A stretch of DNA of 58,088 nucleotides from contig JAFGFM010000064.1 of NCBI GenBank assembly GCA_016931115.1, positions 1-58,088 on the forward strand. The letters run 5' to 3'. Source of the stretch: Deltaproteobacteria bacterium. GTDB taxonomy: Bacteria > Desulfobacterota > DSM-4660 > Desulfatiglandales > HGW-15. A model generated the notes under the pieces. That model searched no databases. It was given only the letters and a program-made list of their open reading frames with translations, and was not told the origin of the DNA. Shown here in pieces: positions 1-58,088 of the stretch. The number at the start of each line of letters is the position of its first letter. The stretch's first letter is position 1. A program made the position numbers and the translations under genes.

Positions 1-231
1 CAACACTATGGCTGCCTCTATGGTTTTACCGAGACCGACCTCATCAGCTAAAATTACGCCCTTGGAAAGAGGAGACTTGAGCGCGAACAACGCTGCGTCT
101 ATCTGGTGTGGATTAAGATCAACAGCAGCATCGAAAAGAGATCGGGAAATTTTTTCTATATCATCCGAAGCAGAGGTGCGTAAAAGCGCGTTGGCAAAAT
201 ATTTTGCATGATATGGTGTTATTTTTATCAA
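1..231 (-). CDS. SNF2/DEAD-type helicase, N-terminal part only
   Basis: This is the 5' end of a superfamily 2 helicase gene that runs off the left edge of the window. The minus-strand reading frame gives about 77 residues, beginning LIKITPYHAKYFANALLR and including VDLNPHQIDAALFAL and then the Walker A segment LADEVGLGKTIEAA. The family knowledge is that DEVGLGKT is typical of SNF2-like ATPases (RapA/HepA-like) that move along DNA or remodel nucleoprotein. An in-frame stop lies upstream near position 270, and no ATG occurs before the conserved block. I therefore place the start at a TTG at 229-231; a non-ATG start is inferred and is the least certain part. Everything after Walker A is outside the window, so the exact subfamily cannot be told. 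Confidence 0.75.
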   Translation of the reverse strand, partial: MIKITPYHAKYFANALLRTSASDDIEKISRSLFDAAVDLNPHQIDAALFALKSPLSKGVILADEVGLGKTIEAAIVL

Positions 232-536
232 TTCTCTATTCCCATTATCAGGGTTGCTCGATAAGTAGTTTCAATAATAAACATGCAAATATTAACAATT
301 TCAGGAACAGCCCTTAACCGGTCTTTTTGTGACCGGGTTTCACCCTGTTAAATATTTAACTAATTGGGATTGCTTATTTTTTTGACTGGTTTGTATTAGC
401 AGAAAAGGAATCAATTATCAATGAGCAATTATCAATTAACAGTAATCAATTAATTCCTCTTGATGTAATCAATTTGTTTGGTAAAATCCACTAAACTTAA
501 CTACTTCCTGTAACTACACATCGGAGGATAACAAAC
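232..536. other. Intergenic region between divergent genes
   Basis: No gene is visible here. The stretch is AT-rich and holds several copies of the word ATCAATT (about 408-455), partly as the direct repeat CAATTATCAAT. A candidate promoter for the hemerythrin gene lies near its right end. The left end must hold the promoter of the minus-strand helicase gene, but I cannot identify it. Confidence 0.4.
460..487 (+). promoter_or_regulatory. Candidate sigma-70 promoter for the hemerythrin gene
   Basis: TTGATG at 460-465 and TAAAAT at 482-487 are separated by 16 bases. The -10 box matches the consensus at five of six positions and the -35 box at four. The predicted transcript starts about 40 bases upstream of the ATG and carries the GGAGG ribosome site. 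This is seen by eye only. Confidence 0.4.
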
Positions 537-941
537 ATGGATTTCATCACATGGTGTGGCCTTTTTAAGATTGGGCATCCGATTATTGATGAACAGCATC
601 AGAAGCTGATCAAGATCGCCAATAAATTCCACGCCGATATGCAAAGCCGTGAAAAGGAGCTCTTAATCCCGGACACCCTGAATAACCTGATTAAATATGT
701 GGAATTCCACTTTGATGAGGAGATAAAGATCTTTCAGAAAAAAGGTTACCCGGAGGTGGAAATCACACGACACAGTGAAATACATGAGAATATAGTAAAG
801 GATATTTTCAAACTGAACGAAAGGTTTTCTGAAGGAAAATATGATTCCATTCACGAGGTGGAAAGATTTTTAACTGACTGGATTGTGCTGCACATACTTC
901 AGGAGGATATGAAGTTCAAGTACCACCTGAAAAACAGGTAA
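537..941 (+). CDS. Bacteriohemerythrin
   Basis: A 134-residue single-domain hemerythrin, a four-helix bundle that binds O2 at a non-heme di-iron site. All expected ligands are visible in order: H21 (in IIDEQH), H58 and E62 (in HFDEE), H79 and H83 (in HSEIH), and H119 and D124 (in HILQED). The N-terminal tryptophan W6 and the YP dipeptide at 71-72 are also typical. Length matches stand-alone bacteriohemerythrins of about 130-140 residues. The start is fixed by GGAGG about ten bases upstream. It stands alone, away from any chemoreceptor gene. In anaerobes such proteins are thought to bind, sense or scavenge oxygen; which of these applies here is not shown by the sequence. Confidence 0.93.
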   Translation: MDFITWCGLFKIGHPIIDEQHQKLIKIANKFHADMQSREKELLIPDTLNNLIKYVEFHFDEEIKIFQKKGYPEVEITRHSEIHENIVKDIFKLNERFSEGKYDSIHEVERFLTDWIVLHILQEDMKFKYHLKNR

Positions 942-969
942 GGGACACGAAAAATCCCCAAATACCATT

Positions 970-1040
970 CACCACAGAGAGCACAGAGGACACGGAGCAT
1001 TTTTATTTATAACTCTGTGAACTCAATGTACTTCGTGGTG
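970..1040. repeat. CACAGAG-type inverted repeat element
   Basis: Two arms rich in CACAGAG and its complement (970-997 and about 1013-1040) lie in inverted orientation. The outermost eight bases, TTCACCAC and GTGGTGAA, pair perfectly at 968-975 and 1035-1042. A related element sits at 16148-16241 and a single arm at 28350-28375. No coding capacity. Confidence 0.6.
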
Positions 1041-1087
1041 AAATTTCTCTGTTTTAAAAGGTATATTGGAAAATACCAATTCCCTTA

Positions 1088-1128
1088 GTGAAAGAAAAAC
1101 CCTTCGTTATTGAGGGTTTCTCTTTCAC
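1088..1128. terminator. Bidirectional hairpin between hemerythrin and metK
   Basis: A 16-bp stem (GTGAAAGAAAAACCCT against AGGGTTTCTCTTTCAC, one mismatch) encloses a 9-base loop. It ends ten bases beyond the metK stop codon. It is placed to end transcription of both convergent genes. Confidence 0.7.
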
Positions 1129-1138
1129 ATATAGCAAC

Positions 1139-2302
1139 TTACTTTACTGCCTTTTTAAGTGTCTCAACCATATCGGTTTTTTCCCAGTTGAACTCAGGAA
1201 GCTCTCTCCCAAAATGGCCGTAATTGCTTGTCTTACGATATATGGGTCTTAAGAGGTCAAGCTTTTCAACAATAGCAGCAGGCCTCAGGTCAAATTCCTT
1301 CTGAACTATCTTTGTCAACTCAGCACTTGGTAAAATACCTGTACTGTATGCGCCTACCAGAACTGATACAGGTTCTGCCCTGCCAATGGTATAGGCGATC
1401 TGGATCTCACATTTTTCAGCAAGCCCTGCTGCAACTATGTTTTTGGCAATATAACGGCACATGTATGAGGCACTCCTATCCACCTTGGATGGATCCTTGC
1501 CTGAAAAGGCCCCGCCGCCATGGTATCCAAATCCGCCGTATGTATCCATTATTATCTTCCTGCCGGTAAGCCCGCAGTCACCCAACGGCCCGCCAACAAC
1601 AAACCTGCCTGTTGTGTTGATGAAAAACTGGGTCTCCTTTGTAAACATATCCGCGGGGATAACCTTTTTAATAACCTCTTCAACTATGGCCTGCTTCAGG
1701 GTGTCATATTCCACATCCGGGTTATGCTGTGCAGCAATAACTACTGTATGGACGCTCACAGGTTTACCATCAATATACTGGACTGTTACCTGGGTCTTTC
1801 CATCGGGTCTTAACCACGGGAGCTTGCCTGATTTACGCACATGGGTTAGCCTCTGGGCAAGATTATGGGCAAGATAAATGGGCATGGGCATAAGTACAGG
1901 GGTCTCCTTGCATGCAAAACCGAACATGAGCCCCTGGTCACCAGCCCCCTGCTCCTTAAAGAGCCCTTTTCCATCTACACCCTGTGCTATATCAGGGCTC
2001 TGCTTGTCTATGGATGAGAGGACAGCACATGTCTCACAGTCAAACCCCATTGCAGAGCCGGTATAACCTATGCTCCTGATGGTCTCCCTTACCACCTCCG
2101 GCATATCAACATATGCCTTTGTTGTAATTTCACCAGCGATCATCGCCATGCCTGTGGTTACCAGGGTCTCACAGGCCACCCTTGAATACTTATCCTGCTC
2201 AAGCATCTTGTCCAGGATATGATCCGATATCTGATCCGCAACCTTGTCAGGATGCCCTTCAGTAACTGATTCCGATGTAAATAAAAAATTTGCCTTTTTC
2301 AT
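1139..2302 (-). CDS. metK: S-adenosylmethionine synthetase
   Basis: Makes S-adenosylmethionine from methionine and ATP, releasing phosphate and pyrophosphate; cytosolic. The 387-residue protein has the usual length. It shows the N-terminal [12 protein letters not shown] block with the catalytic histidine at 17, the central [12 protein letters not shown] loop, and the phosphate loop [16 protein letters not shown]. The start is supported by AGGAG eight bases upstream. It lies 38 bases downstream of panC in a three-gene minus-strand operon. The hairpin at 1088-1128 follows the stop codon. Confidence 0.97.
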
Positions 2303-2340
2303 CAGAAACTCCTTTCTTTATCTAAATTTAACAACATTTA

Positions 2341-3207
2341 TTAACCGATATTTATCAGGCAGTTATCAATAAGCCTTGTGTTCCCGACCCTTACTGCCAA
2401 TGCGAGAAGGCTTTGCTCCTTAAGAAGATTGATATCCTCTAAGGTATCAGGGTCGCAGATATTTATATAATCTATATTTGTAAAGGGGTAAGAAAGAATC
2501 AATTCACTGATTGATGTTATGATATTTTTGGTCTCCCTCTCACCCTCTCCTGCGAGTTTACTGGCCATATCCATCGCCTTTTTAAGGCTAAGGGCTGACT
2601 TTCTCTCCTCCTGGTTCAGATATTTATTTCTGGAACTCATTGCCAGGCCATCAGGTTCCCTGATTGTAGGCACCCCGATTATCTCAATATCCATGTTAAG
2701 GTCTTTTACCATGCGCCTTATTACTGCAAGCTGCTGAAAATCCTTCTGCCCGAACACGGCCATGTGGGGCTTTATGATATTAAAGAGCTTTGCAACAACT
2801 GTTGTAACCCCTTCAAAATGGCCGGGCCGGGATCTCCCGCAAAGGTGCTTTGTAATGTTATCAACCCTGACCACACTCTGAAAACCCGCAGGGTACATCT
2901 CGCTCACCGGGGGCATAAACACCATATCCACCCCTTTGCCCTTTGCCTTTGTCAAATCCCCCTCCGTATCCCTGGGGTACTTTTCAAAATCTTCATTTGG
3001 GCCGAACTGAATCGGATTTACAAAGAGGCTCATGACAACAAAATCAGAGCGTTTCCTCACCTGTCTGATAAGCTCAAGATGCCCCTCATGCAAAAAACCA
3101 AGGGTCGGAAACAGGCCTATCTTTTTTCCTGAAAGCCTTATCACCTCTGACCTTGCCTGCATCTCTTGAGATGACTCTATGATTTCTATTATTGAATCTA
3201 TTCCCAT
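2341..3207 (-). CDS. panC: Pantoate--beta-alanine ligase
   Basis: Last step of pantothenate synthesis: ATP-dependent joining of pantoate and beta-alanine through a pantoyl-adenylate. The 288-residue length is typical. Family signatures seen are the HIGH-type nucleotide motif in PTLGFLHEGHLEL, then FVNPIQFGPNEDFEKYPR, RPGHFEGVTTVVAKLFNI, VFGQKDFQQLAVIRRM and the KMSKS-like segment LAMSSRNKYL. The gene begins three bases after the deoxynucleoside kinase stop, so the two are probably translated from one message. No panB or panD gene is present in the window. Confidence 0.96.
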   Translation of the reverse strand: MGIDSIIEIIESSQEMQARSEVIRLSGKKIGLFPTLGFLHEGHLELIRQVRKRSDFVVMSLFVNPIQFGPNEDFEKYPRDTEGDLTKAKGKGVDMVFMPPVSEMYPAGFQSVVRVDNITKHLCGRSRPGHFEGVTTVVAKLFNIIKPHMAVFGQKDFQQLAVIRRMVKDLNMDIEIIGVPTIREPDGLAMSSRNKYLNQEERKSALSLKKAMDMASKLAGEGERETKNIITSISELILSYPFTNIDYINICDPDTLEDINLLKEQSLLALAVRVGNTRLIDNCLINIG

Positions 3208-3210
3208 AAG

Positions 3211-3921
3211 CTACTTTCTCGAACTTGCAGGCACATAATACTGCACCCCTGATTTTATTCTGTTGATCTCATTAACAAGGTCTTCAAAGTCCTCTTTTAC
3301 ATTTACAAAATCGATCTCAGATGCATTGATAACAAGCAGAGGGGAATCAGTATAGTGGAAGAAATAATCATTAAACAGCCTGTTGACCTTATCCAGGTAT
3401 TTCACATTAATGGACTTTTCATAATCCCTGTTTCGTTTCTTTATACGTTCAACAAGCACCTCTGTTTTGGCCTGGAGAAAAACAACCAGATCAGGCGGCT
3501 TTATCTTTTTCTTAAGTATCTGAAACATCTGGTCATACAGGTAATATTCACTCTCATCAAGATTTGCCTTTGCGTATATCCTGTCCTTATCAAACATAAA
3601 ATCGGTGAATACCGGCCTTTTAAGAGGATCAAGTTTATCCAGTTCAAGGGAATGCTGATAACGCCTTATCAGAAAAAACATCTGTATCTGAAACCTGTAG
3701 TGTTTCGGATTTTTGTAAAATCTGGTCAGGTACGGGTTATCCTCAGTATGCTCCAGGAGCTCCTGGCCATTCATATGCTGTGCCAGTTTTTTTACAAAAC
3801 TGCTCTTCCCAACACCAAGAGGCCCCTCTATTACAATGTGATTATTGATAGCTATTCCCTTTTCAAATAAAGTTAAGAAAATGTACACCTGAATATAAAG
3901 AAAGACGAAATCAATTAACAT
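3211..3921 (-). CDS. Deoxynucleoside kinase family protein
   Basis: A P-loop kinase of the dNK/dCK-dGK type that phosphorylates deoxynucleosides for salvage; the substrate cannot be told. Visible features are the Walker A motif IEGPLGVGKSS, the substrate segment with FTDFMFDKDRIYA, and LVVFLQAKTEVLVERIKKRNRDYE, which holds the LID arginines. The start is doubtful. Normal family members begin only a few residues before the P-loop, yet no ATG, GTG or TTG lies there. In-frame candidates are GTG 3930, ATG 3921 and GTG 3888, none with a clear ribosome site. The only good Shine-Dalgarno (AAAAGGGA, 3856-3864) sits just before an ATC codon at 3849. I list ATG 3921 as a nominal choice. First gene of an operon with panC and metK. 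Confidence 0.85.
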   Translation of the reverse strand: MLIDFVFLYIQVYIFLTLFEKGIAINNHIVIEGPLGVGKSSFVKKLAQHMNGQELLEHTEDNPYLTRFYKNPKHYRFQIQMFFLIRRYQHSLELDKLDPLKRPVFTDFMFDKDRIYAKANLDESEYYLYDQMFQILKKKIKPPDLVVFLQAKTEVLVERIKKRNRDYEKSINVKYLDKVNRLFNDYFFHYTDSPLLVINASEIDFVNVKEDFEDLVNEINRIKSGVQYYVPASSRK

Positions 3922-4011
3922 TGACAGCACAATTTGTCAAGGAACCTTAAGCCGAAAAGCAACCTGTTTAGAAGAGCTTAAGCTTCTTACCCCATTAAAA
4001 AGGAAAATCAC

Positions 4012-4040
4012 TTGACAAGGCGGATAATACCAACTATTAG
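4012..4040 (+). promoter_or_regulatory. Sigma-70-like promoter of the NusG paralogue
   Basis: A perfect TTGACA at 4012-4017 is followed after 17 bases by TATTAG at 4035-4040. The transcript would begin about 60 bases before the ATG at 4105. A 10-bp palindrome, AGCTTAAGCT, lies some 35 bases further upstream and might be an operator. Confidence 0.55.
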
Positions 4041-4104
4041 GCTTCCAATTCCCTGATATCAGAGATAATTCATTCGGCGTTGATGCCATAAGGACATTTA
4101 GTTT

Positions 4105-4617
4105 ATGACTGAAAACTTAGCAAAATGGTACGCTGTTCACACCAGAAGCAGGTTTGAACAAAAGGTATATGACGGTATTATAGGCAAATCCATTGAGGTG
4201 TTTTTGCCCAAAATACAGGTGATGAGCAGGAGGACAGACAGGGTCAAGAAGATAATGGTTCCCCTGATCCCCGGTTATGTATTTGTCAACAGTACACTTG
4301 CGCCTGATGAACACATAAACATCCTAAAAACACCCGGTGTGGTGCAACTTGTGGGGTTCAAGGGAAAGCCAGTACCTGCGAATGATGAAGAGATCCAGTC
4401 ATTAATGATATTAAACGGCACTGACCGGACAGTCCAGAACAGGGAATTCATGAAGACAGGTGACAGGATCAGGATCGTGAGCGGCCCATTAAAAAACCTT
4501 ACAGGCTTTTACCTGCACCATAAGGGCCAGAACGACAAGGTCGTTGTCTCTGTTGAGCTGATAAACAGATCAATGGAAATAGCCATTGAAGACTGGGCAC
4601 TTGAAAGGATTGAGTAA
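4105..4617 (+). CDS. NusG-family transcription antitermination factor (RfaH/UpxY-like)
   Basis: A 170-residue protein with the two-domain NusG layout. The N-terminal NGN domain starts WYAVHTRSRFEQKV and includes VPLIPGYVFVN. The C-terminal KOW domain is GDRIRIVSGPLKNLTGF followed by VVVSVELINRSMEIAI. Members bind the RNA polymerase clamp and alter pausing and termination. This is not the housekeeping nusG, which sits next to secE and rplK; it resembles the specialised paralogues (RfaH, UpxY, LoaP) that usually head polysaccharide or secondary-metabolite operons. Here it stands alone with its own promoter, so its target must lie elsewhere. It lacks any obvious RBS stronger than a weak purine run. 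Confidence 0.88.
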   Translation: MTENLAKWYAVHTRSRFEQKVYDGIIGKSIEVFLPKIQVMSRRTDRVKKIMVPLIPGYVFVNSTLAPDEHINILKTPGVVQLVGFKGKPVPANDEEIQSLMILNGTDRTVQNREFMKTGDRIRIVSGPLKNLTGFYLHHKGQNDKVVVSVELINRSMEIAIEDWALERIE

Positions 4618-4684
4618 CCTTTACCGCTAGAGGCATACCCCCCTGAATATACAGAATTTATCCGGCAAGCCAGTATTTATTCTA

Positions 4685-4789
4685 TCCTATATCCTATATT
4701 CTATATTCTATATTCTATATTCTATATCCTATATTCTGTATCCTGTATCCTGTATCCTGTATCCTAAATCCTATATTCTATATTCTATT
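4685..4789. repeat. Heptanucleotide tandem array, 15 units
   Basis: Fifteen contiguous 7-base units of the form TYCTRTA (TCCTATA, TTCTATA, TCCTGTA, one TCCTAAA, last unit TTCTATT) run without interruption for 105 bases. The last unit contains the stop codon of the TPR gene (TAG on the minus strand, 4785-4787). Seven is not a multiple of three, so gain or loss of units to the left would not change that protein. Confidence 0.9.
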
Positions 4790-5222
4790 CCTTAATGCTC
4801 TCCAGCCGCGCCTGAAGCACCTCAGCCTTATCAGTCTTTCCCAGCACCTCGTTGCATTTTACCATATTCTCCAGTATGTCTGCGAGCTGAGGATGATCCT
4901 TTCCCAGAAGGGCCTCTGCAATCTGTAATGACCGCTCATAAAGCGCCTCTGCCTTTTCATACTTTCCCTCGTTGATATATAACAGCGCTATATTATTCAG
5001 GGATGCAGATACATAGGGGTGTTCTTCACCATATGTTTTTATTGCCACCTGCAGGGCCTCCTCAGCCACCTTTATAGCCTCTTCGGTCTTACCCTGCTTA
5101 TAGAGTGTTGCAAGCCTTGAGTTGAGCTTGTTGTATAGTTCTTCCTGTGCGGCAGATACCAGACCAAAGGAACTTACCAGGATCACTATTATTGATATTT
5201 TTAATAATGCTTTCATATCCAT
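4785..5222 (-). CDS. Secreted tetratricopeptide-repeat protein
   Basis: A 145-residue protein with a cleavable signal peptide (hydrophobic residues about 7-24, ending VSA-AQEE). Three TPR-type helical repeats of the kinesin-light-chain style follow; GEEHPYVSASLNNIALLYINEGKYEKAEALYERSLQ carries the consensus A, Y, G and P positions in two pieces. TPR domains bind partner proteins. With no enzymatic domain it is probably a small periplasmic adaptor, but its partner is unknown. Its stop codon is embedded in the heptanucleotide array. The upstream GGGGGAGATGG supplies a ribosome site. Confidence 0.8.
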   Translation of the reverse strand: MDMKALLKISIIVILVSSFGLVSAAQEELYNKLNSRLATLYKQGKTEEAIKVAEEALQVAIKTYGEEHPYVSASLNNIALLYINEGKYEKAEALYERSLQIAEALLGKDHPQLADILENMVKCNEVLGKTDKAEVLQARLESIKE

Positions 5223-5645
5223 CTCCCCCTTTTTATCAAGAAGTTACCTGTTTAAAGGTTATGGTGCTTAATTTTAATGTTAATCCTGTTAAAATGTTTT
5301 CTCTGAAACAAATCTCAAAGGGGCAGGTCTCATAATAATTAAGAAGGAATAGAGGTTAATCACGCATTAATAGAAGGATATAATACTCTGATCAGTGGGA
5401 GATTGATAAAGCGCCCCAGAACTTTTTAATTATTATAGACCTGCTCTATAAATATGTGAAGTTTTTATTGATCTTTTCATAGATATTTTTTATGAATGCT
5501 TACGATTTAAAAAAAATAGTTATCAGCTTTTCCAGTGCCAGACCTGCATCAAATAAAAGGCACTACATATTTCCAGTTTTAAGCAGTAAAAGTCTTACGA
5601 TTACTTAGGGTAAAACATTATCAACGTTATATTCAGGGGGATTAT
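5223..5645. other. Intergenic region between divergent operons
   Basis: About 420 AT-rich bases separate the TPR gene (minus) from the large plus-strand operon. I see no gene, RNA or clear repeat. The right end has an AGGGGG ribosome site and a TTATAT box about 30 bases before the first ATG, but no convincing -35 element. Confidence 0.4.
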
Positions 5646-6383
5646 ATGCAGTGGTATTATGAAGGCTCTCAGAAATCAGTTGGCCCAATAAGCGAGGAAG
5701 AATTCCAGTCACTTATCGATAATGGTACGATCACCAATTCAACCCTGGTCTGGAACTCCACAATGACCGATTGGAAAAAATATGGTGAATTGAACGGCCC
5801 GTCAGCTGAAAACACTGGCCGTTCCACATCGATCTGTGCTGAGTGCGGAAGGGGTTTTTTAAGGGAAGATATGATTAAATATGGTGATTCATGGGTATGT
5901 GCCCAGTGTAAACCCGTATTTATACAAAAACTAAAAGAGGGTGTGACAGTTAAACAGTTGAATTATGCCGGGTTCTGGATAAGGTTCGGCGCCAGTATCA
6001 TAGACAGTATTATTACCACCGTTGTAAATTTGCTGATAAGCTTTGGTTTTGGCCTGATGGCGGCGGTTGCATCCTCTTCAAGTGACCCCTCAAATGCTGC
6101 CATCTATTCGGTAATCGGCACCCTGCTGAGTCTGTGTATCACTATCGGTTATGAAACCTTTTTTATCGGGAAATGGGGTGCCACTATCGGTAAAATGGCA
6201 TGCGGTTTAAAGGTTGTGACACCTGAGGGGGATAAGATTACCTATCTAAGGGCATTTGCAAGATATTTTGCAAAAATAGTAAGCTCCCTAATCCTGTTAA
6301 TTGGGTTTATAATGGCCGCATTTGATGATGAGAAACGGGCTCTTCATGACAGGATCTGCGATACACGCGTAGTCAGGAAATAG
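5646..6383 (+). CDS. GYF-like / zinc-ribbon / RDD membrane protein
   Basis: A 245-residue protein of three modules. Residues 1-52 are a GYF_2-type domain (WYYEGSQKSVGPISEEEF and WNSTMTDWKKY). Residues about 63-95 hold two CxxC pairs (CAECGRGF and CAQCK), a small zinc ribbon. Residues 105-245 form an RDD domain with hydrophobic helices and the conserved R, D and D positions (WIRFGASIIDSI and GATIGKMACGLKVV). RDD proteins are inner-membrane proteins of unclear role, in a few cases ion antiporters. It is the first gene of a ten-gene operon and a second RDD protein is the last (14537-15316). The start is supported by AGGGGG. Confidence 0.85.
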   Translation: MQWYYEGSQKSVGPISEEEFQSLIDNGTITNSTLVWNSTMTDWKKYGELNGPSAENTGRSTSICAECGRGFLREDMIKYGDSWVCAQCKPVFIQKLKEGVTVKQLNYAGFWIRFGASIIDSIITTVVNLLISFGFGLMAAVASSSSDPSNAAIYSVIGTLLSLCITIGYETFFIGKWGATIGKMACGLKVVTPEGDKITYLRAFARYFAKIVSSLILLIGFIMAAFDDEKRALHDRICDTRVVRK

Positions 6384-6401
6384 ACTGAAAGGTTAAATGA
6401 A

Positions 6402-6983
6402 TTGATCAGATGTACTAATTGCGCAGCATCCCTGCCAGATGAACATATAAACAGCCAGGGCTTTAACCCATGCCCTATCTGCCGTTCCCTGATCAGGGCA
6501 GATGTCTTTCCGGCAGCCTATGAAAACCCTGCCGGAGGGACATCAGGTGAACTGCTACTTGTGGATAATGAATCAAGCTGTTTTTTTCATCAGAATAAAC
6601 AGGCAGTAACAGCATGTTCACAATGCGGACGGTTCCTGTGCGCCCTTTGTGACATTGATTTTAATGGTCAGCACCTGTGCATATCATGCATTGAAAGCGG
6701 CAAGAAAAAAGGGAAAATAGGCAAACTGCAAAACAAAAATTTCCTTTACGATAATATTGTTTTAGGCATGGCAATATTGCCTGCCTTTACATTCTATCTA
6801 CCTGTTATCACAGCTCCGGCCACCATATTTCTTGCGATAAAATACTGGAATAAAACCTCCGGTATTATAAAGAGAGGCCGGTTTCGAATTGTGCTTGCGC
6901 TGTTGATAGCATTAATGGAAATTATCGGTATTGTTTTATTTGTTTATATACTTATTAATCATACCCCCATATTAAAACAGTGA
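6402..6983 (+). CDS. Double zinc-finger membrane protein, function unknown
   Basis: A 193-residue protein starting at TTG 6402; the ATG five bases earlier is followed at once by a stop, and GAAAGG gives a ribosome site. The N-terminus has two CxxC pairs (CTNC and CPIC), as in a zinc ribbon. A B-box-like finger follows: CFFH, then AVTACSQCGRFLC and CISC. The same finger recurs in the protein at 8017-8343, so the two share a module. The C-terminal third has two to three hydrophobic helices. Such fingers probably mediate protein contacts at the inner face of the membrane; no enzyme motif is seen. Confidence 0.72.
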   Translation: MIRCTNCAASLPDEHINSQGFNPCPICRSLIRADVFPAAYENPAGGTSGELLLVDNESSCFFHQNKQAVTACSQCGRFLCALCDIDFNGQHLCISCIESGKKKGKIGKLQNKNFLYDNIVLGMAILPAFTFYLPVITAPATIFLAIKYWNKTSGIIKRGRFRIVLALLIALMEIIGIVLFVYILINHTPILKQ

Positions 6984-6995
6984 ATAGTGATATGA

Positions 6996-8024
6996 ATGCC
7001 TGACAAGAATAGTCCATACAGAAAACTCAAAGGAAGTACTCTTTTTGAAAGCAGCAGCCTCTATGCCGGACAGGATCATCTCCTCTCTATCAGGAACCAT
7101 TTTTTTATAGAAGAATACCTGAGATTTTACTACAGGGATATACAGGCCATACTCACCAGAAAAACTATAGCGGGAAAAGTCATAAATATCTGTCTATTGA
7201 TTGCCCTTACCCTTTTCCTGCTCCCTGCTTTTCTACTTTCCGGTGGATGGGTTGTCTTTTTTTTAATAATGGCATCGATCATCTTTATTTTCCTGATTAC
7301 TAATCTGATAAAGGGGCCTACTGTTCACTGCCATGTTCAAACCCTTGTCCAAACAGCAAGGCTAAACGCAGTTAATAGGATGAGGGGAGCAGAAAAGATT
7401 ATTTCACAACTAAAACCCCTTATTGAAGAAAGCCAGGGTGCTATTCCCCAGGGGTATATTAAAAATCAAACCGTTGATGACTATTCATACAGGGTAATAA
7501 AGGAAAAGGGTATTGAGCTGAAACACGAAAAAGGCACCTTTCACCTGATACTCTTCTCTTTTCTATTGTTAAGCACAGGCTTCATTATCCTTGGTATCTT
7601 TTTCCCAAACCTGTTTTTATCTCTCTTATCCGGGGCAATAAATCTTGGAATCGGAGTGATTCTCATCATTTCATTAAGAAAACAGCACCGGAGTAATATA
7701 TATATAAGCATTAAAATCATGACATGGTCGATCACAGGGTATCTTGCCATCAGGTATATTTTCAGCTATTTATTGTTAATGTTTACAACCCTTATTAACC
7801 CAAATATAGCTACTAACCAGTATGAGATATTCAAGAAGACTGCCTCGCTTGCCCCCCTGGAACACCCCTGGATAATGGGGGGCTATTTTTTCTTTATGTT
7901 CCTGACGATTGGCATTGGTATTACAGGCATTATTTTGACTTTGGTATTCCGCAAAGAAAAGGGTAAAAATCCCACTTCTATTGATATTAATGGAACAGTA
8001 ACCCCTGGTTTAGATCATGAATGA
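6996..8024 (+). CDS. Polytopic membrane protein, unknown family
   Basis: A 342-residue protein that I do not recognise. About seven hydrophobic segments are visible: two near residues 62-105 (LLIALTLFLLPAFLL, then VVFFLIMASIIFIFLI), two near 180-225, and three in the last 110 residues. A soluble charged loop of about 80 residues separates the first pair from the rest. There are no cysteine motifs or catalytic signatures. It lies 12 bases after the zinc-finger gene and overlaps the next gene by eight bases, so it belongs to the same operon and probably the same membrane complex. Confidence 0.68.
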   Translation: MPDKNSPYRKLKGSTLFESSSLYAGQDHLLSIRNHFFIEEYLRFYYRDIQAILTRKTIAGKVINICLLIALTLFLLPAFLLSGGWVVFFLIMASIIFIFLITNLIKGPTVHCHVQTLVQTARLNAVNRMRGAEKIISQLKPLIEESQGAIPQGYIKNQTVDDYSYRVIKEKGIELKHEKGTFHLILFSFLLLSTGFIILGIFFPNLFLSLLSGAINLGIGVILIISLRKQHRSNIYISIKIMTWSITGYLAIRYIFSYLLLMFTTLINPNIATNQYEIFKKTASLAPLEHPWIMGGYFFFMFLTIGIGITGIILTLVFRKEKGKNPTSIDINGTVTPGLDHE

Positions 8025-8343
8025 TCTGTTGCAGCAGAAATGCTATCATCATAAACATCGTGAGGCAGTCGCGAGATGCCCGGAATGTAAAAGATTTTTT
8101 TGCAGGGAGTGTATAACTGAACACGATGACCGGGTGCTATGTACAGATTGCCTGAAAAGGATAAATGTAAAATCTCAAAAAGGTTCATCCGCTTTAAGCG
8201 GTTTTTTTTATATATGCAGATTTGTTTCCGGGACCATAATTTTATGGCTGGCATTTTACTACATCGGGTTAATGCTCCTATCTTTGCCGACAAGTTTTCA
8301 TGAAGGCACATTATGGACAGGTAACTGGATTGGCGGATCATGA
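8017..8343 (+). CDS. B-box-type zinc-finger membrane protein
   Basis: A 108-residue protein. Its N-terminal finger, CYHH then EAVARCPECKRFFCREC and CTDC, has the same C-H-C-C-C-C-C-C layout as the finger in the 6402-6983 product. One hydrophobic segment (about residues 68-92) follows. The gene overlaps the preceding one by eight bases and the following one by four (ATGA), a sign of coupled translation. It is probably a small membrane-tethered adaptor; nothing shows a catalytic role. Confidence 0.72.
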   Translation: MNDLLQQKCYHHKHREAVARCPECKRFFCRECITEHDDRVLCTDCLKRINVKSQKGSSALSGFFYICRFVSGTIILWLAFYYIGLMLLSLPTSFHEGTLWTGNWIGGS

Positions 8344-9983
8344 CAAAAGCGCAAAAAATAAAGAGCGCCCTTGAGATAGTTGAAGAGGCAAGTTTTGTCC
8401 TGAAACACCATTTTTCAGCCACTCTTCCAATCTACTATATCGGGGCACTGCCCTTTGTCCTTGCCTTTTCATATTTCTGGACAGACATGAGCCACAGCGC
8501 CTTTGCCAGAGATCATATTATTCCTGAATCTTTATTGCTGGCTGTACTGTATGTCTGGATGAAATGCTGGCATGCTGTTTATTGTCAAAAGATGCTTTCA
8601 ATTATTCGGGTTCAGCCAACACCGGGGTGGTCATATAAACAGCTCTTGAAGCTAATATCATCTCAGACCTTTATTTCAGGGAGCGCGGTGTTTATTATGC
8701 CTCTCGCCATGATCACGACAATCCCTTTTGGCTGGGTTTTCGCATTCTATCAAAATATCTCTATGGCATATAATGGGAAAAGAGGTGTAAAAGAGATAAT
8801 AAGCAGGGCATGGGAGTCAGCCAGTATATGGCCTGGTCAAAATCATATTATTCTCAGCATTCTATCTGTTATAACAGTATTAATTTTTTTTAATATGGGG
8901 ATAGCAGTATATATCCTGCCCTACCTGCTTAAGACCATGCTTGGCATTGATACAGTATTCTCCTTAAGCGGGTTTAGCATATTAAATACAACATTTCTGA
9001 TAATTGTATCAGGGTTAACATACCTTGTCGTTGATCCACTGCTTAAGGCTGTTTACACCTTAAGATACTTCTATGTCTTTTCTGTTAAGTCCGGTGATGA
9101 CATCCGTACGGATATGATTAACCTCAGAGGCGCTTCAAAAGTAATAACCTGCCTTCTGTTTTTTGTTCTTTTATCTTCATACAGCAGTAATGCTGCTGCC
9201 GCTGATGAACCCATAGCAGCAGTTAAAGAGCCTTCGACTGTTAAAATAGCCTCCCCGGAGGAGATAAACAGTTCAATAGAAAAGGTAACAAGAGAGAGCG
9301 AATTTGCATGGCGTTTGCAGAATAATAAAGAGGATGAAGATCAAAATGAAATCGGGGCCATTGAACGATTCATATTATGGATAAAAGATTATATTGTGCG
9401 GGCATGGAACTATATTTATAATAAATTAAACGAGTGGATCAAAAAACTGATCGGTACAGAAAAGAAGAATGAATCAAATGACCTGTGGAAGAGTAATGTT
9501 TTTCTCATTATGTATTTTATCTTTGCAGTGCTCCTTTGTATCCTTGCAATTGTGATATGGCGCCAGTATCAGAGAAAAAGAAGACCTGCTGCAAAGATCA
9601 CGGCTCAGGGTATACCATCTGTTCCTGACCTTACAGATGAATATGTGAACCCTGTTGAACTCCCGGCTGAACGCTGGCTCAATATGGGTTATGATCTTAT
9701 GCAAAGGCAATCATTCAGGCTTGCATTAAGGGCATTTTATCTGGCAATACTTTCCCGACTTGCGGAAAAAAAGCTTATCATGATTGCCAGATATAAAACA
9801 AATCTTGATTATCTGACAGAACTAAAGAGACGTGACCACGAACACATGGAGCTGATAAAACTCTTTTCTGCCAATATCCAGCTCTTTGACAGGGCATGGT
9901 ATGGTATGCACGAAGTAACCGAAACTATTCTAAGTGGATTCATTAGTGACCATGAAAGGATGGTTAAAATAGTGAATGGCTAA
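8340..9983 (+). CDS. Membrane protein with C-terminal DUF4129 domain
   Basis: A 547-residue protein of two parts. Residues 1-260 carry five or six transmembrane helices and no motif I know. A new hydrophobic segment at about 262-285, ending SNAAAADEP, looks like an internal signal sequence. After it come the DUF4129 hallmarks: a periplasmic stretch with SEFAWRL, a transmembrane helix at about 380-402, and the helical tail with RLALRAFYLAILSRLAEK and FDRAWYG. DUF4129 proteins are usually separate, so this is a fusion to the upstream membrane protein. DUF4129 genes are regular partners of MoxR and DUF58, as here. Overlaps both neighbours (four and eight bases). Confidence 0.82.
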   Translation: MTKAQKIKSALEIVEEASFVLKHHFSATLPIYYIGALPFVLAFSYFWTDMSHSAFARDHIIPESLLLAVLYVWMKCWHAVYCQKMLSIIRVQPTPGWSYKQLLKLISSQTFISGSAVFIMPLAMITTIPFGWVFAFYQNISMAYNGKRGVKEIISRAWESASIWPGQNHIILSILSVITVLIFFNMGIAVYILPYLLKTMLGIDTVFSLSGFSILNTTFLIIVSGLTYLVVDPLLKAVYTLRYFYVFSVKSGDDIRTDMINLRGASKVITCLLFFVLLSSYSSNAAAADEPIAAVKEPSTVKIASPEEINSSIEKVTRESEFAWRLQNNKEDEDQNEIGAIERFILWIKDYIVRAWNYIYNKLNEWIKKLIGTEKKNESNDLWKSNVFLIMYFIFAVLLCILAIVIWRQYQRKRRPAAKITAQGIPSVPDLTDEYVNPVELPAERWLNMGYDLMQRQSFRLALRAFYLAILSRLAEKKLIMIARYKTNLDYLTELKRRDHEHMELIKLFSANIQLFDRAWYGMHEVTETILSGFISDHERMVKIVNG

Positions 9984-11208
9984 GAGAAGCTTATTCTTAA
10001 TTTTTATTTTATTAGCAGTAATTTTTATTGCAGGTATTTATCATATATTTTCTATTCGATTCAGGATTGGAGATATATATCCTCACTATTCCTCACTTCG
10101 CTCAGACCCGATGGGCGCAAAGATATTATATGAGGCACTTAAAGGCCTGCCGGGATACAGTGTTAAACGTGATCATTCAACAACCCTTACCTGGGAAGGT
10201 GGAAAGAACACCACCCTGTTTTTGCTGGGGCTTAAGACAGGCCTGGATCACAGCGTTTTAAGTAATCCGGGGAAACAGAATTATAAAACCATTTCAACTC
10301 TATTATCATCAGGCTCAAGGCTTGTAATCTCCCTTCATCCTGTTGCATATAAATTAGGGCCAATATCCATTAGAAATGCACCCCAAAAAGATGATAAACA
10401 GAAACAGCCTGAGAAGGGGAAAAAAGAAAAAGGTGAAAAGGATAAGAGCCCTGAAAAAGAGGCTGATTATTCCTTTTTGAAGAGGTGGGGATTTAACATA
10501 CACGCAATGGGGATCAGTAAAGACGCCATAGCTGACCTGGCCTTAAATAAAGGTGATCCCGATCTACCGGCCTCTATAAAATTCCCCGCACACTATTATT
10601 TCACTGATCTGGATTCAAAATGGACTGTTCTCTATGCCCTGAAAAACAAACCTGTTATCATTTCAAGACAATACGGCGGAGGGACAATTATTCTGTGTGC
10701 TGATTCCTACATCTTCAGTAATGAGGCCATGATGTATGACCGGTATCCAGGGCTCCTTTCATGGTTTGTGGGGCAGGCAAACCATATCTATTTTGATGAA
10801 TCACACTTTGGCATGCAGCATAACTCAGCCATTATTGATCTGGCCTATAAATACAGGCTTCAGGGTGTTTTTATTGCATTTCTTCTGATTGCAGTGCTTT
10901 ATATCTGGAAAAATGGTGTTCATTTTGTGCCGCCCCAGGAGGATAGTGATAAGAGTGGTAGGAGTGTTAAATCTGAAAAAGATCAACTCGATGCGCTGGT
11001 GAGCCTTTTACAGCGTTATATAGCACCTGAAAACCTGCTTAAAACCTGTATCACAGAATGGGCAAATACAACTATCAAAGCAAAGAGACTTTCAGTAAAT
11101 AATATCCCCTCAATAAAAGAGCTTGAAGTCCTTGCAGCGATGAATGACAAACCATCGCAGATATACAACTCCATATGTAAAAAATTGATTGAAAGGAAGC
11201 AGCTATGA
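9976..11208 (+). CDS. DUF4350 domain protein
   Basis: A 410-residue protein with an N-terminal membrane anchor (residues about 5-25) and the DUF4350 domain. The motif region SSLRSDPMGAKILYEAL, the LLSSGSRLVISLHP segment and GGGTIILCADSYIFSNE are typical of the family, which has a glutamine-amidotransferase-like fold without known activity. A second transmembrane helix lies near residue 300. A lysine/glutamate-rich linker of about 30 residues (10384-10470) interrupts the domain and is unusual. Its ATGA stop-start overlap with the MoxR gene implies coupled expression. Role within the MoxR cluster is unknown. Confidence 0.83.
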   Translation: MAKRSLFLIFILLAVIFIAGIYHIFSIRFRIGDIYPHYSSLRSDPMGAKILYEALKGLPGYSVKRDHSTTLTWEGGKNTTLFLLGLKTGLDHSVLSNPGKQNYKTISTLLSSGSRLVISLHPVAYKLGPISIRNAPQKDDKQKQPEKGKKEKGEKDKSPEKEADYSFLKRWGFNIHAMGISKDAIADLALNKGDPDLPASIKFPAHYYFTDLDSKWTVLYALKNKPVIISRQYGGGTIILCADSYIFSNEAMMYDRYPGLLSWFVGQANHIYFDESHFGMQHNSAIIDLAYKYRLQGVFIAFLLIAVLYIWKNGVHFVPPQEDSDKSGRSVKSEKDQLDALVSLLQRYIAPENLLKTCITEWANTTIKAKRLSVNNIPSIKELEVLAAMNDKPSQIYNSICKKLIERKQL

Positions 11209-12170
11209 AAGAAGATATGGAAGAACTCAGGGAGATTTTAACAAATGTAAAAAATGAGGTCACAAAGGTGATTATCGGGCAGGAACATGTGATAGACAAG
11301 GCCCTTGTGGCGATCTTTACATGTAATCATGCGCTGATTGAAGGTGTGCCGGGTATTGCTAAAACGCTTCTGGTGCGTACCCTTGCCCATGTGCTTGGGA
11401 GCGATTTTTCAAGAATCCAGTTCACCCCTGACCTCATGCCTACAGACATTACAGGGACTCATGTATTCAGCATGCAGGAAAACAGGTTCAACCTGGTAAA
11501 AGGGCCTGTGTTCACCACCTTCCTTCTTGCTGATGAAATAAACAGGGCGCCAGCCAAAACACAGTCTGCCCTGTTACAGGCAATGCAGGAGCGCCTTGTA
11601 ACCATAGACAGGACCACCCACAAATTATCCCCGAACTTTACTGTATTTGCTACTCAGAACCCTATCGAGTATGAAGGGACATATCCGCTTCCTGAGGCGC
11701 AGAAAGACCGTTTCATGCTGAAGATCAATATGGATACACCGAACAGAACTGATGAATTGCAGCTTGCTCAACGCATGCTTGGAGGGGATGCGCCCGAAGA
11801 TATCCTCACAAGGGGAGAGATAAAGCAGGTTATTACATCGGAGGTGCTGACAAGATTACGAAAACTTCTGGGAGGCACCCTTATTAAGGATGATCTTATC
11901 GGATATATTGTTGATATTGTCCAGGGCACAAGAAAACACCAGGCCGTACTGGTGGGGGCGGGCCCGCGTGCTACACAGTCACTTCTTCTGGCGAGCCGCG
12001 CCTTGGCCGCAATACAGGGAAGGGATTTTGTTACCCCGGATGATATTAAGGTCATGGCTGTTCCTGTGCTTGAGCACAGACTTATTCTGAGGCCGGAGTT
12101 TGAGATAGAGGGGCTCTCAGTCCTTGAAGTAATAGAGGATATTCTTAAGGATATGGTCGTTCCAAGATGA
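11205..12170 (+). CDS. MoxR-family AAA+ ATPase
   Basis: A 321-residue AAA+ chaperone-like ATPase. Seen in order: Walker A GVPGIAKTLLVRTLA, the LMPTDITGTHVF segment, Walker B with the MoxR signature LADEINRAPAKTQSALLQAMQE, sensor 1 FATQNPIEYEGTYPLPEAQ, and the lid region with GAGPRATQSLLLASRALA. MoxR ATPases act with a DUF58/VWA-type partner, whose gene follows with a four-base overlap, in maturing or assembling protein complexes or in envelope stress tolerance. The specific client here is not known. Confidence 0.94.
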   Translation: MKEDMEELREILTNVKNEVTKVIIGQEHVIDKALVAIFTCNHALIEGVPGIAKTLLVRTLAHVLGSDFSRIQFTPDLMPTDITGTHVFSMQENRFNLVKGPVFTTFLLADEINRAPAKTQSALLQAMQERLVTIDRTTHKLSPNFTVFATQNPIEYEGTYPLPEAQKDRFMLKINMDTPNRTDELQLAQRMLGGDAPEDILTRGEIKQVITSEVLTRLRKLLGGTLIKDDLIGYIVDIVQGTRKHQAVLVGAGPRATQSLLLASRALAAIQGRDFVTPDDIKVMAVPVLEHRLILRPEFEIEGLSVLEVIEDILKDMVVPR

Positions 12171-13522
12171 TTTTACCCACTAACAGGCTTATTATATGGA
12201 CAGGGATAATCTTTATCCCTTTTTCCATATTTGTGGCTGTAGTGCAACCTTCTGTGGCGCTGATCATGTCTATATTTGCAGCCCTTTTTATCATCATGGT
12301 TATTATTGACGCATTTTTAAGTACAGGTCGTTTGGATGGTATAGGTATTGAACTGCCTGAGATTGTAAGGTTTTCAAAGGGGCGTGAAGGTGAAATACCA
12401 GTCCGCATTCTTAATAAGGGTAATTTGTTAAAGAAAATAGATATAGCTTTTCCGCTTCCCCCGGAATTAATATCCTCTTCAACAGAGAAAACTATCGAAC
12501 TGCCTCATGATAATGAATTATCTTCCATAACATGGCCATGCAGGGCATTGAAAAGAGGTAGGGCCTTCATGACTCAGTGCTATGTCAGGGTAGCCTCTCC
12601 CCTTACATTCTGGTCTTATCGTAAAAGAATGGCCGTTCAATCTGAAATACGCGTTTACCCTGATCTCTTCAGGGAGAAAAAGGATATTACATTTTTATTC
12701 CAGAACAGGGGGCTTGGGGTCCACAGTCAGCGCCTTATAGGAAAGGGGCGTGATTTTGAACAACTGCGGGAATATTCCCCTGGAGACAGCTATGAAGATA
12801 TTCACTGGAAGGCAACTGCAAAAAGGCAGTACCCTGTTACCAAGGTTTTTCAGGTTGAGAGAACGCAGGAGGTCTATATCATCATGGATGCCTCACGCAT
12901 GAGCAACAGGCTTGTTAATGGCAGTAAAGAGGATAAAAATGCTAACAGTGAAACTCTTACGGTCATTGAAAAATTCATAACATCCGCATTGATCATGGGG
13001 CTTGTCACCGAACGAATAGGTGACCTTTTTGGTTTTGTTGCATTCAGTAATAAAATAGAGAGATTTGTAAGGGCTAAAAGAGGAAAGGGCCATTTCAACG
13101 CATTAAGGGATGCGCTCTATACCCTGCAGCCGGTCAAGGCCTCACCTGATTTTTCCGAGCTTATTACCTTTATAAGCCTGAGGATCAGGCATAGGGCGCT
13201 CCTGATATTTATGACAAGCCTTGATGACCCGGTACTTGCTGATAATTTTATAGAGAGAATTTCAGTGCTTTCAAGAAAGCATCTGATTATCGTAAACAAC
13301 CTTAACGCAGGGGATGTAAAACCGGTATTTGCATCTCCTGATGCCAGCACAACAGAGGATGTATATAGAAACCTTGGCAGGCATATGATCCATCAAAACC
13401 TGAAAACACTGGAAAAACGACTAAAGAAAAGGGGGGTAGGATTTGTGCTGCTCGATAATGATAAAATGAACACACAGCTGATCTCCCAGTATCTAAATAT
13501 CAAGCAGAAGCAGCAGTTATGA
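12167..13522 (+). CDS. DUF58 domain protein
   Basis: A 451-residue protein with two N-terminal transmembrane helices (residues about 6-45), a beta-rich extracytoplasmic stretch, and the DUF58 signature GRDFEQLREYSPGDSYEDIHWKATAKR in two pieces, followed by a VWA-like fold (VYIIMDASRMSNR carries a DxS form of the metal-ion site). DUF58 proteins are the standard partners of MoxR ATPases. It overlaps MoxR upstream and SpoIIM downstream by four bases each. Length and domain order are normal for the family. Confidence 0.92.
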   Translation: MILPTNRLIIWTGIIFIPFSIFVAVVQPSVALIMSIFAALFIIMVIIDAFLSTGRLDGIGIELPEIVRFSKGREGEIPVRILNKGNLLKKIDIAFPLPPELISSSTEKTIELPHDNELSSITWPCRALKRGRAFMTQCYVRVASPLTFWSYRKRMAVQSEIRVYPDLFREKKDITFLFQNRGLGVHSQRLIGKGRDFEQLREYSPGDSYEDIHWKATAKRQYPVTKVFQVERTQEVYIIMDASRMSNRLVNGSKEDKNANSETLTVIEKFITSALIMGLVTERIGDLFGFVAFSNKIERFVRAKRGKGHFNALRDALYTLQPVKASPDFSELITFISLRIRHRALLIFMTSLDDPVLADNFIERISVLSRKHLIIVNNLNAGDVKPVFASPDASTTEDVYRNLGRHMIHQNLKTLEKRLKKRGVGFVLLDNDKMNTQLISQYLNIKQKQQL

Positions 13523-14535
13523 TTATTGATATAGTAAAATTTATAGAAGATGAGCAACCCTACTGGTCAGAACTTGAGGGGGTTCTGATGGCGCTTGGCC
13601 GGGACAATACCCGTAAAATGGATTTACACGAGATCAGACGTTTTCATTATCTCTACCAGAGGGCCTCGGCTGACCTCGGTAAAATCATGACCTTTTCATC
13701 ACAGACCGGGATCAAAAACTATCTTGAATCCCTTGTAGCTAAGGCCTACTGTGAGATACATGAAACAAGGATACATTCAAAAACCTTTTCACCGCGGCGC
13801 TGGTTTTTTAAAACATTCCCGAGGGCCTTTCGTTATCATATAAAGGCCTTTTATTTAAGTATTGCAATTACCCTTGCAGGCTGCATCTTTGGAGGGCTTG
13901 CCATAACCCTTGATCCTGATTCAAAGGCTATTATTGTATCCTTTGAACACCTTACAGGCTCCCCTTCCGAAAGGGTGAACAAGGAAGAAAATAAGAGCAT
14001 TGATGTTAGTGGGAGCGGAATGCTTCGGTTTTCATCACAGCTTATGACCAATAATATAAATGTTGCTATCCTGGCAATGGCACTTGGCATGACATTTGGT
14101 GTGGGCACAATAATTGTACTTTTTTACAATGGTGTAATTCTTGGCGCTGTAGCTATTGACTATATTATGGCTGGAGAATCTGTTTTTCTTATGGGTTGGA
14201 TTCTCCCTCATGGGTCGATTGAAATACCTGCGATACTTCTCGGTGGGCAGGCAGGGTTTATGCTTGCAGATGCAATTATTGGTCATGGTTCAAATGAAAC
14301 AATGAGGAAACGTCTGGCCAACGTATCAAGGGATGTGGTAACTATAATATCAGGTGCGGCACTCCTTCTCATCTGGGCCGGAATAATAGAGAGTTTTTTC
14401 TCACAGTATCACGAGCCAATAATACCCTATAGTGTGAAGATCAGTTTCGGAATCATTGAACTCATACTTCTTTCATGGCTTCTCTTCCGATCAGGGGTTG
14501 ATAAAAAAGAAAAGCCGGGCTTCAAAGAGGGCTGA
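13519..14535 (+). CDS. SpoIIM-family (stage II sporulation protein M-like) membrane protein
   Basis: A 338-residue inner-membrane protein. Its cytosolic N-terminus is helical (DLGKIMTFSSQTGIKNYLESLV). It has a helix near 112-130, then the SpoIIM core with ALGMTFGVGTIIVLFYNGVILG, WILPHGSIEIPAILLGGQAG and two more helices. In Bacillus SpoIIM works with SpoIID/P in peptidoglycan remodelling during engulfment. In non-sporulating bacteria the homologue sits in the MoxR/DUF58/RDD cluster, as here, with no assigned function. No other sporulation gene is present. Confidence 0.9.
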   Translation: MIIDIVKFIEDEQPYWSELEGVLMALGRDNTRKMDLHEIRRFHYLYQRASADLGKIMTFSSQTGIKNYLESLVAKAYCEIHETRIHSKTFSPRRWFFKTFPRAFRYHIKAFYLSIAITLAGCIFGGLAITLDPDSKAIIVSFEHLTGSPSERVNKEENKSIDVSGSGMLRFSSQLMTNNINVAILAMALGMTFGVGTIIVLFYNGVILGAVAIDYIMAGESVFLMGWILPHGSIEIPAILLGGQAGFMLADAIIGHGSNETMRKRLANVSRDVVTIISGAALLLIWAGIIESFFSQYHEPIIPYSVKISFGIIELILLSWLLFRSGVDKKEKPGFKEG

Positions 14536-14536
14536 T

Positions 14537-15316
14537 ATGATCCATAACAGAGAAAATACACTTATCATTGAAACACCTGAGGGCATTGAATTTTCCATTC
14601 GCCTTGCAGGGCCCATTATACGTTCTCTCGCATGGGCAATTGATCTTGCATGCATTTCAGCCATAACAAAAATATTATCCTCTTTAATGAAGGTGTTTTC
14701 AATAATAAGTGTGGAATTTGCAATGGCAGGGCTTGTGCTACTATATTTTTTAGTTTCCATTGGATACGGCATTATTATGGAGTACAACTTTCGGGGGCAA
14801 ACCATAGGAAAACGCATGTTCAATTTAAGGGTTATGGACATACAGGGGCTTAATCTTCAATTGCATCAGGTCATTATACGCAATATCATGCGCCCTCTTG
14901 ATAAACTGCCTTCAGTATTCTATATGGTTGGCGGGTTGACCTGTTTTTTTTCCAGGTATTCACAAAGGCTTGGGGATATTGCAGCCAACACTATTGTTGT
15001 GTGGAATACTGGAGTGAATGAACCTGACCTTGATCAACTGTTGCCTGACAAATATAACTCATTCCGTGATTACCCTCATCTTGTTGGAAGGCTCCGCCAG
15101 CGAGTATCTCCAAAGGAGGCAGGTATAGCCCTTCAGGCGCTGTTACGAAGGGAGCAGTTTGATCTTATCGCCAGGATAGAATTATATAGTGAGATTGCCT
15201 CCTGGTTTAAAAATATTGTTGAGTTCCCGCAGGAGGCAATAGAAGGGATATCAGATGAACAGTATATCCGAAATATTGTGGATCTGCTTTACAGGTCAGA
15301 AAATAAAAAGGCCTAA
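14537..15316 (+). CDS. RDD-family membrane protein
   Basis: A 259-residue RDD protein. I start it at ATG 14537, one base after the SpoIIM stop; an upstream in-frame ATG at 14456 would overlap SpoIIM by 80 bases and add a non-homologous tail. The RDD core includes SLAWAIDLACISAI, three or four hydrophobic helices, and GQTIGKRMFNLRVMDI. The soluble C-terminal part with PDKYNSFRDYPHL resembles other RDD proteins of MoxR clusters. It is the last gene of the operon and ends 17 bases from a convergent gene. Confidence 0.88.
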   Translation: MIHNRENTLIIETPEGIEFSIRLAGPIIRSLAWAIDLACISAITKILSSLMKVFSIISVEFAMAGLVLLYFLVSIGYGIIMEYNFRGQTIGKRMFNLRVMDIQGLNLQLHQVIIRNIMRPLDKLPSVFYMVGGLTCFFSRYSQRLGDIAANTIVVWNTGVNEPDLDQLLPDKYNSFRDYPHLVGRLRQRVSPKEAGIALQALLRREQFDLIARIELYSEIASWFKNIVEFPQEAIEGISDEQYIRNIVDLLYRSENKKA

Positions 15317-15333
15317 GGCCTGATATTGCATTG

Positions 15334-15897
15334 CTATTTTTCTATACTTTCTATGGCCTCTTCAGTGATTGCACAGTCGCAATCAATCATATATTTTTTA
15401 TCCAGGTTTTTCATCTCGCCCTGTGCATAAAAGCACTCATCATCAAATTCAACTATTTTGATGGATATGTCCGGTTTTGGGATGTAATTAAGCGCTACAA
15501 GGCTGTCTGTATATGTGTCATTTTGTGTAAAATAGGCATCTTCAGCCTTGCACACCTCATATAACTCTGCCTTGAGAGCTGCCTGATATGCGCGTGCCCT
15601 GTATGCGGCAAACTGAGGGATTGCAATGGCAGCGATAATGCCAATTATAAAAATAACAAAAAAGATAGCAATTCCTATAGCCGCCATGGGCAAACATCCC
15701 ATGCCATCTTTTTTCTGTTTTTTACCGCACCTGGGGCATGAGAGGGATTTTATTTTTATTATTGCACCGCAGTTAGAGCAGAACATTTCATCAGCGCGTT
15801 TAAAAGGCGGATTATTTTTTATTGTTTCTTCTCTTTCTTCCGGGCCAGGTAGAGGTGGTGGAACATGGCCTTCAACTGGTATCTTAGTCTCGCTCAT
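15334..15897 (-). CDS. Zinc-ribbon protein fused to a pilin-like domain
   Basis: A 187-residue protein. Residues about 38-58 form a zinc ribbon (CSNCG and CPRCG, 14 residues apart). A hydrophobic helix, ending GIIAAIAIPQFAAYRARAYQ, follows, and it looks like the N-terminal helix of a type IV pilin. The next part, ELYEVCKAEDAYFTQNDTYT, is also pilin-like. A classical prepilin leader with G-F/E cleavage is missing; the ribbon and a 30-residue proline-rich head replace it, so this is probably membrane-anchored rather than assembled into a pilus. AGGAGG supports the start. It faces the end of the MoxR-type operon. Confidence 0.75.
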   Translation of the reverse strand: MSETKIPVEGHVPPPLPGPEEREETIKNNPPFKRADEMFCSNCGAIIKIKSLSCPRCGKKQKKDGMGCLPMAAIGIAIFFVIFIIGIIAAIAIPQFAAYRARAYQAALKAELYEVCKAEDAYFTQNDTYTDSLVALNYIPKPDISIKIVEFDDECFYAQGEMKNLDKKYMIDCDCAITEEAIESIEK

Positions 15898-16331
15898 AGG
15901 TAATATCCTCCTGATGAAAAGGTTACATGAGTTACAACATTTACTGATTACTTTAACTGGTCAATCTATAATTCTATTCAAAATTGATTAACTCGAAAAA
16001 ATCATCAAACATATCATTCCCTCGCAGGCGCATTGGCGTCAAGTTAAAAAAATATCGTACTAAAAACATATTGCTGGTAAGGGATATAAGATAAAGATCC
16101 CTTAGAAAAACATCTATTATTCATAATTTAAGACGAAGAATAATTATTCACACAAAGACACAAAGCTCACAAAGTTAAAAAACAAAATATATTATGTTAA
16201 AAAGCATTTGATTCTCTTAGTGTTCTCCGTGCCTCTGTGTGAGACACAGTTTTAGGCTTTTTCTTTTCGCCTTAGCTTGACGACAATGTACCAAGTTCGA
16301 CTTTTTACGAGATGATCAAAATTAGCATTAA
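15898..16331. other. Intergenic region with CACAAAG-type repeat
   Basis: No gene is visible. The right half holds an inverted-repeat element at 16148-16241 (separate entry). The left half is AT-rich and must carry the promoter of the pilin-like gene, which I cannot pin down. Confidence 0.4.
16148..16241. repeat. CACAAAG/CTCTGTG inverted repeat element
   Basis: A left arm made of CACAAAG-like words (16148-16173) faces a right arm of CTCTTAGTG and CTCTGTGTG words (16214-16241) in inverted orientation. It is a relative of the element at 970-1040. It has no coding capacity. Confidence 0.55.
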
Positions 16332-18170
16332 TTATCTTTCAATGGCAACAGCAAAATCGGCATTGTAATTTAATACCGCCCATGCGGTTTTTGTTTTTGG
16401 GTCAATCCCATAGGTGCCCAGACCATATTCAGGCCTGTATTTTCCTAAGATAAATTTCTTTTTGCCCCCGAAATTTTCATCTACCGCATTAACCCATTTT
16501 CCATTGGCAAAGGTTGCGATCCAGCTCTTGCCTTTTTTTATTGATTGGGTATTGCCTGCTTCAAAGGATATGGAAAGGACATAGATGTCTGTCCTGTTAT
16601 TCATCCCCAACTCAGACATCCCCCATATGGAAAAGATATCGCTTTTCAGTACATTATAATCAGGGGTTTTTACCCAGCCGGTCTCAACCGCCTTTGTAAG
16701 CCCACGTTTATTAGCATCAACAGATGCGCTGTTATTAAATCCATAAAGAATCCTGGTGTTTGTTTTACCATAGCTGTCACTTACAATATTATATGACTCC
16801 CCCTGCGCAACCAGAAAGCCCCTGCCATTAAGGCTGTATCCAAAACTCTCTTTTTTAACAAAATGGAACTCAGGTGCAACACCCTTTGGATATGCTTTAT
16901 TATTTTCACCGAATGGGAAGCTATTGCCTGACTGAAAATCGCCCCTTGAATCAGCATAATAATCTGCTGATAACCTGGGACCGTCTATCGTGTAGATATA
17001 ATATCCTATGTTATTTTCTTCCTGTGAAAGGGATATCTCACGGCTTTTTTGACCATACCATTGGTCAGGTATGGTAACATTACCCTGCCTGTCCTTTTTA
17101 GGGAAAGGGATAGAAGATGGTGAATAAAACTTGGTGCTCAATCCTGCGGCTATTATCTCCTGTATCTGTGAATTGCCATCCGGGCTTTTTACTATTGACC
17201 TGTGATGTATATGGTCATGCGCCCCCAGGTATAGTTTAACCCCGTTTTTATTCATGCTGTCATAAAAGGCGTTTTGACCTTCGGGATTATGGTCCATGCC
17301 ATATGATTCCTGCCCGAAAATGGTGTTCGGATTAAAGGGAGAATCCGTATGGTTCTGGCCCATTGGAGCGCGATGGGCTAAAACAATGGCATGGGTGGTA
17401 TTGCGTCCGGTTTTATTAAGTCTGTCTGTTATCCATTCCTGCTGTGAAGGTATGGGATAGTTAGTGCATGCCTTTGCCCAGTAAGGGTATTTAACCCCAT
17501 TCATTTCCCTCTCGGCTGTTTCGCATTTAATATCTTCTGTGTCCAGGATAACAAATCTGATATTACTCCCATCCGGGCCATAGTCAAAGGAATAGCTCAG
17601 ACCCTCAAGTTCATTGCTGTATTTCCCATCCAGTGTTACAGGGCTTGAAAGATTGGATATGCCGAACATCTCCTTTTGTGTCTGAGGAAAGCTTTCAAGC
17701 ATGGCCTTTATTTCGGCTTCAACAGGGGCATAATTAAAAAGCCATCCATATGTCTCATGGTTACCCCTTACCGGGAAGAGTCCAATACCTGCATCATATA
17801 AGGGTTTTGCAAATTCTGCCCTTGTTGCCATTGCACCTGTTTTGGCCCTGTCAGACAGGTCTCCAAGTGCAATGACAAGTTTGACGCCATGTTTAATGAA
17901 TTCATCATTTACCTGCCTGATCATTGCCCCTGATACAAAATTAGGGTTTGAGGCATCCTCTTCAATTGTCCACTGTGTATCCCCATGCACACCAAATGAC
18001 CATGCATCTGTTGACTGGTATCGACCTCCGCCTTCAGCCAGAGCAAAAGTCGATATATAAAAGAGCATAATAATACTGATAAGTGATGGCCTGGCCATTA
18101 TTTTTATTTTTGCCCTGATCCCAGTCGATTTATTTTCAGTATGATAAGTTTTAAAATTGTGAGATGTCAT
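16332..18170 (-). CDS. Secreted metallophosphoesterase, shorter paralogue
   Basis: A 612-residue calcineurin-like phosphoesterase exported through a signal peptide (hydrophobic residues 28-45, cut after FALA). The metal-site motifs are all present: GDTQ (D64; Q replaces the usual H), GDLSD (D104), GNHE (N137, H138), the histidine in LAHRAPMG and the pair in GAHDHIH. The C-terminal 110 residues (SDIFSIWGMSE to KTAWAVLNYNADFAVA) form a separate conserved block shared with the protein at 22812-25085 and not part of the phosphoesterase fold. The substrate is unknown. AAAGGG eight bases before ATG 18170 supports the start; M25 is an alternative. It lies 69 bases after the HflK-like gene, so it may be the last gene of that operon. 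Confidence 0.88.
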   Translation of the reverse strand: MTSHNFKTYHTENKSTGIRAKIKIMARPSLISIIMLFYISTFALAEGGGRYQSTDAWSFGVHGDTQWTIEEDASNPNFVSGAMIRQVNDEFIKHGVKLVIALGDLSDRAKTGAMATRAEFAKPLYDAGIGLFPVRGNHETYGWLFNYAPVEAEIKAMLESFPQTQKEMFGISNLSSPVTLDGKYSNELEGLSYSFDYGPDGSNIRFVILDTEDIKCETAEREMNGVKYPYWAKACTNYPIPSQQEWITDRLNKTGRNTTHAIVLAHRAPMGQNHTDSPFNPNTIFGQESYGMDHNPEGQNAFYDSMNKNGVKLYLGAHDHIHHRSIVKSPDGNSQIQEIIAAGLSTKFYSPSSIPFPKKDRQGNVTIPDQWYGQKSREISLSQEENNIGYYIYTIDGPRLSADYYADSRGDFQSGNSFPFGENNKAYPKGVAPEFHFVKKESFGYSLNGRGFLVAQGESYNIVSDSYGKTNTRILYGFNNSASVDANKRGLTKAVETGWVKTPDYNVLKSDIFSIWGMSELGMNNRTDIYVLSISFEAGNTQSIKKGKSWIATFANGKWVNAVDENFGGKKKFILGKYRPEYGLGTYGIDPKTKTAWAVLNYNADFAVAIER

Positions 18171-18239
18171 TCATATTACCCTTTAGATTTACAGGTCAAA
18201 TGGATTGCACATTACAGATAATAAGACCTTTTGAGGAGG

Positions 18240-19211
18240 CTAATTAGAAATCAGCCTTAAATCAATAATGCGTTCTTCTCCGGAATTATTAACAAGTATT
18301 AACTTTTTGAGTGCCGGGTATTTCTGCTGAATAAAGTCTAAATACATCCTCTGTCTAGTGATATTTTTTGCCTTACTGTATTCATTAAGCTGCTGTTTGA
18401 AACGGTCCACCTCACCCTGTGCACGGCTTACAACTTCATACTTATACCCCATGGCCTCTTCTTCTATTTGCATGACCATGCCTTTGGTTTTTGGGAGATT
18501 TTCGTTTCTATATGACTCGGCATTATTTATCAGTTCTCTTTTCTGGATCTGCGCATTGATTACACGTTCAAAAAAGGTCCTTACCTCCTTATATGGAGAT
18601 ACTTCTTTGATTTCAATGGCGCTGATACCCAGTCCGCTGTTAAGAAGGTCGAGTTTTTCCTGGGTTGCCATTTTCAAATAAACCTCAACACTCTTTTTCC
18701 CTACTGTAAGAATATCATCCACTGTTTTACCGGCTAAACTGTTTATAGCAGAAGAGCAGGCTATCTGCCTGAGATATTCCTCATTACTTTTAATGTGAAA
18801 CAGATATTTTACCGGATCAATAATATTGTATCTGACTAAAAAATCTATAAAAACAATGTTATTATCACCTGTAATACAATAAGATGAAAGGCCTGTAGCC
18901 TTCCTGAATTCATTTTCTTTTGTGTCTGCCGCCACAAGAGAGAAGTCTTTTATCTCTATGGTATGGGTTGTTTTTACAGGCACCTTGGTGACCGTATCAA
19001 CGGGCCAGGGGAGCCTGTAATGTCCGCCAGGTTCAACCTTTCCATCTATTACCTTGCCAAACCTCTGGACTACCCCGAGTTCACTCTCTGATATCTTGTA
19101 AAACCCTGACAGAAGGTAAACAGCGCATAGCCCGGACACAATAACCAGTAAAAAATATCTAATTGAAGACCTTGTAGTTTCTTGCAGGTGATGTCTGATA
19201 GTCTTAGTCAT
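18240..19211 (-). CDS. HflK-like SPFH/band 7 membrane protein
   Basis: A 323-residue protein with an N-terminal transmembrane helix (about residues 20-38). The SPFH domain begins SELGVVQRFGKVIDGKVEPGGHYRLPWPVD in sequence, then has the typical DFLVRYNIIDP and GLGISAIEIKEVSPYKEV segments and a long coiled coil (about 225-290). In E. coli HflK and HflC form a cage round the FtsH protease. This protein is closer to HflK by its GDNN segment and its order next to an HflC. The operon has two HflK-like members and one HflC, an uncommon count. Six bases separate it from the HflC gene. Confidence 0.85.
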   Translation of the reverse strand: MTKTIRHHLQETTRSSIRYFLLVIVSGLCAVYLLSGFYKISESELGVVQRFGKVIDGKVEPGGHYRLPWPVDTVTKVPVKTTHTIEIKDFSLVAADTKENEFRKATGLSSYCITGDNNIVFIDFLVRYNIIDPVKYLFHIKSNEEYLRQIACSSAINSLAGKTVDDILTVGKKSVEVYLKMATQEKLDLLNSGLGISAIEIKEVSPYKEVRTFFERVINAQIQKRELINNAESYRNENLPKTKGMVMQIEEEAMGYKYEVVSRAQGEVDRFKQQLNEYSKAKNITRQRMYLDFIQQKYPALKKLILVNNSGEERIIDLRLISN

Positions 19212-19217
19212 TTCTTT

Positions 19218-20105
19218 CTACTTTTTACCACCGGTTAATTCTTTTGAATTCAGGTATTCAAACAGTTCGGAATCCGTTGACAATACAAGTGTCGTATTTT
19301 TATCCATAATCTGTGAATATACCTGAAGTGATTTTACAAATTTGAAGAATTCAGGGTCTTCGCTGTATGCCTCGGCATATATCCTTAATGCCTCTTTGTC
19401 ACCTTCACCCTTTATTTCTTCTGACTCCTTATACGCCTTTGCCAAAAGCTCCTTTACCTCTCTGTCAGTGGTAGCCCTGATTTTTGTAGCCTCTTCCTCT
19501 CCTTCAGCAGTATATTTAACCGCCTCTTTGGTTCTTTCAGCCTTCATCCGCTGATATACCGCATTACTTACAACAGAGGGGTATATAATCCTTTTAAGGC
19601 CAACCTGTACAATCTCTATGCCGTATTTTGACATGGTTCTTGTATTGGCTTCATTCTTAAGCCTTTCATATATCTCAGTAAGTTTAACATTTTCAGGTAC
19701 AGTATTAATTATCTTATCAATCTCGTAATCACTCACAATGATCCCCAGTTGCGAATTAACCATATCTCCCAGTTTTAATTTTGCATTCTCTACATTGTTG
19801 AGTGATTGAAAAAACAGTTCAGAATTGTCAAGTTTCCAGGCAATATAACATGTAACAATAACAGGGTTCTTGTCTTTTAATAAAAGCTGTAATGTCTGTG
19901 CCTCATAACAGTTTATCTTACTGTCAAAGGTGTTGATCTTCTGCCAGGGCATTTTTGTGTATAGACCGGCCTCTTCTATTGTCTTAATAGGCCTTCCCCA
20001 CTGGGTTATTATTACATTTGTGCCCTGCTTAACAGTAAACAGTGAGTTGTATGATACTATACAAACAACGATTATTAATAAAAGTATCGGGAATATTTTT
20101 TTCAT
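19218..20105 (-). CDS. HflC-like SPFH/band 7 membrane protein
   Basis: A 295-residue protein with one N-terminal helix (4-22) and an HflC-type SPFH domain: GTNVIITQWGRPI, GLYTKMPWQKINTFD, then GIEIVQVGLKRIIYP and the coiled-coil region AERTKEAVKYTAEGEEEATKI. The EDPEFFKFVKSLQVY segment near the C-terminus is typical of HflC. HflC anchors in the inner membrane and, with HflK, modulates FtsH. It lies between the CDF-SPFH fusion gene (15 bases) and the second HflK-like gene (6 bases), so the three are almost surely cotranscribed and may co-assemble. Confidence 0.9.
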   Translation of the reverse strand: MKKIFPILLLIIVVCIVSYNSLFTVKQGTNVIITQWGRPIKTIEEAGLYTKMPWQKINTFDSKINCYEAQTLQLLLKDKNPVIVTCYIAWKLDNSELFFQSLNNVENAKLKLGDMVNSQLGIIVSDYEIDKIINTVPENVKLTEIYERLKNEANTRTMSKYGIEIVQVGLKRIIYPSVVSNAVYQRMKAERTKEAVKYTAEGEEEATKIRATTDREVKELLAKAYKESEEIKGEGDKEALRIYAEAYSEDPEFFKFVKSLQVYSQIMDKNTTLVLSTDSELFEYLNSKELTGGKK

Positions 20106-20120
20106 GCCTTAATAACCTCT

Positions 20121-21881
20121 TTATTCTTCTGTCTGCCAATCCTCAATGGATGAGATTTCACCTGATTTTAAGTAAAGATTCGGTTTTCCTGTTCTGGGGT
20201 CTATGATTAATTTATCATTTTTACTGAGGGCATCAGCTATATGATTATAATACAATACTTTTCTTATTATTGATCTGGCCTTTTTATAGGATTCCAGTTT
20301 GGATCTATAACCGGTTACAGCCCCCTGGGATTTCAATATCTCTTCATTTACATATGCCTTTGCATCGCTGATGTTGCTATATGCTGTGCCGCGTGATGAT
20401 GGTATCTCCGAGTTCTGATATTCCAGGGCCAGATTGATCGTCTCTTCTTTTATCTGATAGGCTGCGATGACCTCTTCAAAGGACTCGGAGATCTTTATCG
20501 GAGGATGAATATCCTTAACATTGACACTTACAACCTCAAGCCCGGTATTCATTTTATCAAGTTTTTTTTGCAACGTTTCTTCAATATCCTGGTCCATCTC
20601 TTTCCGGTATGTAATGGCAATCTGATAAAATGACTTGGTTGTAAAAACATCCTGTATTGTTTCATAGGCGATATCTTCTATCAATGCCTGTGGATTCGAT
20701 ATGTTGTAATAATAGTTATACAGGTTTTTAATCCTGTAATGAATAATTATATAGGGATTAAGAAAATTGTTATCGCCTGAAATAAAGTGAATCTCTTCGC
20801 CATGAGTCATGCCCCATATAAGGGGTTTTTGTTCTTCCCTGGAAATATTGCCCAAAAATAATTCCTGAAACTGTTTTGTTTTTTCTTTTTTTACCATGTC
20901 TATTGGCCGGGGAAATTTAAAGTGGAAACCGGGCTGCAAGGCTTCATTCGTCACTGGTTTTCCAAAACGTTCAATTATAGCTTCCTCATTCATCTGCACC
21001 TGAAAGCCCATGTCATACAAAATGGTAAATAAGACCAGTGCAATCAGCACATAACCTGAAAATTTTAAAAGCCTGACCGATTGAATAACCAGTCTTGTTT
21101 TCAAGATATCAATACTGTACCTGTTATCTATCCCCCTGATGAACTTAAGATATATCTCCTTTTCAAGTACAGTGTTCAGAATTTCAAGAAACCTGTACTG
21201 CATCCTGAATTCTTTATTTTTGTTATAGAAATGTATAATGATATTAATGATTATCTCTATACCGAATGACAGTATCATGAGTGCAATGGCAAGACTGACC
21301 CATTTATCTATGTTGAATCTGAAATAATAAAGTATAAGAGACACCCCGGTTAAAGAGGAGCAGACCATATCCCCTTTTGAGTGCAGGCCATCTGATATCA
21401 ATGCAGCCGAGTTTTCAGATTTACCGACCTCTGAAAGGAATTTGAACAGAAAATATGAGCCGAGAGATAGGATCAGGAAAATAATACCTGTTAATAATGG
21501 CTTCTGTATTAAAATGGCTTTGGTAGTAAACACCTTAATGATAAGAGTTGCAGAGATAGAGATGAGGACGATACCAATTATTATGGAGGTTGTTACCTCA
21601 ATATTCTCACCGAATATATTTTTTAGAAATCTCTTTAGTTTATTTTTACCAGGGTCATCTGGTGTTTCATACTCAGGTTGAGCCTGCTTTTGCCTTAATA
21701 CAGAGGCGCTTCGCCACAGGGCAAAAAGAACCAGAACAGAGGTTGATATATCACTGAAACTGTGCCATGCCTCGGAAAGTACCGCTATACTGCCTGAGAG
21801 GTAATAGAATATGAACTTCAGGATTGTCAGACTGAGGGTAATTGATATTGCTATAAGTGATGTCCTGATCTTTTTGTTCAT
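20121..21881 (-). CDS. Cation-diffusion-facilitator / HflK-type SPFH fusion protein
   Basis: A 586-residue fusion. Residues 1-230 look like the six-helix membrane domain of a CDF metal transporter: both HxxxD metal-site motifs are present, SEAWHSFSD (H40, D44) in helix 2 and SDGLHSKGD (H167, D171) in helix 5. The usual cytosolic C-terminal dimer domain of CDF proteins is missing. It is replaced by a seventh helix (about 276-292) and an SPFH domain (NEEAIIERFGKPV to GLEVVSVNVKDIHPP) with a coiled-coil tail, as in HflK. The reading frame is continuous, so this is a true fusion and not two adjacent genes. The likely role is metal transport coupled to an SPFH scaffold; which metal is unknown. AGGGC precedes the start. 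Confidence 0.88.
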   Translation of the reverse strand: MNKKIRTSLIAISITLSLTILKFIFYYLSGSIAVLSEAWHSFSDISTSVLVLFALWRSASVLRQKQAQPEYETPDDPGKNKLKRFLKNIFGENIEVTTSIIIGIVLISISATLIIKVFTTKAILIQKPLLTGIIFLILSLGSYFLFKFLSEVGKSENSAALISDGLHSKGDMVCSSLTGVSLILYYFRFNIDKWVSLAIALMILSFGIEIIINIIIHFYNKNKEFRMQYRFLEILNTVLEKEIYLKFIRGIDNRYSIDILKTRLVIQSVRLLKFSGYVLIALVLFTILYDMGFQVQMNEEAIIERFGKPVTNEALQPGFHFKFPRPIDMVKKEKTKQFQELFLGNISREEQKPLIWGMTHGEEIHFISGDNNFLNPYIIIHYRIKNLYNYYYNISNPQALIEDIAYETIQDVFTTKSFYQIAITYRKEMDQDIEETLQKKLDKMNTGLEVVSVNVKDIHPPIKISESFEEVIAAYQIKEETINLALEYQNSEIPSSRGTAYSNISDAKAYVNEEILKSQGAVTGYRSKLESYKKARSIIRKVLYYNHIADALSKNDKLIIDPRTGKPNLYLKSGEISSIEDWQTEE

Positions 21882-21937
21882 ATTTTTGCCCTAGGGTTAT
21901 TCTCTTTATACATTAATTACAGGAGTCATCAAGGGAA

Positions 21938-22675
21938 TTAAAGGTTTTCTCCCTGCTGTTTATAATCCTTTTCTATTTTCAAGAAAAGGTCTTCCCTGAT
22001 TACCTCAATATTTGGACCCTGAATAAACATGCGATATAGGCGATTGTCCTGATCCACCCAGAGAAGTATATTTATCTCATTATCAACCTCAATTTCATAA
22101 TTTTTTATTTTCAATTCTTTATTATCATGGTCGGGGAGTATGGTATTCGAAGGAGTAACCATGATCTTGACGATAGAGGCTGAAGGGAAGAGATAGGTCT
22201 GAATATTCTGATCTCCTCTCTTTTTTTCATCATATTTGCGGATCCAGTAATCAATAGTGTGATAGGAAGTTAAACTGAGCATAGGCATACCCGGATCAAA
22301 AGGTATCTGTTTTACCTCTGATTCTTCCTGGGTTTTATTTGTATTTATGATTTTTCCATCCTCCACTTTAATTTCATATGATGAGTCAGTGTCGGAATCA
22401 TAGGCATAGGAGGAGGGGAATAATTGACCTTTTGGGATTACCATTTTTGTCTTGATTATTCTTTGCTTTTTATCCTTTGCATTTGGCCCGCTATCAAGTG
22501 CCTGCTCAGCGATACATGTCCGGTTACCATTTCTATCGGTTTTTTCATTAACAACCTCTGTGCCTATTTTTTTCCTGTTCATTACTATTATATAGGTCTG
22601 AGAATAGTCCTGCGGGCTACCGCATGAAGCCAAAAATAAAAGGATAAAAATCAGGATAAATTTTCTAATCATCAT
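21938..22675 (-). CDS. Putative lipoprotein, unknown function
   Basis: A 245-residue protein with a lipoprotein signal: hydrophobic residues 5-15 followed by the lipobox LASC (C18). The mature part is rich in beta-prone, charged segments such as YIIVMNRKKIGTEVV and MVIPKGQLFPSSYAYDSD, reminiscent of periplasmic or outer-membrane lipoproteins of the DUF3108/DUF6134 sort; I am not certain of any family. A second ATG three bases downstream has better spacing from GGAG. It is the first gene of the SPFH operon, 56 bases before the CDF-SPFH gene. Confidence 0.7.
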   Translation of the reverse strand: MMIRKFILIFILLFLASCGSPQDYSQTYIIVMNRKKIGTEVVNEKTDRNGNRTCIAEQALDSGPNAKDKKQRIIKTKMVIPKGQLFPSSYAYDSDTDSSYEIKVEDGKIINTNKTQEESEVKQIPFDPGMPMLSLTSYHTIDYWIRKYDEKKRGDQNIQTYLFPSASIVKIMVTPSNTILPDHDNKELKIKNYEIEVDNEINILLWVDQDNRLYRMFIQGPNIEVIREDLFLKIEKDYKQQGENL

Positions 22676-22697
22676 TTCTCCACATAGAAATAAAACC

Positions 22698-22743
22698 GGG
22701 GGCTTGGCCGATACCTCAATAATAAAATATCGGGGAAGCCCCC
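22698..22743. terminator. Long hairpin upstream of the lipoprotein gene
   Basis: A 16-bp stem with two mismatches (GGGGGCTTGGCCGATA against TATCGGGGAAGCCCCC) and a 14-base loop. It lies between the lipoprotein start and the end of the larger phosphoesterase gene. It could end transcription from that gene or act in the lipoprotein leader. Confidence 0.6.
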
Positions 22744-22773
22744 TTCAGGGTAAATATTTTGGTATTAAACTTT

Positions 22774-22805
22774 TTACATCCATGTTTTTAAAAACATGGA
22801 TGTAA
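22774..22805. terminator. Perfect 32-bp palindrome after the phosphoesterase gene
   Basis: Two 16-base arms, TTACATCCATGTTTTT and its exact complement, abut with no loop. It begins six bases past the stop codon of the larger phosphoesterase gene. The position suggests a terminator, although no U-tract follows on the minus strand. Confidence 0.6.
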
Positions 22806-22811
22806 TATCAC

Positions 22812-25085
22812 TTACCTTTTAAACTGAACAGTATTTATTCCACCAGCTACAGCAAAGTCAGCATTGTAATTCAAAACCGCCCAGGCTGTCTTTGTTTTTG
22901 GATCAATACCATATGTACCAAGACCATATTTAGATTTATATGGACCAAGTACAAACCTCTTTTTGCCACCAAAATTTTCATTGACGGCATTTTTCCATTT
23001 TCCATTTACATATGTCGCAATACCGATATTGCCGGCGCCAAGAAGAGTCATTCTATTAAAATCAAAGGTCATTGAAAGCACATAGTTATCTGTTTTATCT
23101 GCCTCTCCTATTTCTGACATGCCCCAGATTGAAAAAATATCACTCTTCAGGTCATTCTTAACTACATTTTTATACCATTTGTTCCAGAATTTATTCCAGG
23201 GATTTTTCCAGTAACGATTCCAGAAATGCTTCCTGTGGGGTGTACTCTTGTCATCCGGGTTTGCTATCCAGCCTGTATTTACCAGCTTGTTCAATGCACG
23301 GGGAGCACTTATAATGCCTTGTTTGTATACAGGCTTTCCATCATTATCAACAACAGGGTTCCCATCAGCATCTACTTCTTGTACATAGATCGGCTCCCCT
23401 TTTGAATCAAATAGAAGATTTCCATTATCATCAACAGCTTGTATCGAACCTGTTACAGTGGGAGTTTCATCTTTTGTTGAACTGTTGTTTGTCCCATCAA
23501 GGATTTTGGCAGCAGTACCTCCAAAACTGTCTTTTACGACTTTATAGGAACCATTCTGCGCTATCAGGAACTGCTTTCCGTTTGTGCTATACCCAAATGA
23601 TTCCTGCTTTACAAAGTCAAGATCAGGTAAATAAAGAGGATTATTCGCTTCTATAATTTCACCAGTTTCTTCATCTATGACATCCTGTCCGTGTGGATAG
23701 TCATCATTATCCTGAAAATCTCCGGTTGAATCCGCATAATAATCAACGTTTACACGTGGCCCGTCAATTGTGTAAATGTAGTAGCCGACATTATAAAGAT
23801 CCTGCGAAATCTGGGTCTCACGCTGCTTAGTGTAGCTGAAGCTATCCAGGCTCCCTGGCCCATAAAATTTTGTACTGCCTGCCATGTGAATAATCTGCTG
23901 TATTTGGTAATCCCCAGGTTTGCCCTTAATCAATTCATTATTTTCATCTAATGCAGGACTGGTAACAAGGGCGCGGTTATGGAGATGGTCATGACCAGAA
24001 AGCATATATCTTACACCATTATCAGCAAGGCTCTTGTAGAATGGAATCTGTGTTTGGGGTTTTGAAGCTGGGCTGCTGCCAAAAAAACCATCTGCATGAT
24101 TAGTTCCCATGAGACCTCTGTGAGACAAAACAAATGCATGCTCTGTACCACGGGTATTTATATCCAACTGAGCGCTTATCCACTCCTGCTGCATACCAGG
24201 CCAGAATTCAGTACCATTAATATCGTATTTCACTTTTGCAATAAAGGTTTCAAATGGGTAAGTTTTTTCATAACCATAAAAATTAGTCGAAGGTTTCGGT
24301 GAAGTACCTGAGGTGCTTATACGATAATATGCGCCCTCTTTGACTGAGCCACCAGGCACAGTTGCTGTAGCCTTATAAACAATCCAACCCAAATAATACC
24401 ATGCCTCACCATATTTTTCCGGATTGTAATCATCATCTATAGGTTCATCTTCAATTTTAGTCTCCTTAAAATATGTTGCCTCAACATCAACAATAACGAA
24501 CCGGGCATTGTTCCCTTCATCACCATAATCAAAAGAGTAGCTAAGTCCCTTCAGAAGATCATCAGTTGATGATGGCCAACTAAAATTTGTTGCACCAAAG
24601 GTATTTGAAAGATTCTGGGTCTGGGGGAATGCGGCTTTATAGCCAGGAATATTCACAACATACTCAGTATCTCGGCCATAAAGATAACCATAGGTTTCAT
24701 GGTTACCGCGCAGGGGGAAAAACCCTATTCCAGCATCAAACAATGGCTGTGCGGCTGCTGCGCGGGCTGCCATACCATCATCACCAGCTCTGTCAGTCAG
24801 GTCACCAACCTGAATTACAAACTTTACACCATTATCAATAAACTCATCTTCGATTGCCCTGGCAAGGGCTGCGCTAACGTATTCCGGGTTTGCTCCTTCC
24901 GGATCTTCACTGTTTGTCCATTGAGTATCTGCCATTACACCAAATGACCATGGATCCACCTCATATCTACCACCGCCAGCGGCAAATATAAGTGATGAGA
25001 AAACCAGTGACAGGATCGTGGTCATCATCATAGTCCTGGCAAGGATTCCCCATTTGTTATTGTTTTTATAAACCTGTTTTGACAT
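22812..25085 (-). CDS. Secreted metallophosphoesterase, larger paralogue
   Basis: A 757-residue exported calcineurin-like phosphoesterase. I start it at ATG 25085 (MSKQVYKNN), which has GAGGAGG upstream; an earlier GTG at 25142 lacks one. A signal peptide ends near FAAGGGRY. Motifs: ADTQ, GDLTD, GNHE, LSHRGLMG and GHDHLH, matching the 612-residue paralogue and again with Q in place of the first H. Compared with that paralogue it has three insertions: one of about 60 residues after the third motif, a pair of 20-residue aspartate/glycine repeats (DNA 23319-23438), and a tryptophan/lysine-rich tract coded by a 12-base tandem repeat (23182-23229). The last 110 residues match the paralogue closely. 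Substrate unknown. Confidence 0.88.
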   Translation of the reverse strand: MSKQVYKNNNKWGILARTMMMTTILSLVFSSLIFAAGGGRYEVDPWSFGVMADTQWTNSEDPEGANPEYVSAALARAIEDEFIDNGVKFVIQVGDLTDRAGDDGMAARAAAAQPLFDAGIGFFPLRGNHETYGYLYGRDTEYVVNIPGYKAAFPQTQNLSNTFGATNFSWPSSTDDLLKGLSYSFDYGDEGNNARFVIVDVEATYFKETKIEDEPIDDDYNPEKYGEAWYYLGWIVYKATATVPGGSVKEGAYYRISTSGTSPKPSTNFYGYEKTYPFETFIAKVKYDINGTEFWPGMQQEWISAQLDINTRGTEHAFVLSHRGLMGTNHADGFFGSSPASKPQTQIPFYKSLADNGVRYMLSGHDHLHNRALVTSPALDENNELIKGKPGDYQIQQIIHMAGSTKFYGPGSLDSFSYTKQRETQISQDLYNVGYYIYTIDGPRVNVDYYADSTGDFQDNDDYPHGQDVIDEETGEIIEANNPLYLPDLDFVKQESFGYSTNGKQFLIAQNGSYKVVKDSFGGTAAKILDGTNNSSTKDETPTVTGSIQAVDDNGNLLFDSKGEPIYVQEVDADGNPVVDNDGKPVYKQGIISAPRALNKLVNTGWIANPDDKSTPHRKHFWNRYWKNPWNKFWNKWYKNVVKNDLKSDIFSIWGMSEIGEADKTDNYVLSMTFDFNRMTLLGAGNIGIATYVNGKWKNAVNENFGGKKRFVLGPYKSKYGLGTYGIDPKTKTAWAVLNYNADFAVAGGINTVQFKR
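23182..23229. repeat. 12-bp tandem repeat inside the phosphoesterase gene
   Basis: Four contiguous 12-base units, each beginning TTCCAG, lie in frame. On the minus strand they encode four-residue steps HFWN-RYWK-NPWN-KFWN, placing a tryptophan every fourth residue. The phosphoesterase paralogue at 16332-18170 lacks this tract. Confidence 0.85.
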
Positions 25086-25883
25086 ACTATCCCTCCTCTT
25101 AAATTGGTTTTTTTGTAATTCTACACTTGTTAATGGAATCACACCGGTCTGATTGCCAATCTACTGAATACCTCCACCTCCTTATTTATTATTTCAGCCC
25201 GTATCTTCCATCCCTGTAAGATATTTTTCCTCATTATGTGATCCCGCCTATCCATAACCCATACATACAATCGCCAAAGCTTAAACTACATTGCTTATTT
25301 TTTTTAAGAGAAACAAAATAATTGCCTGCACGAAACATGCCCTGATGGTAACCCATTGATAATGTGGAATTTATTTAAATTTACAAGTGTGAAGTCTCAA
25401 TATTTTTTATCAATATATTGCGACTTGTTCAATATGTTGAGCGGCCGGGAATGTGGGAATGATAACTTATTATCAATCAATCCTTTTTTCGTTATAGAAA
25501 CTGGATTACCCGGTTCAGCCTTCTGGGGTAATGGGTTTGATACGCCGTTCCATCCTCCATAGCAGTAGCTACTGCAGGCGCCCATAGCCTATGGTGAGGC
25601 AGGGATCCGTCTCCACTGCTAGCGGCAACAAAATCTAAGGTGTCGGACCAGGAGGGTCACTAGAAAAATAACCTTGTTATTATTTGTAAAATCTATATCC
25701 ATCAATTTTTATATGCCTTTCATAAAAATCAGGATTATTTATGTTTGATTAGTAAAGATGAAACAGTTATTATCCTAATGTATCAAAATAAAAGAGCACA
25801 TAATAACCATATTAATTCCGGCTAATCTTTCGGTAAAATATAAACGAAAACATAGCGGGTATTAGCGGATCAATTTATAAGAT
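25086..25883. other. Long intergenic region
   Basis: Nearly 800 bases with no gene I can support. The left 350 bases must hold the phosphoesterase promoter and contain a second purine-rich AAGGAGGTGGAGG tract with no sensible start codon after it. The right 200 bases are AT-rich. In the middle is the GC-rich palindromic island given as a separate entry. Confidence 0.4.
25436..25665. other. Unexplained GC-rich island with nested palindromes
   Basis: About 230 bases are clearly richer in GC than their surroundings and full of self-complementary segments: a hairpin ATTACCC...GGGTAAT (25506-25533), a perfect 14-bp palindrome GCAGTAGCTACTGC (25562-25575), and CCATAG-C-CTATGG next to it (25582-25594). 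It matches no riboswitch, SRP RNA, 6S RNA or tRNA that I know. It may be a structured RNA or the remains of a mobile element. Short open frames on both strands here have no recognisable content. Confidence 0.45.
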
Positions 25884-26210
25884 ATGAATATTGAAGACAT
25901 AACAGACTCAATACAACACCATCGGATTAGAATAACAGATCATGCTGATGAAGAGGCATATATTGACGAATTGACTTTTGATGAGGTATTTTATTCGGTA
26001 GTAAATGGTGAAATAATCGAACGGTATCCTTCGGATAAACCATATCCAAGTTGTCTGGTATATGGCAAAACATTCGGAGGAGATCATGTTCATAGTGTTT
26101 GGGCGTATAATGTAAAAAATCAATGGTCAGTTCTAATAACTGTATACAGGCCAGATCCGGATCGATGGATCAATTACCGGAAAAGGAGAGAAAATAATGT
26201 TACCCTTTGA
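25884..26210 (+). CDS. DUF4258 protein, probable toxin of a TA-like pair
   Basis: A 108-residue protein of the DUF4258 family: IQHHRIRITDHADEEAYID near the N-terminus, the GEIIERYPSDKPYPSCLVYG segment and VITVYRPDPDRWI near the end. The fold is related to RelE/MqsR-type RNA-cleaving toxins by family knowledge. It overlaps the following YgiT-type zinc-finger gene by 14 bases, the usual order for such pairs. No toxicity can be read from the sequence. Confidence 0.85.
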   Translation: MNIEDITDSIQHHRIRITDHADEEAYIDELTFDEVFYSVVNGEIIERYPSDKPYPSCLVYGKTFGGDHVHSVWAYNVKNQWSVLITVYRPDPDRWINYRKRRENNVTL

Positions 26211-26487
26211 AAAATGTCCAATTTGTGGAGGCGAACTTAAAAGTAAGGTTGTCGAAAAAATTTTACATGGCGGGAGTCATACTGCCATTTTAAAGGTAAA
26301 TGCAGAAGTTTGTCTCCATTGCGGAGAACGATTATATACTGAAGATGTTGTAAGATTATTTGAGAACATCAGGCGTAAATTAAAAAAACAAGATCTCATT
26401 GGGTTTGATCCTTCAGGGCAGACATTTACAGTTGATAAAGAATGGCTTAACAAGCAAATAGAGCAGATCGTTGAACACACTGGTTAA
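26197..26487 (+). CDS. YgiT-type zinc-finger protein, probable antitoxin
   Basis: A 96-residue protein. The N-terminal zinc site has two CxxC pairs (CPICGG and CLHCGE) as in MqsA/YgiT. The C-terminal half is helical with VVRLFENIRRKLKK. A clear helix-turn-helix like that of full-length MqsA is not evident, so it may bind its partner without strong DNA binding. It begins inside the DUF4258 gene and is the natural partner of that protein. It has its own GGAGAG ribosome site. Confidence 0.85.
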   Translation: MLPFEKCPICGGELKSKVVEKILHGGSHTAILKVNAEVCLHCGERLYTEDVVRLFENIRRKLKKQDLIGFDPSGQTFTVDKEWLNKQIEQIVEHTG

Positions 26488-27021
26488 TTTGTGAAGTTAA
26501 CTCTCCATAAAAAAAGGAAAACGAAAAGTTTTGCCAATTAAAAAATGCAGGTTGCGATTCTTGCATGCCTCTGGGAGGCATTCCCAAACTATTTTTATTT
26601 TTGTGTGGTCAAGGCTTTTACCTGTACAACAGAAAACTATATTTGGATAGTTATATACATTTTATTGTGGGAGGGTGAAAATCCAATATTGTTGACTTAA
26701 GTAAACCAAACAGGCATTTCGGCTTAATCGTCATCCCCGCGAAGGCGGGGATCCACTTTATGTATTTGAAAATAAAAACAAATAGATTCCCGCCTTCGCG
26801 GGAATGACGTACTATGAAGCTTAAATCAACAACATTAGGTGTAAAACCCAACGATCCCTTACAGTAATACTAGAAAACATTTGACATTACCCATCATTTG
26901 TTATCTTCTCTACCCCATTAATTTGAGACTGGAATTAATCTATATCATCATTAAATTTTCGTCATGAAAATCAATTGAAAGGGATAAGAGACTCCGCAGA
27001 GAGTTTTAATTTATATACATT
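26488..27021. other. Intergenic region with MITE-like element
   Basis: No gene is present. A 17-base hairpin (ATGCCTC-TGG-GAGGCAT, 26565-26581) lies 78 bases after the antitoxin stop. The MITE-like element follows at 26684-26834. The last 180 bases lead into the efflux-pump gene; no clear promoter boxes stand out. Confidence 0.4.
26684..26834. repeat. MITE-like element with double hairpin core
   Basis: The core holds the widespread proteobacterial repeat GTCATCCCCGCGAAGGCGGG (26730-26749) and its inverted copy ending GCGGGAATGACG (26798-26809). Looser inverted arms, TTGTTGACTTAAG on the left and its near-complement on the right (about 26815-26834), bound it. In translation it gives the familiar spurious peptide HSREGGN...WIPAFAGMT, so the short open frame across it is not a gene. 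Confidence 0.8.
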
Positions 27022-28269
27022 ATGAACAAGAATGAAGTAACAGTAACAGGTACAGAAACCACACCACTGACGCAGGATAACCCAAAACAGCTGTCAGGTT
27101 TTATGATAATGGTGTTTGTGGCATTGATCGCCTCTTTTCCGCCCTTATCAACAGACCTTTATCTACCGGCCCTGCCCACAATGAGTGAACAGCTTAACTG
27201 CTCTGTGTGGTGGGTAAATCTTTCAATCAGCATTTTCTTTATCTTTGTGAGTACAAGCTCATTTATATGGGGGCCGCTATCGGATAAATACGGGCGCAAG
27301 AGGATGCTCCTTATAGGCGTTCCGCTGTTTATCATATCGAGCATATTCTGCATGTTTAGTCAGGATGTATATCAGTTGATTATTGCGAGAATCTTTCAGG
27401 CGATCGGCGCAGGGGCATCAATGGCTGTCAACCTTGCGATTGTAAAGGATGTTTTTCCGGGTAAAAAGAGGGAGAGCACCCTTGCAATGGCTGCTGTGTT
27501 AAATGGGATGATCCCTGTTATTGCACCATCAATAGGGTCGCTCATAATCAGGTTTTCAACCTGGCGCGGGATATTTGGCCTTCTCACTATAATCGGCATA
27601 CTGGTCTTTATATTTACCCTTTTCCTCAAGGAGACAAACGAGGAATATTCAGCTGACAGCTCCCTTAAAACAACACTCAGGCTCTTTGTTGTATTAAAAA
27701 ACCCCCATTTTTACAGGCTCCTGATAGTCTTTTCCATAGTATCAATACCTCTGCTTGCATTTATAGGGGTGTCATCTTTTATCTTTGTCCAGCACTTTGG
27801 CCTGAGCGCAGAGGCATACAGTATCTATTTCGGGGCCATTGCTGCTCACTATATAATTGGCGGGCCAATATATCTTTTTCTTAGAAGATATTTCCGGCCT
27901 ATCCCCATTATTACTGCAAGTTATGTCGGGTCAATCTTAAGCGGTATTTTGATCCTGACAATAGGGGAGAAGAGTCCCATGCTGTTTGCCATCTCGGTAG
28001 CACTCGGCTATTTATGCGTGAGCATAGGAAGACCACCATCAAACAGCCTGCTTCTTGAGCAGCAGGACAAGGACACCGGTTCTGCCTCTTCACTTATACA
28101 GGCAGTATTTGTGCTCACAGGTGCATTTGGAATGATGTTCATCTCCATTGACTGGAGTAACCGCATCATGGTTATAGGCATAATGAATGTGGTTCTTAGC
28201 CTGTTTGGATTTATTCTGTGGCAGTACACAAAGACAAGGTGCCGTATACCAAAGCATTTTTTGAAATGA
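27022..28269 (+). CDS. MFS multidrug efflux transporter, Bcr/CflA type
   Basis: A 415-residue major-facilitator protein with twelve hydrophobic helices. The helix 2-3 loop carries the MFS signature GPLSDKYGRKRMLLIG. Near the start STDLYLPALPTMSEQLN is typical of the Bcr/CflA drug-resistance subfamily of proton-drug antiporters. The first 30 residues are soluble and polar. It stands alone; GAGAC-like purines upstream give only a weak ribosome site. A strong hairpin with a T-tract follows at 28284-28311. Confidence 0.9.
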   Translation: MNKNEVTVTGTETTPLTQDNPKQLSGFMIMVFVALIASFPPLSTDLYLPALPTMSEQLNCSVWWVNLSISIFFIFVSTSSFIWGPLSDKYGRKRMLLIGVPLFIISSIFCMFSQDVYQLIIARIFQAIGAGASMAVNLAIVKDVFPGKKRESTLAMAAVLNGMIPVIAPSIGSLIIRFSTWRGIFGLLTIIGILVFIFTLFLKETNEEYSADSSLKTTLRLFVVLKNPHFYRLLIVFSIVSIPLLAFIGVSSFIFVQHFGLSAEAYSIYFGAIAAHYIIGGPIYLFLRRYFRPIPIITASYVGSILSGILILTIGEKSPMLFAISVALGYLCVSIGRPPSNSLLLEQQDKDTGSASSLIQAVFVLTGAFGMMFISIDWSNRIMVIGIMNVVLSLFGFILWQYTKTRCRIPKHFLK

Positions 28270-28283
28270 TATATTTTTCGTAG

Positions 28284-28311
28284 GGGCACGAGGCATCGTG
28301 CCCTCTTTTTT
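28284..28311 (+). terminator. Rho-independent terminator of the efflux gene
   Basis: GGGCACGA-GGCA-TCGTGCCC forms a perfect 8-bp stem and is followed by TCTTTTTT. It begins 15 bases past the stop codon. The stem is part of a dispersed repeat, so a repeat copy seems to serve as terminator. Confidence 0.75.
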
Positions 28312-28454
28312 CAATCCATGCATACAGTGAGGGGGGTCAACATAAAGTTCACACAAAGCCTCGAAGACACAAAGGTTTTTATCCACATTCCTGTGGCAGC
28401 GCGTCAAACAACGTAGAAGGAGCACAGGGCATTTTATGAAATGATTCATTATTT

Positions 28455-28478
28455 GTAGGGGCACGAGGCATCGTGCCC
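28455..28478 (+). repeat. GTAGGGGCAC element, second copy
   Basis: Exact copy of the 24-base palindromic element at 28280-28303. An inverted, slightly different copy follows at 28507-28530. It has the same hairpin but no T-tract. Confidence 0.8.
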
Positions 28479-28506
28479 ATGCAGGTTCAATGAGGTTTGC
28501 CTCTGA

Positions 28507-28530
28507 GGGCACGGTGCGCCGTGCCCCTAC
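28507..28530 (-). repeat. GTAGGGGCAC element, inverted copy
   Basis: On the minus strand it reads GTAGGGGCACGGCGCACCG and ends GTGCCC, the same element with a changed loop. With the copy at 28455 it brackets a 28-base spacer. Confidence 0.75.
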
Positions 28531-28552
28531 ATATATGGAATATGAATGGCAT

Positions 28553-28579
28553 AAAAAAGGTGGCGCATAAAGCACCACC
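28553..28579 (-). terminator. Rho-independent terminator of the sugar ABC operon
   Basis: On the minus strand GGTGGTGC-TTTAT-GCGCCACC is followed by six T residues. It lies about 80 bases past the stop codon of the ATPase gene. Confidence 0.75.
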
Positions 28580-28656
28580 CTGCGAAAAACAAAAGAAAAT
28601 GCAGGGAGGATTATACTCCACCAAATGATTGAGGCATTAATCCATGAGGGTTGTCA

Positions 28657-29718
28657 TTATATATCGATCCACAGACCATCTTTATCAAAAAAATGGGCAT
28701 TTTTGAATTCAATGGATAGATCAATATTATCGCCGGATTTAAACTGTGACTGGCCATGTGCCCTCACCAGTATACTATCCCCTGAGTCAAGCCTTACATA
28801 GATGTAGAATTCACTACCAAGATATTCTACAAGCTCTATTATCCCCTGTGCGCTGATATCCCCATTTTTACCGATTATAAACTGCTCTGGTCTTACACCG
28901 ATAAATGCTGTTTTATTGGAAGCCGCATCGCCACGGTGTTTAAAATTACCAAAGCCTGGAACAGAGAATTTTCCATCATCATAAGCCGACTTTAATATAT
29001 TCATTTTGGGTGACCCAATAAACCCTGCAACAAAAAGGTTTTCAGGACTATTATACAGCTCATATGGCGTACCAGTCTGTTCGATCCTGCCATTGTTAAG
29101 CACCACAATCCTTGTGGCCATGGTCATTGCCTCTGTCTGATCATGGGTAACATAAATCATGGTGGTGCCAAGCCTTTTATAAAGACCGGCCAGCTCAACG
29201 CGCATCTGCACCCTCAGCTCTGCATCAAGATTTGATAGGGGCTCATCAAACAGAAAGAGTTCCGGTTCTCTTACAATGGCCCTGCCTATAGCCACCCTCT
29301 GTTTCTGCCCCCCTGAAAGCTGGCGGGGTTTACGGTCCATGAGTTCATTGATCTGAAGTATTTCCGCAGCCTCCCTTACCCTTTTATCAATCTCTCTCTT
29401 TGGCATCTTAAGATTGGTGAGACCAAAGGCAAGGTTCTTTTTTACACTCATATGGGGGTAAAGGGCATATGACTGGAATACCATTGAGAGGTTTCGCTGA
29501 AATGCCGGTATATCATTTACTATCCTTTCACCGATCATTATAACACCATCAGAGACCTCGGAAATCCCTGCTATCATGCGGAGGATTGTAGATTTACCGC
29601 ACCCTGACGGCCCTACCAGCACCACAAATTCACCATCATCTATGGTGAGATCAATGCCATGTATAACCTCGTGGCTGCCAAAACGTTTATATATATTTTG
29701 TAGAGTTACACCTGCCAT
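28657..29718 (-). CDS. Sugar ABC transporter ATP-binding protein (UgpC/MalK type)
   Basis: A 353-residue ABC ATPase that powers the CUT1-type importer encoded just upstream. Seen: Walker [10 protein letters not shown], signature [15 protein letters not shown], Walker [13 protein letters not shown], the switch histidine in VTHDQTEAM, and a C-terminal TOBE/OB-type regulatory region ([10 protein letters not shown]). The length is normal. Family members serve importers for maltose, glycerol-3-phosphate and many oligosaccharides, so the substrate cannot be inferred. It is the last gene of the operon, 12 bases after the second permease. Confidence 0.93.
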
Positions 29719-29730
29719 ATTTATTTACCC

Positions 29731-30621
29731 TTATTTAAACCCGCTCATGGCAATGCCGCGGATGATAAATTTCTGAAAGATGATAAAGAACAACAGGATC
29801 GGTAATATAGAAAGAATGGACATGGCAAACATCTGCCCGTATTCAGAGACACTGTCCTGTGCCAGGAACATGCGTAGCGCCAGCGGCACTGTGTAATCCT
29901 TTATGTCATTAAGGTATATAAGCGGGGGCAGGAAATCCTCCCATGTCCAGATAAATGAAAATATTGCCGCGGTTGCAAGCGCAGGGGTAGAGAGTGGCAT
30001 AATGATGGCCCAGTAGATCTTAAACGGGGAACAGCCATCTATCATTGCAGCCTCATCCAGTTCTCTGGGGAGCTGCCTGAAAAACTGTATCATCAGGAAT
30101 ATAAAAAATGCCTCCCCTGCCAGAAATTTGGGAACGATCAGCGGCAGGTAGCTGTTTACCCATCCGGCCTTTAAAAACAGGATGTACTGGGGGATAAGGA
30201 CAACGTGGTAGGGGATCATGAGTGTCATCATCATAAAGGCAAAAAGTATATTCCTGCCAAAAAACCTGAGCCTTGCAAAGGCATAGGCTGCAAATGATGC
30301 AGATATGACATTCCCGATTACTGCCATAACTGTGATAAAGAGGGAATTTTTGAAAAATGTTGAGAAGCTAGTCACAAGCCCGTTCCACCCTTCAGGGTAG
30401 TTTTCCCACAGAAACCGCGAGGGCCATAAAGTAAGATTACCGAAGATCTCATCTTCAGGTTTAATTGAACTTACAAACATCCATAAAAGCGGATATACCA
30501 TCAGGAATGAAAAGAGGATCAAAAATAGATGCCTTATCACAGCGGCCCTGCGCATCTTTGTTTTTTGAAGCACCCTGTATTTCTCTGAAACAGCCTCTGT
30601 GGACAGCGTAATACCCTGCAC
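29731..30621 (-). CDS. Sugar ABC transporter permease (MalG/UgpE type)
   Basis: A 296-residue membrane protein with six helices. The first lies at about 27-48. The permease EAA loop that contacts the ATPase reads ELDEAAMIDGCSPFKIYWAIIMPLS. The N-terminal 25 residues are soluble. It pairs with the other permease, whose gene ends two bases before this one starts. It is a typical CUT1 second permease. Confidence 0.92.
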   Translation of the reverse strand: MQGITLSTEAVSEKYRVLQKTKMRRAAVIRHLFLILFSFLMVYPLLWMFVSSIKPEDEIFGNLTLWPSRFLWENYPEGWNGLVTSFSTFFKNSLFITVMAVIGNVISASFAAYAFARLRFFGRNILFAFMMMTLMIPYHVVLIPQYILFLKAGWVNSYLPLIVPKFLAGEAFFIFLMIQFFRQLPRELDEAAMIDGCSPFKIYWAIIMPLSTPALATAAIFSFIWTWEDFLPPLIYLNDIKDYTVPLALRMFLAQDSVSEYGQMFAMSILSILPILLFFIIFQKFIIRGIAMSGFK

Positions 30622-30623
30622 AA

Positions 30624-31517
30624 CTAGCTCCTTCCGCCTTCATAATAGACCCAGTAGCGTGACGAGATAAATGCTATGGCCGTAAAAATGGCGATAATGA
30701 TAAAGAGTACCCAGGCGAGTGCAGAGGCATATCCCATCCTCAGGTATGCAAATGCCTCATTATAAAGGTATACAGTAACAAAGAGGAGAGAGTCCATGGG
30801 CGCGCCATCCCCCCTTGAAATGATAAATGCGCTTGAAAATGCCTTGAACGCCTCGATCATCTGGAGTGTAACATTGAAAAAGATCACAGGAGAGAGAAGC
30901 GGCAGCGTGATGGAGAAAAACTGTCTGGGTTTTGATGCGGCATCTATCTCTGCGGCCTCGTATAGTTCTTTAGGTATGGCCCTTAAACCTGCCAGGAATA
31001 TCAGCATGGGCGAACCAAACTGCCACATGGAAAGAACCACAAGGGTGTAGAGGGCATAATCAGGGTCATTAAGCCAGTAAGGGCCGGTTATCCCAATCAA
31101 GCTTAAAAGGGTATTGATAACACCGTTAAATGCAAACAGCTGCTTCCACAGGATGGCAACTGCAATGGAGCCCCCCAGGATGGAAGGCAGATAAAATAAT
31201 GACCTGTAAAGGCCGATTGCCCTGATCCCTTTATCCAGTATCATGGCCACGAGAAGTGCAAAAACAAGCTTGCATGGCACTGATAAAAATACATAGGTGA
31301 ATGTAACCCTTATGGCCTTTAAAAACCTCTCATCCATTGTGAACATGTAGAAAAAATTTTCAAGGCCGACCCACTGTGGAGGGTTTACAATATCATACCG
31401 GGTAAATGCAAGATAAAGGGAGATAAGTATGGGGCCGATTGTAAGGCACAGAAAACCAATAAGCCATGGTGTAAGAAAGATATATCCCGGGCCATTTCTG
31501 CGGCAGGCGCTTAACAT
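30624..31517 (-). CDS. Sugar ABC transporter permease (MalF/UgpA type)
   Basis: A 297-residue permease with six transmembrane helices; the first, PWLIGFLCLTIGPILISLYL, begins about residue 17. The EAA loop is ELYEAAEIDAASKPRQFFSI. It forms the channel with the MalG-type permease downstream. It begins one base after the stop of the binding-protein gene, so the operon is tightly coupled. Confidence 0.92.
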   Translation of the reverse strand: MLSACRRNGPGYIFLTPWLIGFLCLTIGPILISLYLAFTRYDIVNPPQWVGLENFFYMFTMDERFLKAIRVTFTYVFLSVPCKLVFALLVAMILDKGIRAIGLYRSLFYLPSILGGSIAVAILWKQLFAFNGVINTLLSLIGITGPYWLNDPDYALYTLVVLSMWQFGSPMLIFLAGLRAIPKELYEAAEIDAASKPRQFFSITLPLLSPVIFFNVTLQMIEAFKAFSSAFIISRGDGAPMDSLLFVTVYLYNEAFAYLRMGYASALAWVLFIIIAIFTAIAFISSRYWVYYEGGRS

Positions 31518-31518
31518 C

Positions 31519-32829
31519 TTATCCAGCCCTTCGAAGGATAAAGGATGCCTGTTTTACAAACTTTTTTGCAGCACCGGGGATGGTTTCCCTTTCTAGAAGC
31601 ACGCCAGTGGCGATTCGCATAAAGGTCTTTTCTATTTCATTTGCACCGGGCGGATAGGGCGGGGGAAGTGGAGCTGTTTTATCCTGTATCTTTTCAAAGT
31701 ACTCAACCGATTTCGCCTCTGTTGGCGTAACTTTAGGTTTCAATGCTCTTCGTACTAACATGTTTTCAGGTATGCCCCTCTCAAGCCCCAGGATATCTGT
31801 AATTTCCGGGTCATTTACAAATGAGTTCATATACCGGATGGCAGCATCGGGTGTTTTAGAATCCCTTGTAAGGCAGATAAACTGGCTTGGCTGTATGTAT
31901 GAACCAGGTATTTTTTTAGATGTATTGGGGAACATGGCGGCATTTATTTCATCCTTTACAAGTGCCTGTGCGCCAACAAGCTGGTTTGACCAGAAATAGG
32001 ATGTTGCTGTAAGCCCGGTAACTATACCCCATTCAGACATGGGCGGGTCAACAAGGCCGGCAGATGCCTTTCCGGGCGGTGTTGCGCCTGACTCTCTTAC
32101 CAACTTCCATAAATGCCAGTATTCTTCTACTATCTCTACAGGCACCAAATATTTTCCATCATCACTGAACATACGCGCTATGCCCATCTGTGTTACAAAG
32201 TCTGAAAAATTCTGGTAGTTGGCAGTGTTGTCATCCGTGCCATACACACTGTTTTTGTTCGCCTTTGATACAGCAACACCGATTCGCTTTACATCATCGT
32301 ATGTCCAGCCATACGGGTCAAACCCTTTACCGGATGAGATGCCTGCCGCTTCATAAAGCCTTTTATTATAAAGGGCCATATGCACATTAGCCCCGGTTGA
32401 AAGGGCATAGAGTTTCCCATCCACTGTGCCTGCCCTGATTGCAGCCTTATCCATGTTACTTAGATCAAGGAGCTTGCCTGTATATCGGTCAAGAGGCGTC
32501 ACTGCGCCCCGCCGCACATACTCAATAAATGTCCCATAGCCCTGCTGAATTACATCAGGCATGTTTCTGCCCGCAATCTGGGTGCTTAGTTTTGCAAAAT
32601 AATCAGCAAAGGCAACTGTTTCGCCTATGACCTCGATATCCGGGTTCTTTTTATTAAACAGGCTTATCACTCCAAAGGTTCTTTTGTCTCTGCCGGGGTT
32701 TCCCCACCAGAAATGGCGTATGCGGCTTTTTGATGCATAGGCAGGTATTACTGTTATGGATGAGGCAGCAAAGGCCCCAAGTATTGTGGCGCCTGTCCTG
32801 ATGAATTGTCTACGGTTCATATGTTTCAT
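31519..32829 (-). CDS. Sugar ABC transporter substrate-binding protein with Tat signal
   Basis: A 436-residue extracellular solute-binding protein (family 1). The N-terminus has a twin-arginine signal, NRRQFIR followed by a hydrophobic stretch to PAYA, which implies export in folded form. The mature part shows RTFGVISLFNKKNPDIEV, the hinge region and IRYMNSFVNDPEI as in CUT1 binding proteins. The ligand is unknown; a Tat-exported sugar-binding protein is less common than a Sec-exported one. It begins 85 bases after the oxidoreductase gene. Confidence 0.9.
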   Translation of the reverse strand: MKHMNRRQFIRTGATILGAFAASSITVIPAYASKSRIRHFWWGNPGRDKRTFGVISLFNKKNPDIEVIGETVAFADYFAKLSTQIAGRNMPDVIQQGYGTFIEYVRRGAVTPLDRYTGKLLDLSNMDKAAIRAGTVDGKLYALSTGANVHMALYNKRLYEAAGISSGKGFDPYGWTYDDVKRIGVAVSKANKNSVYGTDDNTANYQNFSDFVTQMGIARMFSDDGKYLVPVEIVEEYWHLWKLVRESGATPPGKASAGLVDPPMSEWGIVTGLTATSYFWSNQLVGAQALVKDEINAAMFPNTSKKIPGSYIQPSQFICLTRDSKTPDAAIRYMNSFVNDPEITDILGLERGIPENMLVRRALKPKVTPTEAKSVEYFEKIQDKTAPLPPPYPPGANEIEKTFMRIATGVLLERETIPGAAKKFVKQASFILRRAG

Positions 32830-32914
32830 ATTTACCCGGTATTTTTAATGGCAGTTATTTAACCGATATAGCCGGGTAATACTTATTTGAGCATGGAAAG
32901 TCAAGGGAGTTGTG

Positions 32915-34219
32915 TCATTTGAAGTCAGGCAGTTCCATATCAGAAATCAATTCATCTACCCTGACAGGGCGGTTAAGCTCCATAGATCTGTTTGCTGAAA
33001 TGCCTGTAATAATAGACCATGCACCGGAACGGTGATCAGATGCCCTTCTGTATTTGTCAAAAGGCTGATTCTCAGGATCAAACAGGTATTTAAGCATATG
33101 AGGGTCTGCGCCTCCGTGCCCTCCCTCACCCTCCCATATCTCCATTTCGCGGGGTTCTTCCCTGATAGGATAGAGTGTTGTTCGGGTTTTATCCATTTTC
33201 ATGGCCCCAGGTATGGTGCCGTCTGCATTGATATAAACAGTCTCCTCCATCCGGTGTTCGATCCTTCCATTTGTGCCGTTGAAATTTATAATATAGCCTT
33301 CCCATGGTGAAAAGGCGTTCAGAGAGTAGTTCAGCCTGACCCTGTTCTGGTACTCGATAGAAAGATTCATGCTGTCTTCAATATCGATCTGATCACTGAA
33401 AACACATCTGTCACGAAAATGCCCATCATAATTTTCCTGATCAAGATAGAGGGCTTTCAAGGAGGGGCTATTTGAAAGATTCAACCTGAACGGGCATTTT
33501 AACGCTTCAGGGCAGGTGTGACATCGTTCTCCCCTGTTGGAAAGACGGTACCTTAATGCGGTTTCAGCCCTGTAAAATGATCTTGTACCCTTTGCATATA
33601 TAACAGATGGCACAGACTCAATCCACCAGTTGACAAGATCAAAATGGTGTGTGGCCTTGTGGACAAGAAGGCCGCCCGAACTCCTTTTATTCCTGTGCCA
33701 TCGCCTGAAGTAATCGGCCCCGTGATATGTATCCAAAAGCCAGCTGAAATCTATGCTTATTATATCGCCAATCGCCCCTGACATAATAAGCTCCTTAACC
33801 TGTGTCCTTGGAGGAGAATACCTGTAGTTGAATGTGACTGTTATTTTCTTTTTGCTCTTTTTCTGTGCCCCAAGGATATTAGTGAGTTTTTGCACATCTA
33901 TTGTCATGGGCTTTTCAGTGATAACATCACAACCTGATTCCATTGCCCTGATTATATATCCATCATGGGTAGAATCCATGGTGGTGACAATAACAGAGTC
34001 AGGATTAACCTCTTTTAACATTAGATTGAAATCATACGCATGATAGCCCTTAACCGTGTAACCGGCCTTTTCCTCTGCCTCTTTTACTGATTTATCGATA
34101 CGCCCCTGGTTAATGTCACAGAGTGCAAGCAACCTGCAATTATTTCTGAATTCTGAAATTATGGCATCCCGGAAAAGTTCATGACGGCCGCCAAGCCCCA
34201 CTATCACATATGATCTCAT
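32915..34219 (-). CDS. Gfo/Idh/MocA family oxidoreductase
   Basis: A 434-residue NAD(P)-dependent oxidoreductase of sugars or inositol-like compounds. The Rossmann domain starts VIVGLGGRHELF; the catalytic lysine is in TEKPM (about residue 97); the second domain contains GGLLVHKATHHFDLVNWW with a conserved histidine. A cysteine cluster, CHTCPEALKC followed by RDRC, lies at about 238-272; its role is unknown. It precedes the sugar transporter, so it probably acts on the imported compound. Its start lies three bases after the glnD stop and its ribosome site GAGGAA is inside glnD. Confidence 0.9.
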   Translation of the reverse strand: MRSYVIVGLGGRHELFRDAIISEFRNNCRLLALCDINQGRIDKSVKEAEEKAGYTVKGYHAYDFNLMLKEVNPDSVIVTTMDSTHDGYIIRAMESGCDVITEKPMTIDVQKLTNILGAQKKSKKKITVTFNYRYSPPRTQVKELIMSGAIGDIISIDFSWLLDTYHGADYFRRWHRNKRSSGGLLVHKATHHFDLVNWWIESVPSVIYAKGTRSFYRAETALRYRLSNRGERCHTCPEALKCPFRLNLSNSPSLKALYLDQENYDGHFRDRCVFSDQIDIEDSMNLSIEYQNRVRLNYSLNAFSPWEGYIINFNGTNGRIEHRMEETVYINADGTIPGAMKMDKTRTTLYPIREEPREMEIWEGEGGHGGADPHMLKYLFDPENQPFDKYRRASDHRSGAWSIITGISANRSMELNRPVRVDELISDMELPDFK

Positions 34220-34222
34220 ATC

Positions 34223-36883
34223 TTACATTTCCTCAAGCCGGTTTATCAGGGCATTTTTTATTGCGGCGATACGCGATTCATCTTCAATCCGCTGCCCGTC
34301 AAAATCTACTACATAAAAAATATCTGCGCTCTGATCTCCCCTGTTGCCTATCTTTGCGATCCTGATGTCAAGATGCAGGTCAAACAGTGTCCTGGTAATA
34401 ATATATAAAAGGCCGATCCTGTCAGTTGCGAAGACCTCAACAAGTGTGAAAAAGTCCGAAGATGCATTATCTATATTTACCTCAGTGGGTTTGGCCGGTT
34501 TTTGAATGATCCCTTTTACAGGTGCGCTCTTCTCCAGCAATCTGCCGGTCAGGGAAAGACTGCCGGTAATCTTCAATGCAAAGTCCCTGTTTATCCTGCT
34601 CCAGGTCTCATCGGGGTTTATCTCATCAAGAGGTTTTGTTACATAAAAGATGTCAACAGCGGTTCCATCCCGCCAGGTATAGATATTGGCGGTCAGGATG
34701 TTGATATTGTTAAGGGCCATAATGCCTGCAATATCTGAAAAGAGGCCAGGCCTGTCCTTTGCAACAAAACATACCTCCCAGTATCCGCCAAAACTGTTTT
34801 CCCTGAATTCAAATATGAATGGGCTCTCCTCTTTTAAGAGCCTTGCGTTAAGCTCCTTCACTATCTCAATATGATGTACGATCTCCGCTGCAGAGGTGTT
34901 GAGCTTATACCTCTGCGGCATGGTCTCAAAGTAGTACTCAAAGTTTTCCGGTTTAAGGGCGTTCGTGGTAAGCCTTCTTAACTGTCTCTTAAGCCTTTCG
35001 ATCTTCTGGGATGCATCAGGGGTTGCAAGCTCGCCTCTTTCAAGGATATGGAGCACCTTGAAATAGAGCTCCTTGATAAGATTTGCGGTCCATTCATTCC
35101 ATACCGAAGGGCCAGTGGCCTTTGAATCCGCCCAGGTGAGTAATAAAAGCGATTTGAGTCTCTCTATAGAGCCTATTGTCCTTGCGCTCTGTATAATGAT
35201 TTTCTCATCGTTCAGGTCACGACGGCTTGCTGTTTTTGCAAGCAACAGGTGATTTTCTATAAGAAAGATAATCTCTTCAGCGAGTTCTTTGGGATAATTG
35301 ACCCTCTCAAGTATGCCCCTTGCAATCCTTGCCCCTCTTTTTGAATGCTCCTTCCCCGCCTTTCCAATGTCATGAAACAATGTCGCAAGCAGGAGCCCCT
35401 CTTTATTTTTAATATCGTTAAAGGCATCAATAAGGAGTATATCCTTTTCCCTTGAAATATTTTTGAGATATGAAACAGCCTCAAGCATATGCCTTCCAAC
35501 CGGATAAATATGGTAGGCATCAAACTGCACCCTGCCGCTTACTTCACCGAATTCGGGGATGTAACTGTCCAGGAATCCTGTATCAAACATCTGATCAAGA
35601 ACTTCAACAGTGTAGGTTCCGTTCAGGATATTAAGGAAACCCCTGAATATTCTTTCGGAACTCCTGAATCTGTCATCTATCAGGGTGAGAAATTCACGTG
35701 TAAATCTTCTTGCATCTATTGTCAGAGTAATGTTGTATTTGCTGCTTATCTCAAATATCCTCATCAGGATTGATGGATCATCAAGTATGACCTTTGCTGA
35801 ATTATAGGCTATTTCATCCTGGTGCAGATGAAACCCGTGCCTTATATCATCAAGGTGTACATTTATCTTTCTTGGTGTCCTTTTAACAGCATGACTAAAA
35901 AGGAATGAGCGGTGAAGGATTTTAACGCTTTCCATTGAAGAGTGGAGCTCTTCAAGAAACAGTTCAACAGCCTGGGTTTTACCATCCTTTTTATACCCCA
36001 GCCTTTTTGCTATCTCCTCCTGAAAGGTAAAATTCATCCTGTCATTTTTTCTGTTTGAGATATGGTGCAGATGATTTCTTGCATTTGAGATGAAACGGAC
36101 AACACTGATGAGCTCGTCATATTCCTGGTAAGAAAGCTTACCGAGCTGTTCAAGCTCTTTCAAATTGGTTATATTAAAGAGGGATTTTGCCATCCATAAA
36201 ATATGATTATAGTCCCTTAAACCACCTATCCCCTCCTTAAGGTTGGGTTCAAGCAGGTGACTTGCATCACCGAAATTAATCATCCTTATGGCATTTCTGT
36301 CCTGTAGCCACCTTATAAACTTATCCGATTCCCTGCCTGTGACATTTTTCCTTAGAAGTTCTGCCATATCAAGGTAGAGAAGCGAATCACCGCAGATAAA
36401 CCTTGCATCCATGAGTGATGTTAGCACCTCATAGTCACTGTGACCAAGCCTGATACAGTCATTTATGGTCCTAACACCGTACCCTATTTCAAGCCCTGTA
36501 TCCCACAGGGGGTATAACAGCTCTCCTATCAGGGGCTTTGCATCAGCCGGTATCTTTTTCCCGAAAAGGATAAGGATATCAATATCCGAGTACATGCATA
36601 ATTCCCTTCTACCATAGCCTCCAACTGCTACCAGCGCGAAGGGAAACCTTTTTTTAAACAGCCGCTCTCCTGCCCTGCTCTCCTGGAGAGATATCCTGAA
36701 ATATTCGTCAATTATATCCGAATATCTTTCCTGAAAAGCCTCCTTTACAGTGCCATTGGAAAAATCGGTAAAAAGGGCATCTCTGGACTCCTTCAGCACA
36801 ATATGGGCGCCATTTTTACCGGAAGAGATAATAGATCCGGTTAATCTTGAATCAGCCAGTACCTCCAGTTTTTTTACCGACAT
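34223..36883 (-). CDS. glnD: PII uridylyltransferase / uridylyl-removing enzyme
   Basis: An 886-residue sensor of glutamine that uridylylates PII when nitrogen is scarce and removes the group when glutamine is plentiful. Domains in order: nucleotidyltransferase (GGYGRRELCMYSDIDILI, residues about 86-103), the GlnD linker, the HD phosphohydrolase domain (TLFHDIGKAGKEH, about 500), and two C-terminal ACT domains that bind glutamine (starting near 709 and 814). The length matches the family. It lies 17 bases after glnK, and amt precedes that, so the sensor, its PII target and the ammonium channel share one operon. Confidence 0.96.
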   Translation of the reverse strand: MSVKKLEVLADSRLTGSIISSGKNGAHIVLKESRDALFTDFSNGTVKEAFQERYSDIIDEYFRISLQESRAGERLFKKRFPFALVAVGGYGRRELCMYSDIDILILFGKKIPADAKPLIGELLYPLWDTGLEIGYGVRTINDCIRLGHSDYEVLTSLMDARFICGDSLLYLDMAELLRKNVTGRESDKFIRWLQDRNAIRMINFGDASHLLEPNLKEGIGGLRDYNHILWMAKSLFNITNLKELEQLGKLSYQEYDELISVVRFISNARNHLHHISNRKNDRMNFTFQEEIAKRLGYKKDGKTQAVELFLEELHSSMESVKILHRSFLFSHAVKRTPRKINVHLDDIRHGFHLHQDEIAYNSAKVILDDPSILMRIFEISSKYNITLTIDARRFTREFLTLIDDRFRSSERIFRGFLNILNGTYTVEVLDQMFDTGFLDSYIPEFGEVSGRVQFDAYHIYPVGRHMLEAVSYLKNISREKDILLIDAFNDIKNKEGLLLATLFHDIGKAGKEHSKRGARIARGILERVNYPKELAEEIIFLIENHLLLAKTASRRDLNDEKIIIQSARTIGSIERLKSLLLLTWADSKATGPSVWNEWTANLIKELYFKVLHILERGELATPDASQKIERLKRQLRRLTTNALKPENFEYYFETMPQRYKLNTSAAEIVHHIEIVKELNARLLKEESPFIFEFRENSFGGYWEVCFVAKDRPGLFSDIAGIMALNNINILTANIYTWRDGTAVDIFYVTKPLDEINPDETWSRINRDFALKITGSLSLTGRLLEKSAPVKGIIQKPAKPTEVNIDNASSDFFTLVEVFATDRIGLLYIITRTLFDLHLDIRIAKIGNRGDQSADIFYVVDFDGQRIEDESRIAAIKNALINRLEEM

Positions 36884-36900
36884 GATTACCTGCTGCTCTA

Positions 36901-37278
<378 letters not shown>

Positions 37279-37325
37279 TTAGAGATTACACCTATCATCT
37301 GTTTTTCGGCAAGCATAATTTACCC

Positions 37326-38540
37326 TTAATTGTAACCTGTTTCATTATGCAGGCTGATATCAAGCCCTCTTTCTTCATCCTCAATGCTCACCCTTAAACC
37401 AATAATCAGGTCAACAACCTTCAGGATAATAAAGGTCATAAAAAAGGAGAATGCAATAGTCCCTATAACTGATATGAATTGTATCCAGAGCTGCCCGGGG
37501 TTTCCGAAAAACAGTCCGTTTGCACCTGCCGGGTTTATGGCCACACTGGCAAAAAGCCCAGTGGCCAGTGCGCCCCAGATGCCTCCAAGACCGTGTATGC
37601 CCACAACATCAAGCGAATCATCATATCCGAACCTGCTTTTAAGCATTACTCCGCAGAAACAGAGCGCCCCTGCCACAAGACCGATTATGATTGCAGATAC
37701 AGGCCCAACATATCCGCAGGCCGGTGTAATGGCGACAAGTCCTGCAACCGCACCGCTCGCAGCACCAAGCGTGGTAGGTTTTCCGCTGTGAATCCATTCT
37801 GCAGAAACCCATGCAAGCGCTGCCGCTGATGCTGATATATGGGTTACCACAAAGGCATTTGCGGCAAGCCCACTGCATGAAAGTGCGCTACCGGCATTGA
37901 ATCCGAACCATCCAAACCAGAGCAGGGCTGCCCCTGTTATAGCCATAGGAAGGTTATGGGGTATATATTGAGTGATCCCGAATCCTTTTCTTTTACCTGT
38001 TACAAGGGCGGCAATAAATGCGGCTGCCCCAGAACTGATATGCACCACTGTTCCTCCTGCAAAATCGAGCGCACCCATTTTACCCATCCATCCTCCGCCC
38101 CATGCCCAGTGGCAGAGGGGATTGTAGACCAGAATTGCCCAGAGCAGAGAAAAGAGTATAAAAGCGCTGAATTTTATCCGTTCAGCAAATGCCCCGGTTA
38201 TAAGGGCAGGCGTAATTATGGCAAACATGCATTGAAATATCATAAATGCCAGATGCGGTATTGTTGTGCCATAGCTTTCGCTCGGCTCCATGCCTACACC
38301 TGACAGGGCAAACCAGTCCAGATTGCCGATTATTCCTCCAATGTCCGGACCAAATGACATTGAGTATCCGATCATTACCCATTCCAGGGTAATTAAACCA
38401 AGCAGGATAAAACTCTGCATTATGGTCCCCAGGACATTCTTGTTTCGGACAAGACCTCCATAAAAAAGAGCGAGCCCGGGGGTCATAAACATAACCAGGG
38501 CTGCTGATAATAGTACAAATACGGTATCTCCTGCGTTCAT
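37326..38540 (-). CDS. amt: Ammonium transporter
   Basis: A 404-residue Amt/AmtB protein with eleven hydrophobic helices. Family signatures include LALFYGGLVRNKN, the WAWGGGWMGKMGALDFAGG stretch holding the ammonium-family motif, and GIHGLGGIWGALATGLFA with a pore histidine. There is no cleaved signal peptide of the AmtB kind. It is transcribed from a sigma-54 site 54-68 bases upstream and followed after 86 bases by glnK. AAGGAG supports the start. Confidence 0.96.
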   Translation of the reverse strand: MNAGDTVFVLLSAALVMFMTPGLALFYGGLVRNKNVLGTIMQSFILLGLITLEWVMIGYSMSFGPDIGGIIGNLDWFALSGVGMEPSESYGTTIPHLAFMIFQCMFAIITPALITGAFAERIKFSAFILFSLLWAILVYNPLCHWAWGGGWMGKMGALDFAGGTVVHISSGAAAFIAALVTGKRKGFGITQYIPHNLPMAITGAALLWFGWFGFNAGSALSCSGLAANAFVVTHISASAAALAWVSAEWIHSGKPTTLGAASGAVAGLVAITPACGYVGPVSAIIIGLVAGALCFCGVMLKSRFGYDDSLDVVGIHGLGGIWGALATGLFASVAINPAGANGLFFGNPGQLWIQFISVIGTIAFSFFMTFIILKVVDLIIGLRVSIEDEERGLDISLHNETGYN

Positions 38541-38591
38541 AATGTTATCTCCTTCCTCTCATTTAGAAGTTTAATTTCTGCTTATAATTTA

Positions 38592-38608
38592 AAGCAATGG
38601 GTGTGCCA
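38592..38608 (-). promoter_or_regulatory. Sigma-54 promoter of amt-glnK-glnD
   Basis: On the minus strand TGGCAC-ACCCA-TTGCTT matches the -24/-12 consensus TGGCAC-N5-TTGCW exactly. Transcription would begin about 43 bases before the amt start codon. This fits nitrogen control through an NtrC-type activator, whose gene is not in the window. Confidence 0.85.
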
Positions 38609-38773
38609 TGCCCTCTAAAATTAATAATCGTTGATAAAACAACATGATATGTCATAATGAATCTTTTTGTAGTAAAGACAAATACGACAATATTGTATAT
38701 TCATACTTTTTTTTGGACAAATTTGTTTTTTATACCCCTATTATCATGATCCGGCTCAGGCTTTTTACTGTAA

Positions 38774-38796
38774 ATATGAAAATTAAATTTTCATAT
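38774..38796. promoter_or_regulatory. 23-bp AT-rich palindrome, candidate operator
   Basis: A perfect palindrome with the core TGAAAATT-A-AATTTTCA ends two bases before the -35 box of the carB promoter. Position and symmetry suggest a dimeric regulator site or an UP element. No repressor gene lies next to it. Confidence 0.6.
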
Positions 38797-38798
38797 CC

Positions 38799-38827
38799 TT
38801 GACACTGATATGTTGCTCAAATATATT
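38799..38827 (+). promoter_or_regulatory. Sigma-70 promoter of carB
   Basis: TTGACA at 38799-38804 and TATATT at 38822-38827 are spaced by exactly 17 bases. The transcript would start about 20 bases before the AGGAGG (38845-38850) that serves the carB ATG. Confidence 0.8.
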
Positions 38828-38854
38828 AGCGAAACTTAAAAAACAGGAGGGCGT

Positions 38855-41800
38855 ATGCCAAGACTTGAAGGTATTAAAAAGGTAATGATTATCAGTTCCG
38901 GGCCAATAATAATCGGACAGGCGTGTGAATTCGACTATTCTGGCACACAGGCCTGCAAGGCGCTCAGGAAACTGGGTTATGAGATAGTTCTGGCCAATTC
39001 CAATCCCGCTACCATAATGACTGATCCGGGTATGGCAGAGGCAACATATATTGAACCACTCAATGTAAACGTAATGAAGGAGATCATTGAGAAAGAGAGA
39101 CCTGATGCACTTCTCCCCAACCTTGGCGGTCAGACAGGACTGAATCTCTCTTCAGAACTGGCTGAGGCAGGTATTCTGAAAGAATATGGTGTAAAGGTAA
39201 TAGGTGTTGATCTTGAAGCGATAAAAAAGGGTGAAGACCGGATAGAGTTCAAAAAAACAATGGCAAGTCTTGGCATAGATATGCCAAAAAGCAAACCAGC
39301 ATACACGATCGAAGAGGCTGAAAAGATAGCAGAAGAGCTGGGCTACCCTGTTGTTATCCGTCCGGCCTATACAATGGGCGGAACTGGTGGCGGGCTTGTC
39401 TATAATATCGAGGAACTCAGGGCTGTTGCATCAAGGGGTATCTCCGCAAGCATGGTCGGGCAGATACTTATTGAGGAATCTGTTTTAGGCTGGGAAGAGC
39501 TTGAGCTTGAGGTGGTTCGCGACGCCAAAAATCAGATGATCACTGTCTGTTTTATAGAAAATGTGGATGCAATGGGGGTTCATACAGGTGACTCGTACTG
39601 CACTGCGCCTATGCTCACCATTGATAAGGCGCTCCAGGAAAAACTCCAGAAATATTCATACGATATTGTAGAGGCAATAAACGTTATTGGCGGCACAAAC
39701 GTGCAGTTTGCCCATGACCCCAAAACAGGGAGGGTTGTTGTTATTGAGATAAACCCCAGGACATCAAGGTCTTCAGCCCTTGCCTCAAAGGCAACAGGCT
39801 TTCCTATTGCCCTTGTATCAGCCCTCCTGGCTGGCGGCATGACCCTGGATGAAATGCCCTACTGGAGAGAAGGCACGCTTGATAAATACACACCATGGGG
39901 TGATTATGTTGTTGTCAAGTTTGCCAGATGGGCATTTGAAAAATTTGAAGGGGCAGTAGATAAACTGGGCACCCAGATGCGCGCTGTCGGCGAGGTCATG
40001 AGCATTGGCAAGAATTACAAAGAGGCGCTTCAGAAGGCTATCAGGTCTCTTGAAATAGGCAGGCATGGGCTCGGGTTTGCCAAAAATTTCAATAAAAAGA
40101 CGCTTGATGAACTGATGGATATGCTTTCCGAGCCGTCAAGCGAGCGACAGTTCATCATGTATGAGGCCATAAGAAAGGGTGCGTTGGTCTCTGAGCTTAA
40201 TAAAAAGACCCATATCAAGGCATGGTTTATTGAGCAGATGAAGGAGCTGGTTGATCTTGAGAACATAATGCTGGAATACAGAGGGAAGGAGCTGCCTGAC
40301 GATCTTTTGATCAGGGCCAAAAAGGATGGATTCGCGGATAAATACCTCTCCAAAATATTGCAGGTGCCGGAGAAAGATATCAGGGAAAAACGCACTAAAC
40401 TCGGTATTGTCGAGGCATGGGAACCGGTTCCTGTGAGTGGTGTGGAAGACGCGGCCTACTACTATTCCACCTACAATGCCCCTGACAAGGTTTCTGTAAG
40501 CAACAACAGAAAGATCATGGTGCTTGGGGGCGGCCCCAACAGGATCGGGCAGGGAATTGAGTTTGATTACTGCTGTGTGCATGCGGCCTTTGCCATAAGG
40601 GATGAGGGGCTTGAGTCCATAATGGTCAACTGTAACCCTGAAACCGTCTCCACAGATTATGACACCTCTGATAAGCTCTATTTTGAACCCCTTACAGTGG
40701 AAGATGTATTAAGCATCTATGAAAAGGAAAAGCCTGAAGGCGTTATAGTGCAGTTCGGCGGGCAGACCCCTCTTAACCTTGCATCAGAGCTTGAAAAGGC
40801 CGGTGTCAAAATAATAGGAACCTCCCCTGATGCGATTGACCTTGCTGAAGACCGCGACCGTTTCAGAAATGTCATGAAAAAACTCGGAATACCTCAGCCT
40901 GAGTCAGGCATGGCAGTTAATCTGGATGATGCTTTGGCAATAGCCGCAACAATAGGTTACCCTCTTATGGTGAGGCCCTCATATGTGCTCGGGGGCAGGG
41001 CAATGGAGGTGATACATGATGAAGAGATGCTGAGGCGTTATGTAAATGCTGCGGTTGATGTAACCCCTGAAAGGCCCATATTGATAGACAAGTTTCTTGA
41101 AAATGCCATTGAGGCAGAGGCAGATGCGATCTCTGACGGCAATGATGCCTTTGTTCCCGCAGTTATGGAACATATTGAGCTTGCAGGGATACATTCAGGC
41201 GATTCTGCCTGCGTTATTCCGCCTGTAAGCATACCTGCAAAACATGTTGAAACCATATACGAATATACAAAAAAGATAGCTATAGAGCTCAATGTTGTAG
41301 GGCTCATGAATATACAGTATGCTATTGCAAATGATACTGTTTATATCCTTGAGGCAAACCCCAGGGCATCAAGGACAGTGCCGCTTGTGTCAAAGGTGTG
41401 CAACATCCAGATGGCCCGAATGGCAACACAGATCATGCTTGGGAAAAAGATAAAAGACCTTGATATTAAACCCAGGAATATCCCCCATTATGGCGTCAAG
41501 GAATCTGTATTCCCCTTTAACATGTTCCCGGAGGTTGACCCGATACTCGGCCCTGAGATGCGTTCAACAGGCGAGGTGCTGGGGCTTGCAGACTCATTCG
41601 GCCTTGCCTATTACAAGGCCCAGGAGGCAACACAGCTTGTTCTTCCATCAAGCGGGACAGTGCTTTTAACAGTAACTGAGGATGACAGGCCCGCTGTACT
41701 TGAGGTGGCAAGGCAGTTCAGGGCGCTTGATTTTAAATTAAAGGCCACAAATGGCACATGCAAATTCCTGAATGAAAACGGTATTGAGGCAGAACCAATA

Positions 41801-42055
41801 TTCAAGATGCACGAAGGAAGGCCCAATATTGTTGATGGTATTAAAAACAAGGAAATCGCCCTTGTTATTAACACACCATCAGGCAGACTGAGCAAGCATG
41901 ATGACTCATATATCAGAAAGTCGGCAATAAAATACAAGGTCCCCTATATTACAACCCTTGCAGCAGGGATTGCAGCGGCAAGGGGTATAGCGGCGTTCCG
42001 CAAAGGACACGGGAGTGTCAAATCGCTCCAGAGTTATCACAGCGATATAAGATAA
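38855..42055 (+). CDS. carB: Carbamoyl-phosphate synthase large subunit
   Basis: A 1066-residue synthase that makes carbamoyl phosphate from ammonia, bicarbonate and two ATP for arginine and pyrimidine synthesis. The two homologous ATP-grasp halves are evident: SSGPIIIGQACEFDYSGTQA begins the first, and GGGPNRIGQGIEFDYCC the second. PAYTMGGTGGG and PSYVLGGRAM are the matching glycine loops. The C-terminal allosteric MGS-like domain starts near residue 935. Length is like E. coli CarB (1073). The glutaminase subunit gene carA is not adjacent. The AGGAGG site fixes the start. The PurF-like gene follows after 14 bases. Confidence 0.97.
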   Translation: MPRLEGIKKVMIISSGPIIIGQACEFDYSGTQACKALRKLGYEIVLANSNPATIMTDPGMAEATYIEPLNVNVMKEIIEKERPDALLPNLGGQTGLNLSSELAEAGILKEYGVKVIGVDLEAIKKGEDRIEFKKTMASLGIDMPKSKPAYTIEEAEKIAEELGYPVVIRPAYTMGGTGGGLVYNIEELRAVASRGISASMVGQILIEESVLGWEELELEVVRDAKNQMITVCFIENVDAMGVHTGDSYCTAPMLTIDKALQEKLQKYSYDIVEAINVIGGTNVQFAHDPKTGRVVVIEINPRTSRSSALASKATGFPIALVSALLAGGMTLDEMPYWREGTLDKYTPWGDYVVVKFARWAFEKFEGAVDKLGTQMRAVGEVMSIGKNYKEALQKAIRSLEIGRHGLGFAKNFNKKTLDELMDMLSEPSSERQFIMYEAIRKGALVSELNKKTHIKAWFIEQMKELVDLENIMLEYRGKELPDDLLIRAKKDGFADKYLSKILQVPEKDIREKRTKLGIVEAWEPVPVSGVEDAAYYYSTYNAPDKVSVSNNRKIMVLGGGPNRIGQGIEFDYCCVHAAFAIRDEGLESIMVNCNPETVSTDYDTSDKLYFEPLTVEDVLSIYEKEKPEGVIVQFGGQTPLNLASELEKAGVKIIGTSPDAIDLAEDRDRFRNVMKKLGIPQPESGMAVNLDDALAIAATIGYPLMVRPSYVLGGRAMEVIHDEEMLRRYVNAAVDVTPERPILIDKFLENAIEAEADAISDGNDAFVPAVMEHIELAGIHSGDSACVIPPVSIPAKHVETIYEYTKKIAIELNVVGLMNIQYAIANDTVYILEANPRASRTVPLVSKVCNIQMARMATQIMLGKKIKDLDIKPRNIPHYGVKESVFPFNMFPEVDPILGPEMRSTGEVLGLADSFGLAYYKAQEATQLVLPSSGTVLLTVTEDDRPAVLEVARQFRALDFKLKATNGTCKFLNENGIEAEPIFKMHEGRPNIVDGIKNKEIALVINTPSGRLSKHDDSYIRKSAIKYKVPYITTLAAGIAAARGIAAFRKGHGSVKSLQSYHSDIR

Positions 42056-42069
42056 AGGGGAGATTACCA

Positions 42070-43542
42070 ATGGATGGCATAGTAGGTATATACGGGCCTC
42101 ATGACAGAGAGATTGTCAACAAGGCATTTTTAGCAACAGGCGCCTGTCAGCACAGGGGAAAGGCCAGCACAGGGATTGCTGTAGGAAGCAGTAAAGGGAT
42201 CTATATACATAAAGACCTGGGAAGGATCGCCGAGGTTATTGACAGCAGGCTTGTAAAGATATTTCAGGATCTTTCACCTCAGGCAGTAATAGGCAATATC
42301 GGTTATACGAAAAACGCTGTAGCGGAAAAGATAAACGTGGAGCCGGTTGAGATAGTTCCCTATTCAGGCTCAGATTACCAGGTTGTTATTACAATGGACG
42401 GGTACCTTACCGGAGAAGATGAGCTGATTGAGGAACTCTCAGGGGATTATAATTTTCAGACCAATAATTATACAGAGGTTGTTGGGGCCCTTCTTCATAA
42501 ATATATAAGCGAGGAGGGGATCTGCTTTGCGGCAGGTGAAAGGCTCTCTGAAAAACTTGAAGGCAGGGCCACATTTGCACTTGCTGCCCTTGTATATGAC
42601 GGAAAAGAGACCCATCTGATTACCCTTAATGACACCAATGCCTTTGAGCCCTTCTGCTACGGGATCATGGACAACGCCTTTATTGCAAGTTCCGAGTCCT
42701 GTTCACACCGAAGGCTTGGCGGTACCATCCAGAAAGAATATGATGGCGCTGAGATGTCTATCTGCAACTCATCAGGCATTGAAACCAGAAGGGTCAGAAT
42801 CAGGCAGATGACCCCTGACGTGTTCCAGGCAGTCTATTTCGGGAATGTTGCCTCCCTATTCAGGGGCAAGGAGATATTTCAGATAAGACGTGAGCTGGGC
42901 CATAAACTGGCTGAATCGTATAAAGATACAAGCGCAGATATTGTTATACCCAACCCTGAGTCAGGGTGGGGGGTATCTGTGGGTCTTGCCGAGGGGCTTA
43001 AAAAAAGCCTTTACCCTGCCCTTATTAAACTGCCGCAGGCTGTCCGAACCTTTCAGGAGGGTACAGGCCAGACACGTACAAAGGAGGTAGGGCTTAAATT
43101 CGGCGGCATAGATTCCATACTGGGCAACAGACGCGTTGCAATGGGTGATGACAGTATTGTAAGGGGTAGCGTATCAGAAGGGGGCTCTGTATGGGTCGTA
43201 TATAATGCAGGAGCCAAATATATAGAGTTCTGGATCTCATACGGCGCCATGTTCTTCCCATCCTTCAAGGAGTGGCACAGGGGGATAAAGTGCCTGAATG
43301 AACTTGCTGTCCAGAGGGCATTTAAGAATGATACCCCGTATGATAAATCCCTTGATGAGATAAACAGGGCAATAGCAAAGCTCGTGGGTGTGGATGAGGT
43401 AAGGTACAACACCCTTGAAGGCATTAAGGCTGTTACAGGTGATGGCTCTTTCCAGGCACTAGACGCAAGTTACCCCATATCGGAAAAGTACTGGCCAGAC
43501 TTTATCAAGGCTGAGGTCGAAAGATATAAGAAGTATAGGTAA
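42070..43542 (+). CDS. PurF-like amidophosphoribosyltransferase homologue with lost glutaminase site
   Basis: A 490-residue homologue of glutamine PRPP amidotransferase. PurF normally begins M-C-G-I, and the cysteine exposed by removal of the methionine is the glutaminase nucleophile; here it reads MDGIVGIYGP, with Asp. Other glutamine-site positions are changed too: the usual RYSTAG-like loop reads GYTKNA, the NGNL loop reads DGYLTG, and the TSDTEV aspartate is Tyr in TNNYTEV. By contrast, the PRPP-binding motif DDSIVRG (about residue 359) is intact, and IPNPESG replaces the usual PVPDSG. It may use free ammonia, or be a regulator. It lies 14 bases after carB with GGGGAGA upstream, so the two are cotranscribed. 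Confidence 0.82.
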   Translation: MDGIVGIYGPHDREIVNKAFLATGACQHRGKASTGIAVGSSKGIYIHKDLGRIAEVIDSRLVKIFQDLSPQAVIGNIGYTKNAVAEKINVEPVEIVPYSGSDYQVVITMDGYLTGEDELIEELSGDYNFQTNNYTEVVGALLHKYISEEGICFAAGERLSEKLEGRATFALAALVYDGKETHLITLNDTNAFEPFCYGIMDNAFIASSESCSHRRLGGTIQKEYDGAEMSICNSSGIETRRVRIRQMTPDVFQAVYFGNVASLFRGKEIFQIRRELGHKLAESYKDTSADIVIPNPESGWGVSVGLAEGLKKSLYPALIKLPQAVRTFQEGTGQTRTKEVGLKFGGIDSILGNRRVAMGDDSIVRGSVSEGGSVWVVYNAGAKYIEFWISYGAMFFPSFKEWHRGIKCLNELAVQRAFKNDTPYDKSLDEINRAIAKLVGVDEVRYNTLEGIKAVTGDGSFQALDASYPISEKYWPDFIKAEVERYKKYR

Positions 43543-43610
43543 TTTATGAAATAATATCCGGCCTGATTCTTGTTTAAAAGCAGTTCACTCAGAATGGATG
43601 TTTAGATTAT

Positions 43611-43639
43611 GGCGCAAGGCGCAAGGCACAGGGCGCAAG
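43611..43639. repeat. GGCGCAAG short repeat
   Basis: Four imperfect copies of GGCGCAAG or GGCACAGG in tandem lie between the PurF-like gene and its terminator. Similar strings are common intergenic repeats in deltaproteobacterial genomes (general recollection, not tested). Confidence 0.5.
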
Positions 43640-43696
43640 AGGTAAAAATTATTCTGCAGAAGCAGGCTACTGCCTGGCACGCTGTAGATTTAGTAT

Positions 43697-43735
43697 AAAA
43701 AGGCCGTCCGGAAGTATTATTCGGACGGCCTTTTT
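43697..43735. terminator. Bidirectional terminator
   Basis: A perfect 14-bp stem (AAAAAGGCCGTCCG against CGGACGGCCTTTTT) encloses an 11-base loop with A and T tracts on either side. It lies between convergent genes and can end both the carB/PurF-like transcript and that of the cupin gene. Confidence 0.88.
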
Positions 43736-43741
43736 ATACAA

Positions 43742-44443
43742 TTAACCCTTCTTCTTTGGCGGAGGGCCAAAGATCTTTAAATTAGCAGGCCCACCCCAGT
43801 CAAATGTTGTTAAATCAAAATCAGGCACCCTCACCTCGCGGTCAAGATTAGGCCCAAGATAGAGGGCATGGAAGAGCACCGGCTTATTAATTTTCCTGAA
43901 ATTGAGCGGGGCATGCTGCATGCCTTTCGGGATAAAGACAACAGTTGTCGAGGTGATGGTATGCTTTTCCATCTCCTCCCCCATCCAGAGGTCTATCTCA
44001 GCATCATAGCTCTTGCAAAGGTCAGGCAGCTCTGCGCCAAGGAAAATCAAAAATTCATCATACTTGTGGATATGGGGTGTTTCCCAGCAGACAGGATCCT
44101 TGAACACCTGCCATCCAATTGTAGCGGTTGCCCCCGGCAATGCCGAAGCCCCCCTAAAGTAGGTCTGCGGGCTCGCTATTTCGGGGAACATGGGGAGGCT
44201 GTTAAGGCCAACAAAATCATTTGCCTTTGGCGGTTCGCCCTTGTCTGCCAGAAAATATTTCCCATAAATTGTCCCATCCGGTGATGGGGTATTGGCCGGG
44301 GCTGCTGCCATCACTTCGCCCTGATCCGGCATCAGGTATTTCTGGAGTGAGTTCGCAAATGCAAGGCCACCTGCGCCTACAATCAGTTTCTTAAAAAAGC
44401 TTCTTCGTGAAGTGCTCTCTTTCATGGTGCTCTCATTACTCAT
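43742..44443 (-). CDS. Tat-exported cupin-like protein
   Basis: A 233-residue protein with a twin-arginine signal SRRSFFKK followed by a hydrophobic stretch (residues about 20-35). The mature part has a cupin-like metal motif: HIHKYDEFLIFLG (two histidines and a glutamate) and, about 50 residues on, FIPKGMQHAPLNF with a histidine. The order fits the two conserved cupin motifs. Folded export suits a protein that takes its metal in the cytosol. Substrate or reaction is unknown. AGGAG lies eight bases before the ATG. Confidence 0.78.
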   Translation of the reverse strand: MSNESTMKESTSRRSFFKKLIVGAGGLAFANSLQKYLMPDQGEVMAAAPANTPSPDGTIYGKYFLADKGEPPKANDFVGLNSLPMFPEIASPQTYFRGASALPGATATIGWQVFKDPVCWETPHIHKYDEFLIFLGAELPDLCKSYDAEIDLWMGEEMEKHTITSTTVVFIPKGMQHAPLNFRKINKPVLFHALYLGPNLDREVRVPDFDLTTFDWGGPANLKIFGPPPKKKG

Positions 44444-44901
44444 AAATTTATCTCCTTTTTTTTACATGTTAAGTTCAGGGAAGTGAGGATAATTCCTTCT
44501 ATATAATAAACAATTCAACTAAAACAATATTTTTAAAAAGGAATTTCAACGTTTTTATCACTAAAAGAAATTCAGGTCAATTCCTTAAAAAAAGGGCTCC
44601 TCACAAGAGTTTATGGTTATAGATGAGACTCAAACCCCATCGAGATATCTACAGCATCATAGTAGTGCTGAATAAATGGTGTTAATATGTCGCCCCGATG
44701 GGGCTGACAAATATGATGCACATATAGTGCTATTAATATACCACGCCTATGGCGCTTTTAATGTAAAGGTTCCCTCGGTGGAGAGGTGGCTCCACCGGGG
44801 GAATAAAAGTGCCAGCAGAAGGGTTTACTTTTTGGCACTATGATCAGCCTTAAGGCTCGAAAGCAAATCCTGTCTCTTTACAGACAAGACTTTATATCTG
44901 G
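44444..44901. other. Intergenic region with multi-hairpin repeat
   Basis: Some 460 bases without a gene, upstream of the cupin gene and downstream of the carbohydrate-binding lipoprotein. The middle holds the multi-hairpin element at 44652-44802 (separate entry). Near 44868-44890 a short hairpin, TGTCT-GTAAAG-AGACA on the minus strand, may end the lipoprotein operon's transcript less than 40 bases past the stop. Confidence 0.45.
44652..44802. repeat. Multi-hairpin intergenic element
   Basis: Four hairpins in 150 bases: CAGCA...TGCTG (44652-44670), GCCCCGATGGGGC (44692-44704), GCC-TAT-GGC near 44746-44754, and a long stem CGGTGGAG-AGGTGG-CTCCACCG (44776-44797) that extends to 44771-44802. Phrases such as CGCCCCGATGGGG are familiar from dispersed repeats in many environmental genomes. 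No coding capacity. Confidence 0.65.
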
Positions 44902-46680
44902 TTACCTTATCATGGTAACGCGGCTGCTCAGGGTAAAAGTTGTATACTGCGTTCCGCCTGAATATGCCCCTCCTGAGTAAACCCCGTCTTTAACAGTCCC
45001 GCCGACATAGGTACCGTCAAAAAACACCTTGTAGGTTGTCCCGGTTAGCAGCTGTGAAGAGGTATAGACAACCGATGAGTATGCTTTTTGGGGTGCAAAG
45101 GTAACTACCTCTGTTCCGTCACTGGTCTCTATATGGAATAATGAACCAGCACTTTTCTGATTAAAAATTAAAAGCAGGGCATTCTGTGATGAACCTGAAC
45201 TGCCAGGGGCCTGTGCCATGTTGTATGTCCCTGCCCCGACAAGGGTTCCCCCTGTTGTTGTGAATGTACCATAATCCAGTATCCCGTTGGCGCCGGATAC
45301 AGGGCCGTTGACTATAACTGTTCCACCGCTTAAGTATACTGCGCCATTTGAATCAAAACCGTCAGCGTTTGTACACTCAAGGTAAATATATCCTCCCTTT
45401 ATATATACGGCCACCCCGGCGCTGTTTTCACCCCGGTTTCCATCAGAACCATTCAGAGGGTCATCATATGAATTTATATGAATCTCACCATCATTGACAG
45501 TGATAATCATACTTTCAATTCCCTCATAACCATAGGTAACATCTATAATCCCGCCATTTATAGTCAGGGCTTTATCAGCATGAATCCCATCATCGCCTGT
45601 AGCAATTTCAAATTCTCCGCCATTAATGACTATTGTATCATTGGAGTGGATTGAATCATCCGCAGTGTCGATTCCAAAAATACCATCATGTATAGTCACG
45701 CCTACAGTGGCCTTCAGCCCCTTTGCTGTATCAGCCACAACATAGTTGCTTCCGCCTGCTGTGATAATATCGAATTCTCCATCCTGAATAATGATATGGG
45801 TCTGGGCCTGAACAGCATCTGCCCCCGCATCAATATCAAAAACACCATCCTTAATATAGATATATCCCTTTTCAATGTCCTCTTCTTCAGTTGATTTCAG
45901 GCCGTCTCCCCCGGCTGTGATGTTTATATTGCCATTATTAATGCTTATAAAATTCTTGCCAATAATCCCATCATCAGCAGATGTTACTGTAATATTGCCG
46001 CTATCAATAACAAGACCATCCTTGCTTTTAATGCCGTCTTTGTAATCAGTATCAATTGTAATGGAACCTGATCCGCAAATAATAAGATCGTCCTTGCTGT
46101 ACAGTGCAGCATCTATCTCTTCAGTGTCTGAATCATTGACCACCTCTGTGTGCAGGTCTGTGAGGTAATTGTCCGTGCCGGCTTCAAGCCATATAATAAC
46201 CCTCTCCGCATTTTCTATATCAATCGGCGGCCCGAATGAGCATGTGATACTGGCGCCCTCAAATACAAGCCTGACATCGCCTTCCTCAAGGGTATCCACC
46301 TTTATCTGTGCGTCAGTCGATGTCCCGGAAATATTAAATGTTCCCGGGGAATTTATTGTTACAGTGTTACCATCATATGTTGCGCTTTCAGTATCACCGG
46401 TTATTGTTATTGATCCGAAGATGATGTTTGTGGGGTTGGCGTCATCATCTTCATATGTAAATGATGTGCCTTCCGGAAGGGTTGATCCATCATATTCGCT
46501 TTCAGGTGTGCCCGTACTGCCCCCTGATGTATCATCTCCTGTTCCCCCAGTTCCACTACTATCTTCACTACCGCCTCCGCCACCGCATCCTGAAGCAATA
46601 AAGACTAATATTATTGATAAAAATATATAACCCAGAAAAAAACGCCGAATCATCTCTGAAATTGATTTCCTTTTCGCCAC
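44902..46680 (-). CDS. Cthe_2159-like carbohydrate-binding lipoprotein
   Basis: A 592-residue lipoprotein: lipobox ASGC (C32), then a glycine/serine/threonine-rich spacer of about 35 residues. The body is built from repeated right-handed beta-helix-like steps such as GDGLKSTEEEDIEKGYIYI, DDSIHSNDTIVINGGEFEI and DDGIHADKALTINGG, as in Cthe_2159 (DUF4353), whose founding member binds acidic polysaccharide. The regular DGI.S and ING(G/E) words repeat about every 24 residues. The start is GTG 46680 with GAGGGG seven bases upstream. It is the last gene of the VTC/DUF4956 operon. Confidence 0.85.
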   Translation of the reverse strand: MAKRKSISEMIRRFFLGYIFLSIILVFIASGCGGGGGSEDSSGTGGTGDDTSGGSTGTPESEYDGSTLPEGTSFTYEDDDANPTNIIFGSITITGDTESATYDGNTVTINSPGTFNISGTSTDAQIKVDTLEEGDVRLVFEGASITCSFGPPIDIENAERVIIWLEAGTDNYLTDLHTEVVNDSDTEEIDAALYSKDDLIICGSGSITIDTDYKDGIKSKDGLVIDSGNITVTSADDGIIGKNFISINNGNINITAGGDGLKSTEEEDIEKGYIYIKDGVFDIDAGADAVQAQTHIIIQDGEFDIITAGGSNYVVADTAKGLKATVGVTIHDGIFGIDTADDSIHSNDTIVINGGEFEIATGDDGIHADKALTINGGIIDVTYGYEGIESMIITVNDGEIHINSYDDPLNGSDGNRGENSAGVAVYIKGGYIYLECTNADGFDSNGAVYLSGGTVIVNGPVSGANGILDYGTFTTTGGTLVGAGTYNMAQAPGSSGSSQNALLLIFNQKSAGSLFHIETSDGTEVVTFAPQKAYSSVVYTSSQLLTGTTYKVFFDGTYVGGTVKDGVYSGGAYSGGTQYTTFTLSSRVTMIR

Positions 46681-46695
46681 AGCTTACCCCTCTTT

Positions 46696-47847
46696 TTAAA
46701 ATTTATGTTTTATTGTAAACATATAACTGTTTTCCTCATATGAACCATCTTCAGGGTCATCATCCTTTGTCTTGCTGTATTCTGCCTCAAGAGACCAGGC
46801 ATCTGACAGATCATAACTGACCCCTGATTTATATTTTTTGCGATACGCTGTCTGTAGATAATGCTCTGTATCAAGGTGGTTGTCTGATCTGTATTTTGTT
46901 GTAAGTTTGCTGTATCCCATGGATATAGAAATATCTTCTGTCAGCTTGATTGAAGGATTGACCTCTATAAAATGCCTTTCCGAAGAGCGGTCAATAGCTG
47001 TATAAAGAGGAGCATTTCCCCTTATCTCGCCATCACCATTTATGTCAACAGATGATTCTGTCTCATCATACAGAATATATTCCATATTGCCAGGCGCAGA
47101 GACATCATCATACCTGTAACTACCCTCAAGGCTTATGGTATTTATAAATTCCAGTTCAATTGAAAGGCCGCCAAATGCAGTATCCTTGTCCCGGTTATCA
47201 AATATGGGATTATATGAGCGCACTGAATACCCTGTAAAAGGCTCAATATTTACCCCTGATAATATTCTGTCCTTATCATCGTTAATCACATACCTATAGC
47301 CTATTTGCCCTTCATATTCATCATACAGGGCAGAGCTGTAAATACGTTCATCCCTGGGAATATTGCCATTCCCGTTTATATCGTTAAACCCGGAGAGGTA
47401 ATTCTTCTTTGTATAGTCATATATTGAACTGCCCCTGAATATGAAACTGCCCTTTTTATTGATTGGATATTTTATTATTACCCTGCCCTCTGGATAACCG
47501 GAATCCTTGTTCTTTATATAGTAGTTGTATTGCAGCCATGCTGTGAGCGTTAATTTGCCCCAGTTAGGATACCATTTCATACCCAGCCGGGGTTTGAGGA
47601 TATAATCGGTCAAGGAATCCATACCCCTGAATCTGTAGCTAGCCGCATCATCAGGGTCATTTTCATTTAATATTAAAATCTGGTCTTCTGTTACGCCAAA
47701 TATATTGTCACTGTATTCAAGGCCAAATTCACTGAATACAGATAGGCTCTCATCCTCTTCTTTTGCAAAACAGGTTGTCCATGTAATCAGCACAGAAAAA
47801 ATAAGATAAATTGTAAGCTTCCCGATATTGTTTACTATTTTTACCAT
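46696..47847 (-). CDS. Outer-membrane beta-barrel protein
   Basis: A 383-residue protein starting at ATG 47847, which follows the DUF4956 stop by one base and has AAGGA eight bases upstream; an earlier ATG at 47883 lies inside DUF4956. A signal peptide ends near CFAKEED. The rest is a series of alternating amphipathic strands with aromatic girdle residues (LTAWLQYNYYI, EGQIGYRYVI, ISISMGYSKL) and a final SYMFTIKHKF, ending in phenylalanine as outer-membrane barrels do. It resembles MtrB/OprP-like or DUF560-like barrels only in general. Between a polymerase and a surface lipoprotein it may export or anchor the product. Confidence 0.78.
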   Translation of the reverse strand: MVKIVNNIGKLTIYLIFSVLITWTTCFAKEEDESLSVFSEFGLEYSDNIFGVTEDQILILNENDPDDAASYRFRGMDSLTDYILKPRLGMKWYPNWGKLTLTAWLQYNYYIKNKDSGYPEGRVIIKYPINKKGSFIFRGSSIYDYTKKNYLSGFNDINGNGNIPRDERIYSSALYDEYEGQIGYRYVINDDKDRILSGVNIEPFTGYSVRSYNPIFDNRDKDTAFGGLSIELEFINTISLEGSYRYDDVSAPGNMEYILYDETESSVDINGDGEIRGNAPLYTAIDRSSERHFIEVNPSIKLTEDISISMGYSKLTTKYRSDNHLDTEHYLQTAYRKKYKSGVSYDLSDAWSLEAEYSKTKDDDPEDGSYEENSYMFTIKHKF

Positions 47848-47848
47848 A

Positions 47849-48505
47849 TTATTTATCCTTCTCCTTTCCGGGGCAGCGTTCATCGTATTGATAAAGGATT
47901 TTCAACATTGCTGTATCATTAAGGAAATTTATCTTGATGACCTCTGCCTTCAGCACATCCAGGCCTGTCCGATCTTTAAGGTCATCTATTAGCTTTAGAT
48001 AATTATCAGGCTTAATAAGCTCTATCTTTTCATAGGTAATGATCTTGCTGCTCTCACAGCAAAGGAAAATCTTTTTTTCTAGTATCAGGACCGCCATGAG
48101 AATGGTCACATTCGCTAGAAGAAGTTCAGCATAACTGGTTTTATCATCAGAGAGTGCATTTAAAACAGCTATAATTATTACTGTAAAAAGGTATGTCATT
48201 TCCCTAATGGGTATCTGTTCTGTCCTGTATCTCAATATCGAAAAAACCGCAAAAAGCCCGAATGCAAACCCGATCTTGAGCTTAATGCTTCCCATGAGAA
48301 AACAGATAAGGAATACAGTGATATTGACCAGGACAGTAGTGAATACATAATTAACCTCCCTGTATCTGGGATAGAAGATCATCCGGATGATAATAAAGGT
48401 AAAGAAAATATTGATACCAAGCCTTATTAACATCTGCCCGCAATCGTATGGGTCGATTAGTTGAATTCCAAAAATTGTAAATTGTGCAATATTGTCTATC
48501 ATCAT
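47849..48505 (-). CDS. DUF4956 membrane protein
   Basis: A 218-residue membrane protein with four hydrophobic helices in the first 160 residues and a cytosolic C-terminal domain. The family signature FSILRYRTEQIPIREMTYLF spans the third and fourth helices. DUF4956 genes are regular neighbours of VTC-domain polyphosphate polymerases and Cthe_2159-like proteins, as here. Six bases separate it from the VTC gene. TTAGGGAT lies before the start. Confidence 0.9.
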   Translation of the reverse strand: MMIDNIAQFTIFGIQLIDPYDCGQMLIRLGINIFFTFIIIRMIFYPRYREVNYVFTTVLVNITVFLICFLMGSIKLKIGFAFGLFAVFSILRYRTEQIPIREMTYLFTVIIIAVLNALSDDKTSYAELLLANVTILMAVLILEKKIFLCCESSKIITYEKIELIKPDNYLKLIDDLKDRTGLDVLKAEVIKINFLNDTAMLKILYQYDERCPGKEKDK

Positions 48506-48511
48506 CTATCC

Positions 48512-49405
48512 CTAATTAAGTTTGTTGATTTTTAATATGTACTTTTTAAAACGGTTATATTTCAGATTATTCTCGGTCATTACGAGTCCGAGGCAATATT
48601 TGCTGAATTTGGTCGGATTAATTGCCATTGTCTTCAGAAACCTTAAAAAGCGTTGATTTAATGTGCGGTTTTCACGCTTGATCTCTGCAACAACAAGATT
48701 ATGCATTTTCCCTGTGGATGAATCTTTTCCTGTAAAAGAGAGGTTTATATCAAGGGTCAGTCTCTCTCCTGAATAACGATCAGCAAATGTGAGACGTTCA
48801 AATTCCACAATAAGGCTGGGCCTGAGGTTATCTATAAAGCTTTTACTGGCAAAAGATATGTTGTCCAGTGCAAATGACTTTAGTTCACCTGGCAGTTCAC
48901 CGCCACTGAAATCACCATTTAACGAAAGCCTGTTCTTTATTGTCTTTTTCCTGTTATTTTTTTGCTTGATCTCAAAATAACACTGATTTGAATCAATGTA
49001 TTTCCTGGACCTTATTTTATACCTGTCATAACACCTGTTATGATGCTGATGATAAAATATTAAATCTGGAGAATCAAAATAGGTGCTTGTATACCTGAAT
49101 GAGCGCCTGTTATCTATTTCAAGTATTTCATAATAGCCGGATAAAAAATCAAGAACCAGTGCCAATCTATTTCTGTGAAAGATAAACTTAGTGTCATACC
49201 TTTTTAACAGTTTAACCACCTCAAGACCTTCAAGGGATGTTGAGGAAAAGCCAGATAATTTTTTATAATATTTTTCCATTATTTTTTTTAAAAATATCAA
49301 AAATTGTTCTAATATTTTCCTAATATTTATAGGGCGTAGAAATAATAAGAAGGTTACAGAATAATAAAATGGATATATAATCCTCACAGTAATAGATTCC
49401 CTCAT
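48512..49405 (-). CDS. VTC-domain polyphosphate polymerase-like protein
   Basis: A 297-residue protein with the VTC tunnel fold that, in yeast Vtc4, polymerises ATP phosphate into polyphosphate. Basic and acidic tunnel residues are seen in order: KRYDTKFIFHRNRL, TYFDSPDLIFYHQHHN with DRYKIRSRKY, FEIKQKNNRKKTIKNR, LTLDINLSF and VVAEIKRE. The N-terminus from ATG 49405 (AGAAGG upstream) adds a hydrophobic helix; M43 at 49279 would remove it but has no ribosome site. No SPX domain is present. First gene of the four-gene operon. Confidence 0.85.
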   Translation of the reverse strand: MRESITVRIIYPFYYSVTFLLFLRPINIRKILEQFLIFLKKIMEKYYKKLSGFSSTSLEGLEVVKLLKRYDTKFIFHRNRLALVLDFLSGYYEILEIDNRRSFRYTSTYFDSPDLIFYHQHHNRCYDRYKIRSRKYIDSNQCYFEIKQKNNRKKTIKNRLSLNGDFSGGELPGELKSFALDNISFASKSFIDNLRPSLIVEFERLTFADRYSGERLTLDINLSFTGKDSSTGKMHNLVVAEIKRENRTLNQRFLRFLKTMAINPTKFSKYCLGLVMTENNLKYNRFKKYILKINKLN

Positions 49406-49473
49406 GTAACCTTCTCTTTTATCTGACGACTAATATTGGAATAGTTATATAATTTTTTGTATTATGGTGAATA

Positions 49474-49665
49474 ATGGATAAGAGGAAGACATATTCAGGC
49501 GCTTTTAAAGCGAAGGTCGTTATTGAATTTCTGGGTGGCAAAATCAGGCTTGAAGAGCTTGCTCAAAAATACCAGGTGCATCCGAATCAGATTAAAAACT
49601 GGAAAACACTATTATTTAAACGGGCGCATCTGATATTTGTTGATAGAAGGCAGGGAAATAATTAG
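49474..49665 (+). pseudogene. IS3-family transposase OrfA remnant
   Basis: A 63-residue open frame matches the N-terminal helix-turn-helix part of IS3/IS911 OrfA: RKTYSGAFKAKVVIEFLGG, LEELAQKYQVHPNQIKNWK. A complete OrfA has about 95-100 residues with a leucine zipper. Here it stops at 63, no OrfB follows, and no terminal inverted repeats are evident. It is therefore a dead fragment, wedged between the VTC operon and the sigma-factor gene. Confidence 0.8.
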
Positions 49666-49684
49666 TATCACTTAAAAAAACATC

Positions 49685-50275
49685 ATGCAGAATGTAACTA
49701 CAGTAATAACAGACAGTGATATTATCAATCAGGTTATAGAGGGCCAGATTAACGCATTTGAGTCTCTGATAACAAAATATGGGGACTTTGTTTCGCGTAT
49801 TGTAAAAAAGCATATACCCTGTAATGAAATAGAGGATGTTACACAGAATGCGTTCATAAGGATATTTCAGTCTCTGCCGATGTATAAGGGGACAGGTGAG
49901 TTTAGAGCATGGCTATCCTCTATTACAGTGAGAACATGTTATGATTACTGGAGAAAGGCATATAAATCACGTGAAATACCAATGAACTGCATAACCGAAG
50001 ATCACCAGAAATGGCTTGAAAATGCAGTTTCAAAAGAGTCTTTATCCTTGATTCATGATAAAGATAGTAAAAGAATGGCAACCGAGTTACTGGAGTGGGC
50101 ACTGGGGAAACTGTCAGCAGAAGACAGGATGATTCTGGAACTTATCTATCTTGAAGGGCGTTCAGGCAGAGAGGTCGCCGATCTTTTGGGTTGGAGCATT
50201 GCCAACGTAAAGGTAAGATCATTCAGGTTAAGGAAAAAACTGAAATCGATTTTAAACTCAGCATTAAACAGATAG
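49685..50275 (+). CDS. ECF-type RNA polymerase sigma factor
   Basis: A 196-residue sigma-70-family factor with only regions 2 and 4. Region 2: DVTQNAFIRIFQSLPMYKG with FRAWLSSITVRTCYDYWR binds core and the -10 element. Region 4: LSAEDRMILELIYLEGRSGREVADLLG with NVKVRSFRLRKKL binds -35. The next gene codes for a small single-span membrane protein and may supply an anti-sigma factor. No RBS better than weak purines is seen. The three genes from here to 51361 appear to be one unit. Confidence 0.92.
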   Translation: MQNVTTVITDSDIINQVIEGQINAFESLITKYGDFVSRIVKKHIPCNEIEDVTQNAFIRIFQSLPMYKGTGEFRAWLSSITVRTCYDYWRKAYKSREIPMNCITEDHQKWLENAVSKESLSLIHDKDSKRMATELLEWALGKLSAEDRMILELIYLEGRSGREVADLLGWSIANVKVRSFRLRKKLKSILNSALNR

Positions 50276-50284
50276 GGGGATAAT

Positions 50285-50611
50285 ATGAAAAGAATAAGGG
50301 GAAAAGAGGTCGAAAATATTTTAGGTTTATTCAGAGAGGTTCATAAAGATAAAGAAAACCTTGTGGTCAGTGATGGCTCGAAAACTGGTGTAATGGGTCT
50401 GATCAGGAAAGGTAAGCACCTGCAAAATCAGACAGGCTATTTTGATATGTTTCAGCAGTTTGTCTGGAAACTTGCACCTGCCACATGTGCTCTTGCGATA
50501 TTCTTATGTTATATGCTGAGCCAGACAAATGTTATATCAGATTATGAATTCGTAAAATTCTTTTTTGCTGATCCTTCGGATTTAAGTTTTTTCTCACTGT
50601 ATAATGTTTAG
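50285..50611 (+). CDS. Small single-span membrane protein, possible anti-sigma factor
   Basis: A 108-residue protein with one transmembrane helix at about 62-80 (LAPATCALAIFLCYMLS). The N-terminal 60 residues would face the cytosol and the last 28 the periplasm. It has no zinc HxxxCxxC motif of ZAS anti-sigma factors. Its place between an ECF sigma and a periplasmic Spy-like protein, nine bases after the sigma stop, is typical of an anti-sigma gene. That role is inferred from position only. Confidence 0.65.
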   Translation: MKRIRGKEVENILGLFREVHKDKENLVVSDGSKTGVMGLIRKGKHLQNQTGYFDMFQQFVWKLAPATCALAIFLCYMLSQTNVISDYEFVKFFFADPSDLSFFSLYNV

Positions 50612-50623
50612 TAAGGAGAAAAA

Positions 50624-51361
50624 ATGAACAAATTAAAATTGATAATCGGCGTAATTCTGGTGTTTGCAGTAGGCATATTGGCAGGATCAATCTGTACCGG
50701 ATTCTACTTCAAGGGGCAACTGAAACAATTTATTGCGGAAGGCCCCCCTATGGATATGAGGATAAGGAGGGTCCTGGATGATTTTTCAAAGGACCTTGAT
50801 CTTTCTGAAACACAGAAACTCCAGATAGAAAATATTCTACGTGATGCGCAGGAAAAGATACTTGAACTTAGAAGAGATACCTTTCCGCATATGGAGGAGT
50901 TGAATGAAAAGACCCTTGAACTGATAAGGGAAAAGCTGAATGAAAAACAAAGGGAAAAATTCAACACCTTTTATAATAAAATGAAGAGATTCAATGATAG
51001 ATTTGCTGTAAGGCTGGATTTTCCCGGAAGGCCATTTTCTCATGAGCTTGATGAGATGAAATCCCGGCTGAACCTTAAACCTGAACAGGCATCAGAAATC
51101 GAAAAGATTATGAAAGATGGCTTTGATAGTCGTGAAAATATTATTAAGGAAGGCAGAGAAAAGGAGCCTCCTGATTTTTCAATAATAAGAAATAAAATGA
51201 TGGAGATTGATGCGCTTGAAAATAAAAAGATAGAGGAAATCCTTACTAAAGAACAGCTGGACAGTTTTAAAAAATTCCTGGAAGAAAGAGGCCGGAGAAG
51301 AGGGCCAGGGCCTGACCATGATTCTTCCAGTAACCCTCCCCCACCGCTTCCGCGATGGTAA
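50624..51361 (+). CDS. Spy/CpxP-like periplasmic protein
   Basis: A 245-residue protein with an N-terminal hydrophobic helix (residues 4-24). Two LTxxQ-like helical segments follow: LDLSETQKLQIENILRD and LNLKPEQASEIEKIMKDG, matching a duplicated Spy/CpxP-type heavy-metal-sensor module. A basic, proline-rich tail ends it (GRRRGPGPDH...PPPPLPRW). Such proteins sense metals or misfolded proteins in the periplasm and often control an ECF sigma pathway, which fits its neighbours. A hairpin at 51368-51403 follows the stop. Confidence 0.85.
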   Translation: MNKLKLIIGVILVFAVGILAGSICTGFYFKGQLKQFIAEGPPMDMRIRRVLDDFSKDLDLSETQKLQIENILRDAQEKILELRRDTFPHMEELNEKTLELIREKLNEKQREKFNTFYNKMKRFNDRFAVRLDFPGRPFSHELDEMKSRLNLKPEQASEIEKIMKDGFDSRENIIKEGREKEPPDFSIIRNKMMEIDALENKKIEEILTKEQLDSFKKFLEERGRRRGPGPDHDSSSNPPPPLPRW

Positions 51362-51367
51362 TGGCCT

Positions 51368-51403
51368 TATCCCGGGTTTATCAAGGTTATATAACCCGGG
51401 ATA
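51368..51403 (+). terminator. Hairpin after the Spy-like gene
   Basis: TATCCCGGGTT and AACCCGGGATA form a perfect 11-bp stem round a 14-base loop, seven bases past the stop. A T-rich tract is weak, so termination is likely but not certain. Confidence 0.65.
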
Positions 51404-51609
51404 TCTCTGTAATAACCCTTTGATAATCCTAAAAATATCTTTATAAATCCAGAGTTTACCTCTCTTTTTACATTTCAATAAGGTTTCTCTTTGCATAGTT
51501 TTTTTTCTCATTATATAAACATGCTGAATCAAAGAGTTTGACCAGAGGAGGAATTTGAATATAAAGATGAAAATGACCATTAAATCCCTGAAAAGGAATG
51601 ATTTTAATT

Positions 51610-54129
51610 ATGCTCAATGATCATACAAAAAATGTCCTGATTATTGGAGGTGGAGTAGCAGGTATGTCTGCTGCAAAGGTGATAGCAGGTCATTCTGTAA
51701 ATGTACACCTTGTTGAAAAATCGGAATATCTTGGCGGCCATGCCTCGCAATGGGCATGCATGGCCACTCTTCAATGCCAGTACTGCGGTGCCTGTCTGAG
51801 CCATGACCTTGTCCGCGAAATAGAAGAGCTCAAAAATATTACCCTGTATAAAGGGTGCATGGTGGATTCCATACAAAACCTTGACGGATCTTACCGCGCA
51901 CATATTAAAGGCTGCATTGAAAAAGAGCTTTTTGTGGATGCAATATGCCTTGCCACAGGCTTCACACCGTTTGACCCCGGTCGTTTGACCTCTTTTGAAT
52001 ACCAGGCAAAGGGTGTAATAACCACAGCAGAGCTCAGCCGGATCATAAAAAATGAAACCCTCATGGAGGCAGTACATAACAAACCTTCTCCATCCATTGC
52101 ATTTATTCAGTGTGTCGGGTCAAGAAACCGTGAACTTGGAGCTGATTACTGTTCCCAGGTCTGCTGCAAAACAGCTGTGCGGTTTGCAAACAAGATAACC
52201 TTCATGATCCCTGATGCATCTGTTACAATTTTTCACATGGATCTCCAGACCTGCGGAAAGATGTTCCGCACACAGGTAACAGGCCCTGGCAAGGGTGTTA
52301 ATTTCGTACAGGGTATTCCAGGAAAAATATTGCCAATTGAACACGATCGGCTAAGATTATTTCAGGAAGATAAAGATACAGGCGCAAGACAGGCCTCTGA
52401 TTTTGATATGGTTGTCCTCGCCATTGGCATGCAGCAAGGCGAAACTCAGGTACAGGCAATCAACCTGGGCCTTGAGCCTGATAGATGGGGTTTTATTTCT
52501 CAGGATGGATCCGACCGCAAAGAAAGAATCTATGCAGCAGGCGCTGTCAAAGGCCCAATGGATATAATATCCGCCATAGAGCAGGGTATATCTGCTGCAC
52601 ATGATTGTCTTAAAGATATGGGTGTCACATCCGTGCATTCAGATAGGCCCATAGCTGTCCTCGGTGGAGGAGATGAAGGCCGTATCGTCTCAAAGGCCCT
52701 GAATAGCTCAGGGCATAAGGTTTATCTCTTTGAAAAAGAAAATACCCTGCTTGCACCCGATGGGGTAACCCTGTTCCCTGAAAGCTGTATAACAGGCATA
52801 TCAGGGGGCGCAGGCGATTATATAATCATGGCCAAATCAGGGAACTCTCCTGTTCAAACCAGGGTATCGGCAATAGTTGCAGCAACAGGGGCGGATAAAA
52901 TAGAGCTTTCAGATGAAAAAGGAATATGTGCAAGCGGGCAGATTATTTCTCTTGATGCTTTCAGGCTAAGGGCTGCCAGTGAAATCATAAACAGCAGGAA
53001 GAATATTGTTTTCTGGCTGGATCATTCAGCCCCTGAAAGTAAAGTAAACAGCAGGCATACCCTGTTATCTGCCATTGAGGCAAAAGAGGCAGGGGCAAAT
53101 GTTACCGTCATGATGGAAAAGATGCTGGTGCATGATATTGACGGGCAGATGCTTTATGACTCTGCACGCCACAAAGGCATCAAATTTTTACGAGCCCAGA
53201 CCCCATCTGATGTATCCATAGCAGAAATTAATGGAAGCATAAACATAAAGATAAATGAGGCAACACTTTCGGGTGTCACCATAGATATGCCATGTGACCT
53301 GCTTGTAATACCTGAGGAGTTAAAAGCGGCAGAGGCAAATAATAGACTATCCGGAATGCTGCAACAGGAAATGGATAAAGAAGGGTTTCTACAGTCACCA
53401 AATCCAAGGCACCGCAGGGTTCAGAGCACAAGAAGAGGGATCTTCTATGCCGGTTCATGTCATGATGATATAAGCCGTAACGATCTTGTTCATGAGATAA
53501 GGACAATAAATGCCCTTATCAACCTTATGCCTCAGGATGAGAGTGTAAGCCAGGCTTATGCTGTTATAGATACGGGCAAATGTGGCAAATGTCTTACATG
53601 CCTCAGGATATGCCCCCATGCTGCTGTTATGCTGGATGAGCATTCACCCTGTATTTCCGCGAGCGCCTGTCTTGCCTGCGGCCTGTGTGTTACATCATGT
53701 CCCGCATCAGCCATCTCCATAATGGGTTCAGAAGCAGATGGGGCAGGGCTATCCGATTTTTCAGGCGCTGTTGTCTTTGCCTGTAAAAGATCCCTTGCCA
53801 TTGCGAATAATTCCCCTGATAAAATGAATGGCGATTTAAACGGGTGTAAAATAATCCCCATTGATTGCGCATGCAGCCTTGATCCAAGGCTGGTGATTGA
53901 TTATTTTGCGGCAGGAGCAGAAAGGATAATGGTGATGAGCTGCCACCCTGATAACTGCGTATCTATTCACGGAAACAGCTCTGCGGGGAAAAAGGCAGAA
54001 AGAATTTTTAAAGATACAGGCATCTCACGATCAATGCTGAGCGTTCATGCGATAGCTGCAAATGAACCTGTACGTCTGAAACATCTGATCAAAGGGGCCT
54101 TAAGCCAAGAGGATATTTCTGATGAATAA
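51610..54129 (+). CDS. HdrA-MvhD fusion (QmoB-like) flavin/iron-sulfur protein
   Basis: An 839-residue electron-transfer protein. Order: FAD-binding loop IGGGVAGMSAA (13-23), an HdrA-type cysteine cluster CMATLQCQYCGAC, a second nucleotide-binding loop VLGGGDEGRIV, two [4Fe-4S] sites (CGKCLTCLRICP and CLACGLCVTSCP, about 656-700), and a C-terminal MvhD-like domain with C-rich VFACKRS and MSCHPDNC. HdrA is the flavin-based bifurcating subunit; HdrA-MvhD fusions of this shape occur in QmoB and related complexes. An ATG 12 bases upstream (51598) would abut its own AAAGGA, so I choose 51610. It overlaps the HdrD-like gene by eight bases. Confidence 0.88.
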   Translation: MLNDHTKNVLIIGGGVAGMSAAKVIAGHSVNVHLVEKSEYLGGHASQWACMATLQCQYCGACLSHDLVREIEELKNITLYKGCMVDSIQNLDGSYRAHIKGCIEKELFVDAICLATGFTPFDPGRLTSFEYQAKGVITTAELSRIIKNETLMEAVHNKPSPSIAFIQCVGSRNRELGADYCSQVCCKTAVRFANKITFMIPDASVTIFHMDLQTCGKMFRTQVTGPGKGVNFVQGIPGKILPIEHDRLRLFQEDKDTGARQASDFDMVVLAIGMQQGETQVQAINLGLEPDRWGFISQDGSDRKERIYAAGAVKGPMDIISAIEQGISAAHDCLKDMGVTSVHSDRPIAVLGGGDEGRIVSKALNSSGHKVYLFEKENTLLAPDGVTLFPESCITGISGGAGDYIIMAKSGNSPVQTRVSAIVAATGADKIELSDEKGICASGQIISLDAFRLRAASEIINSRKNIVFWLDHSAPESKVNSRHTLLSAIEAKEAGANVTVMMEKMLVHDIDGQMLYDSARHKGIKFLRAQTPSDVSIAEINGSINIKINEATLSGVTIDMPCDLLVIPEELKAAEANNRLSGMLQQEMDKEGFLQSPNPRHRRVQSTRRGIFYAGSCHDDISRNDLVHEIRTINALINLMPQDESVSQAYAVIDTGKCGKCLTCLRICPHAAVMLDEHSPCISASACLACGLCVTSCPASAISIMGSEADGAGLSDFSGAVVFACKRSLAIANNSPDKMNGDLNGCKIIPIDCACSLDPRLVIDYFAAGAERIMVMSCHPDNCVSIHGNSSAGKKAERIFKDTGISRSMLSVHAIAANEPVRLKHLIKGALSQEDISDE

Positions 54130-55330
54130 TACAGCCATTAACAACAATTCAAATTTTTTCACGATATTAAACCGGCATGAGAGGGGTGATAATGCTATAG
54201 ACTGTCTTACCTGCGGTATATGTCTCTCCAGGTGTTCATGGTATGACGGAGAGGGCGGCCCCAATCCACGAAAAATGGTTAGAATGGCACAGCTCGGGCT
54301 TGATAATCTGCTTGCGCAGAGCACGATGATCTGGGACTGCATGATATGTAATCACTGCACAACCGCATGCCCCATGGGCATAAAGATGGCCGATATAGTA
54401 AGAATAGCAAGGGGCCTTCCACAGGCAGAGGCCATATTGCCTGAGAGCATAAGTCAGGGCATTAAGACCAGGCTTGAAACCGGCGATGTGAACGGTTTTA
54501 CAGAGGATGATTTTCATGAGACAATCGAGTTTCTAAATGAAGAGATCGCAGATGAAAATGATGACCCCGGCGCCCTTATTCCAAGCAGCATAAAGGGGGC
54601 AAAGTACCTCTACCTGCCTAACCCCAGGGAGCTTGGGGCAAGCCTTCTACACCTCAAGGCAATGGCCAGGCTCTTCCATGCATCAGGTGAGACATGGACA
54701 ATGTCACCCAGGCACACTGATGTTACAAACTGGGGATATTTTGCCGGAGATCATGAGGCGACTAAAAAAATGGTGCTTCAGATAGTTGAGGCAACTGAAG
54801 AGCTTGAAATAGAGACCCTGGTCCTATCGGAATGCGGGCATGGTTTTTTTGTACTCAGAAATCTGATACCGGAACTGGTAGGTAGAAATCCGAGATTTAA
54901 TATAAAAAGCATTGTTGAATTCACACTTGAACATGTAAAGGCAGGGAAGATCAAGCTTGACCCTGATGCACACCCCTACCCGATCATGTACCATGACCCC
55001 TGCAACCTGGGCAGAAAATCAGGGATCTTTGATCCCCCTCGTGAACTGTTAAGCCTTGTCTGCAAAGAAATAGTTGAACTAAATCCAAACAGGGAAAACG
55101 GCATCTGCTGCGGTGGAGGCGGCGGTCTTTTACAGGACAGTGCAAGCACAAAAAAACGCATGATATCAGGCAGGGCAAAGGCAGACCAGATGAAAAACAC
55201 AGGCATTAAACATATTGCTGCCCCATGCCTTTCATGTCACAGGCAGCTCGGGGAGCTGGCCAAATATTATAAACTTGACATAAAGGTTGATACTGTAGCT
55301 GCCCTTGCTGAAGAGGCGCTGATTGAATGA
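54122..55330 (+). CDS. HdrD/DsrK-like iron-sulfur protein
   Basis: A 402-residue protein. Two [4Fe-4S] sites at the N-terminus (CLTCGICLSRC and CMICNHCTTACP) correspond to HdrC. The C-terminal CCG domain is complete: HDPCNLGRKSG, GICCGGGGG and APCLSCHRQL. An earlier CCG-like copy is degenerate, leaving SECGH only. This layout is shared by HdrD, DsrK, TmcB and HmcF; I cannot decide among them. With the HdrA-MvhD fusion it probably forms a cytosolic complex passing electrons between ferredoxin-like and disulfide-like acceptors. Confidence 0.87.
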   Translation: MNNTAINNNSNFFTILNRHERGDNAIDCLTCGICLSRCSWYDGEGGPNPRKMVRMAQLGLDNLLAQSTMIWDCMICNHCTTACPMGIKMADIVRIARGLPQAEAILPESISQGIKTRLETGDVNGFTEDDFHETIEFLNEEIADENDDPGALIPSSIKGAKYLYLPNPRELGASLLHLKAMARLFHASGETWTMSPRHTDVTNWGYFAGDHEATKKMVLQIVEATEELEIETLVLSECGHGFFVLRNLIPELVGRNPRFNIKSIVEFTLEHVKAGKIKLDPDAHPYPIMYHDPCNLGRKSGIFDPPRELLSLVCKEIVELNPNRENGICCGGGGGLLQDSASTKKRMISGRAKADQMKNTGIKHIAAPCLSCHRQLGELAKYYKLDIKVDTVAALAEEALIE

Positions 55331-55380
55331 TCATTGCACGCCAGGTTTAAATTTACGTCCATTATGGGGGAATGAATTAT

Positions 55381-56094
55381 ATGTATCTTAAAAAGGTCAC
55401 CATTTTACGTGACAAATTTCCAACAGAGGCTTATTACCCTTTTAATCTTGAAATATTCAAAAATACCGCAAGTATTGATCTGACATCTCCTGTCACCATA
55501 TTTACAGGTGAGAATGGCACAGGAAAATCAACACTGCTGGAGGCAATAAGCAGAAGGTGCGGGATATATATCTGGGAAGGTGAATACAGACCAAGACAAA
55601 AAAACAACCCCTACTGCAGGCAGATGCATAACGCCATAAGTGTTGAATGGGTAGATGAAACTGTTCCGGGCTCTTTTTTCTCATCTGATGTTCACAGACA
55701 TTTCTCATTGCTTCTTGATGAATGGGCAATCTCAAACCCAGGCCTGTTTGAATATTTTGGTGGTAAATCCCTTGTTACACAGTCACATGGGCAGGGGATT
55801 ATATCCTTTTTCAAGGCACGTTATAAAATAAAAGGTCTCTATATCATGGATGAACCTGAAACAGCACTCTCGCCTGCAACCCAGATAGAGCTGGTAAATA
55901 TACTTAAGGAGATGGCTGAAAAGGGCCATGCACAGTTTATAATTGCTACCCATTCACCCATACTGATGGCATGTCCAGGGGCAAAATTATTAAACTTTGA
56001 CAACAATACCATTACTGAAACAACCTATTTTGAGACACAGCATTATAAAATATATAAAGATTTCATGGAGGACAATAGCAGGTACATCCAGTGA
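55381..56094 (+). CDS. AAA-family ATPase, ABC/SMC-like
   Basis: A 237-residue ATPase. Walker A is IFTGENGTGKST; the signature-like helix QSHGQGIISFF lies before Walker B (LYIMDEPETALSP), with ATHSPILM as the D/H-loop. This is the AAA_21/SMC-like type found in small predicted ATP-binding proteins. I start at ATG 55381, since GGGGGA lies nine bases upstream; ATG 55372 abuts that site. It stands 50 bases after the HdrD-like gene and may be a separate unit. Function unknown. Confidence 0.85.
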   Translation: MYLKKVTILRDKFPTEAYYPFNLEIFKNTASIDLTSPVTIFTGENGTGKSTLLEAISRRCGIYIWEGEYRPRQKNNPYCRQMHNAISVEWVDETVPGSFFSSDVHRHFSLLLDEWAISNPGLFEYFGGKSLVTQSHGQGIISFFKARYKIKGLYIMDEPETALSPATQIELVNILKEMAEKGHAQFIIATHSPILMACPGAKLLNFDNNTITETTYFETQHYKIYKDFMEDNSRYIQ

Positions 56095-56203
56095 AAAAGG
56101 AAAATACTAAACCATGCAAATAGAAATAAGACCGTCCAGACCTGAAGAGATGTAAAAATGAAGAATACTTTGAATAGATATGGCCGAATTCTCAGAACAG
56201 AAT

Positions 56204-56232
56204 ATATGCCCTTCTGTGGTGATATAATATAG
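56204..56232 (+). repeat. 29-bp promoter-like repeat, first copy
   Basis: Shares 26 of 29 bases with 56329-56357. Both copies contain GATATAATATAG, which includes the -10 box TATAAT. This copy lies about 135 bases upstream of the DUF1186 start. Confidence 0.7.
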
Positions 56233-56328
56233 ACAAATAAAACATCCAGCGGATTTTAAATAGTATTTTTATCTATGATTGCTGTTTTATAAATCTTGAA
56301 TCTTGAATTTTAAATGTTGAATTTTAGC

Positions 56329-56357
56329 ATATGCCATTCTGCGGCGATATAATATAG
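56329..56357 (+). repeat. 29-bp promoter-like repeat, second copy
   Basis: Second copy of the repeat at 56204-56232. It lies so near the DUF1186 start codon (56367) that its TATAAT cannot be a normal -10 box for that gene unless the transcript is leaderless. Its last bases run into the GGGAGA ribosome site. Confidence 0.7.
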
Positions 56358-56366
56358 GGAGACGAT

Positions 56367-57278
56367 ATGGAAGTTAATACAATTGTAGAAAATCTGGAAT
56401 CCACTGTTGACATGAAATACAAACGGGCTGAGATCGATGAGGCTATAAGCCGAAGGGAAGAAATTGTCCCGTTATTAATAGACATCCTCAAAAAGGTTTT
56501 GGAGAAACCAGAAGATGTAATAGACGAATATAATTACATGGGCCACTCCTATGCATTATTACTGCTGGGCCATTTTAAAGAAAAGAGCGCTCATGAACTT
56601 ATATTGAAGCTGTTCAGCCTTCCTGATGAAAAGTCATCTGATCTGTTCGGAGATATGGTAACTGAAACTTTACCCAATTTACTCCTTAATACCTGCGGAG
56701 GTTGTTTTGATGGCATTAAAGAGCTTGCATTGAATACAAATGCATATGAATACTGCCGTGGTTCTGCATTAAAGGCAATGAACTTTGGGGTGGTAGAGGG
56801 CTTCATTTCAAGAGAAGAGGTATTATCATTTTTCAAAACCATTCTGGAAAATCGAAAATCAGAACCTTCCTCGTTTTTATTTGATGAACTGGCCTCCTGC
56901 ATTTGCGATCTTTATCCAGAGGAGTTAATGGATATCATCACAGAATGTTACGAAGATGATTATATCCATCCGGGTTATATAGGTCTTGATTCATTTGAAG
57001 AGGCCTTAAAGGCAGGGAAAGAGGAGTGCCTTGAGCGTATTAAAAGGGATATGGAATGCAGGTGCCTTGATGATATACACACTGTAATGTCAGGCTGGGC
57101 ATGTTTTGAAGAGAATCAAAACAGGGGATTTTATGAAGGGGATTACGATAACGATGATGATTTCGATTACAATTCCAACACAGGGAAACCGCTCCCAAAT
57201 GCGCACCATAAGAAAAAGGATAAAAACAAAAACAAGATGAGCAAGGCATCTAAAAAGAAAAACAGGAAGAAGAAATAA
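56367..57278 (+). CDS. DUF1186 domain protein
   Basis: A 303-residue soluble protein. The DUF1186 features are HSYALLLLGHFKEKSAHEL, the LPNLLLNTCGG segment, AYEYCRGSALKAM and LASCICDLYPEELMD, helical repeats like those of HEAT proteins. The last 40 residues are lysine/asparagine-rich and end in six basic residues; such tails often carry a zinc SEC-C motif in this family, but that cysteine cluster is missing here. Function of the family is unknown. GGGAGA gives a clear ribosome site. Confidence 0.85.
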   Translation: MEVNTIVENLESTVDMKYKRAEIDEAISRREEIVPLLIDILKKVLEKPEDVIDEYNYMGHSYALLLLGHFKEKSAHELILKLFSLPDEKSSDLFGDMVTETLPNLLLNTCGGCFDGIKELALNTNAYEYCRGSALKAMNFGVVEGFISREEVLSFFKTILENRKSEPSSFLFDELASCICDLYPEELMDIITECYEDDYIHPGYIGLDSFEEALKAGKEECLERIKRDMECRCLDDIHTVMSGWACFEENQNRGFYEGDYDNDDDFDYNSNTGKPLPNAHHKKKDKNKNKMSKASKKKNRKKK

Positions 57279-57492
57279 TGAGGCAGTAAAAGGCAAAAGT
57301 TCCGCAGGTGAGATAAGAATTGATGCTGACTATGTGATGGCAATGTTCCCCAGACCTGAAGAGGCATTTGAGGATACTGTCCAAAAAAAGTCAAGATTTG
57401 GGTCAGGTGATAAATGGTTGTTGGAGTTGATCATGAATGAGCCCACCCTTTTTCCTTTGAGCCTTGAGCTTCCATCTTTGAGCTTTAAGCCT

Positions 57493-57909
57493 TCAACTTT
57501 CCATAAACAAATATTGTTTTACGAATTGTGCAGGGGAGATAACGATGCACCCTTTTCTCAAGTGTATTGGGAAATGTTTTATATTCCCTGTTATAAGCAG
57601 AACATTCTCAGAAATGGCTACCTCAATAAAGGGTTTATCTCCTTCATCGGGCAAATCATTTATAACTACGCTGCTTGTAATATAATATGAGTTTTTTGAA
57701 AGGTACTCAATAATGTCTTCTCTGTCAGATTCAGTAAAATATTTTAAAAAATAGTCTCGTCTTAAGACATCAATATATTCGGCAAGATTCCGGTCATCTA
57801 CAACAAGTTGCAATACACCTGACCTTAAAAAATCAATGATCTGTCCTGGTGGACCAGAGGGATTAAGCATTCCAGATATTAGCACATTGGTATCAAGAAC
57901 GATTTTCAT
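57493..57909 (-). CDS. PIN-domain toxin
   Basis: A 138-residue PIN-family ribonuclease (COG1569-like putative toxin). The acidic active-site residues are seen in LDTNVLISGM (D6), the NLAEYIDVL glutamate, the LPDEGDKPFIEVAI aspartates and the LITGNIKHFP end. These bind the metal that cleaves RNA. It starts at ATG 57909, overlapping the antitoxin stop as ATGA. Confidence 0.88.
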   Translation of the reverse strand: MKIVLDTNVLISGMLNPSGPPGQIIDFLRSGVLQLVVDDRNLAEYIDVLRRDYFLKYFTESDREDIIEYLSKNSYYITSSVVINDLPDEGDKPFIEVAISENVLLITGNIKHFPIHLRKGCIVISPAQFVKQYLFMES

Positions 57910-58088
57910 TTTATGCGACTTTTCCTGCTGTCTGAAATAAGAGAAGCTATGTCTGTCTCATCAACTTTATTTATAATAGCCTTTTTTCTGCCCCTTGAAA
58001 TCGCCTTTGAAAACAATGCCCTTCGTATCTCCCTTAAGGATTCTTCAAGACTGTCAGCGGATATTCCAACCATAAGGGCAAAAGGCTG
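57906..58088 (-). CDS. Antitoxin partner of the PIN toxin, cut by the window edge
   Basis: An open frame of 60 codons enters from the right edge and ends at the TGA that overlaps the toxin ATG. It reads ...VGISADSLEESLREIRR and ends SDSRKSRIK. Charged helical content and the coupled position fit a PIN-system antitoxin. An ATG at 58073 is a possible start, but the frame stays open beyond it, so the gene may be longer. Confidence 0.7.
   Translation of the reverse strand, partial: QPFALMVGISADSLEESLREIRRALFSKAISRGRKKAIINKVDETDIASLISDSRKSRIK

Follow-up and report, generated by a model that had tools for sequence, protein, structure and literature searches.

A CDF transporter domain fused to an HflK-type SPFH domain: a putative caged divalent-metal exporter in bacteria

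A protein of 586 amino acids joins the six-helix membrane domain of a cation diffusion facilitator (CDF) to a seventh membrane helix and an SPFH domain of the HflK type. Its gene lies in a 58,088-nucleotide stretch of bacterial DNA that was analysed at full length and is termed the window here, and it is followed by genes for HflC and for a second HflK. The most likely function of the fusion is that of a caged divalent-metal exporter, distinct from a regulator of FtsH; we give a probability of roughly 0.6 to a divalent-metal exporter that forms part of an HflKC-like cage of its own.

The fusion gene and its domains

The 586-codon frame at 20121–21881 described in the initial annotation is real, and runs on the minus strand (21881→20121), which had not been given. 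The gene can be divided into the following parts:

20121..21881, minus strand: CDF–HflK fusion gene, 586 amino acids (open reading frame, Pfam, NCBIfam)
21225..21881, minus strand: CDF (Cation_efflux) transmembrane domain, residues 1–219, six helices (Pfam, AlphaFold2 model, Foldseek)
21060..21224, minus strand: basic helical linker, residues 220–274, predicted cytosolic, in place of the CDF C-terminal domain and free of strands (charge, AlphaFold2 model)
21009..21059, minus strand: seventh membrane helix (TM7), residues 275–291, predicted to run in-to-out (hydropathy, charge, model)
20430..21002, minus strand: SPFH/Band_7 domain of HflK type, residues 294–484, predicted periplasmic (Pfam, NCBIfam, Foldseek)

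Pfam recognises two domains and no others in the 586-residue protein: Cation_efflux (PF01545), matched in two stretches at 7.7e-16 (58.9 bits against a cut-off of 26.6), and Band_7 (PF01145), matched over residues 294–484 at 1.7e-22. The NCBIfam hflK model (TIGR01933) gives 3e-48 and, at 164.5 bits, passes its equivalog cut-off of 159.4, whereas the CDF model (TIGR01297) gives 1.1e-21 and, at 77.4 bits, falls slightly short of its cut-off of 82.35. Automatic annotation would therefore name the fusion ‘HflK’, implying control of FtsH.

The AlphaFold2 model, computed as a single chain from a 48-sequence alignment, has a mean pLDDT of 85 (a run with six sequences gave 60) and comprises six helices, a helical linker, TM7 and the SPFH domain. 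In Foldseek searches the C-terminal half of the model finds its closest folds in E. coli HflK structures (7vhq and 9cz2), while the CDF part matches YiiP (8f6k, E 5.6e-5). The layout originally read from the sequence, a six-helix CDF domain followed by a seventh helix and an HflK-type SPFH domain, is thus backed by Pfam, NCBIfam and the model. The initial annotation had proposed to look for the same two-domain order across genomes; Cation_efflux and Band_7 are matched together in 22 of 22 fusions. A chance arrangement or assembly chimera was rejected, the architecture being present in independent assemblies (22 full-length or near-full-length homologues, including the window's own, and five found later).

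The metal site

The putative metal site, corresponding to site A of CDF exporters, is formed by two motifs:

21750..21764, minus strand: HxxxD motif of helix 2 (H40–D44), invariant in 22/22 fusions and kept by the five later members; aligns with FieF D45/D49
21369..21383, minus strand: HxxxD motif of helix 5 (H167–D171), invariant in 22/22 fusions and kept by the five later members; aligns with FieF H153/D157

The two motifs had been assigned to helices 2 and 5, and the model agrees: H40/D44 falls in predicted helix 2 (residues 32–67) and H167/D171 in helix 5 (residues 159–186). The absence of any CDF score and motifs outside these helices had been named as grounds for giving up the CDF reading; the domain does score as CDF, and both motifs lie where expected. 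The four residues align column for column with D45/D49/H153/D157 of E. coli FieF/YiiP, which constitute its site A (PMC4995437). H40, S41, D44, H167 and D171 are invariant across the 22 fusions of the alignment, from which the five later members were left out, and both motifs are kept in all 27. The site B residues of FieF, D68 and H75, are not conserved in the fusions.

A three-gene module

HflC and HflK, reported earlier as neighbours of the fusion, do adjoin it, with matches to TIGR01932 and TIGR01933 directly downstream:

19218..20105, minus strand: HflC homologue, 295 amino acids, second gene of the module (TIGR01932, 3.1e-60; position kept in 22/22 loci)
18240..19211, minus strand: second HflK homologue, 323 amino acids, third gene of the module (TIGR01933, 6e-60; position kept in 22/22 loci)

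The order fusion–HflC–second HflK holds in all 22 loci analysed, as against HflK–HflC in canonical loci; the fusion therefore stands where HflK normally would, and HflC is followed by an additional HflK. In a tree of 114 proteins, 18 modules of a main type group together (SH-aLRT 98 for the fusion, 99 for the second HflK and 87 for HflC), and the main-type fusions form one clade in the CDF tree (100/100). Since matching main-type groups are found in all three gene trees, the trio appears to travel together, whether inherited or transferred as a unit. A second type (type II) consists of four modules, namely the other copy in the window's genome and those of genomes G038, G040 and G329. All fusions stand apart from standalone CDF proteins in the CDF tree, with moderate support (85/64), and a single fusion origin is not rejected by the AU test (p-AU 0.128); one fusion event for all fusions is compatible with these tests, though not proven by them. 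Among standalone CDF proteins, the one that the tree places nearest the fused domains (L095, from G329) has 400 amino acids and an extra C-terminal domain that by eye resembles a dinitrogenase iron-molybdenum cofactor (NifX-like) domain.

Distribution

The fusion is rare (about 1–2% of sampled genomes per phylum) yet widespread, occurring in at least five phyla or lineages by depositor label: Thermodesulfobacteriota, Acidobacteria, Spirochaetales, Planctomycetota and Muiribacteriota. Within the window's own phylum (Thermodesulfobacteriota/Desulfobacterota), a full-length fusion is present in 9 of the 395 genomes sampled, and a wide gap separates fusions (E below 1e-168) from plain HflK (1e-86 and weaker). 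A scan of public genome contigs, based on an alignment of the closer fusion members, returned 16 loci, all with full-length or near-full-length fusions, labelled Thermodesulfobacteriota/Deltaproteobacteria, Planctomycetota, Acidobacteria, Spirochaetales or Muiribacteriota; several of the 16 belong to a single sampling series, Zod_Metabat. In wider draws, the counts of which take in the member genomes already known, fusion-bearing genomes numbered 2/296 for the phylum of the Spirochaetales members, 2/294 for that of the Planctomycetota members and 5/297 for that of the Acidobacteria members. No relative was found in the viral contigs searched; among the plasmids searched, matches span about half of the query and none covers 80%.

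The window's genome encodes two fusions alongside a canonical HflK–HflC pair; standalone CDF proteins and FtsH are each encoded by two genes. Its second, distant CDF–HflK/HflC/HflK module (L007:3789-7298, on contig C21) has the helix-5 motif HTFSD, and its fusion is 27% identical to the first over residues 95–563. Copies resembling this module are found in G535 (L117) and G1315 (L124); an apparent ‘2 TAG’ inside L117 was dismissed, the frame being open for 589 codons. In genomes G129 (93% complete) and G286 (78% complete), the fusion is the sole Cation_efflux protein found.

Neighbouring genes

The module is flanked in the window by three further genes:

21938..22675, minus strand: predicted lipoprotein without Pfam or NCBIfam match (homologues adjoin the module in G001, the sister genome, and in two Acidobacteria)
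16332..18170, minus strand: exported metallophosphoesterase directly downstream of the module, loosely linked (Pfam Metallophos, 4.8e-9; also in L112)
22812..25142, minus strand: further exported metallophosphoesterase, on the upstream side of the lipoprotein gene, loosely linked (Pfam Metallophos, 1.5e-9; also in L112)

In the two depositor-labelled Acidobacteria (L077 and L081), the lipoprotein homologue lies downstream of the module on the opposite strand. The two metallophosphoesterases have the C-terminal stretch YGLGTYGIDPKTKTAWAVLNYNADFAV in common and stand on both flanks of the module, as they do in G001. The six window genes from 25142 down to 16332 all point the same way, no gap between them exceeding about 140 bases, and may therefore form one operon.

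FeoB is encoded within about 6 kb of four loci of Thermodesulfobacteriota type, in genomes that have one or two FeoB each; among these loci, DUF1007 and NicO stand ahead of the module in two, a DtxR-type regulator is present in three, and FeoA in some. In a compact metal locus at L066:627-10800, genes for FeoB, FeoA and a DtxR-type regulator are divergent from DUF1007 and NicO genes and the fusion module, and the module is followed by a Memo-like gene. No metal-uptake or metal-regulator gene was seen directly beside the module in the window; metal-gene neighbours accompany a minority of fusion loci, and neither neighbour set is present everywhere. A search of 17 fusion loci at Rfam gathering thresholds found no metal riboswitch. 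As far as gene neighbourhood can tell, FeoB-type neighbours point to ferrous iron as a candidate substrate, and metallophosphoesterase neighbours to a possible loading of exported metalloenzymes.

The second of these pointers allows a narrower version of the best explanation, in which the caged CDF exporter would provide a metalation chamber that supplies exported metalloenzymes, metallophosphoesterases above all, with metal at their exit from the translocon. An exported metallophosphoesterase adjoins the module in six genomes of three lineages, with three enzyme types (window/G001; G040/G329; G061/G135), to be set against 6–16 such genes in each of these six genomes; MeeF and MeeY of Bacillus subtilis offer a precedent (PMC10550928). 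This version is possible but doubtful: the metallophosphoesterase family was picked post hoc, most loci have no such neighbour, and a direct link to the Sec machinery is missing.

Contact with FtsH

In the E. coli complex, HflK contacts FtsH via an arginine printed as Arg191 (PMC12048511). The nearby arginines of K-12 HflK are R185 and R193, and R193 is assumed here to be the published Arg191. Arginine occupies the R193 position in 25/25 canonical HflKs, against 0/18 main-type fusions and 0/18 of their partner HflKs, and in 3/4 type II fusions. The R185 position holds R or K in canonical HflK, whereas R is absent from it in 18/18 main-type fusions (one has K); the main type has also lost G197, which is invariant in canonical HflK. 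Main-type cages are therefore unlikely to hold FtsH in the known way. The canonical FtsH contact has probably been given up in the main type, while binding of FtsH by type II fusions is possible.

These residues bear on the idea of an FtsH adaptor, a variant HflKC–FtsH complex in which the CDF part would act as a gate, substrate or metal sensor of FtsH. FtsH is a zinc protease and is encoded in 9 of the 10 genomes tested, in two copies in the window's genome; the fusion is accepted by the hflK equivalog model, and most type II fusions keep the FtsH-side arginine. With this arginine gone from every main-type fusion and partner, and with canonical HflKC coexisting in the window's genome, we consider such an adaptor unlikely. 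The initial annotation had placed the transporter inside or alongside an HflKC-like ring of the kind that surrounds FtsH; a link to a cage is likely, but the ring round FtsH is weakened by the loss of FtsH-side residues in the main type.

Topology and the missing dimer domain

A cytosolic C-terminal dimer domain is usual, but not universal, in the CDF family; MmCDF3 is reportedly a CDF protein that lacks one. The Pfam dimer domain ZT_dimer has no match in any of the 22 fusions, all of which match both Cation_efflux and Band_7. The linker is modelled as helices only and is therefore not a disguised CDF C-terminal domain, which confirms the absence of this domain noted at the outset.

Charges are distributed as the positive-inside rule predicts, with about 20 K+R per protein in the inside loops of the fusions and 0–3 in the outside loops. 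This pattern suggests a CDF amino end on the inside, a cytosolic linker after helix 6, and a helix 7 that runs in-to-out. With the CDF amino end inside and helix 7 adding one extra membrane crossing, the SPFH domain would therefore be periplasmic, the side that SPFH3 (HflK/C) proteins face (PMC2636767). The earlier view, in which SPFH took the very place of the dimer domain in the cytosol, is probably wrong as to where SPFH stands: TM7 and the charge rule put it in the periplasm, and the cytosolic piece is the basic helical linker of about 55 residues. From the opposite membrane face, SPFH could take over the oligomerising role of the dimer domain.

Simple replacement, with SPFH as a plain oligomerisation module of the transporter, would account for a dimer domain missing in 22/22 fusions, SPFH being an oligomerising fold; it is improbable in view of the extra helix and charge pattern that set SPFH on the other face, and of the conserved HflC and second HflK, which imply a hetero-cage and not a dimer. 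A CDF part that has lost transport and acts as membrane anchor or metal sensor of the cage would suit the absence of the cytosolic regulatory domain and of site B, but is highly doubtful, because none of the four residues of site A varies among 22 diverse members, five more keep them all, and an anchor needs less.

Proposed function

For an exporter built into its own cage, metal would be bound by the CDF domain between helices 2 and 5, at the H-D-H-D site, and would be exported from the cytosol to the periplasm by proton antiport, as in CDF proteins. Helix 7 would lead into the HflK-type SPFH domain, which is proposed to co-assemble in the periplasm with the operon's HflC and second HflK. A ring or nautilus would be formed, with several CDF units held in the membrane patch inside, and cage oligomerisation would make up for the cytosolic dimer domain that the CDF part lacks. 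The cargo of a main-type cage would be the transporter, the canonical FtsH contact having probably been given up, and metal would be released inside or beside a semi-enclosed periplasmic chamber. Judging from the neighbours, ferrous iron would be the first candidate, with Zn, Mn, Ni or Co possible; the purpose may be efflux, perhaps with loading of exported metalloenzymes. A bolder and rather unlikely extension is a class of SPFH cages that have their cargo as a covalent part of the wall, in which built-in pumps would raise local periplasmic metal and load exported metalloenzymes independently of FtsH.

The roles of SPFH cages beyond FtsH are an open question; as a rule, cargo has been recognised by loose association only. 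With the cargo fused to the cage, one structure would reveal the placement of a transporter within an SPFH microdomain, and also how a CDF exporter works without the cytosolic dimer domain.

Comparison with known systems

The initial annotation knew of no characterised protein with the CDF–HflK layout, and none was found in a literature search of open-licence papers. Full-text searching of these papers gave no title or abstract on a protein that combines SPFH, Band 7 or HflK with cation efflux or a cation diffusion facilitator, and the text of a survey of prokaryotic SPFH proteins makes no mention of cation or transporter.

CDF exporters of the FieF/YiiP type (PF01545) share with the fusion the six-helix domain and the HxxxD/HxxxD tetrad, which corresponds to FieF D45/D49/H153/D157. 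The fusion differs in having no cytosolic dimer domain, in its unconserved site B, and in the addition of TM7 and SPFH. HflK of the FtsH–HflK/C complex (TIGR01933; PDB 7vhq, 7wi3 and 9cz2) likewise has an in-to-out helix, after which come an SPFH domain in the periplasm and a long helix, and is encoded directly before HflC; in contrast to HflK and its single helix, the fusion has six helices in front (seven in total), a second HflK after HflC and, in the main type, neither R193 nor G197.

MeeF and MeeY of Bacillus subtilis, Mn exporters of the TerC family, are co-purified with FtsH, FloT and FloA and supply exoenzymes with metal (PMC10550928). The function proposed here is similar, in that metal export is linked with SPFH proteins, with FtsH and with the metalation of exoenzymes, but MeeF and MeeY belong to another transporter family, and what connects them with SPFH proteins is co-purification instead of fusion. 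Stomatin and channels provide a further parallel (PDB 9zd2, by its entry title aquaporin 1 bound to stomatin): here too an SPFH assembly holds a membrane transport protein, although the partners are separate eukaryotic proteins.
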